Assembly (NCBI RefSeq): GCF_000423445.1
Contig: NZ_KE384019.1
Span: 211,297 to 275,296 of the forward strand
Direction of reading: 5' to 3'
DNA from: Acidipropionibacterium thoenii DSM 20276
GTDB lineage: Bacteria; Actinomycetota; Actinomycetes; Propionibacteriales; Propionibacteriaceae
DNA length: 64,000 nucleotides
Below the pieces are notes generated by a model, which had not been told where the DNA came from, searched no databases, and saw only the letters and a program-made list of their open reading frames with translations. Positions 1 through 64,000 of the stretch are shown piece by piece. Every line of letters starts with the position of its first letter. Positions within the stretch are counted from its first letter, which is position 1. The position numbers were made by a program, and so were the translations under genes.

Positions 1-1
1 C

Positions 2-2173
2 TGCTACGTGCTCGGGATCACCGTCGTCGACCCGGTCTTCTACCGACTGCCCTTCGAGCGGTTCCTCTCGGCGCTGCGCGAGGAGGAGCCCGACATCGAT
101 GTCGATTTCGACGCCCGGCGCCGCGAGAAGGTGATCCAGTACGTCTACACCAGGTATGGCCGCCACTACGCCGCCCAGGTGGCCAATGTCATCAGCTACC
201 GGCCCAAGAATGCGATCCGCGACATGGCCAAGGTGCTGGGCTACTCCCAGGGCCAGCAGGACGCCTGGTCGCGTCAGGTGGAGCACTGGGGATCCCGCAT
301 CAGCGGCCGGGAGGGGGCCGAGAAGATTCCCGAGCGGGTCCGGGAACTGGCTGACAAGGTGCTCGGCTTCCCCCGCCACCTGGGCATCCACTCGGCCGGA
401 ATGGTGCTCACCCGGCATGCGGTCGGCCAGGTGTGCCCCATCGAGCCGGCCCGGATGGCGGGGCGCACCGTGCTGCAGTGGGACAAGGAGGACTGCGCCT
501 GGATGGGGCTGGTGAAGTTCGACCTGCTCGGGCTGGGGATGCTCGCCGCCCTCCAGCACACCTTCGATCTGGTCGCCGAGCACTGCGGGGAGAGCTGGAC
601 GATGCAGTCGATCCCGCGCAACGAGCCAGGTGTCTACGACATGTTGTGCCGGGCCGACACGATCGGCATCTTCCAGGTCGAGAGCCGCGCCCAGATCGGT
701 ACCCTGCCCCGGCTGAAGCCGCGTTGCTTCTACGACCTTGCCGTGGAGATCGGGCTGATCCGCCCCGGCCCGATCCAGGGCGGGGCGGTCCACCCCTACA
801 TCCGTCGGCGCACCGGGGTGGATCCGGTGACATACCCGCATCCGATGCTGGAGCCGGTGCTCAAGCGCACCCTGGGCATCCCACTGTTCCAGGAGCAGCT
901 GATGCAGATGGCCACCACGGTGGGCAACTGCACCGCCGCCGACGCCGACCTGCTGCGCCGTGCGATGGGTTCCAAGCGCGGGGTGGAGCGAATCGACTCG
1001 CTGCGCGCCAAACTGTTCGAGGGGATGGCGGCCAACGGCATCGCCGACGACGTGGCCCAGGAGATCTACAACCGGATCGAGTCCTTCGCCAATTTCGGCT
1101 TCGCGGAGTCCCACTCGCTGAGCTTCGCGGTGCTGGTCTACGCCTCCTCGTGGTTGAAGCTGCACTACCCGGCGGCCTACCTGGCCGGTCTGCTGCGCTC
1201 CCAGCCGATGGGCTTCTACTCACCGGCCACCCTGGTGGCCGACGCCCGCCGGCACGGTGTGACGGTGCTCAAGCCCGATCTGATGGTCTCAGGGGTGCAG
1301 GCCGGTCTGGAACTGGAGCGTCGCGACGGCGGTGGGAGGTGGGGGAGGGGGGACGTCTCCCGCGGCACCGCGGGCGGGCGCTCCGACTGCCTGCTCGACC
1401 ACACCGAGGAGCAGATCGGCGAGTTCGACGCCGACGCTCCCGACGACACCGGATCGCACCGCCGCGACGGGGGGCTGGTGGTGCGGCTGGGACTGGCCGA
1501 CGTCTCGGCGATCTCGGTGGATGCTGCCGAGCAGATCGTCGCCGAGCGCGACGGTCAACCATTCGGCAGCCTCACCGATCTGGTGCGCAGGGTGGGGTTG
1601 GAGCCGGACCAGGTGGAGGCGCTCTCACTGGCCGGGGCCCTCGACCGGTTGGCGGGGTCTCGCCGTGGAGCGCTGTGGCAGTCCGGGCAGCTGGACGGAG
1701 TGGAGCCGGGGCAGTTGGACATCGAGGTGTGCAGTCAGCCGCCGCTGCTGCCCGAGCCGAGCCCGGTGGAGTTGCTGGGTCATGATCTGCGCTCGACCGG
1801 GATCAGTACCGCCGACCATCCGATGCGTCACCTGCGTTCGGCGATGACCGAGCGTGGCGTGCTGCAGATCGCGGCGCTGGGACAGGTGGAGGCGGGACGC
1901 CGCATCGAGGTGGCCGGGGTGGTGACCCATCGGCAGCGTCCGGCCACCGCCGGTGGCATCACCTTCATCAATCTCGAGGATGAGACCGGGCTGCTCAACG
2001 TCATCGTCACCGCCGGGGCCTGGAAGCGCTACCGGCAGGTGGCGCTGACCAGTTCGGGGATGGTGATCAGAGGAATTCTGGAGCGTGGCGACCAGGGGGT
2101 CATGAACCTCTACGCCGATCGTCTGGAGAGCCTGCAGATGGGCGTCGTCATCTCCTCCAGGAACTTCCGATGA
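2..2173 (+). CDS. dnaE2: Error-prone DNA polymerase DnaE2, C-terminal part (5' end outside window)
   Basis: This is the C-terminal two thirds of a C-family DNA polymerase of the translesion type DnaE2/ImuC. The reading frame is already open at base 2, so the start lies to the left of the window. Numbering from the GTG at position 8, the first two catalytic aspartates are in PDIDVDF (about residues 28-34) and the third is D172 in LVKFDLLGLG. An OB-fold (ITFINLEDETGLLNVIV) ends the protein, and no replicative-type C-terminal extension follows. DnaE2 normally works with ImuA and ImuB in SOS mutagenesis; those genes would be expected upstream, outside the window. DnaE1 is less likely because of the overall size and the DnaE2-like opening CYVLGITVVDP. 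Confidence 0.93.
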   Translation, partial: CYVLGITVVDPVFYRLPFERFLSALREEEPDIDVDFDARRREKVIQYVYTRYGRHYAAQVANVISYRPKNAIRDMAKVLGYSQGQQDAWSRQVEHWGSRISGREGAEKIPERVRELADKVLGFPRHLGIHSAGMVLTRHAVGQVCPIEPARMAGRTVLQWDKEDCAWMGLVKFDLLGLGMLAALQHTFDLVAEHCGESWTMQSIPRNEPGVYDMLCRADTIGIFQVESRAQIGTLPRLKPRCFYDLAVEIGLIRPGPIQGGAVHPYIRRRTGVDPVTYPHPMLEPVLKRTLGIPLFQEQLMQMATTVGNCTAADADLLRRAMGSKRGVERIDSLRAKLFEGMAANGIADDVAQEIYNRIESFANFGFAESHSLSFAVLVYASSWLKLHYPAAYLAGLLRSQPMGFYSPATLVADARRHGVTVLKPDLMVSGVQAGLELERRDGGGRWGRGDVSRGTAGGRSDCLLDHTEEQIGEFDADAPDDTGSHRRDGGLVVRLGLADVSAISVDAAEQIVAERDGQPFGSLTDLVRRVGLEPDQVEALSLAGALDRLAGSRRGALWQSGQLDGVEPGQLDIEVCSQPPLLPEPSPVELLGHDLRSTGISTADHPMRHLRSAMTERGVLQIAALGQVEAGRRIEVAGVVTHRQRPATAGGITFINLEDETGLLNVIVTAGAWKRYRQVALTSSGMVIRGILERGDQGVMNLYADRLESLQMGVVISSRNFR

Positions 2174-2227
2174 GGTCAGCTCGGACTCGTGGTCGCGATG
2201 GCCGCCGGAGTCTCGTGCTCAGCCCCT

Positions 2228-2244
2228 GGGTCCCGGGTGGACCC
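2228..2244. terminator. Hairpin between convergent dnaE2 and VOC gene
   Basis: Arms GGGTCC and GGACCC pair perfectly around a 5-base loop in the 106-bp gap between two converging genes. There is no T-tract on either strand, so this is only a possible bidirectional terminator. Confidence 0.35.
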
Positions 2245-2279
2245 GAGGACCGGGATCGCTGAGCGGAGAAGCCGACAGC

Positions 2280-2717
2280 TCAGACGTAACCGGCCGGTAC
2301 CAGAAGATCCCACTGCACCCCGAAGCGGTCCCTGATCCGCCCATAGTGGTCTCCCCATGGTGCCTTGGCGAAGGCCATGGTGACCTCCGCCCCGGTGTCG
2401 GTGAGCTTGCCGATGAGCGCCTCGCCGGTCTCGACGGCGTCCAGACTGATGAGGAATGAGTAGACCTGCGAGGTCAGACCCGGCATGGTCCCGTCAGGAC
2501 TCGGCATCGAGTCACCTCCTGCCAAGGTCACCAGGCCGTCATGCAGCTGAGCGTGCGCGACGGCCTGGGCGGGCGGGTCCATCGGGAACTGGGTGGTGGG
2601 CATGTCACCGTAGTGGCCGATCTCCAGCTCGCCGCCGAAGACCTCCTGGTAGTAGTGGAAGGCCTCGTCGGCCGTGCCGGGGAAACTGATGTAGGGGGTG
2701 AAGGCGGGAGCTGCCAT
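2280..2717 (-). CDS. VOC-family (PhnB/glyoxalase-like) protein
   Basis: A 145-residue protein of the vicinal-oxygen-chelate fold, PhnB-like subgroup. It has the opening PYISFPGTADEAFHYYQEVFGG and the closing segment APWGDHYGRIRDRFGVQWDL typical of these small cytoplasmic proteins. The family includes metal-dependent and metal-free members, and the substrate here cannot be told. I chose the internal ATG at 2717 rather than the longest frame (2768), because the homologous region begins there and a GAAGGGA ribosome site lies just upstream. It stands alone, converging on dnaE2. Confidence 0.85.
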   Translation of the reverse strand: MAAPAFTPYISFPGTADEAFHYYQEVFGGELEIGHYGDMPTTQFPMDPPAQAVAHAQLHDGLVTLAGGDSMPSPDGTMPGLTSQVYSFLISLDAVETGEALIGKLTDTGAEVTMAFAKAPWGDHYGRIRDRFGVQWDLLVPAGYV

Positions 2718-2789
2718 GGCGTTGTCCCTTCGTGATGCCCTGGTGGGCGAGGACTGGGTTGCGGTCACGCTATCAACCGAAGGGGTGAC

Positions 2790-4736
2790 TCAGAGCACCT
2801 CGACGAGGTGGACGACGGCGACCACGACGGCCACCGCGGTGAGTCCGTAGCCGACCGACAGCAGGGTGAGGGGTTGGCGGATGGCCGCTCCGAACCGGGC
2901 CCAGTTGGGCAGTTTCTCGCGGGGCACGGTGTCCCAGGACTGCTCGGTGGCCTCGGCCCGCGACAGCGCGATGTGGGACAGCACGAGGCCGGGGAGGGGC
3001 ACCAGCATCGACAGCCAGACCAGGCCGTTGGACATCGCCCTGATGTCCAGTACCCCGGTCAGTGCCAGAACCACCTCGGTCAGTACTGCGGCTCCGGCCA
3101 GCACGGTCATCACGAGGGCCGCCCGGTGGGTGCGGATCGGTTCGGCGTCCTGGTTGAGCACGGTCATCTCACGCGTCTCGGAGGCCGCGACCAGGGGCGC
3201 CGGGTCGGAGGCGGCGGCGTCGCCGGCCACCAGCCCTTCGCCGAACTGGGACAGCACATTCTCCTGGTGACCCTCGCGGCGAACCCGGGAGTGCAGATAG
3301 GAGTAACCGAAGTAGATGACGAAACCGACCAGCAGCCAGACGATGAATCGCAGCCAGGTCTCCACCGCCAGGTTGGACATCAACCAGAGGCACAGCACCC
3401 CGGAGATGATCGGTAGGGCAGGGGAGAAGGGGACGGTGAAACCGCGCTTGAGATCGGGGAAGCGTTTGCGCTGGACCGGTATCGAGAAGCTCACCAGCAC
3501 GAAGGCGCTCAGGGTGCCGATGTTGATCATCTCGGAGAGCTGGTCGACATCGGCCAGTGCGGCCACGACGGCGACGACCACGCCGCAGATGATCTGCAGC
3601 AGAGCAGGGGTGCCGCGCTTCGAGGTGCGGGAGACCTGGCGGGGCATCAGGCCGTCGCGGCTCATCGAGAACACCACCCGAGTCAGTCCGAGCAGCAGCA
3701 CCATGATGACGGTGGTCAGCCCGATGAGGATGCCGATGGTGATGAGGGTTCCCACCCAGTTGGCGCCGACCAGTTTGAAGGCGGTGGCCAGCGAGACGTC
3801 CTTCTGGGTGGCCATCGTCTTGTAGGAGACCATCCCGGTGACCACGATGGTCACCGCGATGTAGAGCGCCGAGACCAGCGCCAGGCCGCCGAAGATGCCG
3901 CGCGGCAGTGTCTTCTGCGGGTCCTTGGCCTCCTCAGCGGTGGTGGCGACGATGTCGAAGCCGATGAAGGCGAAGAAGACCAGGGCGGCAGCCCCCATCA
4001 GCCCGTAGGCGCCGTAGCGGGTGGGCTCGGCGCCGGAGAGGAAGGAGAACAGGCTCTGCCCCAGAACCCCGGTGGCCGATCCGTCGGGGTTGGGCTCGGA
4101 GGGTGGGAAGAAGGGGGTGAAGTTGGAGGCCTTCACGTAGAAGGCGCCTGCCACGATGATGAACAGGGTCACCGAGATCTTGATCGCGGTGAGAATCCCG
4201 TTGACCCGCGATGTCAGTTTGGTGCCCAGCACCAGCAGGACCGTGAAGAAGGCCACGATGAGGGCCGGCGGCCAGGAGACGCTGACCGAGCCGATGGAGA
4301 ACTCGGTGGCCACCCCGATGTGGAGGAATCCGAAGACGTCGGACAGGTAGATGCCCCAGTACTTCGAGATCACCGATGCGGCCATCAGCATCTCGAGAAT
4401 GAGATCCCAGCCGATCACCCAGGCCAGCAGCTCGCCCAGCGACAGGTAGGAGAAGGTGTACGCCGAACCGGAGACCGGTACCGAGGAGGCGAACTCGGCG
4501 TAGTTCATCACGGCCAGGCCGCAGATGACCGCGGCAATGACGAAGGAGATGATGACCGAGGGGCCGGCGTAGAGCGCGGCGGCCTGAGCCCCGACCGAGA
4601 AGATCCCGGCGCCCACCGCTACCGCGACACCCATCACGGCGATATCCATCGGCCCGAGTTCACGTTTGAGGCTGCGTTCCGGGTCGCCGAGATCCTCCTC
4701 GACCTGGTGCAACCCCTTTCTGACCAGCAGCGACAT
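2790..4736 (-). CDS. APC-superfamily amino acid permease (CAT type)
   Basis: A 648-residue integral membrane transporter of the amino acid/polyamine/organocation superfamily, resembling cationic amino acid transporters. Recognisable parts are a cytoplasmic N-terminus with ERSLKRELGPMDIAVMGV, the first helix with VGAGIFSVGAQAA, a long run of hydrophobic helices (about 12-14), and a hydrophilic stretch near residues 490-550 before the last helices. The start was set at ATG 4736 (MSLLVRKGLHQ), which follows a GGAGAAG ribosome site; the longer frame adds 39 non-homologous residues. It lies 130 bp downstream of the UvrA-like gene on the same strand. Substrate is not readable from sequence; lysine, arginine or other amino acids are possible. 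Confidence 0.9.
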   Translation of the reverse strand: MSLLVRKGLHQVEEDLGDPERSLKRELGPMDIAVMGVAVAVGAGIFSVGAQAAALYAGPSVIISFVIAAVICGLAVMNYAEFASSVPVSGSAYTFSYLSLGELLAWVIGWDLILEMLMAASVISKYWGIYLSDVFGFLHIGVATEFSIGSVSVSWPPALIVAFFTVLLVLGTKLTSRVNGILTAIKISVTLFIIVAGAFYVKASNFTPFFPPSEPNPDGSATGVLGQSLFSFLSGAEPTRYGAYGLMGAAALVFFAFIGFDIVATTAEEAKDPQKTLPRGIFGGLALVSALYIAVTIVVTGMVSYKTMATQKDVSLATAFKLVGANWVGTLITIGILIGLTTVIMVLLLGLTRVVFSMSRDGLMPRQVSRTSKRGTPALLQIICGVVVAVVAALADVDQLSEMINIGTLSAFVLVSFSIPVQRKRFPDLKRGFTVPFSPALPIISGVLCLWLMSNLAVETWLRFIVWLLVGFVIYFGYSYLHSRVRREGHQENVLSQFGEGLVAGDAAASDPAPLVAASETREMTVLNQDAEPIRTHRAALVMTVLAGAAVLTEVVLALTGVLDIRAMSNGLVWLSMLVPLPGLVLSHIALSRAEATEQSWDTVPREKLPNWARFGAAIRQPLTLLSVGYGLTAVAVVVAVVHLVEVL

Positions 4737-4866
4737 ACCCAGCTTCTCCTGTCTGGCGGCCGATCGAGTGGTGACCGCACCAAGCAGAAAGGCTATCTTC
4801 GCGCAGTGCGGAGATGAGACGCGGGGGTCGCATCGTGGACCATCCCGGTCCATCGGCGAGCCGGAG

Positions 4867-7164
4867 TCAGTCGAGACGGCGTGCCAGGTACCGTCCGGTG
4901 ACGGTGCTGCTGGCGGCCAGCTCGCGCGGTGTGCCCGCGAAGTCGACCAGCCCGCCGTGGTGGCCGGCCCCCGGGCCCAGGTCGATCACCCAGTCCGCAT
5001 GGGCGATGACCGCCAGATGGTGCTCGATGACGATGACCGAACGCCCGGCATCGACCAACTGGTCGAGCAGCCTCAGCAGGACGTCGATATCGGCCGGGTG
5101 CAGGCCGCTGGTCGGTTCGTCGAGCACGAACAGACCGCCGTCGCCGGCCATCTGGATGGCCAGTTTGAGCCGCTGCAGCTCTCCCCCGGACAGCGTGCTC
5201 AGCGGCTGGCCGATGGCGAGATAGCCCAGGCCGACATCCTTCATCCGCGACAGGATCCGGTCGGCCTGAGGCACGGTGGCATCCGGGCCGCTGAAGAACC
5301 GGTGGGCCTGCTCGACGCTCATCTCGAGCACCTCACTGATGTCGCGCCCGGCCAGTCGGTACTCCAGGACCGCCGGCTGGAAGCGCTTGCCACCGCAGTC
5401 CTCGCAGATGGTGGCAGTGGTCTCCATGAAGCCCAGCTCGGTGTAGATGACGCCGTTGCCGTTGCAGCTCGGGCAGGCTCCCTCGGAGTTGGAGCTGAAC
5501 AGTGCGGGTCTGACGCCGTTGGCCGTGGCGAAGGCCTTCCGGATCGGGTCCAGGAGCCCGGTGTAGGTGGCGGGGTTGCTGCGCCGCGATCCCCTGACGG
5601 GGGTCTGGTCGATGGTGATCGCGCCGGCCTGCGGTGGCAGGCAGCCGCGGATCAGTGAGCTCTTCCCGGATCCGGCGACCCCGGTCACCGCGCACAGCAG
5701 TCCGAGCGGAATGTCGACCGAGACGTCGCGCAGGTTGTGCAGGTTCGCGTGCCGGACGGGGATGGTGCCAGAGGGCTGACGCACCGTGTGCTTGAGGACG
5801 ACCGGGGTCGCGAGATGTCGCCCCGTCAGGGTCCCCGAGGACCGCAGGCCGGCGACGTCCCCCTGATAACAGATCCGCCCGCCGTCGGGACCGGCGCCCG
5901 GCCCCAGATCGACGATGTGGTCGGCGATGGCGATCGTCTCGGGCTTGTGCTCGGCCACCAGAACGGTGTTCGACTTGTCGCGCAGCCGCAGCAGCAGACC
6001 GTTGAGCCGGTCGATGTCGGCCGGATGCAGGCCGGCGGTGGGCTCGTCGAAGACGTAGGTGACGTCGGTGAGGGCCGATCCCAGATGTCGGATCATCTTG
6101 ACCCGCTGGGCCTCTCCGCCCGACAGACTGCCGGAGGCGCGATTGAGGGACAGATATCCCAGGCCGATCTCGGAGAAGGATCCGAGAGTGTCCCTCAGGG
6201 CCTCCAGCAGCGGGCCGACCGACGGTTCTGTCAGCTCGTCGACCCACTCGGCCAGGTCGGAGACCTGCATCGCCGAGGCGTCGGCGATGGACAGTCCGCC
6301 GATGGTGGCCCGACGCGCCGCCTCCGCCAGGCGGGTGCCCTGGCACTCGGGGCAGGTGGCGAAGTTGACCGCGCGCTCGACGAAGTCGCGGATGTGGGGC
6401 TGCATCCCCTCAGGGTCCTTGGACAGCATCGACTTGCGGATCCGGGGGACCAGTCCCTCGTAGGTGATGTTGATGCCCTGTTTCTGATACTTGATCTTGG
6501 TGGGTTCCTTGTACAGGAAGTTGCCCAGCTCGCGTCGGCTGAAGTCGCGGATGGGTCTGTCGGGGTCGAGCAACCCGGACTCGGTGTAGAGCCGGACATT
6601 CCAGCTTCCGGGCTTGTAGCCCGGAATGGTGAGGGCGCCCTGGTTCAGCGACCTCGAGTCGTCGTAGAGCCGGGTGAGATCGATCTCGGAGACCGATCCA
6701 CGCCCCTCGCAGCGCGGGCACATGCCGCCGGTGACATGGAACTCGGCGAGTTGTCTGATGCCCTTGCGGTCCCCCGTCTCGATCCTGACCGATCCGGTGC
6801 CGCTGGATGAGGCGACATTGAAGGAGAAGGCCTTGGGCCCACCGATGTGGGGCTCGGCGAGCCGGCTGAACAGCACCCGCAGCATGGCGTCTGCGTCGGT
6901 GACGGTGCCGACGGTGGAACGAGGGTTCGAGCCCAGTCGGCTCTGGTCGACGGTGATCGCTGTGGTGAGTCCCTGGAGTCGATCCACATCCGGTCGCGAC
7001 GCAGTGGGCATCATGCCCTGGAGGAAGGCGGTGTAGGTCTCATTGATGAGGCGCTGCGACTCGGCGGCGATGGTGTCGAGGACCAGGGAGCTCTTCCCCG
7101 ACCCGGAGACCCCGGTGAACACCGTGAGCGGCTCCGCGCGAGATCTCGGAATGGCCGTCAACAC
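4867..7164 (-). CDS. UvrA-like ABC ATPase (UvrA2/DrrC type), original 5' end deleted
   Basis: A duplicated-ABC protein of the UvrA family. It has Walker A motifs GVSGSGKSS and GVAGSGKSS, signatures LSGGEAQRVKM and LSGGELQRLKL, Walker B FVLDEPTSGLHP, and zinc-finger cysteines CPRCEG, CPECQG and CPSCNGNG...CEDCGGK. At roughly 765 residues it matches the shorter UvrA2/DrrC class that lacks the UvrB-binding region and is linked to antibiotic tolerance. Homology begins abruptly at LTVFTGVSG (base 7128). The usual first 20-25 residues are absent, and the frame runs straight into DNA that encodes a MarR fragment on the other strand. A GTG at 7164 could serve as a makeshift start with a purine-rich GGTGGAGA before it. 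Function of the shortened protein is uncertain. Confidence 0.85.
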   Translation of the reverse strand: MLTAIPRSRAEPLTVFTGVSGSGKSSLVLDTIAAESQRLINETYTAFLQGMMPTASRPDVDRLQGLTTAITVDQSRLGSNPRSTVGTVTDADAMLRVLFSRLAEPHIGGPKAFSFNVASSSGTGSVRIETGDRKGIRQLAEFHVTGGMCPRCEGRGSVSEIDLTRLYDDSRSLNQGALTIPGYKPGSWNVRLYTESGLLDPDRPIRDFSRRELGNFLYKEPTKIKYQKQGINITYEGLVPRIRKSMLSKDPEGMQPHIRDFVERAVNFATCPECQGTRLAEAARRATIGGLSIADASAMQVSDLAEWVDELTEPSVGPLLEALRDTLGSFSEIGLGYLSLNRASGSLSGGEAQRVKMIRHLGSALTDVTYVFDEPTAGLHPADIDRLNGLLLRLRDKSNTVLVAEHKPETIAIADHIVDLGPGAGPDGGRICYQGDVAGLRSSGTLTGRHLATPVVLKHTVRQPSGTIPVRHANLHNLRDVSVDIPLGLLCAVTGVAGSGKSSLIRGCLPPQAGAITIDQTPVRGSRRSNPATYTGLLDPIRKAFATANGVRPALFSSNSEGACPSCNGNGVIYTELGFMETTATICEDCGGKRFQPAVLEYRLAGRDISEVLEMSVEQAHRFFSGPDATVPQADRILSRMKDVGLGYLAIGQPLSTLSGGELQRLKLAIQMAGDGGLFVLDEPTSGLHPADIDVLLRLLDQLVDAGRSVIVIEHHLAVIAHADWVIDLGPGAGHHGGLVDFAGTPRELAASSTVTGRYLARRLD

Positions 7165-7459
7165 CGTCTCCACCCTCGTCGCCCGGCTCGTGCAGGCCGG
7201 CAGCCTGGTGCGCCGGGCCGATCCGGCGGACGGCCGGGTGGTGCGCCTGGAGCTCTCCGAACCGGTTGCGGCCCGGATCGGTTCCTGGCGCGATGCGCGG
7301 GTGGCCGTCACCGCGGCCGCGATCGCACAGCTGGGGGCCGAGGACCAGCTCGCCCTGGCAGCGGCGCTACCTGCTCTGGTCCGCCTCACCGAGCTGGTCG
7401 ATCCGGACGGTTCCGAGATCTCGCAGAACGACCACGACGACCACCAGGAGGAGCGATGA
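7132..7459 (+). pseudogene. MarR-family regulator, 5'-truncated
   Basis: The frame encodes the second half of a MarR winged helix: recognition helix LGMAVNTVSTLVARLVQAG, the wing RRADPADGRVVRLELS, and the C-terminal dimerisation helix. The first 40-50 residues and any start codon are gone, because the sequence upstream is the antisense of the UvrA-like gene. The stop codon overlaps the ATG of the ABC ATPase gene (ATGA), so marR once headed a three-gene export operon. Its promoter was lost with the 5' end. Confidence 0.8.
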
Positions 7460-8299
7460 GCAGCACCACTGCCGGCGTCGCCGTGCAGATCGACCACCTC
7501 AGTCACACCTTCGGCAGCGGGCGGCACGGGCTCCACACCGCTGTCGACGATCTCACCCTGAGCGTGCAGGCGGGGGAGTGCATGGGGCTGCTGGGCCCCA
7601 ACGGAGCGGGCAAGACGACGACCATCCGGCTCATCAACACATTGCTGCCCATCCAGCACGGACGGATCCGGATCCACGGTCTGGACGTCTCCAGCCAGGC
7701 CATGAAGGTGCGCCGGCTGATCGGCTACGTCCCCCCAGCAGCTGTCGATCGAGGGGGCACTGACGGGGCGGGAGAACGTCGAGTGGTTCGCCCGGCTCTT
7801 CGACATCCCTCGCTCCCAGCGGCGTCGGCGGGTCGACCAGGTGCTCGAGATGGTCGACCTGCAGGATGCCGCCGGTCGACTGGCGTCCACCTTCTCCGGC
7901 GGGATGGTCCGTCGCCTCGAGCTGGCTCAGGCGCTGGTCAACCAACCTGCGGTCCTGATCCTCGACGAGCCGACCGTGGGGTTGGATCCGGTGGCCCGGG
8001 ACTCGGTGTGGGCCCGGGTGCGACAGATGCAGGCCGAGCACGGCATGACAGTGCTCATCACCACCCACTACATGGATGAGGCCGAGGCGATGTGCGATCG
8101 GATCGCCATGATGACCCACGGTCGTCTCGCAGCACTGGGGACCTCCGAGGAGCTCAGGTCCCAGCTCGGCGGGCGGAACGGTGGGTCCGCCAGTCTTGAG
8201 GACGTCTTCCGGTACTACGCCCGGTCCGGTCTCGACGAGGACCAAGGAGGGAGCCGCAATGTCAGAGCAGGTCGTCGCACCGCCAACAGGGTGGGATGA
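7456..8299 (+). pseudogene. Drug-export ABC transporter ATPase (DrrA-like), frameshifted
   Basis: This encodes an ABC-2-type export ATPase of the daunorubicin-resistance class, about 280 residues if intact. Walker A is GLLGPNGAGKTTT, the signature is FSGGMVRRLELAQAL, Walker B is VLILDEPTVGLDP, and the C-terminus ends RNVRAGRRTANRVG as in this subfamily. The frame breaks at a run of six C (7731-7736). Five C would read IGYVPQQLSIEGALTGREN and continue without fault to the stop at 8299. Either the gene is disrupted, or the base is a homopolymer sequencing error. It overlaps marR at its start and the permease gene by 41 bp at its end. Confidence 0.9.
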
Positions 8300-9074
8300 G
8301 AAGCGCAACATCGTGGCGGTGACGCTGTCCAGGGTGGGAGCGTTCTGTCTGGTGGAGCTCCAGAAGCTCAGGCATGACCGCACGGAGTTGTTCACCCGTG
8401 CCGTCCAGCCGGTGCTGTGGCTCACGATCTTCGGCACCACCTTCAGCCGGATCCACGCCATCCCGACCGGCACCATCTCGTATCTGTCCTACATGGCCCC
8501 CGGGGTGATCGCCCAGTCGGCACTGTTCGTGGCGATCTTCTACGGCATCCAGATCATCTGGGAGCGCGACGCCGGCATCCTCGCCAAGCTGCTCGTCACA
8601 CCGACTCCCCGGGTCGCCCTGGTGACCGGGAAGGCCTTCGCCGCCGGGGTGCGCGCGGTGGCGATCGCCATGGTGGTGATCGTGGTCGCCCTCATCATGC
8701 GCATCGAGATGACCTGGAATCCGCTGCGCTGGCTCGCTGTCTTCGGGGTGGTGATGCTGGGCTCGGCATTCTTCTGCTGCCTGTCGCTGACCATCGCCGG
8801 GATCGTGCTGCACCGCGACCGGCTGATGGGTATCGGGCAGGCGATCACCATGCCGTTGTTCTTCGCCTCCAACGCCCTGTACCCGACACAGATCATGCCG
8901 GGCTGGGTGAAGGCACTGGCCACCGTCAACCCGCTGAGCTACGAGGTCCAGATGATGCGCGGCCTGCTGCTCGGTCAGCCCACCGACTACCTCCACGACC
9001 TGACGGTCCTGGTCTGCGCGGTGGTCGTCATGATCGTGGTGGCGAGCAGCCTGCTGGGCCGCCTCTCCAGGTGA
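8259..9074 (+). CDS. ABC-2 type export permease (DrrB-like)
   Basis: A 271-residue membrane subunit of an ABC-2 exporter, the partner of the ATPase just upstream. It has about six transmembrane segments, starting with RAVQPVLWLTIFG and including LPLF-like and YPTQIMPGWVKALATVNPLSYEV segments characteristic of DrrB/NodJ permeases. The ATG at 8259 follows a strong AAGGAGG site; longer in-frame starts would overlap the ATPase by more than 100 bp. The gene itself is intact, although its ATPase partner is frameshifted and its regulator truncated. Likely drug or lipid export; substrate unknown. Confidence 0.88.
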   Translation: MSEQVVAPPTGWDEKRNIVAVTLSRVGAFCLVELQKLRHDRTELFTRAVQPVLWLTIFGTTFSRIHAIPTGTISYLSYMAPGVIAQSALFVAIFYGIQIIWERDAGILAKLLVTPTPRVALVTGKAFAAGVRAVAIAMVVIVVALIMRIEMTWNPLRWLAVFGVVMLGSAFFCCLSLTIAGIVLHRDRLMGIGQAITMPLFFASNALYPTQIMPGWVKALATVNPLSYEVQMMRGLLLGQPTDYLHDLTVLVCAVVVMIVVASSLLGRLSR

Positions 9075-9116
9075 GGTCCGACCGGGGGCGGTGAGAGGGC
9101 GCCTCCATCGGTTTCA

Positions 9117-9122
9117 TAGACT
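9117..9122 (+). promoter_or_regulatory. -10 box of nitroreductase gene (leaderless start)
   Basis: TAGACT sits 8 bases before the ATG at 9131 and no ribosome site is present, so transcription probably begins at or next to the start codon. Confidence 0.5.
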
Positions 9123-9130
9123 GGGCGCCG

Positions 9131-9643
9131 ATGACTGATATCACACCACTGCTGCGTGACCGGTGGAGTCCGCGCGGCTACGACCCGGCCCACACGCTGT
9201 CACCCGAGGACGCGAAGCTGCTGCTGGAGGCCGCCCGCTGGGCTCCCTCGGCGATGAATCTCCAACCGTGGCGGTTCATCGTGGCGCTGCGCGCCGACGC
9301 CCTCCGGCCACGTCTCGACCGGTTCGTCGCCGGGCACTCGGACTGGGCCCTGGACGCCAGTGCTCTGGTGGTCAACATCTGCCGATCAGGGGACGATCAG
9401 CTCGGCGTCGCCCACTACGACCTGGGGGACGCGGTGGCCCACATGTGTATCGAGGCCGAGGCACTGGGAGTGCATGCCCGACAGTTCATCAGCTTCGATC
9501 GACAGGGGCTGAGCCGGGAGTTCGGCATCGTGGCGCCGTGGACGGCGGTCACCATGACGGCGATCGGCAGGCCCGCCGCCGGTCTGCAGCCCTCGGGCCG
9601 CGAGCGCGTCGACGTCTCCGAACTGCTCTGGAAGGACATCTGA
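9131..9643 (+). CDS. Nitroreductase-family flavoprotein
   Basis: A 170-residue FMN-dependent nitroreductase-fold protein. Features are the N-terminal RDRWSPRGYDP and ARWAPSAMNLQPWRFIV segments that bind flavin phosphate, and AVAHMCIEAEALGVHARQF in the second half. Length is at the short end for the family, typical of single-domain members that form dimers. It probably reduces nitro compounds or quinones with NAD(P)H; the natural substrate cannot be inferred. It stands alone between the ABC operon and mntR. Confidence 0.85.
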   Translation: MTDITPLLRDRWSPRGYDPAHTLSPEDAKLLLEAARWAPSAMNLQPWRFIVALRADALRPRLDRFVAGHSDWALDASALVVNICRSGDDQLGVAHYDLGDAVAHMCIEAEALGVHARQFISFDRQGLSREFGIVAPWTAVTMTAIGRPAAGLQPSGRERVDVSELLWKDI

Positions 9644-9704
9644 TTCGGCTCCAGGTGGCCTCGGGATCTGGTGGCGCGCCGTCGCGACGGCTACCGTCGA
9701 TGGT

Positions 9705-10466
9705 GTGACCACTCAGCCTGCGCGCCCCGAGCTCAGAGACCGGGAACCTGCATCCGACGAGGCCCCGGAGCCACCGGCTGGGCCGGTGACCCCTGCCCAG
9801 GAGCAGTTGCTGAAGGTGCTGTGGGGCCTGGAGATCGAGCAGGGACGGCGAGTCACGAACTCTCTGCTGGCAGAACAGGTCGGACTTCACACCTCGACCG
9901 TCTCCGATGCGGTGCGCCGGATGGCCGACGACGGCTATGTCGAGCACCGCCGGTACGGGACGGTGGAGCTGACCGGAGCCGGCCAGGAGATCGCCGTTCA
10001 GGTGGTCCGGCGTCACCGGCTCCTGGAGACCTACCTGGTCAGCAGCCTGGGGTACACCTGGGACGAGGTGCACGAGGAGGCCGATGTGTTGGAGCATGTG
10101 GTCTCCGACAAGCTCATCGAGCGGATCGACGAGAAGCTCGGCTATCCGTTGAGGGATCCCCATGGCGATCCCATCCCCGACTCCTCGGGGAGGCTCCCGG
10201 CGCTGACCCAGGCGACGTCGATGGTGAAACTGGCGACCGGGGCGGTGGCGCAGGTGAGCCGGATCCTCAGCGACAATCCCGAACTGTTGAGGTACTTCGC
10301 CGCTCTGGGGTTGGCCCCCGGGGCCCGGGTGGAGATCCTCGAGCCGCCTCCGTTCACCCGCGATGTGCGGATCCGGATCGACGGTGGGGCTCCCGTGGTG
10401 TTGGGTGAGCCCGCCGCCGAGGAGGTCCTCACCGACGCGACCGAAGGTGGGACCGACCACAGCTGA
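9705..10466 (+). CDS. mntR: DtxR/MntR-family metal-dependent repressor
   Basis: A 253-residue metalloregulator. After a disordered first 25 residues comes a winged helix (LLAEQVGLHTSTVSDAVRRMADDGYVEHRRYG), then the metal-binding dimerisation domain with RHRLLETYLVSSLGYTWDEVHEEADVLEHVVSDKL (Glu/His ligands), and a C-terminal FeoA/SH3-like domain (about 170-245). Start GTG 9705 has a TACCGT -10 box 7 bases upstream and no ribosome site. It converges with the manganese transporter mntH 42 bp away, which makes Mn(II) the likely co-repressor. An iron-sensing role (IdeR/DtxR) cannot be excluded from sequence alone. Confidence 0.87.
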   Translation: MTTQPARPELRDREPASDEAPEPPAGPVTPAQEQLLKVLWGLEIEQGRRVTNSLLAEQVGLHTSTVSDAVRRMADDGYVEHRRYGTVELTGAGQEIAVQVVRRHRLLETYLVSSLGYTWDEVHEEADVLEHVVSDKLIERIDEKLGYPLRDPHGDPIPDSSGRLPALTQATSMVKLATGAVAQVSRILSDNPELLRYFAALGLAPGARVEILEPPPFTRDVRIRIDGGAPVVLGEPAAEEVLTDATEGGTDHS

Positions 10467-10508
10467 TCGCTGTCGCGGTCTGGGTGCGCGTCGGCACCCG
10501 GTGAGAGC

Positions 10509-11897
10509 TCAGAACAGCCCGCCCACGGTCTGCCAGATGAGCTGGAGGTTGAGGACGGTGAGCACGCCGGTGGCCAACCATCCCACCACCACCACCCAGC
10601 GCCGATTGGCGAACTCGCCCATGATCTTCTTCGACGAGGTGAACCAGACCAGCGGGATCATCGAGATGGGCAGGGCCACGCAGAGGAAGACCTGCGAGTC
10701 GATGAGCAGCGCGTCCAGCGCGCCCTCCTTGCCGCCGAAGATCAGGGTGCAGATCACGACCGGGATGATGGCGATGACGCGGGTGACGACTCGGCGCAGC
10801 CAGAGGGGAATGTGCATCTTGATGAACCCCTCCATCACCACCTGTCCGGTGAGGGTCCCGGTGATGGTGGAGTTCTGGCCCGAGGCCAGCAGGGCCACCG
10901 CGAACAGCACACTCAGCACCGGGCTGGCGACCGCCCCGGCGATGTCGGAGTCCTTGAGGGCGTCGAAGACCGAACCGAGTGTTCCCAGGTCGGAGCCTCT
11001 GCCGTAGAACATCGCCGCTCCGAGCAGCAGCAGCAGGGTGTTGACGATGAAGGCGACGGCCAGTTCCATGTTGGAGTCGATGGTCGCGAAGCGCACCGCC
11101 TGCCGTCTGGCCTCGATCGAGGTCCGGTCATAGGCCCGTGACTGGACGATCGCCGAGTGGAGGTACAGATTGTGCGGCATCACGGTGGCCCCCACGATGC
11201 CCAGAGCCATGGTGAGCTGGCCGTCGTGGGTCAGTGAGGGGGAGGGCACGAAGCCGGCGAGGATCTGGGGGATGTCTGGCCTGGCGAGGACCACCTGGTA
11301 GATGAAGATCACCATGATCGTGGTGATGAGCACCACGACGAGCGCCTCAATCCTGCGCATCCCGACACGCAGCAGCAGGAGGAGCAGGAAGACGTCGAGA
11401 ACCGTGACGATCACGCCCACCGTCAAGGGGATGCCGAAGAGCAGGTGGAGTGCGATCGCGGCGCCGATCACCTCGGCGATGTCGGTGGCCATGATGGCCA
11501 GCTCGGTGATGATCCACAAGGTGATTCCGAGCTTGCGGCCGGTGTGTGCGCGGGTCGCCTGAGCCAGGTCCATCCCGGTGACGATGCCCAGTTTGGCTGA
11601 CATGTACTGCAACAGCATGGCGATGAGGCTGGAGATCAGCACCACTGACAGCAGTGTGTAGCCATACCTCGCGCCGCCGCCGATCGACGTCACCCAGTTT
11701 CCCGGATCCATGTAGCCGACTGCCACCAGAGCGCCCGGACCGGCATAACTGGCCAGTGTCCGCAGGAAGCCGGTTCCGGCCGGGGGTACCGGCACCGAAG
11801 CATTGACCTCCCCCAGGGAGGTGCCGTCGGCCGGCTGAATGAGTCGTCGTCGTCGCGAACCGTCCAAGGCTGTGGTCGCCTCTGCCAACTCTCTCAT
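10509..11897 (-). CDS. mntH: Nramp-family Mn2+/H+ symporter MntH
   Basis: A 462-residue divalent-metal transporter with 11 or so membrane helices. The two metal-binding signatures are present: DPGNW at residues 64-68 and MPHN at 240-243. The start was placed at ATG 11897 (MRELAEATT), which has GGAAGGAT upstream; the longest frame adds 14 residues. Convergent with mntR, and a palindrome 65-86 bp upstream of the start is the probable operator. It should import Mn2+ (and perhaps Fe2+) when the cytoplasm is manganese-poor. Confidence 0.95.
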   Translation of the reverse strand: MRELAEATTALDGSRRRRLIQPADGTSLGEVNASVPVPPAGTGFLRTLASYAGPGALVAVGYMDPGNWVTSIGGGARYGYTLLSVVLISSLIAMLLQYMSAKLGIVTGMDLAQATRAHTGRKLGITLWIITELAIMATDIAEVIGAAIALHLLFGIPLTVGVIVTVLDVFLLLLLLRVGMRRIEALVVVLITTIMVIFIYQVVLARPDIPQILAGFVPSPSLTHDGQLTMALGIVGATVMPHNLYLHSAIVQSRAYDRTSIEARRQAVRFATIDSNMELAVAFIVNTLLLLLGAAMFYGRGSDLGTLGSVFDALKDSDIAGAVASPVLSVLFAVALLASGQNSTITGTLTGQVVMEGFIKMHIPLWLRRVVTRVIAIIPVVICTLIFGGKEGALDALLIDSQVFLCVALPISMIPLVWFTSSKKIMGEFANRRWVVVVGWLATGVLTVLNLQLIWQTVGGLF

Positions 11898-11961
11898 CGA
11901 CCATCCTTCCGGAACTTTCGTTCCGAACATCATTATCACACTCTTGGACGATCAGAGAAAA

Positions 11962-11983
11962 ATTGTTTGTACTACCAAACAAT
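11962..11983. promoter_or_regulatory. Probable MntR operator upstream of mntH
   Basis: Perfect inverted repeat: ATTGTTTG, six bases TACTAC, CAAACAAT. It is the only AT-rich palindrome in the gap between mntH and the divergent HAD-like gene, and its size fits a DtxR/MntR dimer site. Assignment to MntR rests on the neighbouring genes, not on a matched consensus. Confidence 0.6.
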
Positions 11984-12083
11984 GGCCTCCAGGCCCGACC
12001 CGACGCAGTCCCCCGGGCCTGATGGGGCCCGGATGGGCCACAATGGCCACAACCAGACACGGCGTCGAGGCCGGGAGGATGCG

Positions 12084-12629
12084 ATGGTGCTGGGAAGAAG
12101 CCGCCCGGGGCAGGGCGTCAACGTCTACTTCGACATCGATGGGGTCCTCAACCTCTACGGTCCCGATCCGCTGTCCCAGACCCCCGACGACCACGACCTG
12201 TGGAGCTCCTACCACAGCCAGTCGATGATGCTCACCTACTCACCCGAGATGATCACCCGGATCAACGAGATTCTGGCGATCCCCGGCGTCACCCCCTTCT
12301 GGCTGACCACATGGGAGAAGGAGGCCGCCTGGTTCGGCAGCCAGGTCGGCCTGACCGGTGCCGAGGAGTGGCAATGGCTCCAGGCTGTGGGCGTGACGCC
12401 GTCCGGGCAGTGGCAGAAGTTCGCCAGCATCAGGAGCCATCTGAAGGTCGCCAGACCGCGGCTGGCAATCTGGTTCGACGATGACCTGGCCATCCAGTCC
12501 GACGCTCGCGCCTGGACCGACCGGCTCGGTGCCGTGCACGCCCATGCCCCCGACCCCCGGATCGGACTGCGACCCTCGGAGGTCGACCGGATGGAGGCGT
12601 TGATCCGCTCCCAGACCTCCATCCGGTGA
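12084..12629 (+). CDS. HAD-like hydrolase-domain protein
   Basis: A 181-residue protein with the first HAD motif NVYFDIDGVLN and a later acidic motif IWFDDDLAIQ. The motif sequence and the segments PFWLTTWEKEA and PRLAIWFDDD resemble the HAD domain found as a stand-alone protein or in RNA-repair proteins. A phosphatase activity is plausible but not demonstrated. Start ATG 12084 has GGGAGG upstream; the longer frame from 11967 would begin inside the mntH operator. Divergent from mntH. Confidence 0.75.
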   Translation: MVLGRSRPGQGVNVYFDIDGVLNLYGPDPLSQTPDDHDLWSSYHSQSMMLTYSPEMITRINEILAIPGVTPFWLTTWEKEAAWFGSQVGLTGAEEWQWLQAVGVTPSGQWQKFASIRSHLKVARPRLAIWFDDDLAIQSDARAWTDRLGAVHAHAPDPRIGLRPSEVDRMEALIRSQTSIR

Positions 12630-12790
12630 TCGGCCAGCAGGCGCACCTGCCGCGGGCAGATCACGGTGACCACCTCGTCGACCGCATCGGCCCAGACCCT
12701 CGGCTCGACCCCGTCCAGCCGGCCAAGCAGGTCATGCAGGTGGATGAGGGTCTCGTGGGCCTGACGCCGGTACCAGAAGGCCACCGGGAC
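12622..12790 (-). pseudogene. Fragment of a mycothiol-dependent maleylpyruvate isomerase-like gene
   Basis: On the minus strand, about 55 residues read VPVAFWYRRQAHETLIHLHD ... VWADAVDEVVTVICPRQVRL. This is the conserved middle of actinobacterial DinB-fold maleylpyruvate isomerase proteins. Both the N-terminal catalytic half and the C-terminus are missing; the frame then runs into the antisense of the HAD-like gene. I read it as a decayed relic. Confidence 0.55.
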
Positions 12791-12842
12791 GGCGGCTCGA
12801 CGAGAGGTCGTGACGCTCATGGTGACAGAGTTCCGGAGAGGT

Positions 12843-13217
12843 TCACTCACCGGCGAAGGGCCGCACCTCCACCGGCGAGCGACAGGCCCTGGAGCCCTGT
12901 GCTGCCAGATCTTCTGCGGTGGCCCGATCAGGGGCGTCGATCACCCAGAAGCCTCCGATGAAGGAGTCGTTGGACGGTGAGTACGGGCCCTGGCGCATCG
13001 TGACCTCATCGCCCTGGCCGTCCACCGTTGTGGCGCTGTCGGGGGCCTCCAGACCTCCGACGAAGACCATGCATCCGCTGGCCTCCAACCTCTCGTTGAA
13101 AGCGGCGGTGTCGGCGAATGCCTGCTCCATCTCCTCCTGGGAGTCATAGGCCTGGTACGTGCGGGAGCCGTTGTAGATCCCGGCGCTGTGGTTGACCGAG
13201 AGCAGATAGCGAGGCAT
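12843..13217 (-). CDS. YCII-related (DGPF-domain) protein
   Basis: A 124-residue protein of the YCII/DGPF family: MPRYLLSVNHSAGIY at the start, YDSQEEMEQAFADTAAFNERL, then GPYSPSNDSFIGGFWVIDAPDRATAEDLA. These ferredoxin-like folds are often linked to ECF sigma factors, but none is nearby. Start ATG 13217 follows GGAGG. Biochemical role unknown. A second YCII protein is encoded at 17428-17769. Confidence 0.85.
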   Translation of the reverse strand: MPRYLLSVNHSAGIYNGSRTYQAYDSQEEMEQAFADTAAFNERLEASGCMVFVGGLEAPDSATTVDGQGDEVTMRQGPYSPSNDSFIGGFWVIDAPDRATAEDLAAQGSRACRSPVEVRPFAGE

Positions 13218-13334
13218 GGGTCCTCCGTCATGGAAAAGGGCGGCCCGGATGGATCCGGGAAGTGTAGATCGGCCCGGGCTCACCGCCATGGCGGCGACCA
13301 GCCCACGGACCCCTCGCCCAGGACGGTGTGGCAG

Positions 13335-13370
13335 CCCCGCCCACCGCCGGTGAGGGCGGTGGGCGGGGCA
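13335..13370 (-). terminator. Strong hairpin after the subtilisin-like protease gene
   Basis: A perfect 15-bp stem (GCCCCGCCCACCGCC with its complement) closes a 6-base loop, 24 bases past the protease stop codon. No T-tract follows, which is common for actinobacterial terminators. Confidence 0.65.
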
Positions 13371-13393
13371 TTGGTCGAGACGACGTGCGGGGC

Positions 13394-16300
13394 TCAGCGG
13401 TTCTGCAGCAGCACCGCCTCCGAGGCCCCGGAATGATTCTCGTAGCTGACCACCATGACTCCCCAGGGCTTCTGCTTGGCCAGCAGCTCGGGGTCGGTGG
13501 CGATCTTCAGGGTGGCGGTCCTGTTGACCCCCACCGTGGTGGACCCGCCATCGGCGATGGCCGGGTGGTAGGCGTCGTAGCTGGCCCAGTTCGACCCGAA
13601 GGAGTCAGTCCCCATCGGGCCGTTGGAACCGACCGTGTAGGAGAACGCCGCCTTGCTCGCGGTCAGCCCGAGATCGCTGGCATCGACCGGCAGCTCGATG
13701 GTGCTGGAGTCGGTGGGGGCCACCGCGCCGTACTTGGCCGACACCCCGCCGGTGGCCAGATTCACCACGAAGACGACGCTCTGGCCGTCGGAGTACCCGG
13801 TGGTCACCAGGCCGTAGTCGGCGGCCGCGACCAGGTAGTCGGCCTTCCCGTCCCTGTTGGTGTCGACCTCCACGTCGTACTCGTTGGAGGCCGGGTTGGA
13901 GAACCGGTCGTAGTTGTTGACCGCGAAGACCAGCAGCTGATCACCATCACCTCTCAACGACTGGACACCGGCGGCCCGCAGGTCGTATCCACCTGAGGTG
14001 GCCCCGTTGAGGGAGCTGTCGCGGCGCCCGTCATACAGGCCCCAGCTGAACACGCTGGCATCGGCAGGCAGCGCGCCGGCCCGGTTGGTCAGTGTCACCG
14101 TGGGGGCCGAGGGGATCCTGCCGCTGCCCTTGCCCGGGTTCGCCACCTTCGTCACGGTTCGTGATGCGGTCAGTGAGGTCACCGGAGCGTTGGAGCGCAT
14201 CCCCACGAAGGAGGAGCTGCTGGCCGTCAGATTGGCCTGAGCCCTGGGCACCAGGAGGTACGGGACTCGAAGCGTGCTGCCGGTGGCCCTCGCCACGACA
14301 TTGCCCGAGATCTCGCGGAATCCGTAAGGATCGGTGTCGCTGAGGGAGGCACCGACCTTGGACGCCGGAGCAGTCAGGAGGACCGCCACAGTGGCCGATG
14401 AGTGCGGCCGGACCACGACCCTCCTGCTGCTGAAGGTCAGCGTGGCGGGCCGGGAGCCCGAGGACGCCTGGTTGCTCAGGGTATAGGTGACAGGGAGCCG
14501 TCCCTTGTTGACCAGAGTGATCGTCCGGCGCCCGGTGAAGGCCCTCGAGGACTCCTGGAAGCCGAAACTCAGGGACGCCGTGGAGACCGGGCCGGCGGAG
14601 TCGCGGTAGCGGTCACCGATCGCGAAGGTCGAGGTGCCGACTGCCTGCGCGGCGTCGACCAGACCGCCGCCGGCCACCGGCTGGTAGTCGCCGACCTTGT
14701 CCGGGTCGGCGGTGCTGCCGATCGCCGAGGCGATCTGGCTGGCGGTCCAGCCCCGGTGGGCCTGGACGGTCAGGGCTGCGACGCCGGCGACGTGAGGTGT
14801 CGCCATCGAGGTGCCCGACATGATCGCCGAATCGGATCCGGTGCCCATCCCGGCCGAGGCGATCGAGACGCCGGGTGCCGAGACATTGGGGGCCAGACTC
14901 GAGCTGCCCGATGCCGGGCCCGCAGAGCTGAAGTCGGCGTACTTGGTGTAGCTGGGGTTGGCCATCGGATCGGCAGCCGTCATGGTCGCCGTCCTGCCGG
15001 CAGCTGCCACCAGTCCGGCTCCGTCGCTGGCGCGCACTCCCAGATAGGGAATGGTGACGGTGTAGGGGGAGTCGGAGTTGTCGGGATCGCTGGTGATCGC
15101 ACCACGATAGGGCGGGTAGTCATCGGTGTTGTAGATCAGCACCGCCGCTCCGGCCCCGGCCTTCTGGGCGTTGATGGCCTTGGAGACCAGATAGCAGGTC
15201 CCTCGGCGGACCAGGGCGACGGGGGAGGCGCCGGTTGGTGTTCCATCGGTGCCCACTCTGATACCAGCGGCGGTGAAGGCCTTGGTATACGCCTGTGGGG
15301 AGCAACCCAGGGACTCGTCCTCGTCAGGGGTTGCCGGGTCGTCGGCGAGCGCCACCACCGGATGGGAGCCGGACAGCAGAGGGGCACCGTTGAGGTTGAT
15401 GGCCCTGACCGAGGCCGAGCCCGCCTTCACAGTGGCGGCGGGGAAGCCCTTGATGGCGTCCACCGCGCCCACCGAGAGCACTCCGTGGCCATTGGCGGGG
15501 GACCCGCTCAGATAGGGGTTCGGTCCGGCATTGCCGGATGCGGCGACCACCACGACGCCGGAGGCCACTGCATTGCTGGCGGCCACCGAGTCGGGGTCGT
15601 CAGGGGTTCCGTAGTCACCGCCCAGAGACATGTTGATGACATTCATGTGGTGGGCCACCGACCAGTCGATCGCGTCGGTGATGACATCGGTCGAGCCGGT
15701 GCAGCCGAACACCTTGACCGAGTAGATATCGGCCTGGGGTGCCACTCCGGGGCCCACCTTGAAGGACTTCTGGGTGGTGGCGGAGTTGTAGGGGCCGGTG
15801 TAGGTCTTCCCGGCTGCGGTGACTCCGCTGCCTGCCGCGGTACCGGCGACGTGGGAACCGTGACCCCCGCAGTCGATCGGGTTGGAGTCCGGTGCGGGGG
15901 TCAGTGCGGCGGGGTTGGTGCTGCTGGCGTCGTAGGAGTCCCCGACCAGATCGGTCCCACCCTTGACACGGGGTGCCGAGGGGCCGAACCACTTCGAGTT
16001 CGGCGTCTGGGTGGAGTGCTCGCGAGCCGTCGTGAAGTCGGAGGCCCTGCCGCTGCCGCCGAAGTCGGCATGGGTGTAGTCGATCCCGGTGTCGAGGATC
16101 GCGACCTTGACCCCCTTGCCGGTGTAGCCGGTGTTCTGCCACACCTGCGGGACGCCGAGGTAGGGCACCGAGACGGTGTTGCTGGGGGTGCTCGAGGTGT
16201 CGTTGAGCTTCTTGGGAGTCAGCACGTGCACCGCGGTGACATTGGGCAGCGCTGCCAGCTCGTCGACGTTCTTCTTCTTGATCGTGAGGTGGATCCCGTT

Positions 16301-16660
16301 GTAGGCCGACTGCATCTGGGAGACGATGTGGCCGCCCCGGGAGGTGATGGATCCGGTGATGGCGTTCTGCCGGGTGCGCAGCGTCGAACGGACCTGGGCG
16401 GTCTCGGCTGAGGTGAGTTCGCGGCCCTTGTCCGCCTGGACGACGGCCACCGGGTCACCGGTCATCTGCAGGATGACGTTGACGGTGGCGTCGGGACGGA
16501 TTCCCTTGAGCGGGGTCTTCACGACGACCGGACCGTCGTGGATGGCCTTGAAGGTCGCGATCCGGCTGTCGGCCGGAGCTGCGGATGCGACGGGTGGGAT
16601 GGCCATTGCGGCGGCGGTGAGCGCCGCAAGGCCGAGTACTGCTCTTCTCCTGATGGACAA
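13394..16660 (-). CDS. Secreted subtilisin-like serine protease (S8) with PA domain
   Basis: A 1088-residue exported protease. Domains in order: signal peptide (MSIRRRAVLGLAALTAAAMA, cleavage near AASAAPA around residue 28), an inhibitor-I9-like propeptide (about 55-150), and the subtilase core. The core has Asp190 (ILDTGIDYTHADF), His267 (GGHGSHVAGT), oxyanion Asn377 (ASGNAGP) and Ser618 (SGTSMATPHVAG). A protease-associated domain is inserted at roughly 430-565, and a long C-terminal beta-rich region follows (about 690-1088). No sorting signal or C-terminal membrane anchor is seen, so it is probably released. It likely degrades external protein for nutrition. Monocistronic, with its own hairpin terminator. 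Confidence 0.95.
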   Translation of the reverse strand: MSIRRRAVLGLAALTAAAMAIPPVASAAPADSRIATFKAIHDGPVVVKTPLKGIRPDATVNVILQMTGDPVAVVQADKGRELTSAETAQVRSTLRTRQNAITGSITSRGGHIVSQMQSAYNGIHLTIKKKNVDELAALPNVTAVHVLTPKKLNDTSSTPSNTVSVPYLGVPQVWQNTGYTGKGVKVAILDTGIDYTHADFGGSGRASDFTTAREHSTQTPNSKWFGPSAPRVKGGTDLVGDSYDASSTNPAALTPAPDSNPIDCGGHGSHVAGTAAGSGVTAAGKTYTGPYNSATTQKSFKVGPGVAPQADIYSVKVFGCTGSTDVITDAIDWSVAHHMNVINMSLGGDYGTPDDPDSVAASNAVASGVVVVAASGNAGPNPYLSGSPANGHGVLSVGAVDAIKGFPAATVKAGSASVRAINLNGAPLLSGSHPVVALADDPATPDEDESLGCSPQAYTKAFTAAGIRVGTDGTPTGASPVALVRRGTCYLVSKAINAQKAGAGAAVLIYNTDDYPPYRGAITSDPDNSDSPYTVTIPYLGVRASDGAGLVAAAGRTATMTAADPMANPSYTKYADFSSAGPASGSSSLAPNVSAPGVSIASAGMGTGSDSAIMSGTSMATPHVAGVAALTVQAHRGWTASQIASAIGSTADPDKVGDYQPVAGGGLVDAAQAVGTSTFAIGDRYRDSAGPVSTASLSFGFQESSRAFTGRRTITLVNKGRLPVTYTLSNQASSGSRPATLTFSSRRVVVRPHSSATVAVLLTAPASKVGASLSDTDPYGFREISGNVVARATGSTLRVPYLLVPRAQANLTASSSSFVGMRSNAPVTSLTASRTVTKVANPGKGSGRIPSAPTVTLTNRAGALPADASVFSWGLYDGRRDSSLNGATSGGYDLRAAGVQSLRGDGDQLLVFAVNNYDRFSNPASNEYDVEVDTNRDGKADYLVAAADYGLVTTGYSDGQSVVFVVNLATGGVSAKYGAVAPTDSSTIELPVDASDLGLTASKAAFSYTVGSNGPMGTDSFGSNWASYDAYHPAIADGGSTTVGVNRTATLKIATDPELLAKQKPWGVMVVSYENHSGASEAVLLQNR

Positions 16661-16861
16661 GGTCTGCCTGCCTCTGGATGCGAGATCTATCCCAGTGCGC
16701 TGGGTCAGAGGTAGCGAAACGCTCCCCCTGCGTCAGTCGCCATGGCATCGCTTGGTGAGCGATACGCAGACATTAGGGCTACCGAACAGGAGTGTCGAGT
16801 CGCCGCACCGCACGACCTTCGCCTGGGCGGTCTGCCAGATGATGGTGTGCCGCGGCAGTGC

Positions 16862-17299
16862 TCAGGAGACGGCTTTCTGCACCAGGGCGCGGATCCGGTT
16901 CTCGACCGACGGGGTCACCGCGACCACCGCGAAGGAGACCGGCCAGATATCGCCGTCGTCCAGGTCGGCGTCCTCGGCGAAGTTGAGGGTGGGGTAGCGG
17001 GTGTCGAATTTCGTGGAGGGTTGGACGAAGACGATCACGCTGCCCTCCTTGGCATAGGTCGGGAAGCCGTACCAGGTCTTCGGGGCCAGTTCGGGGGCCT
17101 CCTCGGAGACGATCCGGTGGACGGTCCGGGCCAGCTCTCCGTCAACACCGTGCAACTCCTCGATGGCCGCCACGCAGGCCTCGAGCTCCCTGGCCAGCCT
17201 GGCTGCACCCTTGAGTCCCTTGGTGGTACGCAACTCCTCGGCGCGCTGCTTCATCGCGGCGCGCTCCTCGGGGGTGAAACCCTTGTCGTCCTGGGCCAT
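16862..17299 (-). CDS. DUF1801-family protein
   Basis: A 145-residue cytoplasmic protein. It opens with FTPEERAAMKQRAEELRTTK and carries PELAPKTWYGFPTYAKEGSVIVFVQ and TRYPTLNFAEDADLDDGDIWPVSF, the pattern of DUF1801/YdhG-like proteins. No catalytic residues are recognisable and the function is unknown. It precedes two further small genes on the same strand but spacing (over 120 bp) argues against one operon. Confidence 0.8.
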   Translation of the reverse strand: MAQDDKGFTPEERAAMKQRAEELRTTKGLKGAARLARELEACVAAIEELHGVDGELARTVHRIVSEEAPELAPKTWYGFPTYAKEGSVIVFVQPSTKFDTRYPTLNFAEDADLDDGDIWPVSFAVVAVTPSVENRIRALVQKAVS

Positions 17300-17318
17300 T
17301 CCGATCCTCCCTGACTGT

Positions 17319-17332
17319 GAGGCTCGAGCCTC
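17319..17332. repeat. 14-bp perfect palindrome upstream of DUF1801 gene
   Basis: GAGGCTCGAGCCTC is a perfect palindrome 20 bases before the DUF1801 start and 95 bases after the YCII gene. It could be an operator or part of a terminator; nothing else distinguishes these. Confidence 0.35.
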
Positions 17333-17427
17333 CCGGTGTCCATCAGTCCCGCGCCAGATGGTGGCCGCGGCCGGTGCCTCTCACCGTAGCGTCGGAGAGG
17401 TCGCAGCAGCCCGGCCCGCTCGCCGGA

Positions 17428-17769
17428 TCAGCTCTCGGGGTCGTACTGGAACGCCCTCACCTCCTGGGCGCACCGGCAGGCAGCGGCGAACCTGGCCGCC
17501 CACTCGATGGCCTGGTCGTACGAGGGCAGCTCCAGGATGCAGTAGCCGCCCTCGATCCGGCGGGTCTGGGGATACGTGCCCTCGGTGATCCGTGCCTCCG
17601 CGTCCACCCTCACCGGCGCGATGCTCTCATCGATCCCACCGCCGAAGACCCAGACTCCTGCTGCCTTGGCCTGGCCGACCACGTGATGGGCGGCGTCGGC
17701 CACCCCGGGCAGGTCGGCGGCCGGGACCTGCATCGCCTGGCTTGGGAATGAGATCAGGTACGTGGTCAT
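17428..17769 (-). CDS. YCII-related (DGPF-domain) protein
   Basis: A 113-residue YCII-family protein: MTTYLISFPSQAMQVP, GVWVFGGGIDESIAPVRVD, then IEGGYCILELPSYDQAIEWAARFA and a final CAQEVRAFQYDPES. It is distinct from the YCII protein at 12843-13217. The stop lies 128 bp before the DUF1801 gene and the start 42 bp after the transglutaminase gene on the same strand. Role unknown. Confidence 0.83.
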   Translation of the reverse strand: MTTYLISFPSQAMQVPAADLPGVADAAHHVVGQAKAAGVWVFGGGIDESIAPVRVDAEARITEGTYPQTRRIEGGYCILELPSYDQAIEWAARFAAACRCAQEVRAFQYDPES

Positions 17770-17811
17770 GGTCGGGCCTCCGGGGTGCGGGTCGCGCGGC
17801 TGGGGTGGGCG

Positions 17812-18615
17812 TCACCCGATGGCGACGAGCCGGGTGATGTCGTCATGGGGGAGTTCGTCGACGGTGGCGGTCACGCGCTGGTCGGTGACCGTGGCCCGGC
17901 CGTGGTGGATCGACAGGAAGGCGATGTCGGTGGCGTCGTCACCGGTGGCCATCCTCACGAAGGACTGCCGGGGGCCCAGGGTGGTGGCGTCCACCACGTG
18001 CCAGCCCCCGTCGATGTAGGCCTCCGCCACCGCATGGAAGTCCATCGGATCGATCCCCGGTGCGTACACCCCGACCACCCGTGCCGGGACGTCGAGGGCA
18101 CGCAGCAGGGATACCACCAGATGGGAGTAGTCGCGGCAGACCCCCTTGCGTGACAGCAGCGCGGCGGTCGCACCGTCGGTGGGCAGCGAGGAGCCGGGGA
18201 CATAGCTGAGCCGAGTGCCGACCCAGGAACTCACATCGGCCAGCAGCTCCTCGTGCGGGACATCCCTGAACTCAGCGAGAGCGGTGGGCGCGAGCACATC
18301 GGACTCGCAGTACCTGGAGGGCCGGATGTAGCGCAGCACATCCCACTGGGTGACCGGGGCGGGCTCGATGCGACCGCTGATCGTGGCGGAGTAGTCGATG
18401 GTCAGTGCACCGACCGGCGCCTCCACCACGTGCACCCTGGTGCCGTGCTGGGCGAGGATCTCGGTGGGGGCGAGCTCGCCGGCCTCACCGCGGATGGTCA
18501 GTGTCTCAGTGGCCGCACCGGCATCCAGGTAGTCCTGGGCGACAGCGATCTCCAGCACCAGCGTGGCGGGCTCAGTGACGTCGATGGACAGATGACTTGA
18601 GACGGTGCGTTGCAT
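17812..18615 (-). CDS. Transglutaminase-like cysteine-protease-fold protein
   Basis: A 267-residue protein with an N-terminal beta-rich domain (1-90) and a transglutaminase-like core. The core shows the catalytic triad: Cys in RKGVCRDYSHL, His in MDFHAVAEAY and Asp in WHVVDATTL. No signal peptide, so it acts inside the cell. Such proteins are usually proteases or amidases rather than cross-linking enzymes; the substrate is unknown. It ends an arrangement of same-strand genes after nadR, 22 bp away, and may be cotranscribed with pnuC-nadR, although no functional link to NAD salvage is apparent. Confidence 0.86.
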   Translation of the reverse strand: MQRTVSSHLSIDVTEPATLVLEIAVAQDYLDAGAATETLTIRGEAGELAPTEILAQHGTRVHVVEAPVGALTIDYSATISGRIEPAPVTQWDVLRYIRPSRYCESDVLAPTALAEFRDVPHEELLADVSSWVGTRLSYVPGSSLPTDGATAALLSRKGVCRDYSHLVVSLLRALDVPARVVGVYAPGIDPMDFHAVAEAYIDGGWHVVDATTLGPRQSFVRMATGDDATDIAFLSIHHGRATVTDQRVTATVDELPHDDITRLVAIG

Positions 18616-18636
18616 GACCAGAAGTCTTGCAGATCC

Positions 18637-19683
18637 TCATGCGGGAGGGGCGGGGGACCGGATGGACCATCCGAGCGGGTCGGCCGGCTGCCAGCCACCA
18701 GCCATCACGGCATCGATCAGATCGACCGATATGCGCACCCTCTCCTCCAGGCCACCGGCCACCTCCGCCCAGGCGACCTGCTGATCGGCCAGCACATCGC
18801 GGAACCTCTGCTGCATGCCGTGGCGCAGCCGTTCGCCGTCTCGCAAGCCGTCCTGGACGAAGGGGATCTCGTCGCCGGTGAGCAGGTACAGGTCCGGCCT
18901 CCATCGGCTGGCCAGCTCGGTCACCGAGGGGGAGCTGACGCCCAGATAGCGCTCGTGCCAGATCGAGGTGGCCAGCACATCGGTGTCGCTGATGACCAGC
19001 GGGATCGGCGCGGTGGCCATGGCATCGCGCTCCTGGCGCAGGTGCTCGGCGGCGATGAGGTCGAACTCGGCGGTGTGCCAGGGGGCCTCCAGCCCGCCCG
19101 GGCGGATCTGCGACCACGTCCTGCCGTACTCGGGCACCCACCTGGTCCGGTAGTACCCGGCCAACGCTCGAGCCAGCGTCGTACTGCCGGTCGACTCGGC
19201 CCCCAGCACCACCACCCGGCGGCAGAACCACTGGCGCACTTGTGGTGACAGCGCCCACCAGTGGCCGGCGGGATCGGCGCGCACCGCCGTCCCCGAGGTC
19301 GGCAGCGAGGCCCGTCCCGGATCGATCCGGACCCACTGGGCATCCAGCCGACGGGCCAGCTCGGCGCCGTAACCATCGGAGCTGAACACGGCATCGACCG
19401 GTGTCTCCAACAGCGGCTCGATGACCTCCATGTGCTGGTCCCAGGCGGCCGGGGAGTCGAAGTCGACCTCGGCCTCGTCCATCGCCGCCACCACGTCGAG
19501 CATCGGGAACCGTCCGGCCACCCAGTCCCGTCGGACCTCCAGCGGGATCGACTCCTGGCGAGAGCCCAGCACCTGGACGGTGACCTGCTGGCAGCGGGCC
19601 GCAGCGGCGCAGATGAGATGTTCGTGGCCGGCGTGGAATGGGTAGAACTTCCCGAGCACCAGGCCGTGGCGGAACTGTCTCAT
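18637..19683 (-). CDS. nadR: NadR-like NMN adenylyltransferase / nicotinamide riboside kinase
   Basis: A 348-residue bifunctional enzyme that phosphorylates nicotinamide riboside to NMN and adenylates NMN to NAD. The N-terminal nucleotidyltransferase has GKFYPFHAGHEHLI (HXGH) near residues 11-24. The C-terminal kinase has a P-loop VLGAESTGSTTLARAL, in which the usual lysine of GK[ST] is replaced (GSTT). The regulatory HTH of enterobacterial NadR is absent, matching its replacement by NrtR here. The ATG at 19683 overlaps the pnuC stop (ATGA), so the two are translationally coupled. The longer frame to 20238 is antisense noise over pnuC. Confidence 0.92.
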   Translation of the reverse strand: MRQFRHGLVLGKFYPFHAGHEHLICAAAARCQQVTVQVLGSRQESIPLEVRRDWVAGRFPMLDVVAAMDEAEVDFDSPAAWDQHMEVIEPLLETPVDAVFSSDGYGAELARRLDAQWVRIDPGRASLPTSGTAVRADPAGHWWALSPQVRQWFCRRVVVLGAESTGSTTLARALAGYYRTRWVPEYGRTWSQIRPGGLEAPWHTAEFDLIAAEHLRQERDAMATAPIPLVISDTDVLATSIWHERYLGVSSPSVTELASRWRPDLYLLTGDEIPFVQDGLRDGERLRHGMQQRFRDVLADQQVAWAEVAGGLEERVRISVDLIDAVMAGGWQPADPLGWSIRSPAPPA

Positions 19684-20279
19684 GCCGCCACCTTCTGGCT
19701 CTCGGTGGCGGCCGGTTCGGTCTCCTCGCGCAAGCCGGCCCGCCAGCGCGCCAGACCGACGACGCACATCGCCAGGAACAGCCCGTAGAGACCGGCGGTG
19801 AGGTAGAGCCCCTTGTAGGCGTAGAGGCCGATGTACAGGATGTCGGCGCTGATCCACAGCAACCAGTTGCCGATCCACTTGCGGTTGAGCATGATCTGGG
19901 CGCCCAGGGACAGCCCGGTGGTGGTGGCGTCCGCCCATGGCACCGTCGAGTCGGTGTGGATCGACAGCACCGCCCAGATCGCCCAGATGCCGCCCGCCAC
20001 CACGACCGCGGCCAGTGGCCAGGCCCATACCGGGGTGCGACGGACCTCCAGGCGGGTGTGCTGCCGGCCGCCCCGCAGCCACCAGTACCACCCCAGGGCC
20101 CCGAGGACGAGGTAGAGCACCTGTAGCCAGGCATCGGCGTACAGACCGGCGCCGATGAACAGGATGAAGAAGAAGATGTTGTTGGCGATACCGACCGGGA
20201 AGTTCCAGATGTTCTGGTGCACCGCCAGCCACACGCACGCCGCCCCGGTGAGGAATCCGAGGACCTCTGTCCAGTTCAT
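19680..20279 (-). CDS. pnuC: Nicotinamide riboside transporter PnuC
   Basis: A 199-residue membrane protein with about seven helices and both PnuC signatures: NIWNFPVGIANN (residues 23-34) and QIMLNRKWIGNWLLWISADI. It facilitates uptake of nicotinamide riboside, which NadR then traps by phosphorylation. The start ATG 20279 has AAAGGAG overlapping the proximal NrtR-type operator, so repressor binding would block both transcription and the ribosome site region. First gene of pnuC-nadR, divergent from nrtR. Confidence 0.95.
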   Translation of the reverse strand: MNWTEVLGFLTGAACVWLAVHQNIWNFPVGIANNIFFFILFIGAGLYADAWLQVLYLVLGALGWYWWLRGGRQHTRLEVRRTPVWAWPLAAVVVAGGIWAIWAVLSIHTDSTVPWADATTTGLSLGAQIMLNRKWIGNWLLWISADILYIGLYAYKGLYLTAGLYGLFLAMCVVGLARWRAGLREETEPAATESQKVAA

Positions 20280-20290
20280 GACCTGCTCCT

Positions 20291-20310
20291 TTAGCGCGAA
20301 GTTCGTCTAA
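20291..20310. promoter_or_regulatory. NrtR-type operator 1 (pnuC side)
   Basis: TTAG-CGC, six bases, CGT-CTAA: an imperfect palindrome with TTAG/CTAA ends, 11 bases from the pnuC start codon. The same 20-bp pattern recurs at 20343-20362 in the same orientation, 52 bp away. Confidence 0.7.
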
Positions 20311-20335
20311 CTAGTGAGGAGACTGTAGCTCCCGG

Positions 20336-20365
20336 ATGACGATTAGCGCAAGAGTCGTCTAATAT
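20336..20365 (+). promoter_or_regulatory. nrtR promoter with operator 2 between -35 and -10
   Basis: ATGACG (20336-20341), an 18-base spacer and TAATAT (20360-20365) form a promoter whose start point would fall at or next to the nrtR ATG (20372), giving a leaderless message. The second TTAGCGC-N6-CGTCTAA operator (20343-20362) fills the spacer, so NrtR should repress itself by blocking RNA polymerase. Confidence 0.65.
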
Positions 20366-20371
20366 GGGCTC

Positions 20372-21046
20372 ATGGCGACGCCACAGGACCTCGATCGAGC
20401 CGATCCCTACCGCGACGAGTCCGGCCGCACCCTGGCCGACTACCCGCGTCCCTCGGTGGCCGTCGACACGGCAGTGCTCACCGTTGCGGCCGGACGACTG
20501 CGAGTTCTGCTGGTGCGTGGCTCCGATAACAGCCAGGGTCTGCCGGGCACCTTCCTGCATCCCGGCGAGAGGCTCGCCGAGGCATCCCTGCGGGCGCTGC
20601 GTGACAAGGCGCAGGTGGTCGGGCTGGCCCCCCGCCAGCTGATGGTCTTCGACGACCCCGGCCGCGACAGCCGCGGCTGGGTGCTCTCGGTGGCGCATCT
20701 GGACGCCGTGCGGGCCGATCTCATCCCGCTCACCGATCACAGCACCCTGGTGCCGGTGGATGAGTGTCCCGAGCTGCGCTACGACCACACCGCGATCATC
20801 ACCCATGCCTCGGCGACGTTGCGAGACGCCTACCGGCGTCTGCCCGATCCCTGGCATCTGCTGGAGCCGGGTGACGGCGGGGTGACCATCCGCGATCTGC
20901 GCCTGCTGCACGAGCAGGTGCTGGGGGAGAGGCTGGTCGCTGACACCTTCCGGCGCGCCATGCTGCCGGGTCTTCGCCGCACCGGGAGGGTGCGGCGCGG
21001 CACCAGGGGAAAGCCTGCCGAGCTCTACCGGATCACTGGCCGCTGA
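20372..21046 (+). CDS. nrtR: NrtR-type Nudix-related repressor of NAD metabolism
   Basis: A 224-residue regulator with an N-terminal Nudix-like ligand domain (about 25-150) and a C-terminal winged helix (DLRLLHEQVLGERLVADTFRRAML ... GTRGKPAELYRIT). The Nudix box is degenerate: the catalytic REXXEE glutamates are missing (LAEASLRALRDKAQVVG), as in NrtR proteins that sense ADP-ribose or NAD rather than hydrolyse. Divergent from pnuC-nadR, with two matching operators in the 92-bp gap. It should repress NAD salvage when NAD is plentiful. Confidence 0.92.
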   Translation: MATPQDLDRADPYRDESGRTLADYPRPSVAVDTAVLTVAAGRLRVLLVRGSDNSQGLPGTFLHPGERLAEASLRALRDKAQVVGLAPRQLMVFDDPGRDSRGWVLSVAHLDAVRADLIPLTDHSTLVPVDECPELRYDHTAIITHASATLRDAYRRLPDPWHLLEPGDGGVTIRDLRLLHEQVLGERLVADTFRRAMLPGLRRTGRVRRGTRGKPAELYRITGR

Positions 21047-21078
21047 CCGCTGCCCGGCGGGATGGTCGCGGCCTGGTC

Positions 21079-22161
21079 TCAGCAGGCGGCCGAGGCCCGG
21101 GCCCCCTGGTGGTCGGCGTACTGGCCGAAGAAGATCCGGGTGGCCACCTCCCGTCTGCTGGAGACGCCCACCTTCTCGAAGATCGACTTGAAGTGATCCT
21201 GGACGGTGTACGGGGACAGGAACAGTGCCGCAGCGATGGCGTGGGTGGACTCGCCGCGCAGCATCAGCAGCACGATCTCGGCCTCGCGCTCGCTCAATCC
21301 GTAGCCCGAGATGATGAGGGGCAGCACCTCCGGAGGCCGGGACTGCTCGATCGTCACAGCGATCTGGGCCACCGCGTCACCGGCGGTGAAGGGGGCCGCA
21401 TGGATGGTGTACCAGCAGCCGTCGGCGCCACGGGAACGCAGCCGGGAGACCGCTCTGCCCGCTCTGAGTGCGCTGACCACCGAGGAGACCGGCACCGCGG
21501 TGCGCCCCCACAGCTCGCCTCCCAGATCGGCGACCCGGCGGGCCGCGGTGGCGGTGGCGTGCAGCAGCCGGCCCTGATGGTCGTAGACCAGCACCGCGGG
21601 ACCTTCCCCCGACTCGAGGGTCTGCTGGGCGACGCCGGCCACCATGGCGGACCGGATCCCCATCGCGATGGCCTGCTCGAGGCCTGCCATGAACTCGGCC
21701 TCGGCCAGATTGAACGCAGTGCTGTCCTTGTCACGGTAGATCGAGTAGGCGCCCCACAGCAGGCCTGCCGCCCGGGCGATGCCGCGCAACTCGTGCTCTG
21801 CTCCCAGCACAGGTTTGACGACATTGCGGTAGCGGGCGCTGCGCGCCGGGTCCCCACCGGTCGACAGCAGCAGGATCGAGGCCGACTCGTCGCGTGCGGC
21901 GAGGTCGACGTATTGGTTGACGTCGTCGACGGCGTACTCGTGGTAGAGGAAGGTGCTGTCTCCCTCATCGACCAGATCGACCTTGCCGGAGTCGGTGATC
22001 ATATTGGTGGCCGGGTCGACCGACCCGATGCACATCGCGTCATAGGGGATTGCGGTACGGACCACTTCCATCGCGGCGGCGTAGTAGTCGAGGTGTCCCA
22101 GGCCGGCGCCGGCCAGGGAGACGAGCCGCTCGCGGGCCCGGTTCAGCTGTGGACGCGGCAT
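21079..22161 (-). CDS. GAF-like sensor / LuxR-type transcriptional regulator
   Basis: A 360-residue regulator. The N-terminal two thirds form a GAF/PAS-like sensory region (LDYYAAAMEVVRTAIPYDAMCIGSVDP; later VLVYDHQGRLLHATATAARRV). The C-terminal LuxR helix-turn-helix is at about 290-345 (LSEREAEIVLLMLRGESTHAIAAALFLSPYTVQDHFKSIFEKVGV). No receiver domain is seen. Start ATG 22161 (MPRPQLNRA) was preferred because the extra 54 residues of the longest frame show no domain. Divergent from a FAD-linked oxidase, which may be its target. Confidence 0.87.
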   Translation of the reverse strand: MPRPQLNRARERLVSLAGAGLGHLDYYAAAMEVVRTAIPYDAMCIGSVDPATNMITDSGKVDLVDEGDSTFLYHEYAVDDVNQYVDLAARDESASILLLSTGGDPARSARYRNVVKPVLGAEHELRGIARAAGLLWGAYSIYRDKDSTAFNLAEAEFMAGLEQAIAMGIRSAMVAGVAQQTLESGEGPAVLVYDHQGRLLHATATAARRVADLGGELWGRTAVPVSSVVSALRAGRAVSRLRSRGADGCWYTIHAAPFTAGDAVAQIAVTIEQSRPPEVLPLIISGYGLSEREAEIVLLMLRGESTHAIAAALFLSPYTVQDHFKSIFEKVGVSSRREVATRIFFGQYADHQGARASAAC

Positions 22162-22352
22162 GGGGACCAGTGTGCGTGAGGACAGGGTCAGGTCGACATC
22201 CCAGCTTTCTGGGGGAACCAGCACCCACACTTCTGGGATGTCCCGGCGGCCCGGCGGTGAGGACAGTGGGCACATCACCGGATCGCGACCATCCACCGGT
22301 CCGGCTGAGCACCCACCGACCACCCCGCACCCACGAAGGACACCGACACGTC

Positions 22353-23774
22353 ATGTCAGTCATCACACCCTCCCATCTCGGCGACGCCCTCCGGGGCGCC
22401 CTTGGCCACCTCGACGGAGACCTGCAGCTGCCCGGCCACCCCGGCTGGGACGCCGCCCGGGCCAGCTGGAATCTCGCCGTAGACCAGCACCCGGTTGCTG
22501 TGGTGCACGCCGGCAGCGCAGCCGATGTCGCCGCCACCGTGCTGGCCGCCTCCCGGCTGGGACTCCAGGTGGCCGCCCAGGCCACCGGCCACGCCGCCGC
22601 GGTCCTCGACGATCTCGACAACACCATCCTGGTGCGCACCGACCGGCTGGGCGGGGTCGAGATCGACCCGGCTGCGATGATCGCCCGGGTGGGTGCCGGG
22701 GTCCGGTGGGGGCAGGTCAGCGAGGCGACCGCCCGGCACGGGCTGGCCGCCCTGGCGGGATCCTCCCCCGACGTCGGCGTCGTCGGCTACACCCTGGGAG
22801 GCGGTCTGGGCTGGCTCTCCCGCTCCCACGGGCTGGCGGCCAACAGCGTCACGGCCATCGAGCTGGTGACGGCCGATGGCAGGGCCCGGCGGGTGACGGA
22901 GCGGCCCCCGGGTCAGCAGGGCAGCGCTCGGCAGGATGACGAGGACGCCGACCTGTGGTGGGCCCTTCGCGGTGGAGGAGGTGCTCCAGGGGTCGTCACC
23001 GCCATCGAGTTCCGCCTCTACCCGGTCGCTGAGGTGCACGCCGGAGCGCTCTGGTGGCCGATCGAGCGGGCCCACGAGGTGGCGCACGCCTGGCGGCAGT
23101 GGATCGGCACGGTGCCCACCTCGGTCACCTCCCACCTGAGACTGCTGCGCCTCCCGCCACTGCCGGATCTTCCGGAGTTCCTCCAGGGGCGCTCCCTGGT
23201 CAAGATCGAGGCGGCACTCCAGGAGACCGCCGAGGAGGCCGACCGGATCCTGATGCCGTTGCGCGCCCTGGCTCCGCAGCTGGACACCTTCGGCCGCACT
23301 CCCGTCGCCCGGCTCGCCGAGCTGCACATGGACCCGCCCGGTCCGATCCCGGTTCTCGGGGACGGCGCCGTGCTGAGGAGCCTGGACCCCGCCACCATCG
23401 ACGCCTTCCTCAGGGCGGCCGGCCCGGACAACCCGGCCGCGGCCCCGCTGCTGTCGGCGGAGATTCGCCACCTGGGTGGGGAGCTCAGCCCGCAACGCGG
23501 AGAGGGAGGGGCGATCGCCTCGGTTGCTGGGGAGGGGATCTTCCACGCCGTGGGGATCGCGCCGCCCCCGGCGGCGGGGGCGGTGGCCGCCGCTGTCACT
23601 CAGGCGTTGGCGCACCTGGAGACCGTTCGGGCCCAGACCGACTGCCTCAACTTCGCCGAGACCCGGCGCTCCCCGCAGCGGCTGTTCGGGGCGAGTCTGG
23701 AACGGCTGCGCCGGATCACGCAGTCGATGGATCCGGCCGGAGTCATCAGAGCTCAGCACTCGCTGTGGCCGTGA
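22353..23774 (+). CDS. FAD-linked oxidase (BBE-like, PCMH-type FAD domain)
   Basis: A 473-residue flavoprotein of the berberine-bridge-enzyme-like family. Residues 45-215 form the PCMH FAD domain. QATGH carries the histidine that can bind FAD covalently, and VGYTLGGGLGWLSRSHGLAANSV is the pyrophosphate loop region. The substrate domain follows, and the C-terminal BBE motif reads CLNFAETRR ... RLRRITQSMDPAGVIRAQHSL. Start ATG 22353 follows GAAGGA at 22335. Such enzymes oxidise sugars, alkaloids or alcohols with O2; the substrate is unknown. Divergent from the LuxR gene. Confidence 0.88.
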   Translation: MSVITPSHLGDALRGALGHLDGDLQLPGHPGWDAARASWNLAVDQHPVAVVHAGSAADVAATVLAASRLGLQVAAQATGHAAAVLDDLDNTILVRTDRLGGVEIDPAAMIARVGAGVRWGQVSEATARHGLAALAGSSPDVGVVGYTLGGGLGWLSRSHGLAANSVTAIELVTADGRARRVTERPPGQQGSARQDDEDADLWWALRGGGGAPGVVTAIEFRLYPVAEVHAGALWWPIERAHEVAHAWRQWIGTVPTSVTSHLRLLRLPPLPDLPEFLQGRSLVKIEAALQETAEEADRILMPLRALAPQLDTFGRTPVARLAELHMDPPGPIPVLGDGAVLRSLDPATIDAFLRAAGPDNPAAAPLLSAEIRHLGGELSPQRGEGGAIASVAGEGIFHAVGIAPPPAAGAVAAAVTQALAHLETVRAQTDCLNFAETRRSPQRLFGASLERLRRITQSMDPAGVIRAQHSLWP

Positions 23775-23840
23775 TGGCGGTTGCGGTCCGGGACCACCCG
23801 CACCGGGGCCCCGGCCCGCAGCGGACCGGGTCAACGGGCC

Positions 23841-24170
23841 TCAGGCCGGGATGCTCCCGACCGCGACAAGGATGGCGCGGGCCAGCACGTGGTCGGCCAG
23901 GTTGAACCCGAGATAGGCCGGGCTGGCATCGTCGGGGATGTCGAGGTGATCGACGTCCAGTGCACTGACCGTCACGAAGTAGCGGTGCTCACCATGACCG
24001 GCCGGCGGGGCGGCACCGATGAAGCAGGCGATGCCGGCGTCATTGCGGAACTGGCGGGCCCCGGCGGGCAGCCCCCGGCCGGCCTCGTCACCGGCTCCCT
24101 CGGGCAGCTCGGTGATGTCGGCGGGGATGTCGGCGACGACCCAGTGCCAGAAGCCGGGCGAACGGGTCAT
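23841..24170 (-). pseudogene. YbhB/YbcL-type PEBP (Raf kinase inhibitor-like) gene, 5'-truncated
   Basis: The 109-residue frame contains the conserved PEBP segments [56 protein letters not shown] and [14 protein letters not shown]. It lacks the first 60-70 residues that hold half of the ligand pocket. A short piece reading MTVNDPFA in another frame immediately upstream looks like the preceding strand (TVYDPDAP in relatives), so a frameshift or small deletion lies near 24150, followed by loss of the 5' part. Probably non-functional. Confidence 0.7.
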
Positions 24171-24370
24171 TGACAGTCATGGATCTCCCTCGTGATGGTG
24201 TCCAGACGGTCGCTGTTGAGACGGATGCCGTCCGGGCCGGGATCGTTGATCGTCTCACCTTATGTCGCGGAGCCGTGGGACGGGCCGCTGATGACCAGTT
24301 CGGGTCCGCCCTCGCCAGGACTGGTTCCCATTCGCATGTTCTGGCAAGTGTCGGGCGCTGTGGCAATATG

Positions 24371-24518
24371 GGTCGGCGAAGGGGAGTAGCTCCCGACCCC
24401 TGGACCGGTGCTGCCGAGCAGAACAGGTTCAGGACGAGAGATGCATCGACACAATGGCGGGCCTGTGAGCCTGCCCGGTGCATCACCTGCGGCATGCGGG
24501 CGGGCGAGACCTTCGACC
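24371..24518 (+). promoter_or_regulatory. Manganese riboswitch (yybP-ykoY class) upstream of the VIT1 gene
   Basis: The leader has the hallmark loop sequences of this Mn2+-sensing class: GGGGAGTAGC at 24381-24390 and GCGAGACCTT at 24504-24513. The closing helix P1 pairs GGTCG(gc)GAAGG (24371-24382) with CCTTCGACC (24510-24518), leaving a two-base bulge. The aptamer ends 58 bp before the start of a ferritin-like/VIT1 transporter, a known type of target. It should switch expression on when Mn2+ is high. Confidence 0.8.
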
Positions 24519-24576
24519 GCCCACCGTGCCGGTGGCGCTCGTTGGTCCCAGCGCGGTCGATGACCGAAGGATTGCA

Positions 24577-25671
24577 ATGACCCGGGCCGTTACCCCGTCA
24601 CGCTCACGCGCTCAGGCGCGTTCACAGCGCAGATGGCGCCGCTACCTCGCCGACGAACGCGCCGAGGCCGCGATGTACCGATCCCTGGCACGCCGGCGTC
24701 ACGGCGAGGAGCGCGAGATCCTGCTGGCCCTGGCCGATGCCGAGGGCCGTCACGAGAGGCACTGGCTGGATCTGCTGGGCGACGAGGTGGGACGCCCGCT
24801 GCGCCCGGCACTGCGCACCCAGTTCCTGGGACTGCTGGCCAGATGGTTCGGTTCGGTCTTCGTGCTGGCGCTGATCCAGCGCGCCGAGGCCCGCTCCCCG
24901 TACTCCAAGGATCCCGATGCCACCCCGAAGATGGCCGCCGATGAGCAGATGCACGAGGAGATCGTCCGAGCTCTGGCCGAGCGCGGCCGCAACAGACTGT
25001 CGGGTTCCTTCCGGGCCGCCGTCTTCGGAGCCAACGACGGACTGGTGAGCAACCTCTCGCTGATCCTGGGTGTCGGGGCCAGTGGCGTCTCGTCGCACGT
25101 GATCCTGGTCACGGGCGTCGCCGGGCTGTTCGCCGGGGCACTGTCGATGGGGGCCGGGGAGTACGTCTCGGTGCACTCCCAACGTGAGCTCCTGGAGGCC
25201 TCCCGACCCAATCCCGAGGTGCTCAAGATCATTCCCGACCTGGGTGTCGACAACAACGAGTTGGCGCTGCTCTACCGTGCTCATGGCATGAGCGAGGAGC
25301 AGGCGAGGAAGCGAGCCGATCTCGTGCTGGGTGAGGGTACCGCTGACACCAGCGTCATCCTCGACCAGCCCAGCGACGTCAGCCACGAGGAGATCGGTAC
25401 CGGAATGGGTGCCGCCCTGTCGAGCTTCTGCTTCTTCGCCTCGGGGGCGATCATCCCGATCTTCCCGTACATTTTCGGGATGTCCGGGATGACGGCGGTG
25501 TTCACCGCCGCCGGCCTGGTCGGCGTCAGCCTGCTCGGCACCGGAGCGGTCGTCGGGCTGCTGTCCGGGGCGTCCCCGGCCAAGCGGGCGCTGCGCCAGC
25601 TCGCCATCGGGTACGGGGCGGCCGCGGCCACCTATCTGCTCGGAATGCTCTTCGGCACCGAGGTGCACTGA
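24577..25671 (+). CDS. Ferritin-like domain fused to VIT1/CCC1-type metal transporter
   Basis: A 364-residue protein. Residues 20-125 form a rubrerythrin/ferritin-like diiron bundle (YLADERAEAAMYRSLARR, DAEGRHERHWLDLL, EQMHEEIVRAL). Residues 138-364 form the VIT1/CCC1 membrane domain (FRAAVFGANDGLVSNLSLILGVGA, LSMGAGEYVSVHSQREL, and three C-terminal helices). The family moves Fe2+ or Mn2+ out of the cytoplasm, and the upstream Mn riboswitch points to manganese efflux. Start ATG 24577 follows GAAGGA; the longer frame from 24478 lies inside the riboswitch. Confidence 0.9.
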   Translation: MTRAVTPSRSRAQARSQRRWRRYLADERAEAAMYRSLARRRHGEEREILLALADAEGRHERHWLDLLGDEVGRPLRPALRTQFLGLLARWFGSVFVLALIQRAEARSPYSKDPDATPKMAADEQMHEEIVRALAERGRNRLSGSFRAAVFGANDGLVSNLSLILGVGASGVSSHVILVTGVAGLFAGALSMGAGEYVSVHSQRELLEASRPNPEVLKIIPDLGVDNNELALLYRAHGMSEEQARKRADLVLGEGTADTSVILDQPSDVSHEEIGTGMGAALSSFCFFASGAIIPIFPYIFGMSGMTAVFTAAGLVGVSLLGTGAVVGLLSGASPAKRALRQLAIGYGAAAATYLLGMLFGTEVH

Positions 25672-25706
25672 GCTCCCGGACCGGGTCCGGACGGCGGACT
25701 CCGGGA

Positions 25707-26066
25707 CTATCTCAGGATCTTCTCCATCTTCCTGCCCCTGGCCAGCTCGTCGACCAGCTTGTCCAGGTAACGGACCTGCTGCATCACCGGATCCTCGATC
25801 TCCTCGACCCGGACCCCGCACACCGCTCCGGTGATGAGGGAGGCATTCGGGTTGAGATCGGCGTCGGCGAAGAACTCCTGGTAGGTCGTCTCGTCGGAGG
25901 CGAGTTCGTCGATCCGGGCATCGTCGTAGCCGGTGAGCCAACGGATCACCTCGTGCAACTCGGACTCGGTGCGGCCCTTGCGCTCGACCTTGGCGAGCAG
26001 CAGCGGATACACCGATGAGAAGGTCATCGCGCGGACGCGCCTCAAGGTCTTCTCGTCGGTCTGCAT
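25707..26066 (-). CDS. DUF2200-family protein
   Basis: A 119-residue protein matching DUF2200: RVRAMTFSSVYPLLLAKVERKGRTESELHEVIRWLTGY, then NASLITGAVCGVRVEEIEDPVMQQVRYLDKLVDELARGR. The family is all-helical with no assigned activity. The ATG at 26066 (MQTDEKTLRR) is the first that precedes homology; the longer frame to 26276 adds low-complexity residues. Converges with the VIT1 gene. Confidence 0.85.
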   Translation of the reverse strand: MQTDEKTLRRVRAMTFSSVYPLLLAKVERKGRTESELHEVIRWLTGYDDARIDELASDETTYQEFFADADLNPNASLITGAVCGVRVEEIEDPVMQQVRYLDKLVDELARGRKMEKILR

Positions 26067-26125
26067 GATGTGCAGCCTACCGAGCGCAGTGGCGCCGACG
26101 GGAGTTCGGCGGCTGTCGCCGCAGC

Positions 26126-26156
26126 GGTGGCAGCCCGGTCCTGCTGGGCTGCCGCC
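26126..26156 (-). terminator. Second hairpin downstream of the CGNR gene
   Basis: GGTGGCAGCCC pairs with GGGCTGCCGCC (one G-T pair) across a 9-base loop in the 131-bp gap between two minus-strand genes. It backs up the stronger hairpin at 26170-26188. Confidence 0.45.
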
Positions 26157-26169
26157 GGAGGTGTGCAAT

Positions 26170-26188
26170 GGGCCCGGCCGCCGGGCCC
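26170..26188 (-). terminator. Hairpin directly after the CGNR gene
   Basis: GGGCCCGG and CCGGGCCC form a perfect 8-bp stem with a 3-base loop, 9 bases beyond the stop codon at 26198. No T-tract. Confidence 0.55.
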
Positions 26189-26197
26189 CGAGAGATC

Positions 26198-26764
26198 TCA
26201 GGCCCGGGTGGAGGCGGGGTGTCGGGCCCGCCAGCGAGCCGCCTTCTCGCGGTTCCCGCAGGTGCTCATGCCACACCAGACCCGTTTGCCTCTGGACCTA
26301 TCGATGAACAGCCGGGTGCATCGTGGCGACCCGCACTCCCTGATCCTGGCTGCATCGGGGCCGTCGAGCAGCTCAAGAGCGCTGCGCGCCACCAGCGACT
26401 GCAGCGCGGTCGCAGGTCCTGACTGGTACAGCCGGCCGGCGGTGTCCAGCTGCGGCCAGGTGGGCGGATTCCGGGCGATCTCCAGCAGGCTCGCGATCTC
26501 CGAGTGGCGGTCGGCGATCGGGGCGAGCGCGGGGATCTGGCCAGCCAGCCGCCGGGCGCACTCCCGGTAGATGAGCTCACGCAGCGCCACGACGTCCTCC
26601 AGATCGTCGACGCTCATCGCATCGGTCAGCCGGACGCCCACGCTGCTCGCCCAGGACTCGACGTCGGCCGGACCGGCGAGCAGATCGCGCGGGCGATCCC
26701 TGCGCCACCACAACGTGGCGAGGAGATCGAGCGCCAGGTTGCCGCTCACATTCTCGAACTCCAC
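26198..26764 (-). CDS. CGNR zinc-finger (ABATE-domain) regulator-like protein
   Basis: A 188-residue protein with the N-terminal ABATE ligand-like domain (NVSGNLALDLLATLWWRRDRPRDLL ...) and a C-terminal CGNR zinc finger around 142-181 (ECGSPRCTRLFIDRSRGKRVWC ... CGNREKAARWRAR). These are stress-response transcription-factor candidates in actinobacteria. The start is apparently leaderless: TAGAGT on the minus strand (26776-26771) ends six bases before the ATG. Divergent from a DMT exporter, its likely target. Confidence 0.88.
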   Translation of the reverse strand: MEFENVSGNLALDLLATLWWRRDRPRDLLAGPADVESWASSVGVRLTDAMSVDDLEDVVALRELIYRECARRLAGQIPALAPIADRHSEIASLLEIARNPPTWPQLDTAGRLYQSGPATALQSLVARSALELLDGPDAARIRECGSPRCTRLFIDRSRGKRVWCGMSTCGNREKAARWRARHPASTRA

Positions 26765-26770
26765 GTCACC

Positions 26771-26811
26771 ACTCTAACCGGTTTGCCGGCGGCGTCTGCC
26801 ACCGTTAGAGT
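26771..26811. promoter_or_regulatory. Divergent promoter with back-to-back -10 boxes in an inverted repeat
   Basis: ACTCTAAC (26771-26778) and GTTAGAGT (26804-26811) are an 8-bp inverted repeat 25 bases apart. Each arm contains TAGAGT reading outward: six bases before the CGNR start on the minus strand, and 28 bases before the DMT start on the plus strand. The arms may serve both as -10 elements and as operator half-sites. Confidence 0.5.
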
Positions 26812-26839
26812 CCCGAATAACCACTCAGACCAGTTGTGA

Positions 26840-27832
26840 ATGGCGGTGGTCCTCACGGACACTCCAGATACCTCCAGATCGGCAAGGACCGTGGTGTCCT
26901 GGCCGCTGTGCGCGGCGATCGGCGCCGGCGTGTGCTGGGCGATGACGGGGATCTTCGTGCGGCGGATGTCTGCTGTGGCGCTCCCGACGCTGGTCTGGCA
27001 GCGGTTCGCGCTGAGCTTCCTGGCGATGCTGGCACTGACCCGGTTACGTCGCGACCCCGTGGTCCCGGCCGACGATGGTCGCCCCGCTGACGAGGCGGCT
27101 CGGCCTGCGGGGGGTCGTCAGTGGTGGGCCGATGCCAGGCTGGCCTCCTGCATGACGGCGTACTACGTCTTCGCGACGACTGGTTTCGCGCTGGGTCCGG
27201 TGGCGCTGACCTCCCTCATCATCGCGCTGACCCCGGCCATCACGATGGGTTGGCAGCTGGTCTCCAGCAGGCAGGTCGCCGGCCGCGATGTCCTCGGGTT
27301 CGCGGTGGCGATCGTCGGCGTCTGCTGCTACCTGGTGCCGCTGCTGTCGGGTCACCAGCAGTTCCCCCGGCACGCCATCGTCATCGCGGCAGTGGCCGCC
27401 GGGTTGGCTGCCCTGGTGCGGGCGCTGTTCACCATCGTGCTGTGGAATCGGGCGCTTCGACGCGTCCCGCTGCATGCTCCTCGAGTGAACCGGTTGACCT
27501 TCCTCATCGGAGCGGTGCTGCTGCTTCCCGTCGTGCTGATCCCGGGAGCGGGGGGCGGGGCCGCCTGGCATCACCTCGGATGGCTGGTGGCTCTGGTGGT
27601 GGTCGCGACCCTGGTGCCCAATCTGCTCAACACCTGGGCCTCCTCGCGACTGCACCCCACCCTCAACGCGATCGTCGGGATGCTCACCCCGCCGTTGACC
27701 GGCGTCCTGGGGTGGTTGTGGCTGGGGGAGAGCCTCGCCGGACTCCAGTGGTTCGGGATGATCCTGACCCTGGTGGGAATCGGGGTCAGCGTGCTGCGAC
27801 CCGCTCCCGCGCGGACGGGTCGGGACCGCTGA
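26840..27832 (+). CDS. DMT-superfamily (EamA) transporter
   Basis: A 330-residue membrane protein with two EamA repeats and about ten helices: AAIGAGVCWAMTGIFVRRMS in the first and TLNAIVGMLTPPLTGVLGWLWLGESLAGLQW in the second. EamA proteins export amino acids, nucleosides or other metabolites; the substrate cannot be read. The ATG at 26840 fits the start of homology but lacks a clear ribosome site. Controlled from the divergent promoter shared with the CGNR regulator. Confidence 0.85.
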   Translation: MAVVLTDTPDTSRSARTVVSWPLCAAIGAGVCWAMTGIFVRRMSAVALPTLVWQRFALSFLAMLALTRLRRDPVVPADDGRPADEAARPAGGRQWWADARLASCMTAYYVFATTGFALGPVALTSLIIALTPAITMGWQLVSSRQVAGRDVLGFAVAIVGVCCYLVPLLSGHQQFPRHAIVIAAVAAGLAALVRALFTIVLWNRALRRVPLHAPRVNRLTFLIGAVLLLPVVLIPGAGGGAAWHHLGWLVALVVVATLVPNLLNTWASSRLHPTLNAIVGMLTPPLTGVLGWLWLGESLAGLQWFGMILTLVGIGVSVLRPAPARTGRDR

Positions 27833-27916
27833 CCGGATGCTCGCGCCGGCTGGGACGCGGGCCCCGGGAGGCCGCCGCAGGCTGACTCCGGAGCTGGGTG
27901 GCGCCTCCGGCGACAC

Positions 27917-28561
27917 TCAGCGTGAGAGGTCGTCCCGCTCCTGGACGGTGTAGCCGGCCGACCTCGCCGTCGCGTCCGTCCTCCGTGCCCGGCGCAGCCC
28001 GGCGACCTTCTCCGAGGTTGCCGCCATCACGTCGCGAGCCCGCCCGCGGCCGTAGCTCACCGAGTAGTCGCTCGCGACCCCGATGGATGCCCCGACCTCG
28101 ACGGCATCCTGGTCGGCGCCCATGTACATGAACTGCCAGTGGTAGTCGTTGGTCTGCTGCTCGACCAGGGCCTTGACCGCCGAATGGGTCCACTCCCGCG
28201 AGGCATTCTCGATCCCGTCGGTCATCACGGCGACGACGACGGTGCCGGGGCGCTGGTCCTCGGGCAGCTTGGCCAGGGCGACCCCGGCATCGGTGATCAG
28301 CCGACCCATCGCGTCGAGCAGAGCCGTGGTGCCTCGGGGTGCCAGGTCCAGCGGGGGCACCTCCGCGATCGGCCGGTCGGCGTAGACCAGCTCGTAGCGG
28401 TCGTCGAACTGCGCCAGGGTGACGCGGCACTCGCCCTCCGAGGTGGTGCGCTGCTGCTCGATGAAGGCCGCGAAGCCGCCCTCGGTGTCGGACTTGATGG
28501 ACTGCATTGACCCGGAGCGGTCCAGCAGGAAGTAGATGTGGGTGAGGTCTGAACGGGTCAT
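27917..28561 (-). CDS. VWA-domain protein
   Basis: A 214-residue cytoplasmic von Willebrand factor A domain. The metal-ion site is complete: DRSGS at 14-18, Thr near 78-79 (RGTTALLDA), and TDG at 114-116. The rest contains QFDDRYELVY and YHWQFMYMGADQDAVEVGASIGV, typical of bacterial stand-alone VWA proteins of unknown role. The ATG overlaps the stop of the upstream small gene (ATGA), and GGAGA lies in front, so the two form an operon. Probably a protein-binding module; partner unknown. Confidence 0.85.
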   Translation of the reverse strand: MTRSDLTHIYFLLDRSGSMQSIKSDTEGGFAAFIEQQRTTSEGECRVTLAQFDDRYELVYADRPIAEVPPLDLAPRGTTALLDAMGRLITDAGVALAKLPEDQRPGTVVVAVMTDGIENASREWTHSAVKALVEQQTNDYHWQFMYMGADQDAVEVGASIGVASDYSVSYGRGRARDVMAATSEKVAGLRRARRTDATARSAGYTVQERDDLSR

Positions 28562-28947
28562 GACGTTCTCCTTCTGGGTGTGAAGCGCATGGGCCTGGGT
28601 GGGATGGCCGGGGTCCGTCGGGTGCCGGTCTCACGGTCGTATCGAGCTCTCTCGACACCTGCTGCGGTGACTCTGCCCTGGGCTGTGGCGTAGCCGGCAA
28701 GTGCTTCGGTGTGCGCCAGCCGGGGGCCGACGGCGTTCTCGCTGAGACCAGCCTGCGCACCGGCGGCGCGCAAGCTGGTGCCATCGGTGATCACCGCCTC
28801 CGCGAGCGAGTCGTCGATGAGTTCGGCGAGCCGGTCGGCGGCCTCGCGCAGCAGCGGCAGGGCGTCGGAGATGCGTCCCGCCCCGGCGGCCTGCGCCTGG
28901 CTGAGGGCTTCGCGGATCGCTGTGAGGGCGGCGTCATCGAGTGGCAT
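28558..28947 (-). CDS. Small helical protein with HTH-like segment, coupled to VWA gene
   Basis: A 129-residue protein I do not recognise as a named family. Residues 1-55 are helical (LDDAALTAIREALSQAQAAG ... LREAADRLAELIDDS). Residues 60-85 look like a helix-turn-helix (GTSLRAAGAQAGLSENAVGPRL), as in sigma-70-like or replication-regulator helices. A basic tail ends the protein. The start ATG 28947 was chosen over the longest frame (29196), whose extra residues are of low quality. Translationally coupled to the VWA gene. Confidence 0.7.
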   Translation of the reverse strand: MPLDDAALTAIREALSQAQAAGAGRISDALPLLREAADRLAELIDDSLAEAVITDGTSLRAAGAQAGLSENAVGPRLAHTEALAGYATAQGRVTAAGVERARYDRETGTRRTPAIPPRPMRFTPRRRTS

Positions 28948-29078
28948 GACCTGACAGTACCGCAGAAACTGCGGATACGCAATAAGTACGGATGCGCAGG
29001 ATCTGTGGTCGGCTGCCACGGCGCGGGGTCTCGGCGATCTGCGCCTGCGCGAGGGGATGGGCTGGTACTCGCTCCGGA

Positions 29079-29084
29079 TAGGAT
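29079..29084 (+). promoter_or_regulatory. -10 box of DHFR-like gene (leaderless)
   Basis: TAGGAT ends six bases before the ATG at 29091; no ribosome site is present. Confidence 0.5.
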
Positions 29085-29090
29085 CGGCCG

Positions 29091-29618
29091 ATGGCCATCC
29101 ATTTCTATACGGCATCGTCGCTCGACGGGTTCCTTGCCACCCCCGACGATTCGCTGGAGTGGCTCTTCCGGCAGGATTTCGACATGGACGGGCCAATGGC
29201 CTATCCCCGCTTCATCGAGGGCATCGGTGCGCTGGTCATGGGCAGCTCCAGCTACCGGTGGCTCCTGGCCCATCAGGACGGCTGGGAGTACTCGCAACCC
29301 GCCTGGGTCTTCAGCCACCAGGAGCTGTCCGCCCCCGAGGGTGCCGACATTCGCTTCGCCCGCGGCGATGTCGCCGAGGTGGCCCCGCAGATCCTTGCCG
29401 CCGCGGGGCAGAAGGACGTCTGGGTGATGGGTGGCGGGGATCTCGCGGGCCAGTTCGCCGATGCCGGCCTCCTCGATGAGGTCTGGGTGCAATTCGCACC
29501 GGTCACCCTGGGGGCCGGCCGGCCGCTGTTGCCGCGGGATCTCCAGCTCGAACTGGTCGATGTCGCCCGCAACCGCGACTTCGTCTGCACGAGATTCAGA
29601 GTGGTGCAGACCCGCTGA
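29091..29618 (+). CDS. RibD C-terminal/dihydrofolate-reductase-fold protein
   Basis: A 175-residue protein of the DHFR-like RibD_C family: IHFYTASSLDGFLATPDDSLEWL at the start, GALVMGSSSYRWLL in the cofactor region, and VWVMGGGDLAGQFADAGLLDEV near residue 105-125. These proteins bind NADPH but most are not true dihydrofolate reductases. Standalone gene, divergent from the VWA pair, followed by a hairpin 11 bases past the stop. Confidence 0.85.
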   Translation: MAIHFYTASSLDGFLATPDDSLEWLFRQDFDMDGPMAYPRFIEGIGALVMGSSSYRWLLAHQDGWEYSQPAWVFSHQELSAPEGADIRFARGDVAEVAPQILAAAGQKDVWVMGGGDLAGQFADAGLLDEVWVQFAPVTLGAGRPLLPRDLQLELVDVARNRDFVCTRFRVVQTR

Positions 29619-29629
29619 CCGAGCAGGTG

Positions 29630-29647
29630 CCTCGGGTCACCCCGAGG
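29630..29647 (+). terminator. Hairpin after the DHFR-like gene
   Basis: CCTCGGG and CCCGAGG form a perfect 7-bp stem with loop TCAC, 11 bases after the stop codon. Confidence 0.55.
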
Positions 29648-29672
29648 ACGCCGACCTGTCGACCCGGATCTC

Positions 29673-29705
29673 CTCGAGACGACGGTGCGGCGTCATCGTC
29701 TCGAG
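29673..29705. repeat. 10-bp perfect inverted repeat
   Basis: CTCGAGACGA and TCGTCTCGAG flank 13 bases, between the DHFR-like gene and the MFS remnant. Possibly a second, bidirectional terminator. Confidence 0.45.
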
Positions 29706-29725
29706 TGCGGCGATCGCTGCCGGTC

Positions 29726-29751
29726 GGTCGGCTCAGCGCGCCGAGCCGACC
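29726..29751 (-). terminator. Hairpin overlapping the stop codon of the MFS remnant
   Basis: GGTCGGCTC and GAGCCGACC form a perfect 9-bp stem with an 8-base loop covering the remnant's stop codon (29733-29735). It probably once ended a minus-strand transporter gene. Confidence 0.45.
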
Positions 29752-30300
29752 GCCTCGGCGGGGATGTCCTCAGGCCGGTATCTCGGCAGCCGGGAGGCGG
29801 GCAGTGCCGCGAGGGCGCTGACGCTCGCGAGCAGCAGGAAGCCGAGCCTGAGGGTGCGCAGCCGCTGCTCCTCGTTGAGGGTGACAGCGGCGTCCACCTG
29901 CGGGGGTCCTGGCGAGCACCTCTCGCAGGTCGTCGTTGCTGATGAAGTTCGCATTGTCGAGATCGACCTGCTTGACGAGGCTCTCGGGAAGCTCCGGGTG
30001 CTGCGCCACGGCGCCGCCGATCCGCATCCCCAGCGTGGTCACCAGCACCGCGCCCATCACGGCGGTGCCGACGGCCGAGGCCAGATTCTGGGTGGTGCCA
30101 CGGATCGATCCGACATCACCGGCCAGCCGCTTCGGGGCGGCGGCGCCAGCGAGAGCCGGGATGTGATCGGCCACCTCGCCGTCGTCCAGGTCGGCGTAGC
30201 GCTCGTGGGCGTCTGTCACCAGCTGGGCGACGCGCGATCGCGGTGGCAGCGTGCCGGTCGACGCCCGCTGCTCGACGTTCTCCGCGTCGTGTTCGAACAT
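29733..30300 (-). pseudogene. Chimeric remnant: glutaminase N-terminus joined to MFS (DHA2) C-terminus
   Basis: An ATG at 30300 with GGAGG in front begins a frame whose first 65 residues include RVAQLVTDAHERYADLDDGEVADHIPALA, as in the N-terminus of glutaminases. At about 30115 it switches to the C-terminus of a 14-helix MFS drug exporter (RGTTQNLASAVGTAVMGAVL ... SNDDLREVLAR). A run of five G on the plus strand (29902-29906) marks a frameshift. The transporter tail continues in another frame (QVDAAVTLNEEQRLRTLRLGF ... ALPASRLPRYRPEDIPAE). A deletion has fused two genes and the result has decayed. Confidence 0.65.
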
Positions 30301-30391
30301 GCAGCCTCCGATCAAGACTCCTTGCGACCGAGATTGTATCGGTACCTCGCCGTTGCGGGCGCGTGCCTTGTCGCCGGCGCCCCGGCCGTGC

Positions 30392-31048
30392 TCACGACTG
30401 GACGACCCCGCGCAGCACCGCCTCCACTGCGAAGTCGCGTTCGAGCCGAGGATCCGAGACGTCCTGAGCGGAGGCCGCGGCCAACCGGGGAAACCTCGTC
30501 GCCACGGCGTCACCCAGCCATGACGCCGGCGCGGCACCGCGAAGTCCCGATTCGAGCGAGGCATAGGCGCGCACCAGGCTGTCCAGCAGCAGCGCCAGAC
30601 GCAGCGCGTCGAGACCCTCCTGATCGGCGACCGCACAGAAGAGGGCGTCGATCCAGGCATATGCGTTCGGCTGCGTGGGCATCCTGGTCGGCCTCACCTC
30701 ACTCAGCCAGGGATGCTCCGCGAAACGATCTCCCAGCAGAGACACCCAGCTGCGGCACCGCTGCTGCCAGTCGTCGCCGGTGATGGCGGGCGGCTCGCCG
30801 ACCGCGGCATCGAACATCAGCTCCACCAGATTGGCCTTCGAGTCGACGTAGCGGTAGACGGCGGTCGTCGTCATGCCCAGATGCTCGGCGACCCTGCCGA
30901 GCGAGACGCCGTCGAGCCCCACCTCGTCGGCGAGGTCGACGGCCGCGGATGCCAGCTGGGACGGCGTCCACCGCGCCCTCGGTCCCCGAGTGGCCGGCAC
31001 CTCCAGACCCCAGAGCTGTCGGAGTGCTCGATCCTCTTGATTGTGCAT
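30392..31048 (-). CDS. TetR-family regulator
   Basis: A TetR repressor of about 218 residues. The N-terminal HTH spans roughly 30-75 (SAAVDLADEVGLDGVSLGRVAEHLGMTTTAVYRYVDSK) and the rest is a helical ligand domain of the TetR_C_11-like kind. The start could be ATG 31048 or 31057; neither has a strong ribosome site. Divergent from an SDR-DUF1772 operon with a near-perfect palindrome in between, so it probably represses that operon and itself. Confidence 0.88.
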   Translation of the reverse strand: MHNQEDRALRQLWGLEVPATRGPRARWTPSQLASAAVDLADEVGLDGVSLGRVAEHLGMTTTAVYRYVDSKANLVELMFDAAVGEPPAITGDDWQQRCRSWVSLLGDRFAEHPWLSEVRPTRMPTQPNAYAWIDALFCAVADQEGLDALRLALLLDSLVRAYASLESGLRGAAPASWLGDAVATRFPRLAAASAQDVSDPRLERDFAVEAVLRGVVQS

Positions 31049-31067
31049 ACCGTTCACTGTAATCTCC

Positions 31068-31094
31068 TTATCTGTGAATCCGATTCGCAGATAA
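31068..31094. promoter_or_regulatory. TetR operator in the tetR/SDR divergent gap
   Basis: TTATCTGTGAAT, three bases CCG, ATTCGCAGATAA: 12-bp arms with one mismatch. It sits 10 bases before the SDR start and about 20 before the tetR start, placed to control both. Confidence 0.7.
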
Positions 31095-31104
31095 GGAACT
31101 CATC

Positions 31105-31929
31105 ATGACCACGATCCTCATCACCGGAGCTTCCTCCGGGATAGGCGCCTGCACCGCCGCACGGCTCGCCGCGAACGGGGCGACCGTCTTCGGCGCCGCA
31201 CGCACCACGAGCGCGATCGCAAGTATCGAGGGTGTCACTCCGGTGGCGCTCGATCTCACCGACGAGGACTCGGTCCGCGGGTCGATCGAGGAGGTGACAC
31301 GAACGGCGGGGGGCGTCGACGTCCTCATCAACTGCGCCGGCTACGGCGAGTTCGGAACGATCGAGGAGACCGACCTCGCCGATGCGCGTCGCCAGCTCGA
31401 GGTGAACGTGCTCGGTGCGATGGGCCTCATCCGGGCCGTGCTCCCCGGCATGCGCGCCGCCGGCCATGGGCGGATCGTGAACGTCTCCTCGCTGGCAGGA
31501 GAGTTCGCCGCACCTCTGGGCGGCTGGTACCACGCCTCCAAGTTCGCCCTCGAGGCGCTCTCCGACTCGTTGCGCGGCGAGGTCGCGCAGTTCGGCATCG
31601 AGGTGACGCTGGTGCAGCCGAGCTACGTGGCGACCGGATGGCACGAGGAGGCGCTGGGGCGACTGGAACGCGCGTCAGCGCGCGGGCCCTACGCGGCGAT
31701 GACCGCGTCCATGCGCCGGTACTTCGCGGACCCGAGGCTCGCCCGCCAGTTCTCCAGCCCCGATGATGTGGCCGCTCTGATCGCCAGGGCCGCGACCACC
31801 CGGCGGCCGCGCACCCGCTATCGGATCGGCGCCGGTGCCAACCTCGCCGTCGCGCTGGCGAGGATCCTGCCCGCCCGCACCTTCGACGCGATGACCCGCA
31901 GACAGTTCAACTACCCGGCTCCGGCCTGA
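31105..31929 (+). CDS. Short-chain dehydrogenase/reductase
   Basis: A 274-residue classical SDR: nucleotide motif TGASSGIG (7-14), NCAG (76-79), NVSS (126-129) and catalytic YHASK with Tyr142 and Lys146. The C-terminal extension (200-274) is as in the retinol-dehydrogenase-like subgroup. NAD(P)-dependent oxidation or reduction of an unknown substrate. AAGGA precedes the ATG inside the operator arm. Followed 14 bp later by a DUF1772 membrane protein in the same operon. Confidence 0.9.
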   Translation: MTTILITGASSGIGACTAARLAANGATVFGAARTTSAIASIEGVTPVALDLTDEDSVRGSIEEVTRTAGGVDVLINCAGYGEFGTIEETDLADARRQLEVNVLGAMGLIRAVLPGMRAAGHGRIVNVSSLAGEFAAPLGGWYHASKFALEALSDSLRGEVAQFGIEVTLVQPSYVATGWHEEALGRLERASARGPYAAMTASMRRYFADPRLARQFSSPDDVAALIARAATTRRPRTRYRIGAGANLAVALARILPARTFDAMTRRQFNYPAPA

Positions 31930-31943
31930 ATCGAAGGACCACC

Positions 31944-32417
31944 ATGAATATCGTCATCTCCCTCACTGCCATCATCGCCATCCTCGGCGTCGCCGTCGTC
32001 TACGGAGCCGACCTGGTCGCCGCTGTCGTGCTGCGACCGGTCTACGCCGGGGTCGATGAGCGCACTCTCGTGCAGGCCGTCGGCCGCGGACACTACTTCG
32101 GGGATCGGCGGATGCCCGTCCCAGGCATCCTGGGAGTGGTCTTCACCGCTCTCACGGCGATCGGCGCCTTCATCGCGGGGATGCCGCTCCCGGGCGCTCT
32201 GGCGTCGGCCGCCCTGCTCCTGCTGGTGATCTGGCTCGCGATGTTCGTCCGGATCTCCAAGCCGATCAATGTCCGGCTCAGCGCGGCCGCCATGGCCGAC
32301 GAGGTGCCGGCCGACGCCCGTGCACTGCAGGATCGCTGGGAGTCGATCATCACCCTGCGGGCCGTGATCCAGGGTCTCGCTGTTCTGCTGCTGTGCCTCG
32401 TCCTGGTCCTCGCGTAG
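31944..32417 (+). CDS. DUF1772-family membrane protein
   Basis: A 157-residue integral membrane protein with four predicted helices: residues 2-30, about 60-80, 84-105 and 135-155. The segment YAGVDERTLVQAVGRGHYFGDRRMPVPG lies after helix 1, as in DUF1772/anthrone-oxygenase-like proteins. GAAGGACC lies before the ATG. Cotranscribed with the SDR under the TetR regulator; a role as partner of the oxidoreductase is possible but unproven. Converges with the MFS gene. Confidence 0.75.
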   Translation: MNIVISLTAIIAILGVAVVYGADLVAAVVLRPVYAGVDERTLVQAVGRGHYFGDRRMPVPGILGVVFTALTAIGAFIAGMPLPGALASAALLLLVIWLAMFVRISKPINVRLSAAAMADEVPADARALQDRWESIITLRAVIQGLAVLLLCLVLVLA

Positions 32418-32454
32418 CTCTGGTCCGGTGTCCCGCCGAACCCGCGATGGTGCC

Positions 32455-33903
32455 CTATTGCGCGACCGGAGCGGGGGCGGCGGGTGTCGTGTGCTCGGCC
32501 CGGCCCGGGATGACGAGGCAGGCGAGAGCCGCGCCGGCCGTCATGGCGATGACCCACCAGAAGGCGGCGTCGAACCCGCCGGCGGGATGCGCGGGGCTGG
32601 CGGCAGTGGTGAGCACGACGGCGACGAGGGCGGTGCCGAAGGCGCCACCGAGCTGTTGGGAGATCCTGGTGATCGCGGAGGCATCGGCCATCTGACTCCT
32701 GGTGATGTCGACATAGGCGACGGTCATGATCGGGATGAAGACGACGCCGTTGCCCAGTCCACGGATGAACAGGATGACGCCGAGATACCAGAGACTGGTG
32801 CTGACTCCCGCCAGGGCGAAGGGCACCGTGGCCGCGGCCATGACGACCGCGCCCGCGACGGCGATGACACGCGGGCCGAACCGGTCGACCAGCTTGCCGG
32901 CCAGGAATCGGGCCAGCAGTGCGCCCGCTCCCTGCGGGATGAGGAGGAACGCCGCGTTGAGGGCGCTGTAGCCGCGCAAGGTCTGGAAGTAGAGCGGGAG
33001 CAGGAAGTTCCCGGCGAACAGCGCGGCCCCGATGAGCAGCAGTGCGATCGACGAGGTGCACACCGATCGCACCCCCAGCAGTCGTAGGTCGACGAGTGCG
33101 GCGTCGGAGCGGCGAAGGGCCCACCAGACGAATGCGGCCAGCAGTAGGGCGCCGGCGATCACGGGAAGGAGCACGTCGGTGCGGGCGAAACCGCCAGTGT
33201 CGTGGGTGTTCGACAGGCCGTAGAGCAGCCCCGCCAGAGCTGGTGCGAGAAGCACGGCGCCGACGACGTCGAGCCGTCCGCGTGGTACTCCTCTGGCCGG
33301 CCGGTCGTCGACCAGGAAGAGCATGGCGAGGATCCAGCCGAGAACGCCGAGAGGCACGTTGATGAGGAACAGCCATCGCCAGGACAGCCAGTTGAGGACG
33401 ATGCCGGCGAGCACGGGGCCGAGGATCGGTCCGAGGGCGGCCGGAAGGCTCATCGTCGCCATCGTTCGTGTCCGCGTGCTCGGATCGACGTTCTGCATGG
33501 CGAGTGTCATCATCAGCGGCATCATGATGCCGCCGCCGAACCCCTGAAGGATCCGGAAGGCGATGAGTGCATCGATGTCCCAGGCGCAGGCGCACAGCGC
33601 GGAACCCACCACGAAGAGCCCGAGGGCGAACAGCCACAACCGCTTGCCGCCGAAGCGGGCCTGGGCCCAGCTCACGAACGGGATCGCGACCGCGAGGGCG
33701 AGCAGATAGCCGGTGCTCACCCACTGGCTGGTGGACACCGAGGTGTGCAGCTCCTGGGTGAGGGTGTGCAGTCCCAGGGTCACGATCGTGGTGTCGAGGA
33801 TCGAGGTGATGCCGCCGACGATGAGCGCCACGGCGAGTCTTGCGACCGACTGGGGCTGGGCGGATGGAGCCGTCGGAGCCGCGCCCTGTTGTGTGTCAGT
33901 CAC
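32455..33903 (-). CDS. MFS multidrug efflux transporter, DHA2 (EmrB/QacA) family
   Basis: A 482-residue, 14-helix proton-driven exporter. Motif A-like SWAQARFGGKRLWLF follows helix 2. Motif C region LPAALGPILGPVLAGIVLNWLSWRWLFLINVPLG is in helix 5, a drug-antiporter hallmark. The GTG at 33903 was chosen because AGGAGGT lies five bases before it; a GTG three bases earlier would crowd the site. Divergent from a TetR gene that probably represses it. The remnant at 29733-30300 carries the tail of a related transporter. Confidence 0.92.
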   Translation of the reverse strand: MTDTQQGAAPTAPSAQPQSVARLAVALIVGGITSILDTTIVTLGLHTLTQELHTSVSTSQWVSTGYLLALAVAIPFVSWAQARFGGKRLWLFALGLFVVGSALCACAWDIDALIAFRILQGFGGGIMMPLMMTLAMQNVDPSTRTRTMATMSLPAALGPILGPVLAGIVLNWLSWRWLFLINVPLGVLGWILAMLFLVDDRPARGVPRGRLDVVGAVLLAPALAGLLYGLSNTHDTGGFARTDVLLPVIAGALLLAAFVWWALRRSDAALVDLRLLGVRSVCTSSIALLLIGAALFAGNFLLPLYFQTLRGYSALNAAFLLIPQGAGALLARFLAGKLVDRFGPRVIAVAGAVVMAAATVPFALAGVSTSLWYLGVILFIRGLGNGVVFIPIMTVAYVDITRSQMADASAITRISQQLGGAFGTALVAVVLTTAASPAHPAGGFDAAFWWVIAMTAGAALACLVIPGRAEHTTPAAPAPVAQ

Positions 33904-33906
33904 CAC

Positions 33907-34000
33907 GACCTCCTATAAGAAACTAGAACGTATCCTAAGGTAAGCCGCAGATACAAGAAACGCAAGCGGATCTAATGCGGGTCGAGGCGAAGGTGAGACG
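33907..34000. promoter_or_regulatory. Divergent promoter region MFS/TetR with imperfect operator
   Basis: The 94-bp gap is AT-richer than its surroundings and holds TAGAACGTATCCTA (about 33923-33936), an imperfect palindrome of the TAGNA...TNCTA type common for TetR sites. Assignment rests on position. Confidence 0.35.
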
Positions 34001-34675
34001 ATGGCTCCCATGACGGCATCCAGGCGACGTGGCCCCGCGCTCGAAGGGGCCATCCTCGAGGCCGGATGGCAGCAGCTTGTCGAGGCCGGGTACGCAGGTT
34101 TCACCTTCGAGGCGGTGGCGAGTCGCGCGAGGACCAGCAAGGCCGTGCTGTACCGACGATGGCACGACAAGGAGGCCCTGCTGCTGGCGGTGCTGGGCCA
34201 TCAGGGCTTCGGTGTCCCGGTGGAGACGCCGGACACCGGGTCGCTGCGTGAGGATGTGCTCATCGCCCTGCGTGCCATGAACGAGCGGATGGGTGGTATC
34301 ACCGCGGCACTGTTCAGCACTGTGCTGAGCGCCTACTTCGCCGAGACCCACACCTCGTTCGCGCACCTGCGGGGTGAACTGGTCGGTGATCGTCGTTCGA
34401 TGATGATCGACATTCTTCAGCGCGCCATGGAGCGCGGCGAAGTCACCGCGCCCCTGCCACCCAGGGTCGTGACGCTGCCGGTGGACCTGGTGCGCCACGA
34501 GCTCCTCATGAACCTGAGGCCCGTGCCCGACGAGGTCATCGTGGACATCGTCGACACGGTGTTCCTGCCACTGGCCACTGATCCGCGGAGGTCTGATCCG
34601 CGGAGGACTGGACCGTCAGAGGACGGTGAGTCCGGGACCGGCGCGGCCGAGGAGCATGACCGAGCATCTGGGTGA
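34001..34675 (+). CDS. TetR-family regulator
   Basis: A 224-residue repressor. The HTH is at 15-60 (ILEAGWQQLVEAGYAGFTFEAVASRARTSKAVLYRRWHDKEAL), followed by a TetR_C_16-like ligand domain. The last 25 residues are hydrophilic. They contain a duplicated DPRR encoded by a 14-bp direct repeat (34578-34591 and 34593-34606). GAAGGTGAG precedes the ATG at 34001; ATG 34010 is an alternative. Divergent from the DHA2 exporter it probably controls. Confidence 0.88.
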   Translation: MAPMTASRRRGPALEGAILEAGWQQLVEAGYAGFTFEAVASRARTSKAVLYRRWHDKEALLLAVLGHQGFGVPVETPDTGSLREDVLIALRAMNERMGGITAALFSTVLSAYFAETHTSFAHLRGELVGDRRSMMIDILQRAMERGEVTAPLPPRVVTLPVDLVRHELLMNLRPVPDEVIVDIVDTVFLPLATDPRRSDPRRTGPSEDGESGTGAAEEHDRASG

Positions 34676-34777
34676 CGAGAAGCCTCGGGTCACGGCCACG
34701 CCGGCCCCGCCCTGCGCGAGGATGGTGAGGTCGTTGTCAAGGCCGGACGGGGTGGTCGGCTACCCGACGAGTCCGTG

Positions 34778-34870
34778 TCATCCCAGGTCAGCGGCCAGCG
34801 GCTCGTACCACCAGCCGCCGTGCCACGCACCGGGCACCAGCACGACAGCCACCGATGCGGGGGTGTTCAT
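34778..34870 (-). pseudogene. N-terminal stub of an alpha/beta hydrolase
   Basis: The ATG at 34870 overlaps the stop of the SnoaL-like gene (ATGA) and begins MNTPASVAVVLVPGAWHGGW, the unmistakable start of an alpha/beta hydrolase (oxyanion HGAW-like loop). A stop follows after only 30 residues and no hydrolase homology is seen beyond, so about 90% of the gene is lost. Confidence 0.6.
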
Positions 34871-35250
34871 GCCGGATCGCTCCCGGTTGCCGAGGTGGCG
34901 GCGACGAGTGGGCGGGGGTCGAAGGTGACTCGGATGCGGGTGATGAGTCCGTTCTCCACGTGACTCCAGTTGGCCGTCGGGATCGGCGGGGTTGTGGCGG
35001 TGTGCAGGTCGAACCAGCTCACGGCGTCCTGTCCTTCCACGACGCGAACATGCAGGGTGAGGTCGGTCATGATCGACTCGGCCATGCCTCGCAGGCCCGC
35101 GAGACACTCCTCTGCACCCCTGGCGGTGCCGAGCACGCCGTCGAAGGTCACCTCGGGATCCAGGACGGTGCGCAGCCGGTCGAAGTCGCGCTCGCGCCAC
35201 GCGTCGAAGTAGGTGGTGACGGTGGTGCGGGTGGTCTCGGTGTGTTCCAT
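34867..35250 (-). CDS. SnoaL/NTF2-like protein
   Basis: A 127-residue alpha+beta cone protein of the SnoaL-like type: TTVTTYFDAWRERDFDRLRTVLDPEVTFDGVLGTARG, VSWFDLHTATTPPIPTANWSHVENGLITRIRVTFDPRPLV. Members act as cyclases, isomerases or ligand binders; this one cannot be assigned. It lies 28 bp after an AhpD-like gene on the same strand and was coupled to a hydrolase that is now a stub. Probably a former detoxification or catabolic operon. Confidence 0.8.
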   Translation of the reverse strand: MEHTETTRTTVTTYFDAWRERDFDRLRTVLDPEVTFDGVLGTARGAEECLAGLRGMAESIMTDLTLHVRVVEGQDAVSWFDLHTATTPPIPTANWSHVENGLITRIRVTFDPRPLVAATSATGSDPA

Positions 35251-35278
35251 GGTCGGTTCCGTTCTGTGGTTGGTCGTG

Positions 35279-35761
35279 TCAGAGGGCGGGGGTCCACGCG
35301 CGGGTAGTGACGCCGACGGTGTTCCATGCGTTGATGGCGACCACCAGGGCGATCAGGGCGCCCAGTTCGGAAGGGTTCAGGTGGGCGGCAGCCTCACGCC
35401 AGTCCGCATCGGGCACATGCGTCTCAGCGAGCTGCGTCATGGTGTCGGTCAGGGCGAGTGCGGCGCGTTCCCGTGCGGTGAAGAAGGGGGACTCGCGCCA
35501 CACGGCGACAGCGGCGATTCTTCCGATCGGTTCGCCGACGGAGAGGGCGTCCTGGGTGTGCTGGGCGACGCAGTAGGCGCAGCCGTTCAGCTGTGAGGCG
35601 CGCAGCCGCACCAGCTCACGCAGGCCCGGCTCGATGCTGGCGCGATCGAGTTCCTTGCGCGCTGCAGCGTCCAGTGCTTCCAGCGCACGGGAGAACGCTC
35701 TGGCGGCGGTGTCGATGTCGAGTCGGGTCAGAATGTCGATCGTGGTCTCGCTGGTCGTCAT
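35279..35761 (-). CDS. AhpD-like carboxymuconolactone-decarboxylase-family protein
   Basis: A 160-residue helical protein with the redox pair Cys61 and Cys64 and His68 (NGCAYCVAQHTQDAL), the alkylhydroperoxidase AhpD-core motif. It probably reduces peroxides or thiol adducts. AGGAGAGG precedes the ATG at 35761. First gene of the operon with the SnoaL-like protein, divergent from a LysR regulator. Confidence 0.88.
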   Translation of the reverse strand: MTTSETTIDILTRLDIDTAARAFSRALEALDAAARKELDRASIEPGLRELVRLRASQLNGCAYCVAQHTQDALSVGEPIGRIAAVAVWRESPFFTARERAALALTDTMTQLAETHVPDADWREAAAHLNPSELGALIALVVAINAWNTVGVTTRAWTPAL

Positions 35762-35817
35762 GGGACGCCGCCTCTCCTGTCGTGGTACGTCAACACTCGC
35801 GCCACAAAAGCCATCTG

Positions 35818-35840
35818 TCCAACACTAGTTAGACATTGGA
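35818..35840. promoter_or_regulatory. LysR-type operator in the lysR/ahpD-like divergent gap
   Basis: TCCAA, 13 bases, TTGGA: a dyad of the T-N11-A kind. It ends two bases before a TATCAT -10 box (35843-35848) that lies eight bases ahead of the lysR ATG, as expected for autoregulation and divergent control. Confidence 0.5.
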
Positions 35841-35856
35841 ACTATCATTTTCAGAT

Positions 35857-36744
35857 ATGGAACTCCACCAGCTTCGCTACTTCATCGCTGTCGTGGACTC
35901 CGGTACCTTCACCGCCGCCGCAGAGGCAGTGCGGATCAGTCAGTCCGGGGTGAGCACCCAGTTGCAGAAGCTCGAACGCGAACTCGGCGTCACCCTCATC
36001 GACCGCACCGCCCGGCGGGTGTCCCTCACCCCTGCCGGGGAAAAACTCCTTCCCTACGCGCGTGCTGCGCTCGCCGCGGTCGACGACGTGACCTCGGCGG
36101 CGAACGACATTCGAGGGCTGGTCACCGGGTCATTGCGGGTGGCGACCGTCACCGGCCTGAACTGGCCTCCGCTGTTCGACGCCGTGGCTGCTGTCCACAC
36201 CGAGCACCCCGGCATCGACCTGAGGCTGCACGAAGGCACCTCAGATGCATTGATCGCAGAAGTACGCGGCGGCACCGTCGACGTCGCGATCGCCGCCTGG
36301 TCCGGCACAGCACCCGAGGGTGTCCCGAGCGCGGTCGTGTTCGACGACCCCACCGTCGCCATCGTCGGGGCCAGTCACACCTGGGCCGCCAGGAGCTTTG
36401 TCCGCCCTGCAGAGATCGCCCGCGCCGAGCTCATCGCTCTGCCCTCCGGGACGGGCGCACGCACCGCCCTCGACGGCCTGCTTGCCCGGGCCGGCATGGA
36501 ACGAGTCGCACCGCGTTGGGAGGTCTCCTCCCCGGTCGGCGTCCAGATGCTCGCCAGTCGAGGTGTCGGCGTCGGCATCGTCAGTGCCACCACCGCAGAG
36601 GGCTGGGACGGGGTGATCGCCGTCCCCATCTCCGACGACCGCGCCCGATCACAGTTGGGCGTCGTCTGGCAACCGCACCCCAACCATGCCGCAGCGGCCT
36701 TCCTCGACCGCCTCCTGCCACGCAGTGATCCGCAAGCGCGCTGA
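35857..36744 (+). CDS. LysR-family transcriptional regulator
   Basis: A 295-residue LysR protein. The N-terminal winged helix is MELHQLRYFIAVVDSGTFTAAAEAVRISQSGVSTQLQKLERELG, and an effector-binding periplasmic-fold domain spans about 90-290. ATG 35857 is the usual family start; seven more residues would be read from 35836. The start looks leaderless, with -10 TATCAT eight bases upstream. Probably activates the divergent ahpD-like/snoaL-like operon in response to an aromatic or oxidative signal (inference). Confidence 0.92.
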   Translation: MELHQLRYFIAVVDSGTFTAAAEAVRISQSGVSTQLQKLERELGVTLIDRTARRVSLTPAGEKLLPYARAALAAVDDVTSAANDIRGLVTGSLRVATVTGLNWPPLFDAVAAVHTEHPGIDLRLHEGTSDALIAEVRGGTVDVAIAAWSGTAPEGVPSAVVFDDPTVAIVGASHTWAARSFVRPAEIARAELIALPSGTGARTALDGLLARAGMERVAPRWEVSSPVGVQMLASRGVGVGIVSATTAEGWDGVIAVPISDDRARSQLGVVWQPHPNHAAAAFLDRLLPRSDPQAR

Positions 36745-36749
36745 GGACT

Positions 36750-36765
36750 GTGATGGGTTCATCAC
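36750..36765. terminator. Small hairpin between lysR and MFS genes
   Basis: GTGATG and CATCAC form a 6-bp stem with a 4-base loop, five bases after the lysR stop. Weak candidate. Confidence 0.3.
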
Positions 36766-36832
36766 GCCGACGAATGCCACCGCGCGGAGGCATGAACCTT
36801 CCTCAACGACGTATCCACGATGTGCCTGCCCG

Positions 36833-38065
36833 CTATGGCAGCACAATGTCTCTGACCGCTTTTCGAGTGCAGAGCAGCACACCTGCACCAAGGACCAACA
36901 GGCCCATGGTCAGCAACGCTTCTTGCACCGAGAACCTCTGAGCAATTGTGCCGATCACGGGCGCAGCAACGGCAACTGGCAGCACCTGCGCCAAATGAAG
37001 CACCGAGCTGAACCGCGACATCTCTCCCTCAGGGGTCAGGAAGATGAACGCCGGGCCCAGGTGACCCGTGAACAGCACCACTCCCGAACCCATGCAGGCC
37101 ATGACCAGGATTCCCGCCCACACCGTCGGAGTCACCATCAGGGCGAAGCACGAACACGCCGACAACACGACACCGGCCACCATGAGCACCACGGGACGTC
37201 TCGCCGGCCCGCGAGCGCTGATGAGAACACTCACGATGAGAGAGCCCGCCGACCAAGCGGTCGACAGCATTCCCAGAGAGCTCGCTCGCCAGTGCCGCGA
37301 ACGCACCAGAAGAGGCAACGCAAGCGAGTTGACGGTCAACATCCCCGCCGACACAAGAATCAGGGACAGCAGAAGCTCGATCAGACACTTCTCATGTGCG
37401 AGGTGTGTGATTCCCTCCAGGACATCTCCGCCGATGTGTCCTCCGGATCCATGTGTCGCTCCAGAAGACCTCGCTGGCCTTATCAGGATGAGCACTGCCA
37501 GCACTCCGATGAAACTGACAAGATCAACCCACAGAGCTCCTGCCAGGGACCATCTGGACACAATCACCCCGCCGATGGTCGGAGCAAGGATCCCCACGAC
37601 CAGTCCTCGAGTATTGGTGATGGAGACTGCACGCGGTACATCCTCAGCGCTGACGAGAAGTCGTGCATACACAGCGGTCGACGGTGTGGCGAATCCATCG
37701 ATGCTGCCGAGCACCAGTGCGTTGATGAGCAGTAACGGGAGCAATGGGACGTGCAGGTGGAGAAGGATGAGGAATGTCAGGTATTGAAGGATCGAGGCCG
37801 ACGTCGTCAGCGTCAGCACCAGACGCTGGCCAATACGATCCCCGAGAGCACCGCCCAGAAGCACGAGGACGATGGTCGGCAGCGTCGTGAACGAACTCAC
37901 CCAGCCCGCCGTTCTGGCCCCCAAACCTGTGGCCGACCAGGAGATCGCCAGTCGACCTACCCCGGTTCCCAGGCCGGAGACCGCGGTCGCGGCCGCCCAC
38001 CACCAGAAGCCGCTTGGCAGTCTCTCACCGCGGGTCTGCTCAGGCTCCTGCGCGCGTGCTGCCAT
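36833..38065 (-). CDS. MFS transporter (enterobactin-exporter/MFS_3-like), lower GC
   Basis: A 410-residue 12-helix MFS protein: SGFWWWAAATAVSGLGTGVGRLAISW in helix 1, GALGDRIGQRLVL as motif A after helix 2, and a mid-loop with RPARSSGATHGSGGH. The start ATG 38065 follows GAAGGAG; the longer frame to 38815 is antisense of the tRNA and orn. Base composition differs from neighbours: one 60-base stretch counts about 55% GC (36841-36900) against about 77% in a stretch of orn (38401-38460). That, and its position against tRNA-His, suggest it was acquired. Substrate unknown. Confidence 0.85.
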   Translation of the reverse strand: MAARAQEPEQTRGERLPSGFWWWAAATAVSGLGTGVGRLAISWSATGLGARTAGWVSSFTTLPTIVLVLLGGALGDRIGQRLVLTLTTSASILQYLTFLILLHLHVPLLPLLLINALVLGSIDGFATPSTAVYARLLVSAEDVPRAVSITNTRGLVVGILAPTIGGVIVSRWSLAGALWVDLVSFIGVLAVLILIRPARSSGATHGSGGHIGGDVLEGITHLAHEKCLIELLLSLILVSAGMLTVNSLALPLLVRSRHWRASSLGMLSTAWSAGSLIVSVLISARGPARRPVVLMVAGVVLSACSCFALMVTPTVWAGILVMACMGSGVVLFTGHLGPAFIFLTPEGEMSRFSSVLHLAQVLPVAVAAPVIGTIAQRFSVQEALLTMGLLVLGAGVLLCTRKAVRDIVLP

Positions 38066-38186
38066 ATGCACTCCTTCGTCGCCTCCCCCGTAGGCCACGT
38101 TCCACCCCCGTCGGCCTCTGACCGATGAAACCCCCGATGTCCACGACGCCGGCACCTTGGTCGGGAGCTGGACGTCCCGACCCATC

Positions 38187-38263
38187 TGGGGTGGATAACG
38201 GGACTTGAACCCGCGACCCCCTGGACCACAACCAGGTGCTCTACCGACTGAGCTATATCCACC
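38187..38263 (-). tRNA. tRNA-His (anticodon GTG)
   Basis: The cloverleaf is complete on the minus strand: acceptor GTGGATA/TATCCAC, D-arm GCTC/GAGC, anticodon loop TTGTGGT between CCTGG and CCAGG, T-loop TTCAAGT. The extra 5' G(-1) opposite C73 confirms histidine identity, and CCA is encoded. Confidence 0.95.
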
Positions 38264-38340
38264 ATCTGCCCGGCTGAATCCGGGCAACTCGGAGAGAATA
38301 TCGAACCCCCGAGAAGCTTGGCAAATCCGCCGAGCGCCGC

Positions 38341-38964
38341 TCAGTCGGCGTCCCGACCGGCTCCGGTGATGGCTCCCTGACACTTGGCCGCGACAGCCTT
38401 GGCCGTCGCGGCGTCCGGGCCGGGGGCGGGCACCATCAGTGCCTCGCGCCAGTACATCAGCTCCTCGATGGACTCCTCGATGTCGGCCAGGGCACGGTGA
38501 TTGCCCTGCTTGGCCGGGGTGTGCTTGAAGGCCACCGGGTACCAGCGCCGCGCCAGCTCCTTGATGGAGGAGACGTCGACATTGCGGTAGTGCGTCCAGG
38601 CCTCCAGCTCCGGCATGTCCTTGGCCAGGAAGGATCGGTCGGTACCGATGGTGTTGCCGGCCAGGGGAGCCTTGCCCGCCTCGGGCACCCATTCCTTGAT
38701 GTAGTCCAGCACGATCTTCTGGGCGGCCTCCATCGACATCCCGGAGTCCAGCTCCTTCAACAGCCCGGAGTGAGTGTGCATCCCGCGCACGAAGTCGTTC
38801 ATGTGCTCCAGCCACTGAGGCTGCGGCTTGATGATGACGTCGACCCCCTCACCCTTGACATTGAGGTCCCCGTCGGTCACCAGGGCCGCGACCTCGATGA
38901 GCCCGTCGTGGGCCAGGTCCAGCCCGGTCATCTCACAGTCGATCCACACCAGCATGTTGTTCAC
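38341..38964 (-). CDS. orn: Oligoribonuclease
   Basis: A 207-residue DEDDh 3'-5' exonuclease that degrades 2-5-nt RNA and pGpG to mononucleotides. Motifs are WIDCEMTGLD (first DE), GNTIGTDRSFLAKDMPEL (third D), and HRALADIEESIEEL (DEDDh His and last Asp). The C-terminal 25 residues are an actinobacterial extension. GTG 38964 is the likely start, with TAGGCT on the minus strand (38978-38973) eight bases before it and no ribosome site; ATG 38955 is an alternative. Confidence 0.95.
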   Translation of the reverse strand: MNNMLVWIDCEMTGLDLAHDGLIEVAALVTDGDLNVKGEGVDVIIKPQPQWLEHMNDFVRGMHTHSGLLKELDSGMSMEAAQKIVLDYIKEWVPEAGKAPLAGNTIGTDRSFLAKDMPELEAWTHYRNVDVSSIKELARRWYPVAFKHTPAKQGNHRALADIEESIEELMYWREALMVPAPGPDAATAKAVAAKCQGAITGAGRDAD

Positions 38965-39012
38965 GGGCTAACAGCCTACCCACGCCGCGTGCCGGCCGAA
39001 CGGCGTCATCCT

Positions 39013-39018
39013 CTAGAC
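39013..39018 (+). promoter_or_regulatory. -10 box of tRNA-Arg
   Basis: TAGACT lies 11 bases before the first base of the mature tRNA. Confidence 0.45.
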
Positions 39019-39029
39019 TTGCGGGCGCT

Positions 39030-39105
39030 GGCCCGGTAGCTCAGTGGATAGAGCAGCAGCCTTCTAATCTGTCGCGCGTGGGTTCGACTCCCACCCGGGC
39101 CGCCA
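39030..39105 (+). tRNA. tRNA-Arg (anticodon TCT)
   Basis: Acceptor GGCCCGG/CCGGGCC, D-arm GCTC/GAGC, anticodon loop CTTCTAA, T-arm GTGGG/CCCAC with TTCGACT, and encoded CCA. The anticodon stem has four pairs plus a C-U mismatch next to the loop. Confidence 0.93.
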
Positions 39106-39129
39106 TCGCTGTCCCGCTACAGTGGCTGC

Positions 39130-40464
39130 ATGCCTGAGCCCACGATCACCCGGCGTCCGTGGTGGGTGCGCCTGTTGCGCAGCCCCTGGACGTGGATCGT
39201 GCTGGCGATGATCATCCTCTCCGCCGTGCTGCTCTACGGCCAGTACGTGCAGCTGCACGCCGATGTCGAGGTCGAGCAGGACGGCAAGAAGGGCGTCGTG
39301 CCAGGCATCACGATGCGATCGTTCAAGCTGGCGGCCCATTACGCCTGGCCGACCGCGGCGGTGTGGTCGCTGCTGTTCATCTGGCTGGACCGGTTCCGCA
39401 CCCAGCACCTGGCGATGTGGTTCACAGCCTTCGCCTGGGGGGCGGCGGTGGCCACCTCGATCTCGCTGGTGGTCAACACCTGGATGTCCCACATGCTCTC
39501 GGTCCAGGGCGGCTACGACCCCAGCGAGGGGGCCGGCCCGGCGATCTACTCGGCGCCCTTCGTCGAGGAGACCTGCAAGGCCACCGTGCTCTTCCTGTTC
39601 GCAGTGTTCCTGCGACGGCGTCTCACCTCGATGGTGCAGACCGTGAGTCTGGCGGGGCTGTCGGCAATCGGCTTCGCCTTCGTGGAGAACATCATCTACT
39701 ACGCCCGCGCCGACAACTACGCGCGCATCACCATTCAGGCCGGGGATCCCACCCGGGCGCTCAAACAGCTCGTCCTGCTGCGCGGCGTCCTCACCTCCTT
39801 CGGCCATCCGCTGTTCACCATGATGACTGGCCTGGGACTTGCAATCGGGCTGCGCTCACGCAGCCGGCTGGTGCGCATCCTGGCGCCGGTGACCGGGTTC
39901 ATGGCCGCGGTGATCGGTCACATGGCCTTCAACGGGATCTCCTCGGTGGTGCCGGAGAGCCAGCTCAAGATCTACTGGTTCGCAGCCCTGGGCCTGGTGG
40001 CGATGCTCATCGGCTTCATGGTGATGCGGTTGATCCGGGAGGCGGCGATGGTGCGCAACCGGCTTGCCGACTACGCCGTGATGGGCTGGCTGGAGCCTCG
40101 CGACCCGATCGTGATGAGCAGCCTGTTCAAGCGCTGGTGGGTCACCCTGGTGGCGCTGTCCCACGGAGTGCGGACCTGGTGGCGCACCCTGGCCTTCCTG
40201 CGCGCGGCCACTGAACTGGCCTATCTTCGCGACGCCGTCACGCGCGGTACCGCCGATGGCACCGAGCCCGAGGAGGTCGCCCTGCTGGACCGGCTGCGAG
40301 CTCTGCGCCCGGTGGCGATCACCGAGTCCAAGGGGGCCCGGCTGGTCGCCCCACGGCTGCCCAGATGGTGGCCCCGGCGCGGCGCCGGCGGTCCTGTGCC
40401 GAGATTCGCGCCCCCTGTGCACGCATCCCGGGCAGCGGTGTCCTGGGCTCCTCCGCGGCCCTGA
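39130..40464 (+). CDS. prsW: PrsW-family intramembrane metalloprotease
   Basis: A 444-residue polytopic protein with PrsW/CPBP-like metal-ligand motifs: Glu146-Glu147 in APFVEETCK, Glu186 in GFAFVENIIYY, His226 in SFGHPLFTMM and His264 in IGHMAFNG. About eight helices lie in the first 310 residues, followed by a cytoplasmic tail that ends in a Pro/Arg-rich stretch. PrsW cleaves anti-sigma factors in Bacillus; no anti-sigma gene is nearby, so the target is unknown. TACAGT six bases before the ATG suggests a leaderless message. Confidence 0.88.
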   Translation: MPEPTITRRPWWVRLLRSPWTWIVLAMIILSAVLLYGQYVQLHADVEVEQDGKKGVVPGITMRSFKLAAHYAWPTAAVWSLLFIWLDRFRTQHLAMWFTAFAWGAAVATSISLVVNTWMSHMLSVQGGYDPSEGAGPAIYSAPFVEETCKATVLFLFAVFLRRRLTSMVQTVSLAGLSAIGFAFVENIIYYARADNYARITIQAGDPTRALKQLVLLRGVLTSFGHPLFTMMTGLGLAIGLRSRSRLVRILAPVTGFMAAVIGHMAFNGISSVVPESQLKIYWFAALGLVAMLIGFMVMRLIREAAMVRNRLADYAVMGWLEPRDPIVMSSLFKRWWVTLVALSHGVRTWWRTLAFLRAATELAYLRDAVTRGTADGTEPEEVALLDRLRALRPVAITESKGARLVAPRLPRWWPRRGAGGPVPRFAPPVHASRAAVSWAPPRP

Positions 40465-40487
40465 GACCGGCTGAGTCGCCGGGGGAG

Positions 40488-40536
40488 TTGTCCACAGCTG
40501 GCGGGTTTTTTGAACGACCTGAAGAAGTTGTCCACA
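40488..40536. promoter_or_regulatory. Two DnaA boxes upstream of the ssb paralogue
   Basis: TTGTCCACA occurs at 40488-40496 and again at 40528-40536, same orientation and exactly 40 bp apart. This is the 9-mer DnaA box found in high-GC actinobacteria. A T6 run (40506-40511) lies between them. Confidence 0.6.
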
Positions 40537-40559
40537 GATTTGCCCAGGAGCGGCAAATC
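40537..40559. promoter_or_regulatory. 8-bp inverted repeat in the ssb leader
   Basis: GATTTGCC and GGCAAATC flank seven bases, directly abutting the second DnaA box and 45 bases before the ssb start. It could be an operator or an RNA hairpin. Confidence 0.5.
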
Positions 40560-40603
40560 GGCCCCTCGGCCACGAGAAGTGCATGTGAGAGGAAGGAACT
40601 CAC

Positions 40604-41185
40604 ATGGACGCGAACGTGTCAATCAGCGGAAACCTGGGAACCGATGTCGATGTCGTGAGGAAGGACGGCTGGTGCGGCGGACGTTTCCGTATCGCGCAGA
40701 CGCCGCGATACCTGCGCGACGGCCAGTGGTCTGATGGTGAGACGACCTGGATGTCCGTCCGGGTCAACGGAAGGCTTGCCGAGAACTGCGAACGATCACT
40801 GCGGAAGGGCGACCCCGTGGTGGTCGTGGGGCGACTGCGCACCCAGGCGTGGATCACCGAGGACGGCACTCGTCATGAACAGTTGGTCATCCAGGCCTCC
40901 TCGGTCGGCCATGACCTCCAGAGGGGGGTCAGCACCTTCATCCGGCCGGCCCCCAGGCCCGAGGAGGCCCCGATCGCGGAGCCGGGGGAGGTGGTGAGTG
41001 CGGTGGTCACCGAACTGCTCACCGACCGCTCGCCAGGTTTCCCGGGCCTCCCGGACGGTTCCGAACGGGTCGAGGAGGACGTCGAGGCCGACGACTTCGA
41101 CCGGGACGCGTCTGGCTACGGTGAGCTGGACCCCGACGAGCTCGAGGCGCTGGACCTGACCACCGGAGAGATACGGGTGAGTTGA
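40604..41185 (+). CDS. ssb: Single-stranded DNA-binding protein (paralogue type)
   Basis: A 193-residue SSB. The OB-fold is at 1-105 (VSISGNLGTDVDVVRKDG, TTWMSVRVNGRLAENCERSLRKGDPVVVVGRLRTQAW, LVIQASSVGHDL). It is followed by an acidic, low-complexity tail (EEDVEADDFDRDASGYGELDPDELEALDL). The classical C-terminal DDDIPF tip is absent; the protein ends TTGEIRVS, so it is probably an accessory SSB rather than the essential one, which normally sits beside rpsF. AGGAAGG precedes the ATG. Two DnaA boxes in its leader suggest replication-linked control. Confidence 0.88.
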   Translation: MDANVSISGNLGTDVDVVRKDGWCGGRFRIAQTPRYLRDGQWSDGETTWMSVRVNGRLAENCERSLRKGDPVVVVGRLRTQAWITEDGTRHEQLVIQASSVGHDLQRGVSTFIRPAPRPEEAPIAEPGEVVSAVVTELLTDRSPGFPGLPDGSERVEEDVEADDFDRDASGYGELDPDELEALDLTTGEIRVS

Positions 41186-41404
41186 GCCGGAGGTGGCCGG
41201 TCCCGTGCAGCCAGCTCGATGTTCTGCGCAGCCGAAGTGTGGTGGTCGGGATTCAGAGTGGCTGGCATACTGGCCTGCGGCCGTCCTGATGCGCGAGCAC
41301 TGCGCGGGGCCGGGCCCTCAGACCACTGTTCACCCGTCGCTGCGGCGACACCTGCGGCATGCGTCAGCTCGACGCTGCAGACATTCCAACCCCTAGGAGC
41401 GCCG

Positions 41405-43093
41405 ATGGCAGAGTTCATCTACACCATGCACAACGTGCGGAAGGCGATCGGCGACAACGTCATTCTGGACGACGTCACCCTCTCCTTCTACCCCGGAGCC
41501 AAGATCGGTGTGGTCGGGCCCAACGGGGCCGGCAAGTCCACCATGCTCAAGCTGATGGCGGGCATCGAGAAGCCGAACAATGGGGACGCCACCCTGGCCA
41601 AGGGCGCCTCGGTCGGCATCCTGCTCCAGGAGCCGCCGTTGAGTGAGGACAAGACGGTTCTGGAGAACGTCGAGGAGGGGGTCGGCGAGATCAAGGCCAA
41701 GCTGAAGCGCTTCGACGAGGTGTCGGCGGCGATGGCTGATCCGGATGCCGACTTCGACGCCCTGATGGCCGAGATGGGGGAGTTGCAGACCGAGCTGGAT
41801 GCCTCCAACGCGTGGGACATCGATGCCCAGCTGTCCCAGGCGATGGATGCCCTGCAGTGCCCCCCGCCCGACACCCCGGTGTCGGTGCTCTCCGGTGGCG
41901 AGCGGCGTCGCGTGGCCATGTGCAAGCTGCTGCTCCAGGCCCCTGATCTGCTACTTCTCGACGAGCCGACGAACCACCTGGACGCCGAATCGGTGAACTG
42001 GCTGGAGGGTCACCTGCACAGCTACCCCGGTGCCGTGCTGGCCGTCACCCACGACCGGTACTTCCTCGACAACGTGGCCCAGTGGATCTGCGAGGTCGAC
42101 CGCGGCAAGCTGCACCCCTACGAGGGCAATTACTCCACCTACCTGGAGACCAAGCGCCAGAGGCTCCAGATCGAGGGCAAGAAGGACGCCAAGCGGGCCA
42201 AGATCCTGGAGCGGGAGCTGGAGTGGGCACGCTCCTCCCCGAAGGCCCGCCAGGCCAAGAACCGCGCCCGGCTGGCCCGCTATGAGGAACTGGCTGCCGA
42301 GGCCGAGCGCAACCGCAAGATCGACACCGCCGAGATCAACATCCCGGCCGGTCCCAGGCTGGGCAACACGGTGCTGGAGGTGAGCAAGCTCACCAAGGCC
42401 TTCGACGACCATGTGCTGTACAAGGACTTGTCCTTCGACCTGCCGCGAGCCGGCATCGTGGGCATCATCGGCCCCAACGGCGTCGGCAAGTCCACCTTGT
42501 TCAAGATGATCGTCGGTCAGGAGGAGCCGGACTCGGGAACGCTGCGGGTGGGCGATACCGTGAGCTTCTCCTACGTCGACCAGAACCGGGCCGGCATCGA
42601 CCCGGACAAGAACCTGTGGCAGGTCGTCTCCGACGGGCTGGACTACATCAAGGTTGCCAACTTCGAGGTGCCGTCGCGGGCATATGTGGCCAGCTTCGGG
42701 TTCAAGGGACCCGATCAGCAGAAGCTGGCCGGGGTGCTCTCCGGTGGTGAGCGCAACCGGTTGAACCTGGCGCTGACCCTCAAGCAGGGCGGCAACGTGC
42801 TGCTGCTCGACGAGCCGACCAACGACCTCGACGTCGAGACCCTCTCCAGCTTGGAGGACGCCCTGCTGGAGTTCCCCGGCTGTGCGGTGATCACCTCGCA
42901 CGACCGCTGGTTCCTCGACCGGGTGGCGACCCACATCCTCGCCTGGGAGGGGGAGGACGAGAACGGCGTGCCGAGCTGGTTCTGGTTCGAGGGCAACTAC
43001 GCCGACTACGAGGCCAACAAGATCGCCCGGCTGGGACTGGAGGCCGCCCGTCCGCACGCCTCCAAGCACCGCAGGCTCACTCGCGGGGAGTGA
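41405..43093 (+). CDS. ettA: Energy-dependent translational throttle protein EttA (ABC-F)
   Basis: A 562-residue ABC-F ATPase that binds the ribosomal E site. Two nucleotide-binding domains are joined by a linker. Walker A motifs are GPNGAGKST (38-46) and GPNGVGKST, signatures LSGGERRRVAMCKLL and LSGGERNRLNLALTL, and Walker B LLLLDEPTNHLD and LLLDEPTNDLD. The EttA-specific arm (VEEGVGEIKAKLKRFDEVSAAMADP) lies after the first Walker A. ATG 41405 follows GGAGCG. No transmembrane partner, as expected. Followed by tandem repeats and a 40-bp palindrome that probably ends transcription. Confidence 0.95.
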   Translation: MAEFIYTMHNVRKAIGDNVILDDVTLSFYPGAKIGVVGPNGAGKSTMLKLMAGIEKPNNGDATLAKGASVGILLQEPPLSEDKTVLENVEEGVGEIKAKLKRFDEVSAAMADPDADFDALMAEMGELQTELDASNAWDIDAQLSQAMDALQCPPPDTPVSVLSGGERRRVAMCKLLLQAPDLLLLDEPTNHLDAESVNWLEGHLHSYPGAVLAVTHDRYFLDNVAQWICEVDRGKLHPYEGNYSTYLETKRQRLQIEGKKDAKRAKILERELEWARSSPKARQAKNRARLARYEELAAEAERNRKIDTAEINIPAGPRLGNTVLEVSKLTKAFDDHVLYKDLSFDLPRAGIVGIIGPNGVGKSTLFKMIVGQEEPDSGTLRVGDTVSFSYVDQNRAGIDPDKNLWQVVSDGLDYIKVANFEVPSRAYVASFGFKGPDQQKLAGVLSGGERNRLNLALTLKQGGNVLLLDEPTNDLDVETLSSLEDALLEFPGCAVITSHDRWFLDRVATHILAWEGEDENGVPSWFWFEGNYADYEANKIARLGLEAARPHASKHRRLTRGE

Positions 43094-43125
43094 CGCCCAG
43101 GCGGGGTCCGCGGAACCCGGTAGCG

Positions 43126-43180
43126 ACTGATTCGGTACCGACTGGTTCGGTACCGACTGGTTCGGTACCGATTGGTTCGT
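43126..43180. repeat. 15-bp tandem repeat (about 3.7 copies)
   Basis: The unit ACTGGTTCGGTACCG, containing the palindrome CGGTACCG, occurs at 43126, 43141 and 43156 (the first with one difference), and a partial copy follows. It lies 32 bp after ettA. Confidence 0.85.
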
Positions 43181-43208
43181 GGGCCGCCATCGTGGGAGTT
43201 CCTGAGAG

Positions 43209-43248
43209 GATCGATGCCTCCCTGCCAGCTGGCAGGGAGGCATCGATC
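43209..43248. terminator. 40-bp perfect palindrome after ettA
   Basis: Two 20-base arms (GATCGATGCCTCCCTGCCAG and its complement) meet without a spacer. As RNA it forms a very stable hairpin 115 bases after ettA; with no T-tract on either strand it is a candidate bidirectional terminator or cruciform site. Confidence 0.6.
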
Positions 43249-43374
43249 TGTATCCAGGGTTCACCCCGATGCCGGTTCATGGAGAGCACGGGTTCGGGCA
43301 TCGTGCCGTAACAGCGTCAAACGCTCGTAACAGTGAACTCCTAATCTCGACCTCAACGACGTCGGGAGGCCGCC

Positions 43375-43641
43375 ATGATCATCACGCTCACCGTTCTGGC
43401 GGTAATCAGTTGCAGCGCAGTGGTGTGGAGCGCGATCAAGGAGCGCGTCCCGGCGGCCAGCGGTTGGTCTCTTGCGGCAGCGACCGCGGCGACCACGGTC
43501 ATCGCCATGATGGCCAGTGACATCCCGGCCCGATTCGCGGCGACGGTGATGGCCCTGGGATGCATGGCCGAGTCGGTCTGGACAATGGCCGCATCATCGT
43601 GGCAGAGACGCCGCACCGCTCGCACCCTCACCGCACAGTGA
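43375..43641 (+). CDS. Small hypothetical membrane protein
   Basis: An 88-residue hydrophobic protein with about three membrane segments (3-20, 30-50, 53-73) and a basic tail (SSWQRRRTARTLTAQ). GGGAGG lies six to ten bases before the ATG, which supports translation. No family recognised. It stands alone between the ettA palindrome and a gene-free stretch. Confidence 0.55.
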   Translation: MIITLTVLAVISCSAVVWSAIKERVPAASGWSLAAATAATTVIAMMASDIPARFAATVMALGCMAESVWTMAASSWQRRRTARTLTAQ

Positions 43642-43720
43642 GGATCAGTGAGGATCTCGGCGCCGGTGTGAACCGCAGATCCGCCGGGTTTGCAGGTCTA
43701 CTTTGGCAGGTCGCTTGGCG

Positions 43721-43743
43721 AAAAAAATCGATCGCTTGATCGA
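43721..43743 (-). terminator. Rho-independent terminator on minus strand with no gene before it
   Basis: Read on the minus strand: TCGATC, loop AAGC, GATCGA, then seven T. It is the only clear hairpin-plus-T-tract terminator I noticed in the window, yet no minus-strand gene precedes it for at least 500 bases. Confidence 0.6.
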
Positions 43744-43957
43744 GTGATGACTGGGTACTGTGCAGCCTTTGATGGCCCTTACCCGATGATGGGGACAGGG
43801 GGAATCGGCCAGCACGGCGGAACTCTTTCTGGCTGGGTCGCCTGTGCCTCCCGCCGTCGAATACATCCGGTGGTCCGAGTGCATTCGAGCTGACCCAGTG
43901 GATGAGTGCTGCCGCAGGAACCGGCACTGCTTGCCCGCGTACGGATCAGCACGGCGT

Positions 43958-44017
43958 GCCCATGCCGGGATCAGCACCTTGCCCATGCCGGGATCGGCAC
44001 CTTGCCCACGCCGAGGA
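43958..44017. repeat. 23-bp tandem repeat (2.6 copies)
   Basis: GCCCATGCCGGGATCAGCAC-CTT at 43958-43980, the same with one change at 43981-44003, then a partial copy to 44017. A more divergent copy lies just before (about 43933-43957). Confidence 0.8.
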
Positions 44018-44221
44018 CCGTTCGAACTGGCCTGTGAGGGTGGGGAGACTGGGAACGGTAAGGCCACACATGCACTCCCAAAGAACTGTCAGTGCCGTCT
44101 GGTAACGTTGATTAGTTAGGCTGTTATCGGTCATTTCATGCTTCGACTCATAGACCTTGAAGAAGTGCAGCGAACAGGCCTCCAAGGCCGCGGATTCGTC
44201 CGAGAAAGATCTGTTCATTCC

Positions 44222-44250
44222 TTGCAAAGTGGACGCCGTACACTTATGAT
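44222..44250 (+). promoter_or_regulatory. Promoter of the DUF222-HNH gene
   Basis: TTGCAA (44222-44227), a 17-base spacer and TATGAT (44245-44250): close to the sigma-70 consensus. The ATG at 44257 is six bases after the -10 box, so the message is probably leaderless. Confidence 0.7.
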
Positions 44251-44256
44251 TAGTCC

Positions 44257-46053
44257 ATGGAACCAGTATCGGATTTCTGGGCTGCGACCCGGGTGATCTC
44301 ACAGGCCCTCGACGGCCTGAATCACACCGCGCTCACCGCCATGCCCGATACCGAGAAGGTCCAGGCCATGACCTGTCTGCGGACCCTGGCCCGCAGACTC
44401 GAGGCCTGTGCCAGAGTCGCCACCGATGCGGTGTCCACCTCGGCCGCCTGCGACCGGGCCACCGGCCTGATGCTGGCCGACTTCCTGGCACGGGAGGAAG
44501 GGCGCTCGGCCAGCGAGGGCCTGGGAGAGGTCCACCGCGCCTCGGCGATGACCGCCGATGACACCGTCCGTGACGCCGCACTGGCCGGGACCATCACCCC
44601 AGACCATGCGGTGGCGATCGGCCGCCAGATACGCCGGCTACCGCTGGACGAGATGACCTCCGACCAGAAGAAGGCTGCCGCCGGGCAGTTCATCGATGCC
44701 GCCCGTACGAGCGCCCCGGGCCAGTTGTCGCGCCAGACCCTCGGCATCCTGGCGGCAACCGCACCACGGCTCGCACCAGACGCCAAGGACCGCGCCGCCC
44801 GCATCGCCGCTGAACGCAGGCAGGCGGTGGCCGAGCGCAGGTTCAGGTGGGGTGAGGACGGGCACGGATCGGTGTGGTTGTCCGCAACACTGCCCCAGGC
44901 CGAGGGCCGACAGGTCATCGCCACCTTGCAGGCCTTCACCGAGAAGGGCCGGCAGGCCGAACGCACCGTACTGGAGACCCTGAAAGCCCAGCGCAACCAG
45001 GGGACCATCACCACCGCCCGGTACCTGGCGTTACGCCGTGAGGCCGACCAGCAAGGTGCGAGGACCACCGCCCAGCGGATGGCCGACGCCCTGGTCGACG
45101 CCACCCATCAATTGGCCGGGATGGATCTGGTCCCGTCAGCCGGCGGTGAACCGCCCCGCATCGTGGTCACCATCGGATACGAGTACCTGCACCGCGCTCT
45201 GCAGGGCCTGATCGACGCCGGGACTCTCGAGGGGCAGGTACCTGTCGATGCGGGAACCCTGCGCCGGATGTGCTGCGACGCGCAGATCCTGCCTGTTGTC
45301 CTCGGCAGCGATTCCCAGACCCTGGACGTGGGACGCTCCGAGCGTCTGGTCACGCCCGCTTTACGGCGGGCCCTGGAGCACCGTGACGGCGGATGCATCT
45401 ACCCCGGGTGCACCACCCCGGCTCGCCTGTGCCAGGCACATCACGTGCGCCCGTGGTGGGCCGGGGGAGCCACTCGGCTGGACAACCTGGTTCTGGTGTG
45501 TCGGCACCACCACGCCATCGTCGAACCCGACCGGCATCACGACCGTGACCAACCCACGATCGTCTTCGACCCGACCACCGGAACGGCCCAGGTCGTCGAA
45601 CCCACACGTCTGAAGGCATACCGGGCCCACCACCGTGACCTCCACCTCGACCGCAGAACCAGCAGCCCCGATCCTCGGGAGAACTCCGCCCGCTTCACAG
45701 ACCAGAGCCGCACCAGACCCGTTGATCCAGACTCGCGGGAGGACTCCGCCCGCACGACAGATCCAACCGGCAACTCGATCACCAACCCACACCCACAGGA
45801 GAACTCTGCCCACTCCGCTGATCCAACCGGTACGAGACCCGCTGATCTCGGCCCACCGGAGAACTCTGCCCAACCCACTGATCCAATCGACACGAGACTC
45901 GCTGACCCCGGCCCACAGGAGCCCTCCGTCCAACTCGGCCATCTTCGAGACTGTCCGGATCCACGAGACGAGGTCGATGTTTTCGATCATCCGGAGAGTG
46001 GCCCCGACGCGCCGACCCACGACCGCGGTCGTCTCCAGGAAGTCCTGCTGTAG
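44257..46053 (+). CDS. DUF222 / HNH endonuclease-domain protein with C-terminal 20-residue repeats
   Basis: A 598-residue protein of the actinobacterial DUF222 (13E12-repeat-type) family. DUF222 spans about 25-330. The HNH domain is at about 373-430 (GCIYPGCTTPARLCQAHHVRPWWAGGATRLDNLVLVCRHHHAIVE) with Cys pairs for zinc and the HH catalytic pair. From residue 474 to 553 the protein consists of four 20-residue repeats of the type [RQP]ENSAR-TDPTGTRPADPGP, encoded by 60-bp tandem repeats (45676-45915), with a partial fifth. The family is multicopy in many actinobacteria, with unknown biological role. Start ATG 44257 is six bases after a good -10 box. Confidence 0.88.
   Translation: MEPVSDFWAATRVISQALDGLNHTALTAMPDTEKVQAMTCLRTLARRLEACARVATDAVSTSAACDRATGLMLADFLAREEGRSASEGLGEVHRASAMTADDTVRDAALAGTITPDHAVAIGRQIRRLPLDEMTSDQKKAAAGQFIDAARTSAPGQLSRQTLGILAATAPRLAPDAKDRAARIAAERRQAVAERRFRWGEDGHGSVWLSATLPQAEGRQVIATLQAFTEKGRQAERTVLETLKAQRNQGTITTARYLALRREADQQGARTTAQRMADALVDATHQLAGMDLVPSAGGEPPRIVVTIGYEYLHRALQGLIDAGTLEGQVPVDAGTLRRMCCDAQILPVVLGSDSQTLDVGRSERLVTPALRRALEHRDGGCIYPGCTTPARLCQAHHVRPWWAGGATRLDNLVLVCRHHHAIVEPDRHHDRDQPTIVFDPTTGTAQVVEPTRLKAYRAHHRDLHLDRRTSSPDPRENSARFTDQSRTRPVDPDSREDSARTTDPTGNSITNPHPQENSAHSADPTGTRPADLGPPENSAQPTDPIDTRLADPGPQEPSVQLGHLRDCPDPRDEVDVFDHPESGPDAPTHDRGRLQEVLL
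45676..45930 (+). repeat. 60-bp in-frame tandem repeat in the HNH gene
   Basis: Four units of exactly 60 bp (start points 45676, 45736, 45796, 45856) plus a partial fifth keep the reading frame and encode a hydrophilic Asp/Pro/Thr-rich tail. Units differ from each other by several bases. Confidence 0.85.
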
Positions 46054-46460
46054 TGGGCCGGGGCCGACCGCAACGAGGGCACGGTGGGCCCCATGGTTCC
46101 GAGGAGCTCGCGGTCACTCGCAACGAGGGGAGGTCGGCCCCATAGTTCCGAGGAGCTCGCGGTCACTCGCAACGAGGGGAGGTCGGCCCCATGGTTCCGA
46201 GGACGCCGCGATCAACCGGAATGGCACGGCCCAGCCCAGCCACCTGTTGGGCCTGCTTCGGCGGGCTGCCGAGGAACCCGAAGCAGGAGCAGCCCGAGAG
46301 GCGAGCAGGGGGCACCGGCTGCGAGGCGGACCGTTGGTCGGGTCGGGTACCTGCCTGGTTCAGCTGTGCTGGAGGTGGGAGACGAACCGTTGGTCGGGTC
46401 GGGTACCTGGGAGGTGGACGTGGGAGACGAACAGCTCAGCGGATCCGGCACATGTGAGGT
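46054..46460. other. Gene-free, repeat-filled stretch between two convergent genes
   Basis: Between the HNH gene and the FAD/Fe-S dehydrogenase there is no credible gene. About half is a 49-bp tandem repeat (46070-46203), and most of the rest is a mosaic of duplicated pieces that match the 3' end of the dehydrogenase gene (46331-46478). Confidence 0.7.
46070..46203. repeat. 49-bp tandem repeat (about 2.7 copies)
   Basis: Units begin ATGGTTCCGAGGAGCTCGCG at 46093 and, with one change, at 46142; a third begins at 46191 but diverges after about 13 bases. The end of a preceding partial unit covers 46070-46092. Confidence 0.85.
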
Positions 46461-46478
46461 TCAGCTGTGCTGGAGGTG
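46331..46478. repeat. Mosaic duplications overlapping the 3' end of the FAD/Fe-S gene
   Basis: CCGTTGGTCGGGTCGGGTAC occurs at 46331 and again at 46387. GTTCAGCTGTGCTGGAGGTG occurs at 46358 and at 46459, where it forms the dehydrogenase stop region. GGGAGACGAAC occurs at 46377 and 46422. These look like partial duplications of the gene's tail. Confidence 0.7.
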
Positions 46479-49469
46479 TGAGGCGAACAGCTCAGCGAGA
46501 GTGATGGCGCGGCGTCCCGTCAGATCCGAGGTCTGGCGTCGGCAGGAGAAGCCGTCGGCCAGGATGATCGCCGAGGGCCCGGCAGCCTCGATGGCCGGCA
46601 GCAGATCGTGCTCGAAGACCGCCACCGAGGTCTCGTAGTGGCCCACCTCCACCCCGAAGTTCCCGGCGTAACCGCAGCACCCGCCGACCGTCCTCACCCG
46701 TGCCCCCGATGCCTCCAGCAGACGCTGGTCGGGTTCGAAGCCGAGGATCGAGGCGTGGTGGCAGTGCGGCTGGGCGACGACCACATGGCCTGCCAGGCTC
46801 GGCGGCTGCCACCCGGCGGCCTCCAGCATCTCAGCCATGGTGTGGACATTCTTGGCGACCACAGCTGTGCGCGGGTCGTCTCCCACCAACTGCAGTGCGT
46901 CGGTGCGCCACACCGTGGTGCAGGAGGGTTCCAGGCCGACCACCGGGATCCCGGCCTCGGCCAGCGGAGCCAGCACATCCAGGGCCTTGCGGATCTTCTT
47001 GGCAGCCCCGTCCAGCTGACCGGTGGTGATCCACGTCAGTCCGCAGCACACATCGTCGGTGAGCACCTCGGGCTGGTAGCCGGCGTCGGCCAGCACCGCG
47101 ACCACGGCCGACAGGTCGCAGTCGCCCAGCATGTCGGAGAAGGAGTCCACCCAGATCACCACCCGGCCGTGCCGCACATCCGGCAGCACTGCGGGCCGGC
47201 CATGCTCATCGATCTGAGTCCCTGCTCCCGGTTCGGCCGGTCGCTGGGGGACGGACGGCTGCGGGTGGGCGGTGGCACGCCCGCCGTCGACCATCCGGCC
47301 GGCCTCGATCGCGGCCGCCGCGGTCGTCGAATGGGCGGCCGGAAGGCTCTTGCGGGCTGGTCCGCCGGGCCGGAAGGTCGGCAACGGGCGGCGCTGGTCG
47401 ACCCCTGCCACCCAACGTCCCAGATGCTTGATCCCGGGCACCCGAAGGGCCGCATTGGTGATCGAGGCCAGGAAGGGCACCGCCGTCAGGAACCTCTCCC
47501 AGCGGGGCAGCCAGCCCATCACGTAATGGGAGCGGGGACGGAATCGGCGGTGGTACTTCTCGAACAGCACCCGGGAGCGGTAGGAGGCCATGTCGATGCC
47601 GGTCGGGCAGTCCCGGGCGCACCCCTTGCAGGCCAGGCACAGATCCAACGCCTGGGTCACCTCGGGGGAGTCCCAGCCATGCACCAGGGTCCCGTTGACC
47701 ATCTCCTGGAGGACCTTCGCCCGGCCACGGGTGGAGTCCTTCTCGTCGTGGCTGGCCTGATAGGAGGGGCACATCACACCGCCGTGCGGAGAGTTCTCGG
47801 CGACGCACTTGCCGACCCCTGTGCACTGGTGGACGTCGTGGGCGAACCCCGGATGGCTCAGCGTCAGCGGCGAGTTGCGCGCTTGATAGACCCTGATGTC
47901 GGCCTCCACCGGTCTCGGATTGACCAGCACCCCCGGGTTGAGCAGATTGTCGGGATCCAGGATCCCCTTGACCTGGCCGAACAGCGAGATCGCCTCGGGG
48001 GAGTACATCGCCGGCAGCAGGGCCGAGCGTGCCCGCCCGTCGCCGTGCTCCCCGGAGGCCGATCCGCCGTGGCGGGCCACCAGGGCGGCGGCGTCGGCGA
48101 CGAAGGAGCGGTACTGCTCGGGGCCGTCGTCGGCGTCCAGCGGGTAGTCGATGCGGCAGTGCACGCATCCCTCGCCGAAGTGTCCGTAGGGCAGCCCGTG
48201 CAGGCCGTGGGCTGCCAGCAGCTCCTCGAAATCGCGTAGATAGGAGCCCAGATCGGCCGGCGGCACGGCGGCGTCCTCCCAGCCGGCCCAGGCCAGTCGC
48301 TCCAGGCTGACACCGGCCAGGCCTGCGCCGTCGGAGCGGATCTGCCACAGCGCGGCGGCCTCACCGGGGTCGGTGACCACTCGGGCGTCCAGAGCCCCGG
48401 ACGCGGCGGTCATCCTCCGGGCGCGATCGGCCACCTCGGTGGGATCGTCGCCTCGCACATCGAGGAACATCCAGCCATCCCCGCGCGGCAGGTCCGGGAC
48501 CGCATCGGCTCCCTTGGCCCGGGCGACGACGTCGACGATGCGCCGGTCCATCCCCTCGCAGGCCACCGGAGCGAACGGCAGCAGTGCGGTGACGGCGTCG
48601 GCCGCCTCGGCCATCGAGGGGTATCCCAGCGCCACCGTGACGCCGACGGGCGGGTCGGCGACCAGCTTGACGGTGGCCCGGGTGACGATTCCCAGCGTCC
48701 CCTCGGTGCCGCAGAAGAAGGCCGGGAGGTTGAACCCGTGCTCGGGGGCCAGGTGTTCCATCTGGTAGCCGGAGACCTGCCGGGAGAAGGTGCCGAACTC
48801 GGTGCGGATGACACCGAGGTTGGCATCGGCCAGTGCTTTGAGCCGGGCCAGCCGCGGATCGGAGCTGGATCCGGGGGTCACCGTGAGGATGTCGCCGGCG
48901 GCGGTGAGCAGATCCAGCGAGACGACGTTGTCGCAGGTGCACCCGTAGCCCAGTGCCCGGGGCCCGCAGGCGTTGTTTCCGATCATCCCGCCGATGGTGC
49001 ACCGCGTCGAGGTCGACGGGTCGGGTCCGAACCGCAGTCCGTGCGGCCGGCCGGCGTCCTGCAGGGCCGCCTGGATGACGCCGGGATCCACCACCGCGGT
49101 GCGTGTCTGGGGATCGAGGCTGTGGATCGTGTGGAGGTGGCGGGCCAGGTCGATGACCAGTCCCTCGCCGATGGCATTTCCGGCGCAGCTGGTGCCCGCT
49201 CCGCGGGTGGTGACCGGCAGGCCGACCGTGGCGGCCGCCCGGACCAGGGCGGCAGTCTCCTCCACAGACCTGGGCCGGGCCACCACCTGCGGTACGACCC
49301 GGTAGATCGACGCATCACTGGAGTACAGCGCCCGCGCCAGCGTCGAGGAGTCCAGACACTCGGGTGCCCCGGAGTCGATGCTGCCCAGCGCCGAGACGAA
49401 GTCGGCCAGCAGATCGGAGTCCGGTGCTGCGGTGGAGTGGTTGTCGACGGTCATGCTCAGAGCGGACAT
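46461..49469 (-). CDS. FAD- and Fe-S-containing 2-hydroxyacid dehydrogenase (GlcD-GlcF fusion type)
   Basis: A 1002-residue oxidoreductase. Domains: PCMH-type FAD domain (about 50-230; TTRGAGTSCAGNAIGEGLVID, IGGMIGNNACGPRALGYGCTCDNV), FAD-oxidase C-terminal domain (270-520; EHGDGRARSALLPAMYSPE), two [4Fe-4S] ferredoxin-type clusters (CTGVGKCVAENS...MCPSYQAS and CLACKGCARDCPTGIDMASY), then CCG domains (CCGLTWITTG and GGCCGYAGNFG). This is the architecture of D-lactate, D-2-hydroxyglutarate and glycolate dehydrogenases that pass electrons to the respiratory chain. D-lactate is a reasonable guess for a fermentative actinobacterium. The start could also be ATG 49454. Confidence 0.92.
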   Translation of the reverse strand: MSALSMTVDNHSTAAPDSDLLADFVSALGSIDSGAPECLDSSTLARALYSSDASIYRVVPQVVARPRSVEETAALVRAAATVGLPVTTRGAGTSCAGNAIGEGLVIDLARHLHTIHSLDPQTRTAVVDPGVIQAALQDAGRPHGLRFGPDPSTSTRCTIGGMIGNNACGPRALGYGCTCDNVVSLDLLTAAGDILTVTPGSSSDPRLARLKALADANLGVIRTEFGTFSRQVSGYQMEHLAPEHGFNLPAFFCGTEGTLGIVTRATVKLVADPPVGVTVALGYPSMAEAADAVTALLPFAPVACEGMDRRIVDVVARAKGADAVPDLPRGDGWMFLDVRGDDPTEVADRARRMTAASGALDARVVTDPGEAAALWQIRSDGAGLAGVSLERLAWAGWEDAAVPPADLGSYLRDFEELLAAHGLHGLPYGHFGEGCVHCRIDYPLDADDGPEQYRSFVADAAALVARHGGSASGEHGDGRARSALLPAMYSPEAISLFGQVKGILDPDNLLNPGVLVNPRPVEADIRVYQARNSPLTLSHPGFAHDVHQCTGVGKCVAENSPHGGVMCPSYQASHDEKDSTRGRAKVLQEMVNGTLVHGWDSPEVTQALDLCLACKGCARDCPTGIDMASYRSRVLFEKYHRRFRPRSHYVMGWLPRWERFLTAVPFLASITNAALRVPGIKHLGRWVAGVDQRRPLPTFRPGGPARKSLPAAHSTTAAAAIEAGRMVDGGRATAHPQPSVPQRPAEPGAGTQIDEHGRPAVLPDVRHGRVVIWVDSFSDMLGDCDLSAVVAVLADAGYQPEVLTDDVCCGLTWITTGQLDGAAKKIRKALDVLAPLAEAGIPVVGLEPSCTTVWRTDALQLVGDDPRTAVVAKNVHTMAEMLEAAGWQPPSLAGHVVVAQPHCHHASILGFEPDQRLLEASGARVRTVGGCCGYAGNFGVEVGHYETSVAVFEHDLLPAIEAAGPSAIILADGFSCRRQTSDLTGRRAITLAELFASHLQHS

Positions 49470-49624
49470 ACCGTTCAGTCTGGCACGACGCCGGTGAGCC
49501 CCGGCCGGGCTTCCGGGGGCTGGGACCGGGTACCGCCCGCGCGGAGGTCCGCAGTTGCGACGCGATGCCGTGGGCCCAGGACGCCGTCCGATCCCAGGGA
49601 CGCCGCCCCAGTCAGGAGCCTTCC

Positions 49625-50116
49625 TCAGGACTGCTCGGCGACAGCGTGCCGGATGGCGCGCAGCACCCTGCCCAGGACGACCAGATCAGCGGCGTCGATG
49701 GCATCGATGAACACCTTGCGTACCGCGGTCACATGGTGAGGTGCGGTCTGCACCACCAAGACATAGCCACTGTCGGTGAGATGGGCGATCACCCCTCGCC
49801 TGTCGTGGCTGGCGGCGATGCGCTCGACCAGGCCCTGCCTCTCCATCCGGGTGACGGTGTGGGTCAGTCGCGATCGGGAGTGGTGGACCAGCTCGGCCAG
49901 GGCCCCCATCCGTAGCCTTCGGCCGGGGGCCTCCGACAGATGGGCCAGGATCTCGTACTCGCCGAGATCCAGGCCGCGGTCTCTCAGGTCGGCGTCCAGG
50001 TACTGGTCGAGCCGGCTGGTGGCCTCCAGCCAGTCCCGCCAGATCTGCTGCTGGCCGGCGTCGAGCCACCGGGTGGAGTCTGCGCTGGCCGGGCTCCCGG
50101 CGTCGTCTTCGGCCAT
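49625..50116 (-). CDS. MarR-family regulator
   Basis: A 163-residue MarR protein. The winged helix is around 50-115 (LDLGEYEILAHLSEAPGRRLRMGALAELVHHSRSRLTHTVTRMERQGLVERIAASHDRRGVIAHLTDSG), with N- and C-terminal dimerisation helices. The longest frame reaches 50248, but ATG 50116 (MAEDDAGSP) is the better start. It lies between the dehydrogenase (same strand, 155 bp away) and a divergent acyl-CoA ligase, either of which could be its target. Confidence 0.9.
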   Translation of the reverse strand: MAEDDAGSPASADSTRWLDAGQQQIWRDWLEATSRLDQYLDADLRDRGLDLGEYEILAHLSEAPGRRLRMGALAELVHHSRSRLTHTVTRMERQGLVERIAASHDRRGVIAHLTDSGYVLVVQTAPHHVTAVRKVFIDAIDAADLVVLGRVLRAIRHAVAEQS

Positions 50117-50315
50117 GGCTGCATGGTAATCGGACGGTGCTGGTCCCTGGCCAGGTCCCCCGCTCGGCGATTGGTCACTGTGTCCAACACCGGTGCGGCT
50201 CCGGTTGTCGGGTCCACCCAGCCGGGCCCACCCTAGAGTCGAGGACATCTGTCGGGGCGCGCCGCCGAGCCATCGGTCCGCCCTCCACCAGATGTCCAGG
50301 AGAGGTGGCAGGCCG

Positions 50316-52259
50316 GTGAGTCTTCAGCAGGACCAGGTCGACGCCTCGGCGCCCAACTTCGGCGCGCTGCTCGACCGGCAGGCCGATGCCCATCCGGACC
50401 GGGTAGCCCTGCTGGTGCCACGAGGGCCCGACGATCAGCCCAATGAATGGCTCCCGATCACCTTCGCCGAGTTCCGGCGTCAGGCCCATGCGGTCGCCGC
50501 CGGGCTCATCGAGCTCGGCCTGGCTCGTGAGCAGCGGGTGGCGATCATGTCGGGGACCCGCACCGAGTGGATCATCGCCGACATGGGGATCTCCTGTGCC
50601 GGCGGGGCGACCACCACCATCTACCCCAATACCAACGCCGAGGACACCAGCTACATCCTCACCGACTCCGACTCGCGGATCGTCTTCGTCGAGACCGCCG
50701 CCCAGGTCGACAAGATCGTCTCCCGGCCCGAGCTCGACGATCGGATTCGGCGCATCATCACCTTCGACGCCGCGCAGCCGGCCGGCGGTGAGGGATCCAG
50801 GGACAGCCCGACCGAGGGCCACGACAGCACCGTCGGCGAATCCCTTGATGACCAGACACCCGGTACCCGCATCGGCACCGTCGACCCGCGGGTGATGACG
50901 ATGGCCGATCTGGTGGCGGCCGGGCGGCGCCGGCTGTCCGCCGAACCGATGCTGGTGCGTCACACCATCGACTCCATCGCACCCACCGACCTGGCCACCG
51001 TGATCTACACCTCCGGCACCACCGGCACCCCGAAGGGCGTCGAGATCGAGCACCGGTCGTGGACCTACATGGGAGCGGCCTGGCAGCACCAGAACTTCCT
51101 GGGCCCCGGCGATGTGCACCTGCTGTGGCTGCCGCTGTCCCATGCCTTCGGCAAGTGCCTGCTGGCGATCTGCATCCAGATCGGCATCGCCCAGGCCGTC
51201 GAGGGACGCATCCCTCGGCTGGTCCGCTCGATCGGGGAGGTGCGCCCCACCGTGATGTGCGGGGTACCCAGAATCTTCGAGAAGATCCGGGCGGGCGTCA
51301 TGACAGCGTCACGTCGTGGCCGGATCACCAGCCGGATCTCGCACTGGGCATTCGCGGTGGGCCGCGACTCGCGCCCCTACCGGTTGGCAGGACGCCGGAT
51401 GCCCGCCGGCCTGGCAGCCCGCTACCGAATGGCCGACCGGCTGGTCTTCTTGACCCTGCGGCGCAAGCTCGGCGGGGTGCGGTTCATGATCTCAGGAGGG
51501 GCGAAACTCTCACCCCAGGTCCAGGAGTGGTTCTACTCGGCCGGGATCCCGATCGTGGAGGGATACGGCTCCACCGAGCTGTGCGCGGTGGCCTTCTTCT
51601 CCGACCCCTCGACGATTCGCTTCGGAACCGTCGGGCCGGTCTGTCCGGGATGTCAGGCCAGGCTGGCCGACGACGGCGAGGTGCTGGTGAGCGGGCCGAT
51701 CGTGGCCCGCGGCTACCACAACCTGCCCGAGCAGACCTCGCAGGCCTTCGTCGACGGATGGTTCCACACCGGTGACATCGGAGAGTTCGGTGCCGACGGC
51801 TGCCTCCATATCACCGACCGCAAGCGCGACCTGTTCAAGACCTCGGGGGGCAAGTACATCGCCCCCCAGAAGGTGGAGGCGGCGCTGATGGCCAACTGCC
51901 CCTATCTGTCCCAGGCCGTCGCGCTGGGGGAGGGCCACAAGTATGCAGTGGCGCTGCTGACCCTGGACCCCGACAAGTTGTCGCTGTGGGGGCGACGTCG
52001 TGGCAGGGCAGCGATGAGCTACGCCGAACTGTCCCGGCTGCCCGAACTGCGCTCGACCATCCAGGGCTGCGTGGATCGCGCCAATGCCCACCTGGACCGC
52101 TGGGAGACGGTCAAGAGGTTCGCCATCCTCGACCATGACCTCGATGACGAGGAGGGACTGGTGACGACCAGCATGAAGGTGCGGCGAGGTGAGGTCGCCA
52201 ACCGCTATCGTGACCTGTGGGAGTCCTTGTACGAGGACAACGGAGTTCCCCAGGCATAA
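50316..52259 (+). CDS. Long-chain acyl-CoA synthetase (AMP-binding), copy 1
   Basis: A 647-residue adenylate-forming ligase of the FadD15 type that activates fatty acids to acyl-CoA. The AMP/ATP-binding motif is VIYTSGTTGTPKGVEIEHRSW; further motifs are VEGYGSTELCAV (A5) and DGWFHTGDIGEF (A7). The hinge and C-terminal lysine region read DRKRDLFKTSGGKYIAPQKVE. Start GTG 50316 follows AGGAGAGG. A loop around residues 190-215 is longer than in the second copy. Paralogous to the next gene throughout its length; the pair probably arose by duplication. Confidence 0.92.
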   Translation: MSLQQDQVDASAPNFGALLDRQADAHPDRVALLVPRGPDDQPNEWLPITFAEFRRQAHAVAAGLIELGLAREQRVAIMSGTRTEWIIADMGISCAGGATTTIYPNTNAEDTSYILTDSDSRIVFVETAAQVDKIVSRPELDDRIRRIITFDAAQPAGGEGSRDSPTEGHDSTVGESLDDQTPGTRIGTVDPRVMTMADLVAAGRRRLSAEPMLVRHTIDSIAPTDLATVIYTSGTTGTPKGVEIEHRSWTYMGAAWQHQNFLGPGDVHLLWLPLSHAFGKCLLAICIQIGIAQAVEGRIPRLVRSIGEVRPTVMCGVPRIFEKIRAGVMTASRRGRITSRISHWAFAVGRDSRPYRLAGRRMPAGLAARYRMADRLVFLTLRRKLGGVRFMISGGAKLSPQVQEWFYSAGIPIVEGYGSTELCAVAFFSDPSTIRFGTVGPVCPGCQARLADDGEVLVSGPIVARGYHNLPEQTSQAFVDGWFHTGDIGEFGADGCLHITDRKRDLFKTSGGKYIAPQKVEAALMANCPYLSQAVALGEGHKYAVALLTLDPDKLSLWGRRRGRAAMSYAELSRLPELRSTIQGCVDRANAHLDRWETVKRFAILDHDLDDEEGLVTTSMKVRRGEVANRYRDLWESLYEDNGVPQA

Positions 52260-52350
52260 GGGTCCCGGGGCCTGAGAGGGCCTGGCCGGTTGTGTCATGT
52301 CTGATCGACCCGAGATCAACTCGAGAACAACCCGCAGGAGGGTTCCAGTA

Positions 52351-54270
52351 ATGACGACCGACACGCTGGCGGTTCGTGAGGAGCTGCTGGCCAAGAGCGC
52401 CCGCAACCTCGGAGACATGCTTCGGCGACGGGTCGATCAGACCCCGGACCGGATCGCCTTCCTGTACCCGGAGAACAAGCCCAGCGGGCCCGAGAACTGG
52501 ACCCCGCTCACCTGGTCGCAGGTCCAGGACAAGGCCCACGACATCGCAGCCGGTCTGCTGAAGCTGGGGCTCAAGCCCGAGGAGAGGGTGGCGATCTGCG
52601 CCGACACCACCATCTGGTGGATCCTCACCGATCTGGGGATTGGATGCGCCGGAGGGGCCACCACCACCGTCTACGGCAACTCCCAGCCCGAGGACGTGGA
52701 GTACATCCTCACCAGCTCCGAGTCGCGGATCTACGTCGCCCAGAACAGCGCCCAGGCCGCCAAGGTGGTCGACACCGAGGGCCTCGATGATCTGGTGAGC
52801 CACATCATCCTGATCGACGACGACAGACTCATCCAGGGCGCTCCCGGTTCGCAACGCCGGCTGGTGGCCGAGGACTCGCGGGTGATCGCGCTGTCGGATC
52901 TTGCGGAGAGCGGCCACGCTGCGCGCAGGACCGACCCCGGGGCCGTCCAGCGGGTCATCGACGCCACCGGACCCGACAACCTGGCCACCCTGATCTTCAC
53001 CTCGGGGACCACCGGCAAACCCAAGGGGGTGGAGCTGACCCACCGTTCCTGGACCTACATGGGCGTGGCGATGGAGTCCTGGGATCCGCTGGAGCCCGGG
53101 GATCTGCAGTATCTGTGGCTGCCGTTGGCCCACGTCTTCGGCAAGTGCCTGATCGCGGTGCAGATGACGATCGGCTTCGCCTCGGCCGTCGACGGCCGGG
53201 TCGACCGGATCGTGACCGGGATGGGAGAGGTGCATCCCACCTTCATGTGCGGGGTGCCGCGAATCTTCGAGAAGGTGCGGGCGAAGGTCATCACCACCCA
53301 CGGTGTGGCCCGCAGGATCTCGGCCTGGGCCTTCAACGTCGGCTCGCAGACCGCCCCCTACCGGCTGGAGGGCAGGCCGATCCCCAGGATGCTGGCCGCC
53401 AAGCAGCTGCTCGCCGAGAAGCTGGTCTTCTCGAAACTGAAGAAGACGATGGGCGGGCGGATCCGGATGATGGTCTGCGGCGGGGCGAAGCTGTCCCCCC
53501 AGGTCCAGCGCTGGTTCTTCGCCGCCGGGATCCCGGTGGTCGAGGGCTACGGCGCCACCGAGACCAGCGCCATCGCCTTCTTCAACGTCCCGAAGGAGGG
53601 CCGGTTCGGCCCCCGGTTCGGCACCGTCGGGCCGGTCTGCCCAGGGTGCGAGGCCAAGCTGGCGGACGACGGTGAGGTGATGGTGCGCGGGCCCATCATC
53701 GCCCGCGGCTACCACGAGATGCCCGAGCAGACCGCCGAGACCTTCGCCGACGGCTGGTACCACACCGGCGACATCGGCCACTTCGACGAGATGGACTACC
53801 TGGTCGTCACCGAGCGCAAGCGCGATCTCATCAAGACCTCGGGAGGCAAGTACATCGCCCCCCAGAAGGTGGAGACCACCCTGATGGCCAACTGCCCCTA
53901 TCTCGCCCAGGCAGTGGTGCTGGGGGAGGGTCACAAGTACGCGGTGGCGCTGCTCACGCTGGATCGTGAGGCGCTCATGAAATGGGGCGAGAACCACGGT
54001 CACGCCGGGGAGACCTACGAGCAGCTGACCCAGCTCCCCGAGATCCGCAAGTCCATCCAGCGCTACGTCGACCGGGCCAATGAGCGGCTGGACCGTTGGG
54101 AGACCGTCAAACGGTTCACCATCCTCGATCATGAGCTGGACGACCAGCACGGCATGGTCACAGAGAGCCAGAAGGTCCGCCGCGACCAGGTGCGCAACGG
54201 CTACAAGGCCGAGATCGAGGCCCTCTATGCCGATGAACAGACCGCATCGCGTCAGGACAGCCCCCGTTGA
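52351..54270 (+). CDS. Long-chain acyl-CoA synthetase (AMP-binding), copy 2
   Basis: A 639-residue acyl-CoA ligase with the same architecture as copy 1: LIFTSGTTGKPKGVELTHRSW, VEGYGATETSAIAF, DGWYHTGDIGHF and ERKRDLIKTSGGKYIAPQKVE. ATG 52351 follows GGAGGG; the longer frame from 52297 has no ribosome site. The stop overlaps the TTG start of the thioesterase gene, so ligase and thioesterase are coupled. Different chain-length preference from copy 1 is possible but not readable. Confidence 0.92.
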   Translation: MTTDTLAVREELLAKSARNLGDMLRRRVDQTPDRIAFLYPENKPSGPENWTPLTWSQVQDKAHDIAAGLLKLGLKPEERVAICADTTIWWILTDLGIGCAGGATTTVYGNSQPEDVEYILTSSESRIYVAQNSAQAAKVVDTEGLDDLVSHIILIDDDRLIQGAPGSQRRLVAEDSRVIALSDLAESGHAARRTDPGAVQRVIDATGPDNLATLIFTSGTTGKPKGVELTHRSWTYMGVAMESWDPLEPGDLQYLWLPLAHVFGKCLIAVQMTIGFASAVDGRVDRIVTGMGEVHPTFMCGVPRIFEKVRAKVITTHGVARRISAWAFNVGSQTAPYRLEGRPIPRMLAAKQLLAEKLVFSKLKKTMGGRIRMMVCGGAKLSPQVQRWFFAAGIPVVEGYGATETSAIAFFNVPKEGRFGPRFGTVGPVCPGCEAKLADDGEVMVRGPIIARGYHEMPEQTAETFADGWYHTGDIGHFDEMDYLVVTERKRDLIKTSGGKYIAPQKVETTLMANCPYLAQAVVLGEGHKYAVALLTLDREALMKWGENHGHAGETYEQLTQLPEIRKSIQRYVDRANERLDRWETVKRFTILDHELDDQHGMVTESQKVRRDQVRNGYKAEIEALYADEQTASRQDSPR

Positions 54271-55127
54271 GCGAGCGGGGCCTGCCCTCCGGGCCGGTCA
54301 CTGTCCAGCTGCCGCTGCGCTGGTCGGACATGGACTTCCAGGGCCATGTCAACAACGTCGCCATCTCCAACCTGGTCCAGGAGGCGCGAACCCAGGCACT
54401 GACCGGCACTCCGGTCGAGGAGTTGTTCGGCACCGGCGTCGTGGTGGTCACCCAGGATGTCGAGTTCCTGGCGCCGTTCACCGTCGACGGGCATCCGCTG
54501 GATGTCGAGGTGTGGTGCTCCAGACTGGGGATCGCCCGGGTGCTGCTGGAGTACCGGGCTCGCCATCACGGCGTCGATGTCGCGCGGGCTCGTGGCTGGG
54601 TGTGCCCCTTCGACTTCGAGAACTCCCGACCGGCGCGCCTGAGACCGGCCGAGCATGCCACCTTCGAGGCGATGGCGGCCGCACCCACCCAGTGGGTCGA
54701 CCTGGAGCTGCGTGACGTCGGCGAGACCGGCGATGTCGTCGATGTCCTGGTTCGCTGGTCGGACGTCGACCGCTACGGCCACGTCAACAATGTGTCCCTG
54801 GCCGACTACCTGCAGGAGGCCAGGATCGAGGCCACCACCAGCTGGACGCCGGCGATGCGGCGGGCCGGGGAACGCAACTGGGTGGTCGCCCGTCAGGACA
54901 TCGCCTACCGCCGCCAGGTGCACCCGGAGATCGGGCACTGTCAGGTGCACACCGCGCTCACTCGGGTGGGGCGCACCTCGGTGACCCTGGCCGCGGCCAT
55001 CCCCACCGATGAGGGCACCGCGGTGGAGGCGGCCACCGTGCTGGTCTGCGTCGACCGGGTCAGCGGTTCGGCCGTGCCGATCGACGACACCATCCGCAGT
55101 GTCCTGGAGACACACCTGGCCGGCTGA
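54267..55127 (+). CDS. Double-hotdog acyl-CoA thioesterase
   Basis: A 286-residue protein with two tandem hotdog domains: residues 10-130 (LRWSDMDFQGHVNNVAISNLVQEAR) and 155-280 (VRWSDVDRYGHVNNVSLADYLQEAR). Both carry the D-x-x-G-H-V-N-N motif of 4HBT thioesterases; Asp22 and Asp165 lie in the usual catalytic positions. TTG start at 54267 (TTGA) overlaps the stop of copy 2. It probably hydrolyses acyl-CoA or serves as an acyl-ACP thioesterase, balancing the ligases upstream. Confidence 0.87.
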   Translation: MSERGLPSGPVTVQLPLRWSDMDFQGHVNNVAISNLVQEARTQALTGTPVEELFGTGVVVVTQDVEFLAPFTVDGHPLDVEVWCSRLGIARVLLEYRARHHGVDVARARGWVCPFDFENSRPARLRPAEHATFEAMAAAPTQWVDLELRDVGETGDVVDVLVRWSDVDRYGHVNNVSLADYLQEARIEATTSWTPAMRRAGERNWVVARQDIAYRRQVHPEIGHCQVHTALTRVGRTSVTLAAAIPTDEGTAVEAATVLVCVDRVSGSAVPIDDTIRSVLETHLAG

Positions 55128-55133
55128 CCCCGG

Positions 55134-55161
55134 CCCTCCGGCCCTCAGCAGAGCCGGAGGG
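55134..55161. terminator. Hairpin between convergent thioesterase and gnd genes
   Basis: CCCTCCGGC and GCCGGAGGG form a 9-bp perfect stem with a 10-base loop, seven bases after the thioesterase stop and 22 after the gnd stop. Serves both strands. Confidence 0.6.
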
Positions 55162-55183
55162 TCCCGTCAGGGATCGGCGTCGG

Positions 55184-56635
55184 TCAGCCCCTGACCTCGG
55201 AGCCGTCACCGCTCCACAGCACATGCCATGGGCCCTCGTCGTCGATGCGCTGGTAGGTGTGAGCGCCGAACAGGTCGCGCAGCCCCTGGGTGAGGGCCGC
55301 GTTGAGCCGCGGTGCGCGCACCTGGTCGTAGTAGCTCAGGGCGGCGGCGAACCCGGGCACCGGAACCCCGGCCTCGGCGGCCCTGGCGACCACCCGCCGC
55401 CAAGCGCCCTGCGAGTCGGCCAGCTCGGCCTTCACCGAGGGTGCCTCGAGCAGTGTGGTGAGGTCATGGGCGGCGTACTCGTCGTGGATGCGCTGCAGCA
55501 GTCGCGCCCGGATGATGCAGCCGTCGCGCCAGATCGAGGCGACCTTGGCCATGTCGACATCCCAGCCGTACTCGGCGGCCGCGGTGCGGATCTCGTCGAG
55601 GCCCTGGGAGTAGGCGACGACCTTGGAGCTCCACAGCGCGGCCCGCACGTCGTCGAGGAAGCTCTGCCGGTCATCGACCGAGATGCTCCCGTCGGGGCCC
55701 TCCAGGGCCTGTTGGCCGGCGGCGCGCAGCGCAGCTGCGCTGGAGACCGCCCGGGAGAAGACCGCCTCACCGATGGTGGAGACGTCGACCCCCAGGTCCA
55801 GGGCGGACTGCACGGTCCAGGTGCCGGTGCCCTTCATCCCGGCGGCGTCGACGATGACGTCGATCAGGTCGCGTGAGGAGTCCCGGGGATCCTTGGTGGC
55901 CAGCACCCGGGAGGTGATCTCGATGAGGTAGGAGTCGAGGTCGCCGGTGTTCCAGCTGGCGAAGACCTCGGCGGCCTCGGCATTGGTCAGCCCGACGCCG
56001 CGCAGCAGGGCGTGGGCCTCGCCGATGAACTGCATGTCGGCGTACTCGATGCCGTTGTGAACCATCTTGACGAAGTGACCGGCGCCATCGGTGCCCATCC
56101 ATGCGCAGCACGGCTCGCCGTCGACATGGGCCGAGATCTTCTCCAGCACCGGGCCGATGGCCTGGTAGGACTCCTTGGATCCGCCGGGCATGATCGAGGG
56201 TCCCTCCAGGGCCCCGACCTCGCCGCCGGAGATACCGGTGCCGACGTAGTGGATGCCGGTCGGGCGCAGCGCGGCCTCACGGCGTCTGGTGTCCTTGAAG
56301 AAGGAGTTTCCACCATCGACCAGGATGTCGCCGGGCTCCAGCAGCGGTACCACCTCGTCGATCACCGCGTCGGTCGGCCCGCCGGCCTTGACCATCATGA
56401 CGATCCGGCGCGGGCGGCTCAGCGAGGCCACGAAGTCCGACAGCTGGTGGAAGGGAAGGAAGGTGCCCTCGTGACCGTGGTCGGCGATGACCCGGTCGGT
56501 GCGGGCATCGGTGCGGTTGTACAGCGCGACCCGGAATCCCTTGTGCGCCATGTTGCGCGCCAGGTTGGATCCCATCACGGCCATCCCGATGACTCCCACG
56601 TCGGCCTGTGCGGCCTGTGTGCTGGTCTGCGACAT
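55184..56635 (-). CDS. gnd: 6-phosphogluconate dehydrogenase (decarboxylating)
   Basis: A 483-residue pentose-phosphate-pathway enzyme producing ribulose 5-phosphate, CO2 and NADPH. The N-terminal Rossmann motif is GVIGMAVMGSNLARNMA, with NRT after beta-2 as in NADP-dependent forms. The signature is GISGGEVGALEGPSIMPGG, catalytic Lys and Asn are in HFVKMVHNGIEYADMQ, and the C-terminal tail reads GAHTYQRIDDEGPWHVLWSG. Length fits the long (480-residue) type. GAGGA precedes the ATG. Confidence 0.96.
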   Translation of the reverse strand: MSQTSTQAAQADVGVIGMAVMGSNLARNMAHKGFRVALYNRTDARTDRVIADHGHEGTFLPFHQLSDFVASLSRPRRIVMMVKAGGPTDAVIDEVVPLLEPGDILVDGGNSFFKDTRRREAALRPTGIHYVGTGISGGEVGALEGPSIMPGGSKESYQAIGPVLEKISAHVDGEPCCAWMGTDGAGHFVKMVHNGIEYADMQFIGEAHALLRGVGLTNAEAAEVFASWNTGDLDSYLIEITSRVLATKDPRDSSRDLIDVIVDAAGMKGTGTWTVQSALDLGVDVSTIGEAVFSRAVSSAAALRAAGQQALEGPDGSISVDDRQSFLDDVRAALWSSKVVAYSQGLDEIRTAAAEYGWDVDMAKVASIWRDGCIIRARLLQRIHDEYAAHDLTTLLEAPSVKAELADSQGAWRRVVARAAEAGVPVPGFAAALSYYDQVRAPRLNAALTQGLRDLFGAHTYQRIDDEGPWHVLWSGDGSEVRG

Positions 56636-56743
56636 CTATTCCTCCTGAGAGATTGCTCATCCTCATTCTGTCAGCCCCGGCGCAATGGGTGCTCGCTGGC
56701 CGGTTGTCGACCCGATGACACCGCGCCGGGCTCGCGGCTGGTC

Positions 56744-56749
56744 TAGCCT
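56744..56749 (+). promoter_or_regulatory. -10 box of the small membrane protein gene (leaderless)
   Basis: TAGCCT lies seven bases before ATG 56757, and no ribosome site is visible. Confidence 0.4.
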
Positions 56750-56756
56750 GTGGACC

Positions 56757-57005
56757 ATGAGCACAGCCCTGGTGTTGATGAATGTCCTGGTGCCGCTGAA
56801 GGTGATGCCCGGCTGGCCCACCGAGTCCTTCAGCCCCCTGCACCTGATCCTGCTGTGCGTGGTGGGCCCGATCCTGGTGCTCGCGCTGTTCAGCATCATC
56901 GCCTGGACCCCTGGTCTGTTGCGCCAGCGCCGGGCCGGCGAGGTCGCTGCCGGGCTCAGCGACGACGATGACGTCGAGCCGAGCACCCCGCAGATTCAGT
57001 CCTGA
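56757..57005 (+). CDS. Small single-pass membrane protein, hypothetical
   Basis: An 82-residue protein with one strong membrane segment at about 30-52 (LILLCVVGPILVLALFSIIAW), a basic patch (RQRRAGE) and an acidic cytoplasmic tail (SDDDDVEPSTPQIQS). The pattern inside-positive after the helix suggests the C-terminus is cytoplasmic. No family recognised. The stop lies 13 bases from the convergent pepN stop. Confidence 0.6.
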   Translation: MSTALVLMNVLVPLKVMPGWPTESFSPLHLILLCVVGPILVLALFSIIAWTPGLLRQRRAGEVAAGLSDDDDVEPSTPQIQS

Positions 57006-57018
57006 CTCCCGGCGCCGC

Positions 57019-59625
<2,607 letters not shown>

Positions 59626-59816
59626 TGCATCTCCCTGTTCTGCATTCGCAGTGCTACCTCCGCAGTGCCCCGGCGCTGGTCGGAGTGCTGTCAGAGCTGA
59701 CTCTATCCATCCGGACACCGGCCAGTCACACATTGCCGGAATGCGCGCGGGGCGAAAACCGTACGTAAGTCGCCATTGAATTGTGGACCGCCGCTGACGG
59801 CGAGTTGACTGGGACC

Positions 59817-60419
59817 ATGACGACGACAGTTGATTTCTGGTTCGACCCGGCATGTCCGTGGGCATGGATGACCTCGCGATGGATGCTGGAGGTGGAGAAG
59901 GTCCGTGACGTCCACACCGTCTTCCACGTGATGAGTCTTGCGGTACTCAATGAGGGCCGCGACCTGCCGGCCGACTACCGCGCCGAGATGGACCGGGCCT
60001 GGATCGGCGCCCGGGCGGCCACCGGCGTCGTCGAGACCTATGGTCAGGAGGCGGTACGGCCCTTCTACACCGCCCTGGGAACCCGCTACCACCTGGCCAG
60101 GGAGCCCCGGGAACAGGCCACCGTGGAGGCCGCCCTGGCCGAGTGCGGCTATGACACCGGGATCGCTGCCCGCGCGACCACCGCGGAGTTCGACGAGGCG
60201 ATGCGCGCCTCCCACCACCAGGGGATGGACCCCGTCGGCCAGGAGGTCGGCACCCCGGTGCTGCACGTCAACGGGATGGCCCTGTTCGGCCCGGTGATCT
60301 CCCCGGCGCCGAAGGGGGAGCAGGCCGGGGATCTGTTCGACGGCTTCCTCAAGATGGTCGCCTACCCCGGCTTCTTCGAGCTCAAGCGCACCAGGACGAT
60401 CGGGCCGAGGTTCGACTGA
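59817..60419 (+). CDS. Rv2466c-like DsbA-fold protein (mycothiol-dependent nitroreductase family)
   Basis: A 200-residue thioredoxin-fold protein with a DsbA-type helical insertion: [26 protein letters not shown] at the N-terminus and [19 protein letters not shown] with the cis-Pro loop. The active site is C13-P-W-A, so the second cysteine of CPWC in Rv2466c is absent, consistent with a monothiol, mycothiol-using mechanism (inference). The ATG at 59817 begins the homology; no clear ribosome site. Divergent from pepN. Confidence 0.85.
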
Positions 60420-60540
60420 GCCGGCAGGTGTCCCGCTGGGGTAGCAGGAACGGCGGCGGGCCCGTTGGGATCGCGGTGGGCCTCCGACGACACGGACCGG
60501 GAGTCGAGTCGACGGTCTGCCCCGGGGGTGGGAGGAGACC

Positions 60541-61158
60541 ATGAGCACAGTGCTGATGACGGGGTTCGAGCCCTTCGGCCGGCGGAGCCTGAACTCCTCC
60601 TGGCTGGCGGTCAGCTTGCTGGCCCAGACCTGGCAGGGTCGGGCCGAGCTGGTCATCCGATGCCTTCCGGTGACCTTCCAGGGCTGCGGTCCGGCGCTGC
60701 GCCGGGCGGTCCGGAGCGTCCATCCGGACGTGCTGATCGGCGTCGGCGAGGCGGCAGGACGCACCCACCTCACACCGGAGCTGGTCGGGATCAACTGGGA
60801 TGACGCGGCCATCCCCGACAACGCCGGGGCCCAGCCCAGGCAGGAGTACATCGAGCCCGGCGGCCCGGCGGCCCGGTTCACCGGCCTGCCCATCTACCAG
60901 GCTGTGGAGCGGATGCGAGGCGCCGGGATCCCGGCGCGGGTCTCCCTGTCCGCGGGCAGCTACGTGTGCAATCACGTGATGTACACCATCGGCGGTCTGG
61001 TGGAGGCTTCGGCAGGCAGGCTGACCGGGGGGTTCTGCCACCTGCCGCAGGCTCCCGAACAGGTGGTCGACCCAGACCTGCCCACCATGAGCTCCCAACT
61101 GGCGGCCCAGGGGTTGGGCATCCTGCTGGAGACCACCCTGGAGTCGCTGCAGGTCTGA
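60541..61158 (+). CDS. pcp: Pyroglutamyl-peptidase I
   Basis: A 205-residue C15 cysteine peptidase that removes N-terminal pyroglutamate. The triad is Glu80 (TPELVGIN), Cys143 (SAGSYVCNHVMY) and His167 (GFCHLPQ), at the canonical positions, and TGFEPFG opens the protein. GGGAGGAGA precedes the ATG. It complements pepN, which cannot act on blocked N-termini. The distance to ligA is 42 bp, so the two may be cotranscribed. Confidence 0.93.
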   Translation: MSTVLMTGFEPFGRRSLNSSWLAVSLLAQTWQGRAELVIRCLPVTFQGCGPALRRAVRSVHPDVLIGVGEAAGRTHLTPELVGINWDDAAIPDNAGAQPRQEYIEPGGPAARFTGLPIYQAVERMRGAGIPARVSLSAGSYVCNHVMYTIGGLVEASAGRLTGGFCHLPQAPEQVVDPDLPTMSSQLAAQGLGILLETTLESLQV

Positions 61159-61182
61159 GAGCTCCCGGAAGTGTCACCGTGA

Positions 61183-63429
<2,247 letters not shown>

Positions 63430-63454
63430 GAGCGGCTACTGGCCGGTATCGGGA

Positions 63455-64000
63455 TCAGCCCAGGTGCCGAGTGACCCTGTCCTGCAGTCGCAGCTTCGCC
63501 GCCGGCCACTCGGTGGACAGCATCGAGTACACCACGGCGTCATCCAGGATGCCGTTGGCATGGCGCACATAGGCCCGCATCACCGCGTCCCGTTTGAACC
63601 CGAGCCGCTCGATAGCCGCTCGCGACTGCTGATTGGTCCACTTGGTGCGCAACTCGACGCGCACGCAGCCCAGCTGCTCGAAGGCATGCTCGATGAGCAG
63701 CAGCTTGGAGTCGGGGTTGCTGCCCGAGCCCTGGCAGGAGGCCCGGGTCCAGGTGTAGCCGATCGAGAGCCGGGGCACCTCGGGCACCAGGTCGTAGTAG
63801 GTGGTGACGCCGATCGGCAGCTCGTCGGCCAGCCGGATGCAGGCGAAGGGGACCATGGTGCCGGCGTCGCGGGCGTCCAGTTTTCCGGCGATGTCGTCGG
63901 CCATCTGCTCGGGGGCCGGGGTGGAGGTCCACCACAGCCGGTGGCCGAGGTCGCCATCCCTGGTGGCCTCGATCAGGCCGTCCAGGTGGTCCCTCGACAG
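63455..64000 (-). CDS. GNAT-family N-acetyltransferase (5' end outside window)
   Basis: The frame is open from the right edge through 32 codons (LSRDHLDGLIEATRDGDLGH...) into a RimJ/RimL-type acetyltransferase: PFACIRLADELPIGVTTYYDLV, SIGYTWTRASCQGSGSNPDSKLLLIEHAFEQLGCVRVEL and NQQSRAAIERLGFKRDAVMRAYVRHANG. The acetyl-CoA site (R/Q-x-x-G-x-G/A) is represented by CQGSGSN. It probably acetylates a small molecule or protein N-terminus. The start codon is to the right of base 64000. Converges with ligA. Confidence 0.85.
   Translation of the reverse strand: MSRDHLDGLIEATRDGDLGHRLWWTSTPAPEQMADDIAGKLDARDAGTMVPFACIRLADELPIGVTTYYDLVPEVPRLSIGYTWTRASCQGSGSNPDSKLLLIEHAFEQLGCVRVELRTKWTNQQSRAAIERLGFKRDAVMRAYVRHANGILDDAVVYSMLSTEWPAAKLRLQDRVTRHLG

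Follow-up and report, generated by a model that had tools for sequence, protein, structure and literature searches.

In the stretch of Acidipropionibacterium thoenii DSM 20276 DNA analysed here (64,000 nucleotides, referred to as the window), a leader precedes a gene whose product joins a ferritin-like domain to a VIT1-type transport domain. This raises the question of which signal controls the gene and which metal its product would remove. The preferred answer, to which a probability of about 0.75 is assigned, is that positions 24374–24524 form a divergent actinobacterial yybP-ykoY Mn2+ riboswitch that acts as an ON switch for the fusion gene starting at 24577, and that the product removes excess Mn2+ and possibly Fe2+. 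The initial annotation had likewise proposed a Mn sensor RNA governing a metal exporter; the presence of this riboswitch class ahead of the fusion gene was confirmed, and control of the gene by the RNA and export of metal by its product would hold by inference.

The aptamer and its actinobacterial relatives

The predicted aptamer and its parts, all on the forward strand, are the following.
24374–24524, +: Mn2+ (yybP-ykoY class) riboswitch aptamer, from the match to model R3 (see below), a weak RF00080 match and the fold (z = −3.9)
24377–24382, +: P1 switch helix, 5' strand CGAAGG, pairing with 24510–24515; covariation across 60 other sites at five of its six pairs
24381–24390, +: L1 motif GGGGAGTAGC; its core GGGAGUA is identical in 60/60 other sites
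24399–24433, +: variable side hairpin of the four-way junction, from the fold; its length differs between relatives
24440–24484, +: P3/L3 arm with the metal loop inside (24440–24448 with 24476–24484, 24456–24462 with 24469–24475), from the fold, covariation and R3
24451, +: discriminator adenosine A24451
24486–24500, +: P4-like hairpin, from the fold
24510–24515, +: P1 switch helix, 3' strand CCTTCG; its alternative partner is the downstream anti-P1/Shine-Dalgarno segment

The two conserved loops and the closing P1 helix, on which the initial annotation had based its class assignment, were found where it had placed them: the L1 loop GGGGAGUAGC and the L3-side GAGACCU(U) are exact at 24381–24390 and 24506–24513 and are closed by P1, and the 3' conserved loop motif GCGAGACCTT lies at 24504–24513. 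When folded in isolation, the aptamer forms P1, P2, the side hairpin, the long P3/L3 arm and the P4-like hairpin, and none of the shuffled sequences folded as well. A24451 aligns, via ACA48UACU of PMC6754395, with A48 of the Xanthomonas oryzae and A41 of the L. lactis riboswitch, the N7 of which touches Mn2+ (PMC6754395).

Among the Rfam families, RF00080 gave the sole sensible match to the locus (24364–24533), with a score of 18.1 bits, where the curated cut-off is 45, and a search of the A. thoenii genome with this model returned no match at E ≤ 0.001. The same holds more widely: none of the 395 Actinomycetes genomes contained a match above the cut-off, and with permissive filters the best of 20 actinobacterial loci reached 34 bits, with no other Rfam family claiming these positions. 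All tested members of the actinobacterial group score 18–34 bits, those associated with mntP included. The weak RF00080 matches in the family and the class comprised five sites with exact GAAGGGGAGTAGC...GCGAGACCTTC, located upstream of genes for MntP (two), Na/Ca-exchanger-like proteins (two) and GDT1/UPF0016 (one). These five sites and the two Acidipropionibacterium leaders (A. thoenii and A. jensenii) were used to build a covariance model, R1, which detected sites in 38 of the 157 genomes of the family (E ≤ 0.1) and in 154 of the 395 Actinomycetes genomes, i.e., about 40% (E ≤ 0.01). In the alignment of 58 R1 matches, 97.1% of the cells were paired and 261 cells carried double changes, as opposed to 80 in shuffles, with no shuffle as good.

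A further model, R3, was derived from 60 actinobacterial sites from which the A. thoenii locus, A. jensenii and the fusion-gene site of a genome from another actinobacterial family (G442) were left out. In this training set, 95.8% of the cells were paired, double-change cells numbered 305 versus 94 in shuffles (none of 500 reached the observed level), and changes on both sides were seen in 19 of the 25 pairs (18–19 of 25 across the R1 and R3 alignments). The 3'-side GAGAC, the L1 core and the L3 adenosine are invariant or nearly so in these sites. R3 matched the A. thoenii locus at 24374–24524 with 70 bits (E 4.8e-15, genome-wide), and the next match had an E-value of 5.6; therefore, the genome has no other clear site of this type. 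A chance resemblance, to which the Rfam score far under the cut-off would point, is refuted by this match to an independent model, the covariation, the conservation in A. jensenii and the exporter gene downstream.

By its defining structural features, and as judged from sequence, the RNA is a divergent variant of the yybP-ykoY class that misses only the library score threshold; it is filed as such because the other tested actinobacterial members, mntP-associated ones included, also miss the cut-off. For the same reason, the proposal in the initial annotation that a poor covariance score would speak against the riboswitch proved unworkable, since the Rfam model places every tested actinobacterial member below its cut-off, the present locus included, while R3 gives it 70 bits.

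The genes directly downstream of all 58 R1 sites encode GDT1/UPF0016 (28), Na_Ca_ex (12), TerC (8), MntP (7) and ferritin-VIT1 (3) proteins, as assigned from protein clusters with Pfam run on one representative per cluster; more TerC and GDT1 genes lie behind the riboswitch beyond these 58 sites. The MntP and GDT1/UPF0016 families include known Mn exporters.

The fusion protein and the metal it would export

Downstream of the aptamer, the following coding features were recognised.
24577–25671, +: ferritin-like/VIT1 fusion protein, 364 aa, with an ATG start; from Pfam, with the ATG and Shine-Dalgarno sequence conserved in A. jensenii
24625–24996, +: N-terminal ferritin-like four-helix domain with a complete diiron ligand set, from ligand conservation and weak Pfam and PDB profile matches
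25009–25644, +: VIT1/CCC1 membrane transport domain, from PF01988 and the plant VIT1 structure 6iu3 (E 3.6e-12)

The fusion described in the initial annotation is supported. The VIT1 domain matches PF01988 over aa 145–356 (187.4 bits, E 4e-55). The ferritin-like domain scores 18.3 bits against the rubrerythrin family in Pfam, below its cut-off of 22.8, and the PDB profile search gave weak matches with ferritin-like proteins at the top; its diiron ligands E27/E30, E56xxH59, E104 and E123xxH126 are invariant in 23 relatives. An AlphaFold model based on three sequences reached a pLDDT of 40 and was discarded. From its sequence, the protein is assigned to the MbfA-type architecture. Oxidation or buffering of Mn by the ferritin-like domain, along the lines of the initial annotation, would be hypothetical.

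This assignment leads to a possible, though doubtful, alternative in which the aptamer senses Mn2+ while the protein is mainly an iron exporter or ferroxidase, so that high Mn would serve as a signal of oxidative or mismetallation stress upon which free iron is lowered. MbfA of Bradyrhizobium and Agrobacterium is an iron exporter whose ferritin-like domain acts as a ferroxidase (PMC4902296, PMC7762939), and the diiron ligands are fully retained in the A. thoenii protein. However, the other genes under the riboswitch group belong to families with known or suspected exporters of Mn or other divalent cations, and neither MntP nor GDT1, the Mn exporter families most common among those tested, was found in the A. 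thoenii genome or in that of G442, so that a Mn exporter would otherwise be hard to find in A. thoenii. No convincing riboswitch was found at the two TerC genes of A. thoenii either. Mn export, possibly alongside Fe2+, is considered the best reading because the other members of the group precede genes of families that include known Mn exporters, of TerC and of exchanger types, and because this genome lacks MntP and GDT1; the position of the riboswitch ahead of a ferritin-VIT1 protein so far tied to iron alone suggests that A. thoenii uses this protein to export excess Mn.

The pairing of riboswitch and fusion gene was also followed across genomes. A. jensenii has the same fusion gene (89% identity) behind the same leader. 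The class sample contained about 35 full-length fusions, of which one more, in G442, was preceded by an R1 site 92 nt upstream. A single clade for the riboswitch-bearing fusions was rejected (log-likelihood 136.5 lower, p-AU 1.7e-95); as they do not form one clade, the pairing most simply arose twice. Aptamer identity (from sequence and covariation), the discriminator adenosine, the association with exporter genes and this second independent pairing are all results of computation. Counted against the main explanation is that most fusion genes of the family, including that of the nearest metagenome-assembled genome (MAG; 85% identity), have no riboswitch.

In this MAG, a CAGCAT hexamer stands about 8 nt before the ATG (L032 3955–3986), as if the mRNA were leaderless. 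Retention of the promoter there seemed suggestive by eye and was dropped, as 56 of 300 shuffles were as good. In two Acidipropionibacterium species that lack the fusion gene (G003 and G027), the riboswitch lies on TerC; the target varies within the genus. G442 apparently has three Mn riboswitches, i.e., the one before ferritin-VIT1 and weaker ones (R1 25.6 and 32.5 bits) before two TerC genes.

The metal regulator and importer that the initial annotation had noted in the same window are present.
9705–10463, +: three-domain DtxR-family regulator (with FeoA/SH3-like domain), a candidate MntR or IdeR
10512–11939, −: Nramp (mntH-like) importer gene

The two genes are convergent neighbours, 12.5 kb from the riboswitch locus. 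Directly upstream of the Nramp gene lies a perfect palindrome, ATTGTTTG-TACTAC-CAAACAAT (N6 spacer, 11962–11983), which is a plausible candidate for an operator bound by the adjacent DtxR-type regulator; the region upstream of the fusion gene contained no DtxR-box-like site or such palindrome better than chance. Opposite controls of import and export, as envisaged in the initial annotation, with import repressed by the DtxR-type regulator and export activated by the riboswitch, would be a plausible, hypothetical scheme for these loci.

Expression platform and ligand

Two features flank the aptamer.
24364–24369, +: CAATAT, a probable −10 element, of which CAnnAT is kept in A. jensenii
24553–24571, +: anti-P1 segment, consisting of GCGGTCG (24553–24559) and CGAAGG (24565–24570), overlapping the Shine-Dalgarno sequence GAAGGA (24566–24571)

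A scan for sigma-70 promoters gave no full match. At most other sites, a TAnnnT-like −10 hexamer is found at a short and nearly constant distance before P1; therefore, the 5' edge of the aptamer is the probable start of transcription, which in A. thoenii would be about 24375–24377, at the 5' edge of P1.

Within the anti-P1 segment, CGAAGG repeats the P1 5' strand and contributes to the Shine-Dalgarno sequence. The whole segment is predicted to form a duplex with the P1 3' strand of −15.6 kcal/mol, which 1 of 100 shuffles equalled, and a complement of the P1 3' strand occurs shortly downstream at most of the 58 sites (mean z −2.1). In the modelled leader without ligand, P1 was absent and most of the Shine-Dalgarno bases were paired. 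Imposing P1 left the Shine-Dalgarno sequence mostly free in A. thoenii, less completely so in A. jensenii, and unchanged in G442; forcing P1 without ligand costs 8–14 kcal/mol in this purely thermodynamic folding, which ignores tertiary contacts expected to be stabilised by Mn2+.

Under the proposed mechanism, Mn2+ at a high cytoplasmic concentration would dock L1 onto L3 and stabilise P1 (24377–24382 with 24510–24515). The P1 3' strand would then be barred from pairing with the anti-P1/Shine-Dalgarno segment, and translation would increase, leading to an MbfA-type membrane-bound ferritin-like transporter that would clear the surplus metal, most likely Mn2+ and possibly also Fe2+. At low Mn2+, the anti-P1/Shine-Dalgarno region would be sequestered. 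In the folding models, a translational switch turned on by Mn appears to be the best-supported mechanism. Mn2+ binding, the ON logic, translational control and Mn transport are inferred.

Control by Rho-dependent or intrinsic transcription attenuation instead of ribosome access is judged unlikely. The anti-P1 hairpin is general in the class, and the E. coli mntP riboswitch joins translational with Rho-dependent control (PMC11647493), but no intrinsic-terminator-like site was seen at 24200–24650 and the anti-P1 segment overlaps the Shine-Dalgarno sequence at the A. thoenii locus.

A further view, that the actinobacterial group is a specificity variant sensing Fe2+ or another divalent ion instead of Mn2+, is considered very improbable. 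It draws on position 24448 in the L3 arm, where the A of the Rfam consensus (UCAACA) is replaced by G in every one of the 60 actinobacterial sites (UCGACA), a clade signature with an invariant C opposite, and on a review in which such yybP variants are expected (PMC7266159). However, the substitution lies in a base pair of which both partners have changed, 60/60 other actinobacterial sites retain the discriminator A that donates N7, and MntP and GDT1 are among the targets. A reading of UCGACA as the loss of the Mn-sensing A was rejected, since the numbering of PMC6754395 (ACA48UACU) places the discriminator at the later A, and this one is retained.

Comparison with known systems

Both the RNA class and the kind of protein are already known. 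What may be new, as far as the searched literature goes, is that the two are combined, and how large the actinobacterial group under the Rfam cut-off is: no publication linking a yybP-ykoY or Mn riboswitch to VIT1 or MbfA genes was found in a search that had the gene lists of the 2015 founding papers (Dambach, Price) outside its reach, and one match, a Rhodococcus phage paper, only mentions VIT proteins. A Mn riboswitch group that occurs in about 40% of the sampled Actinomycetes genomes is concealed by the Rfam threshold, and leader sequences can therefore now serve to predict Mn-export genes throughout the class. It is, on balance and by a modest measure, probable that Actinomycetes possess a large Mn riboswitch regulon missed almost entirely by the RF00080 cut-off, and that an MbfA-type transporter was recruited into it at least twice as a Mn exporter. 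If so, the MbfA-type ferritin-VIT1 family would represent a route of Mn detoxification and not of iron alone. Such an assignment of Mn, and not only Fe, to a ferritin/VIT1 transporter in a genome without MntP or GDT1 can be tested.

The A. thoenii RNA resembles the yybP-ykoY Mn2+ riboswitch (RF00080; e.g., L. lactis yoaB, X. oryzae, and E. coli mntP/alx) in its L1 GGGGAGUAGC, the L3 discriminator A and the P1 switch helix, as well as in its four-way-junction-like layout, the exporter genes downstream, and an expression platform in which the P1 3' strand finds a second partner. It differs from RF00080 in the low scores of its group (18–34 bits, cut-off 45), in an invariant G-C that replaces the consensus pair by L3, and in GC-rich variable arms, and it differs from the named yybP-ykoY systems in that the target is a ferritin-VIT1 gene. 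The protein shares its domain order and diiron ligand pattern with MbfA, the membrane-bound ferritin; unlike alpha-proteobacterial MbfA, which is Irr-regulated and exports iron, the A. thoenii gene stands behind a Mn riboswitch in an actinobacterial host. The locus also resembles the riboswitch-controlled actinobacterial genes of the MntP, GDT1/UPF0016, TerC and Na/Ca-exchanger types, in which the same aptamer group is situated with a TAnnnT-like −10 element before it and the start codon after it, and from which the A. thoenii gene differs in the transporter family encoded downstream.
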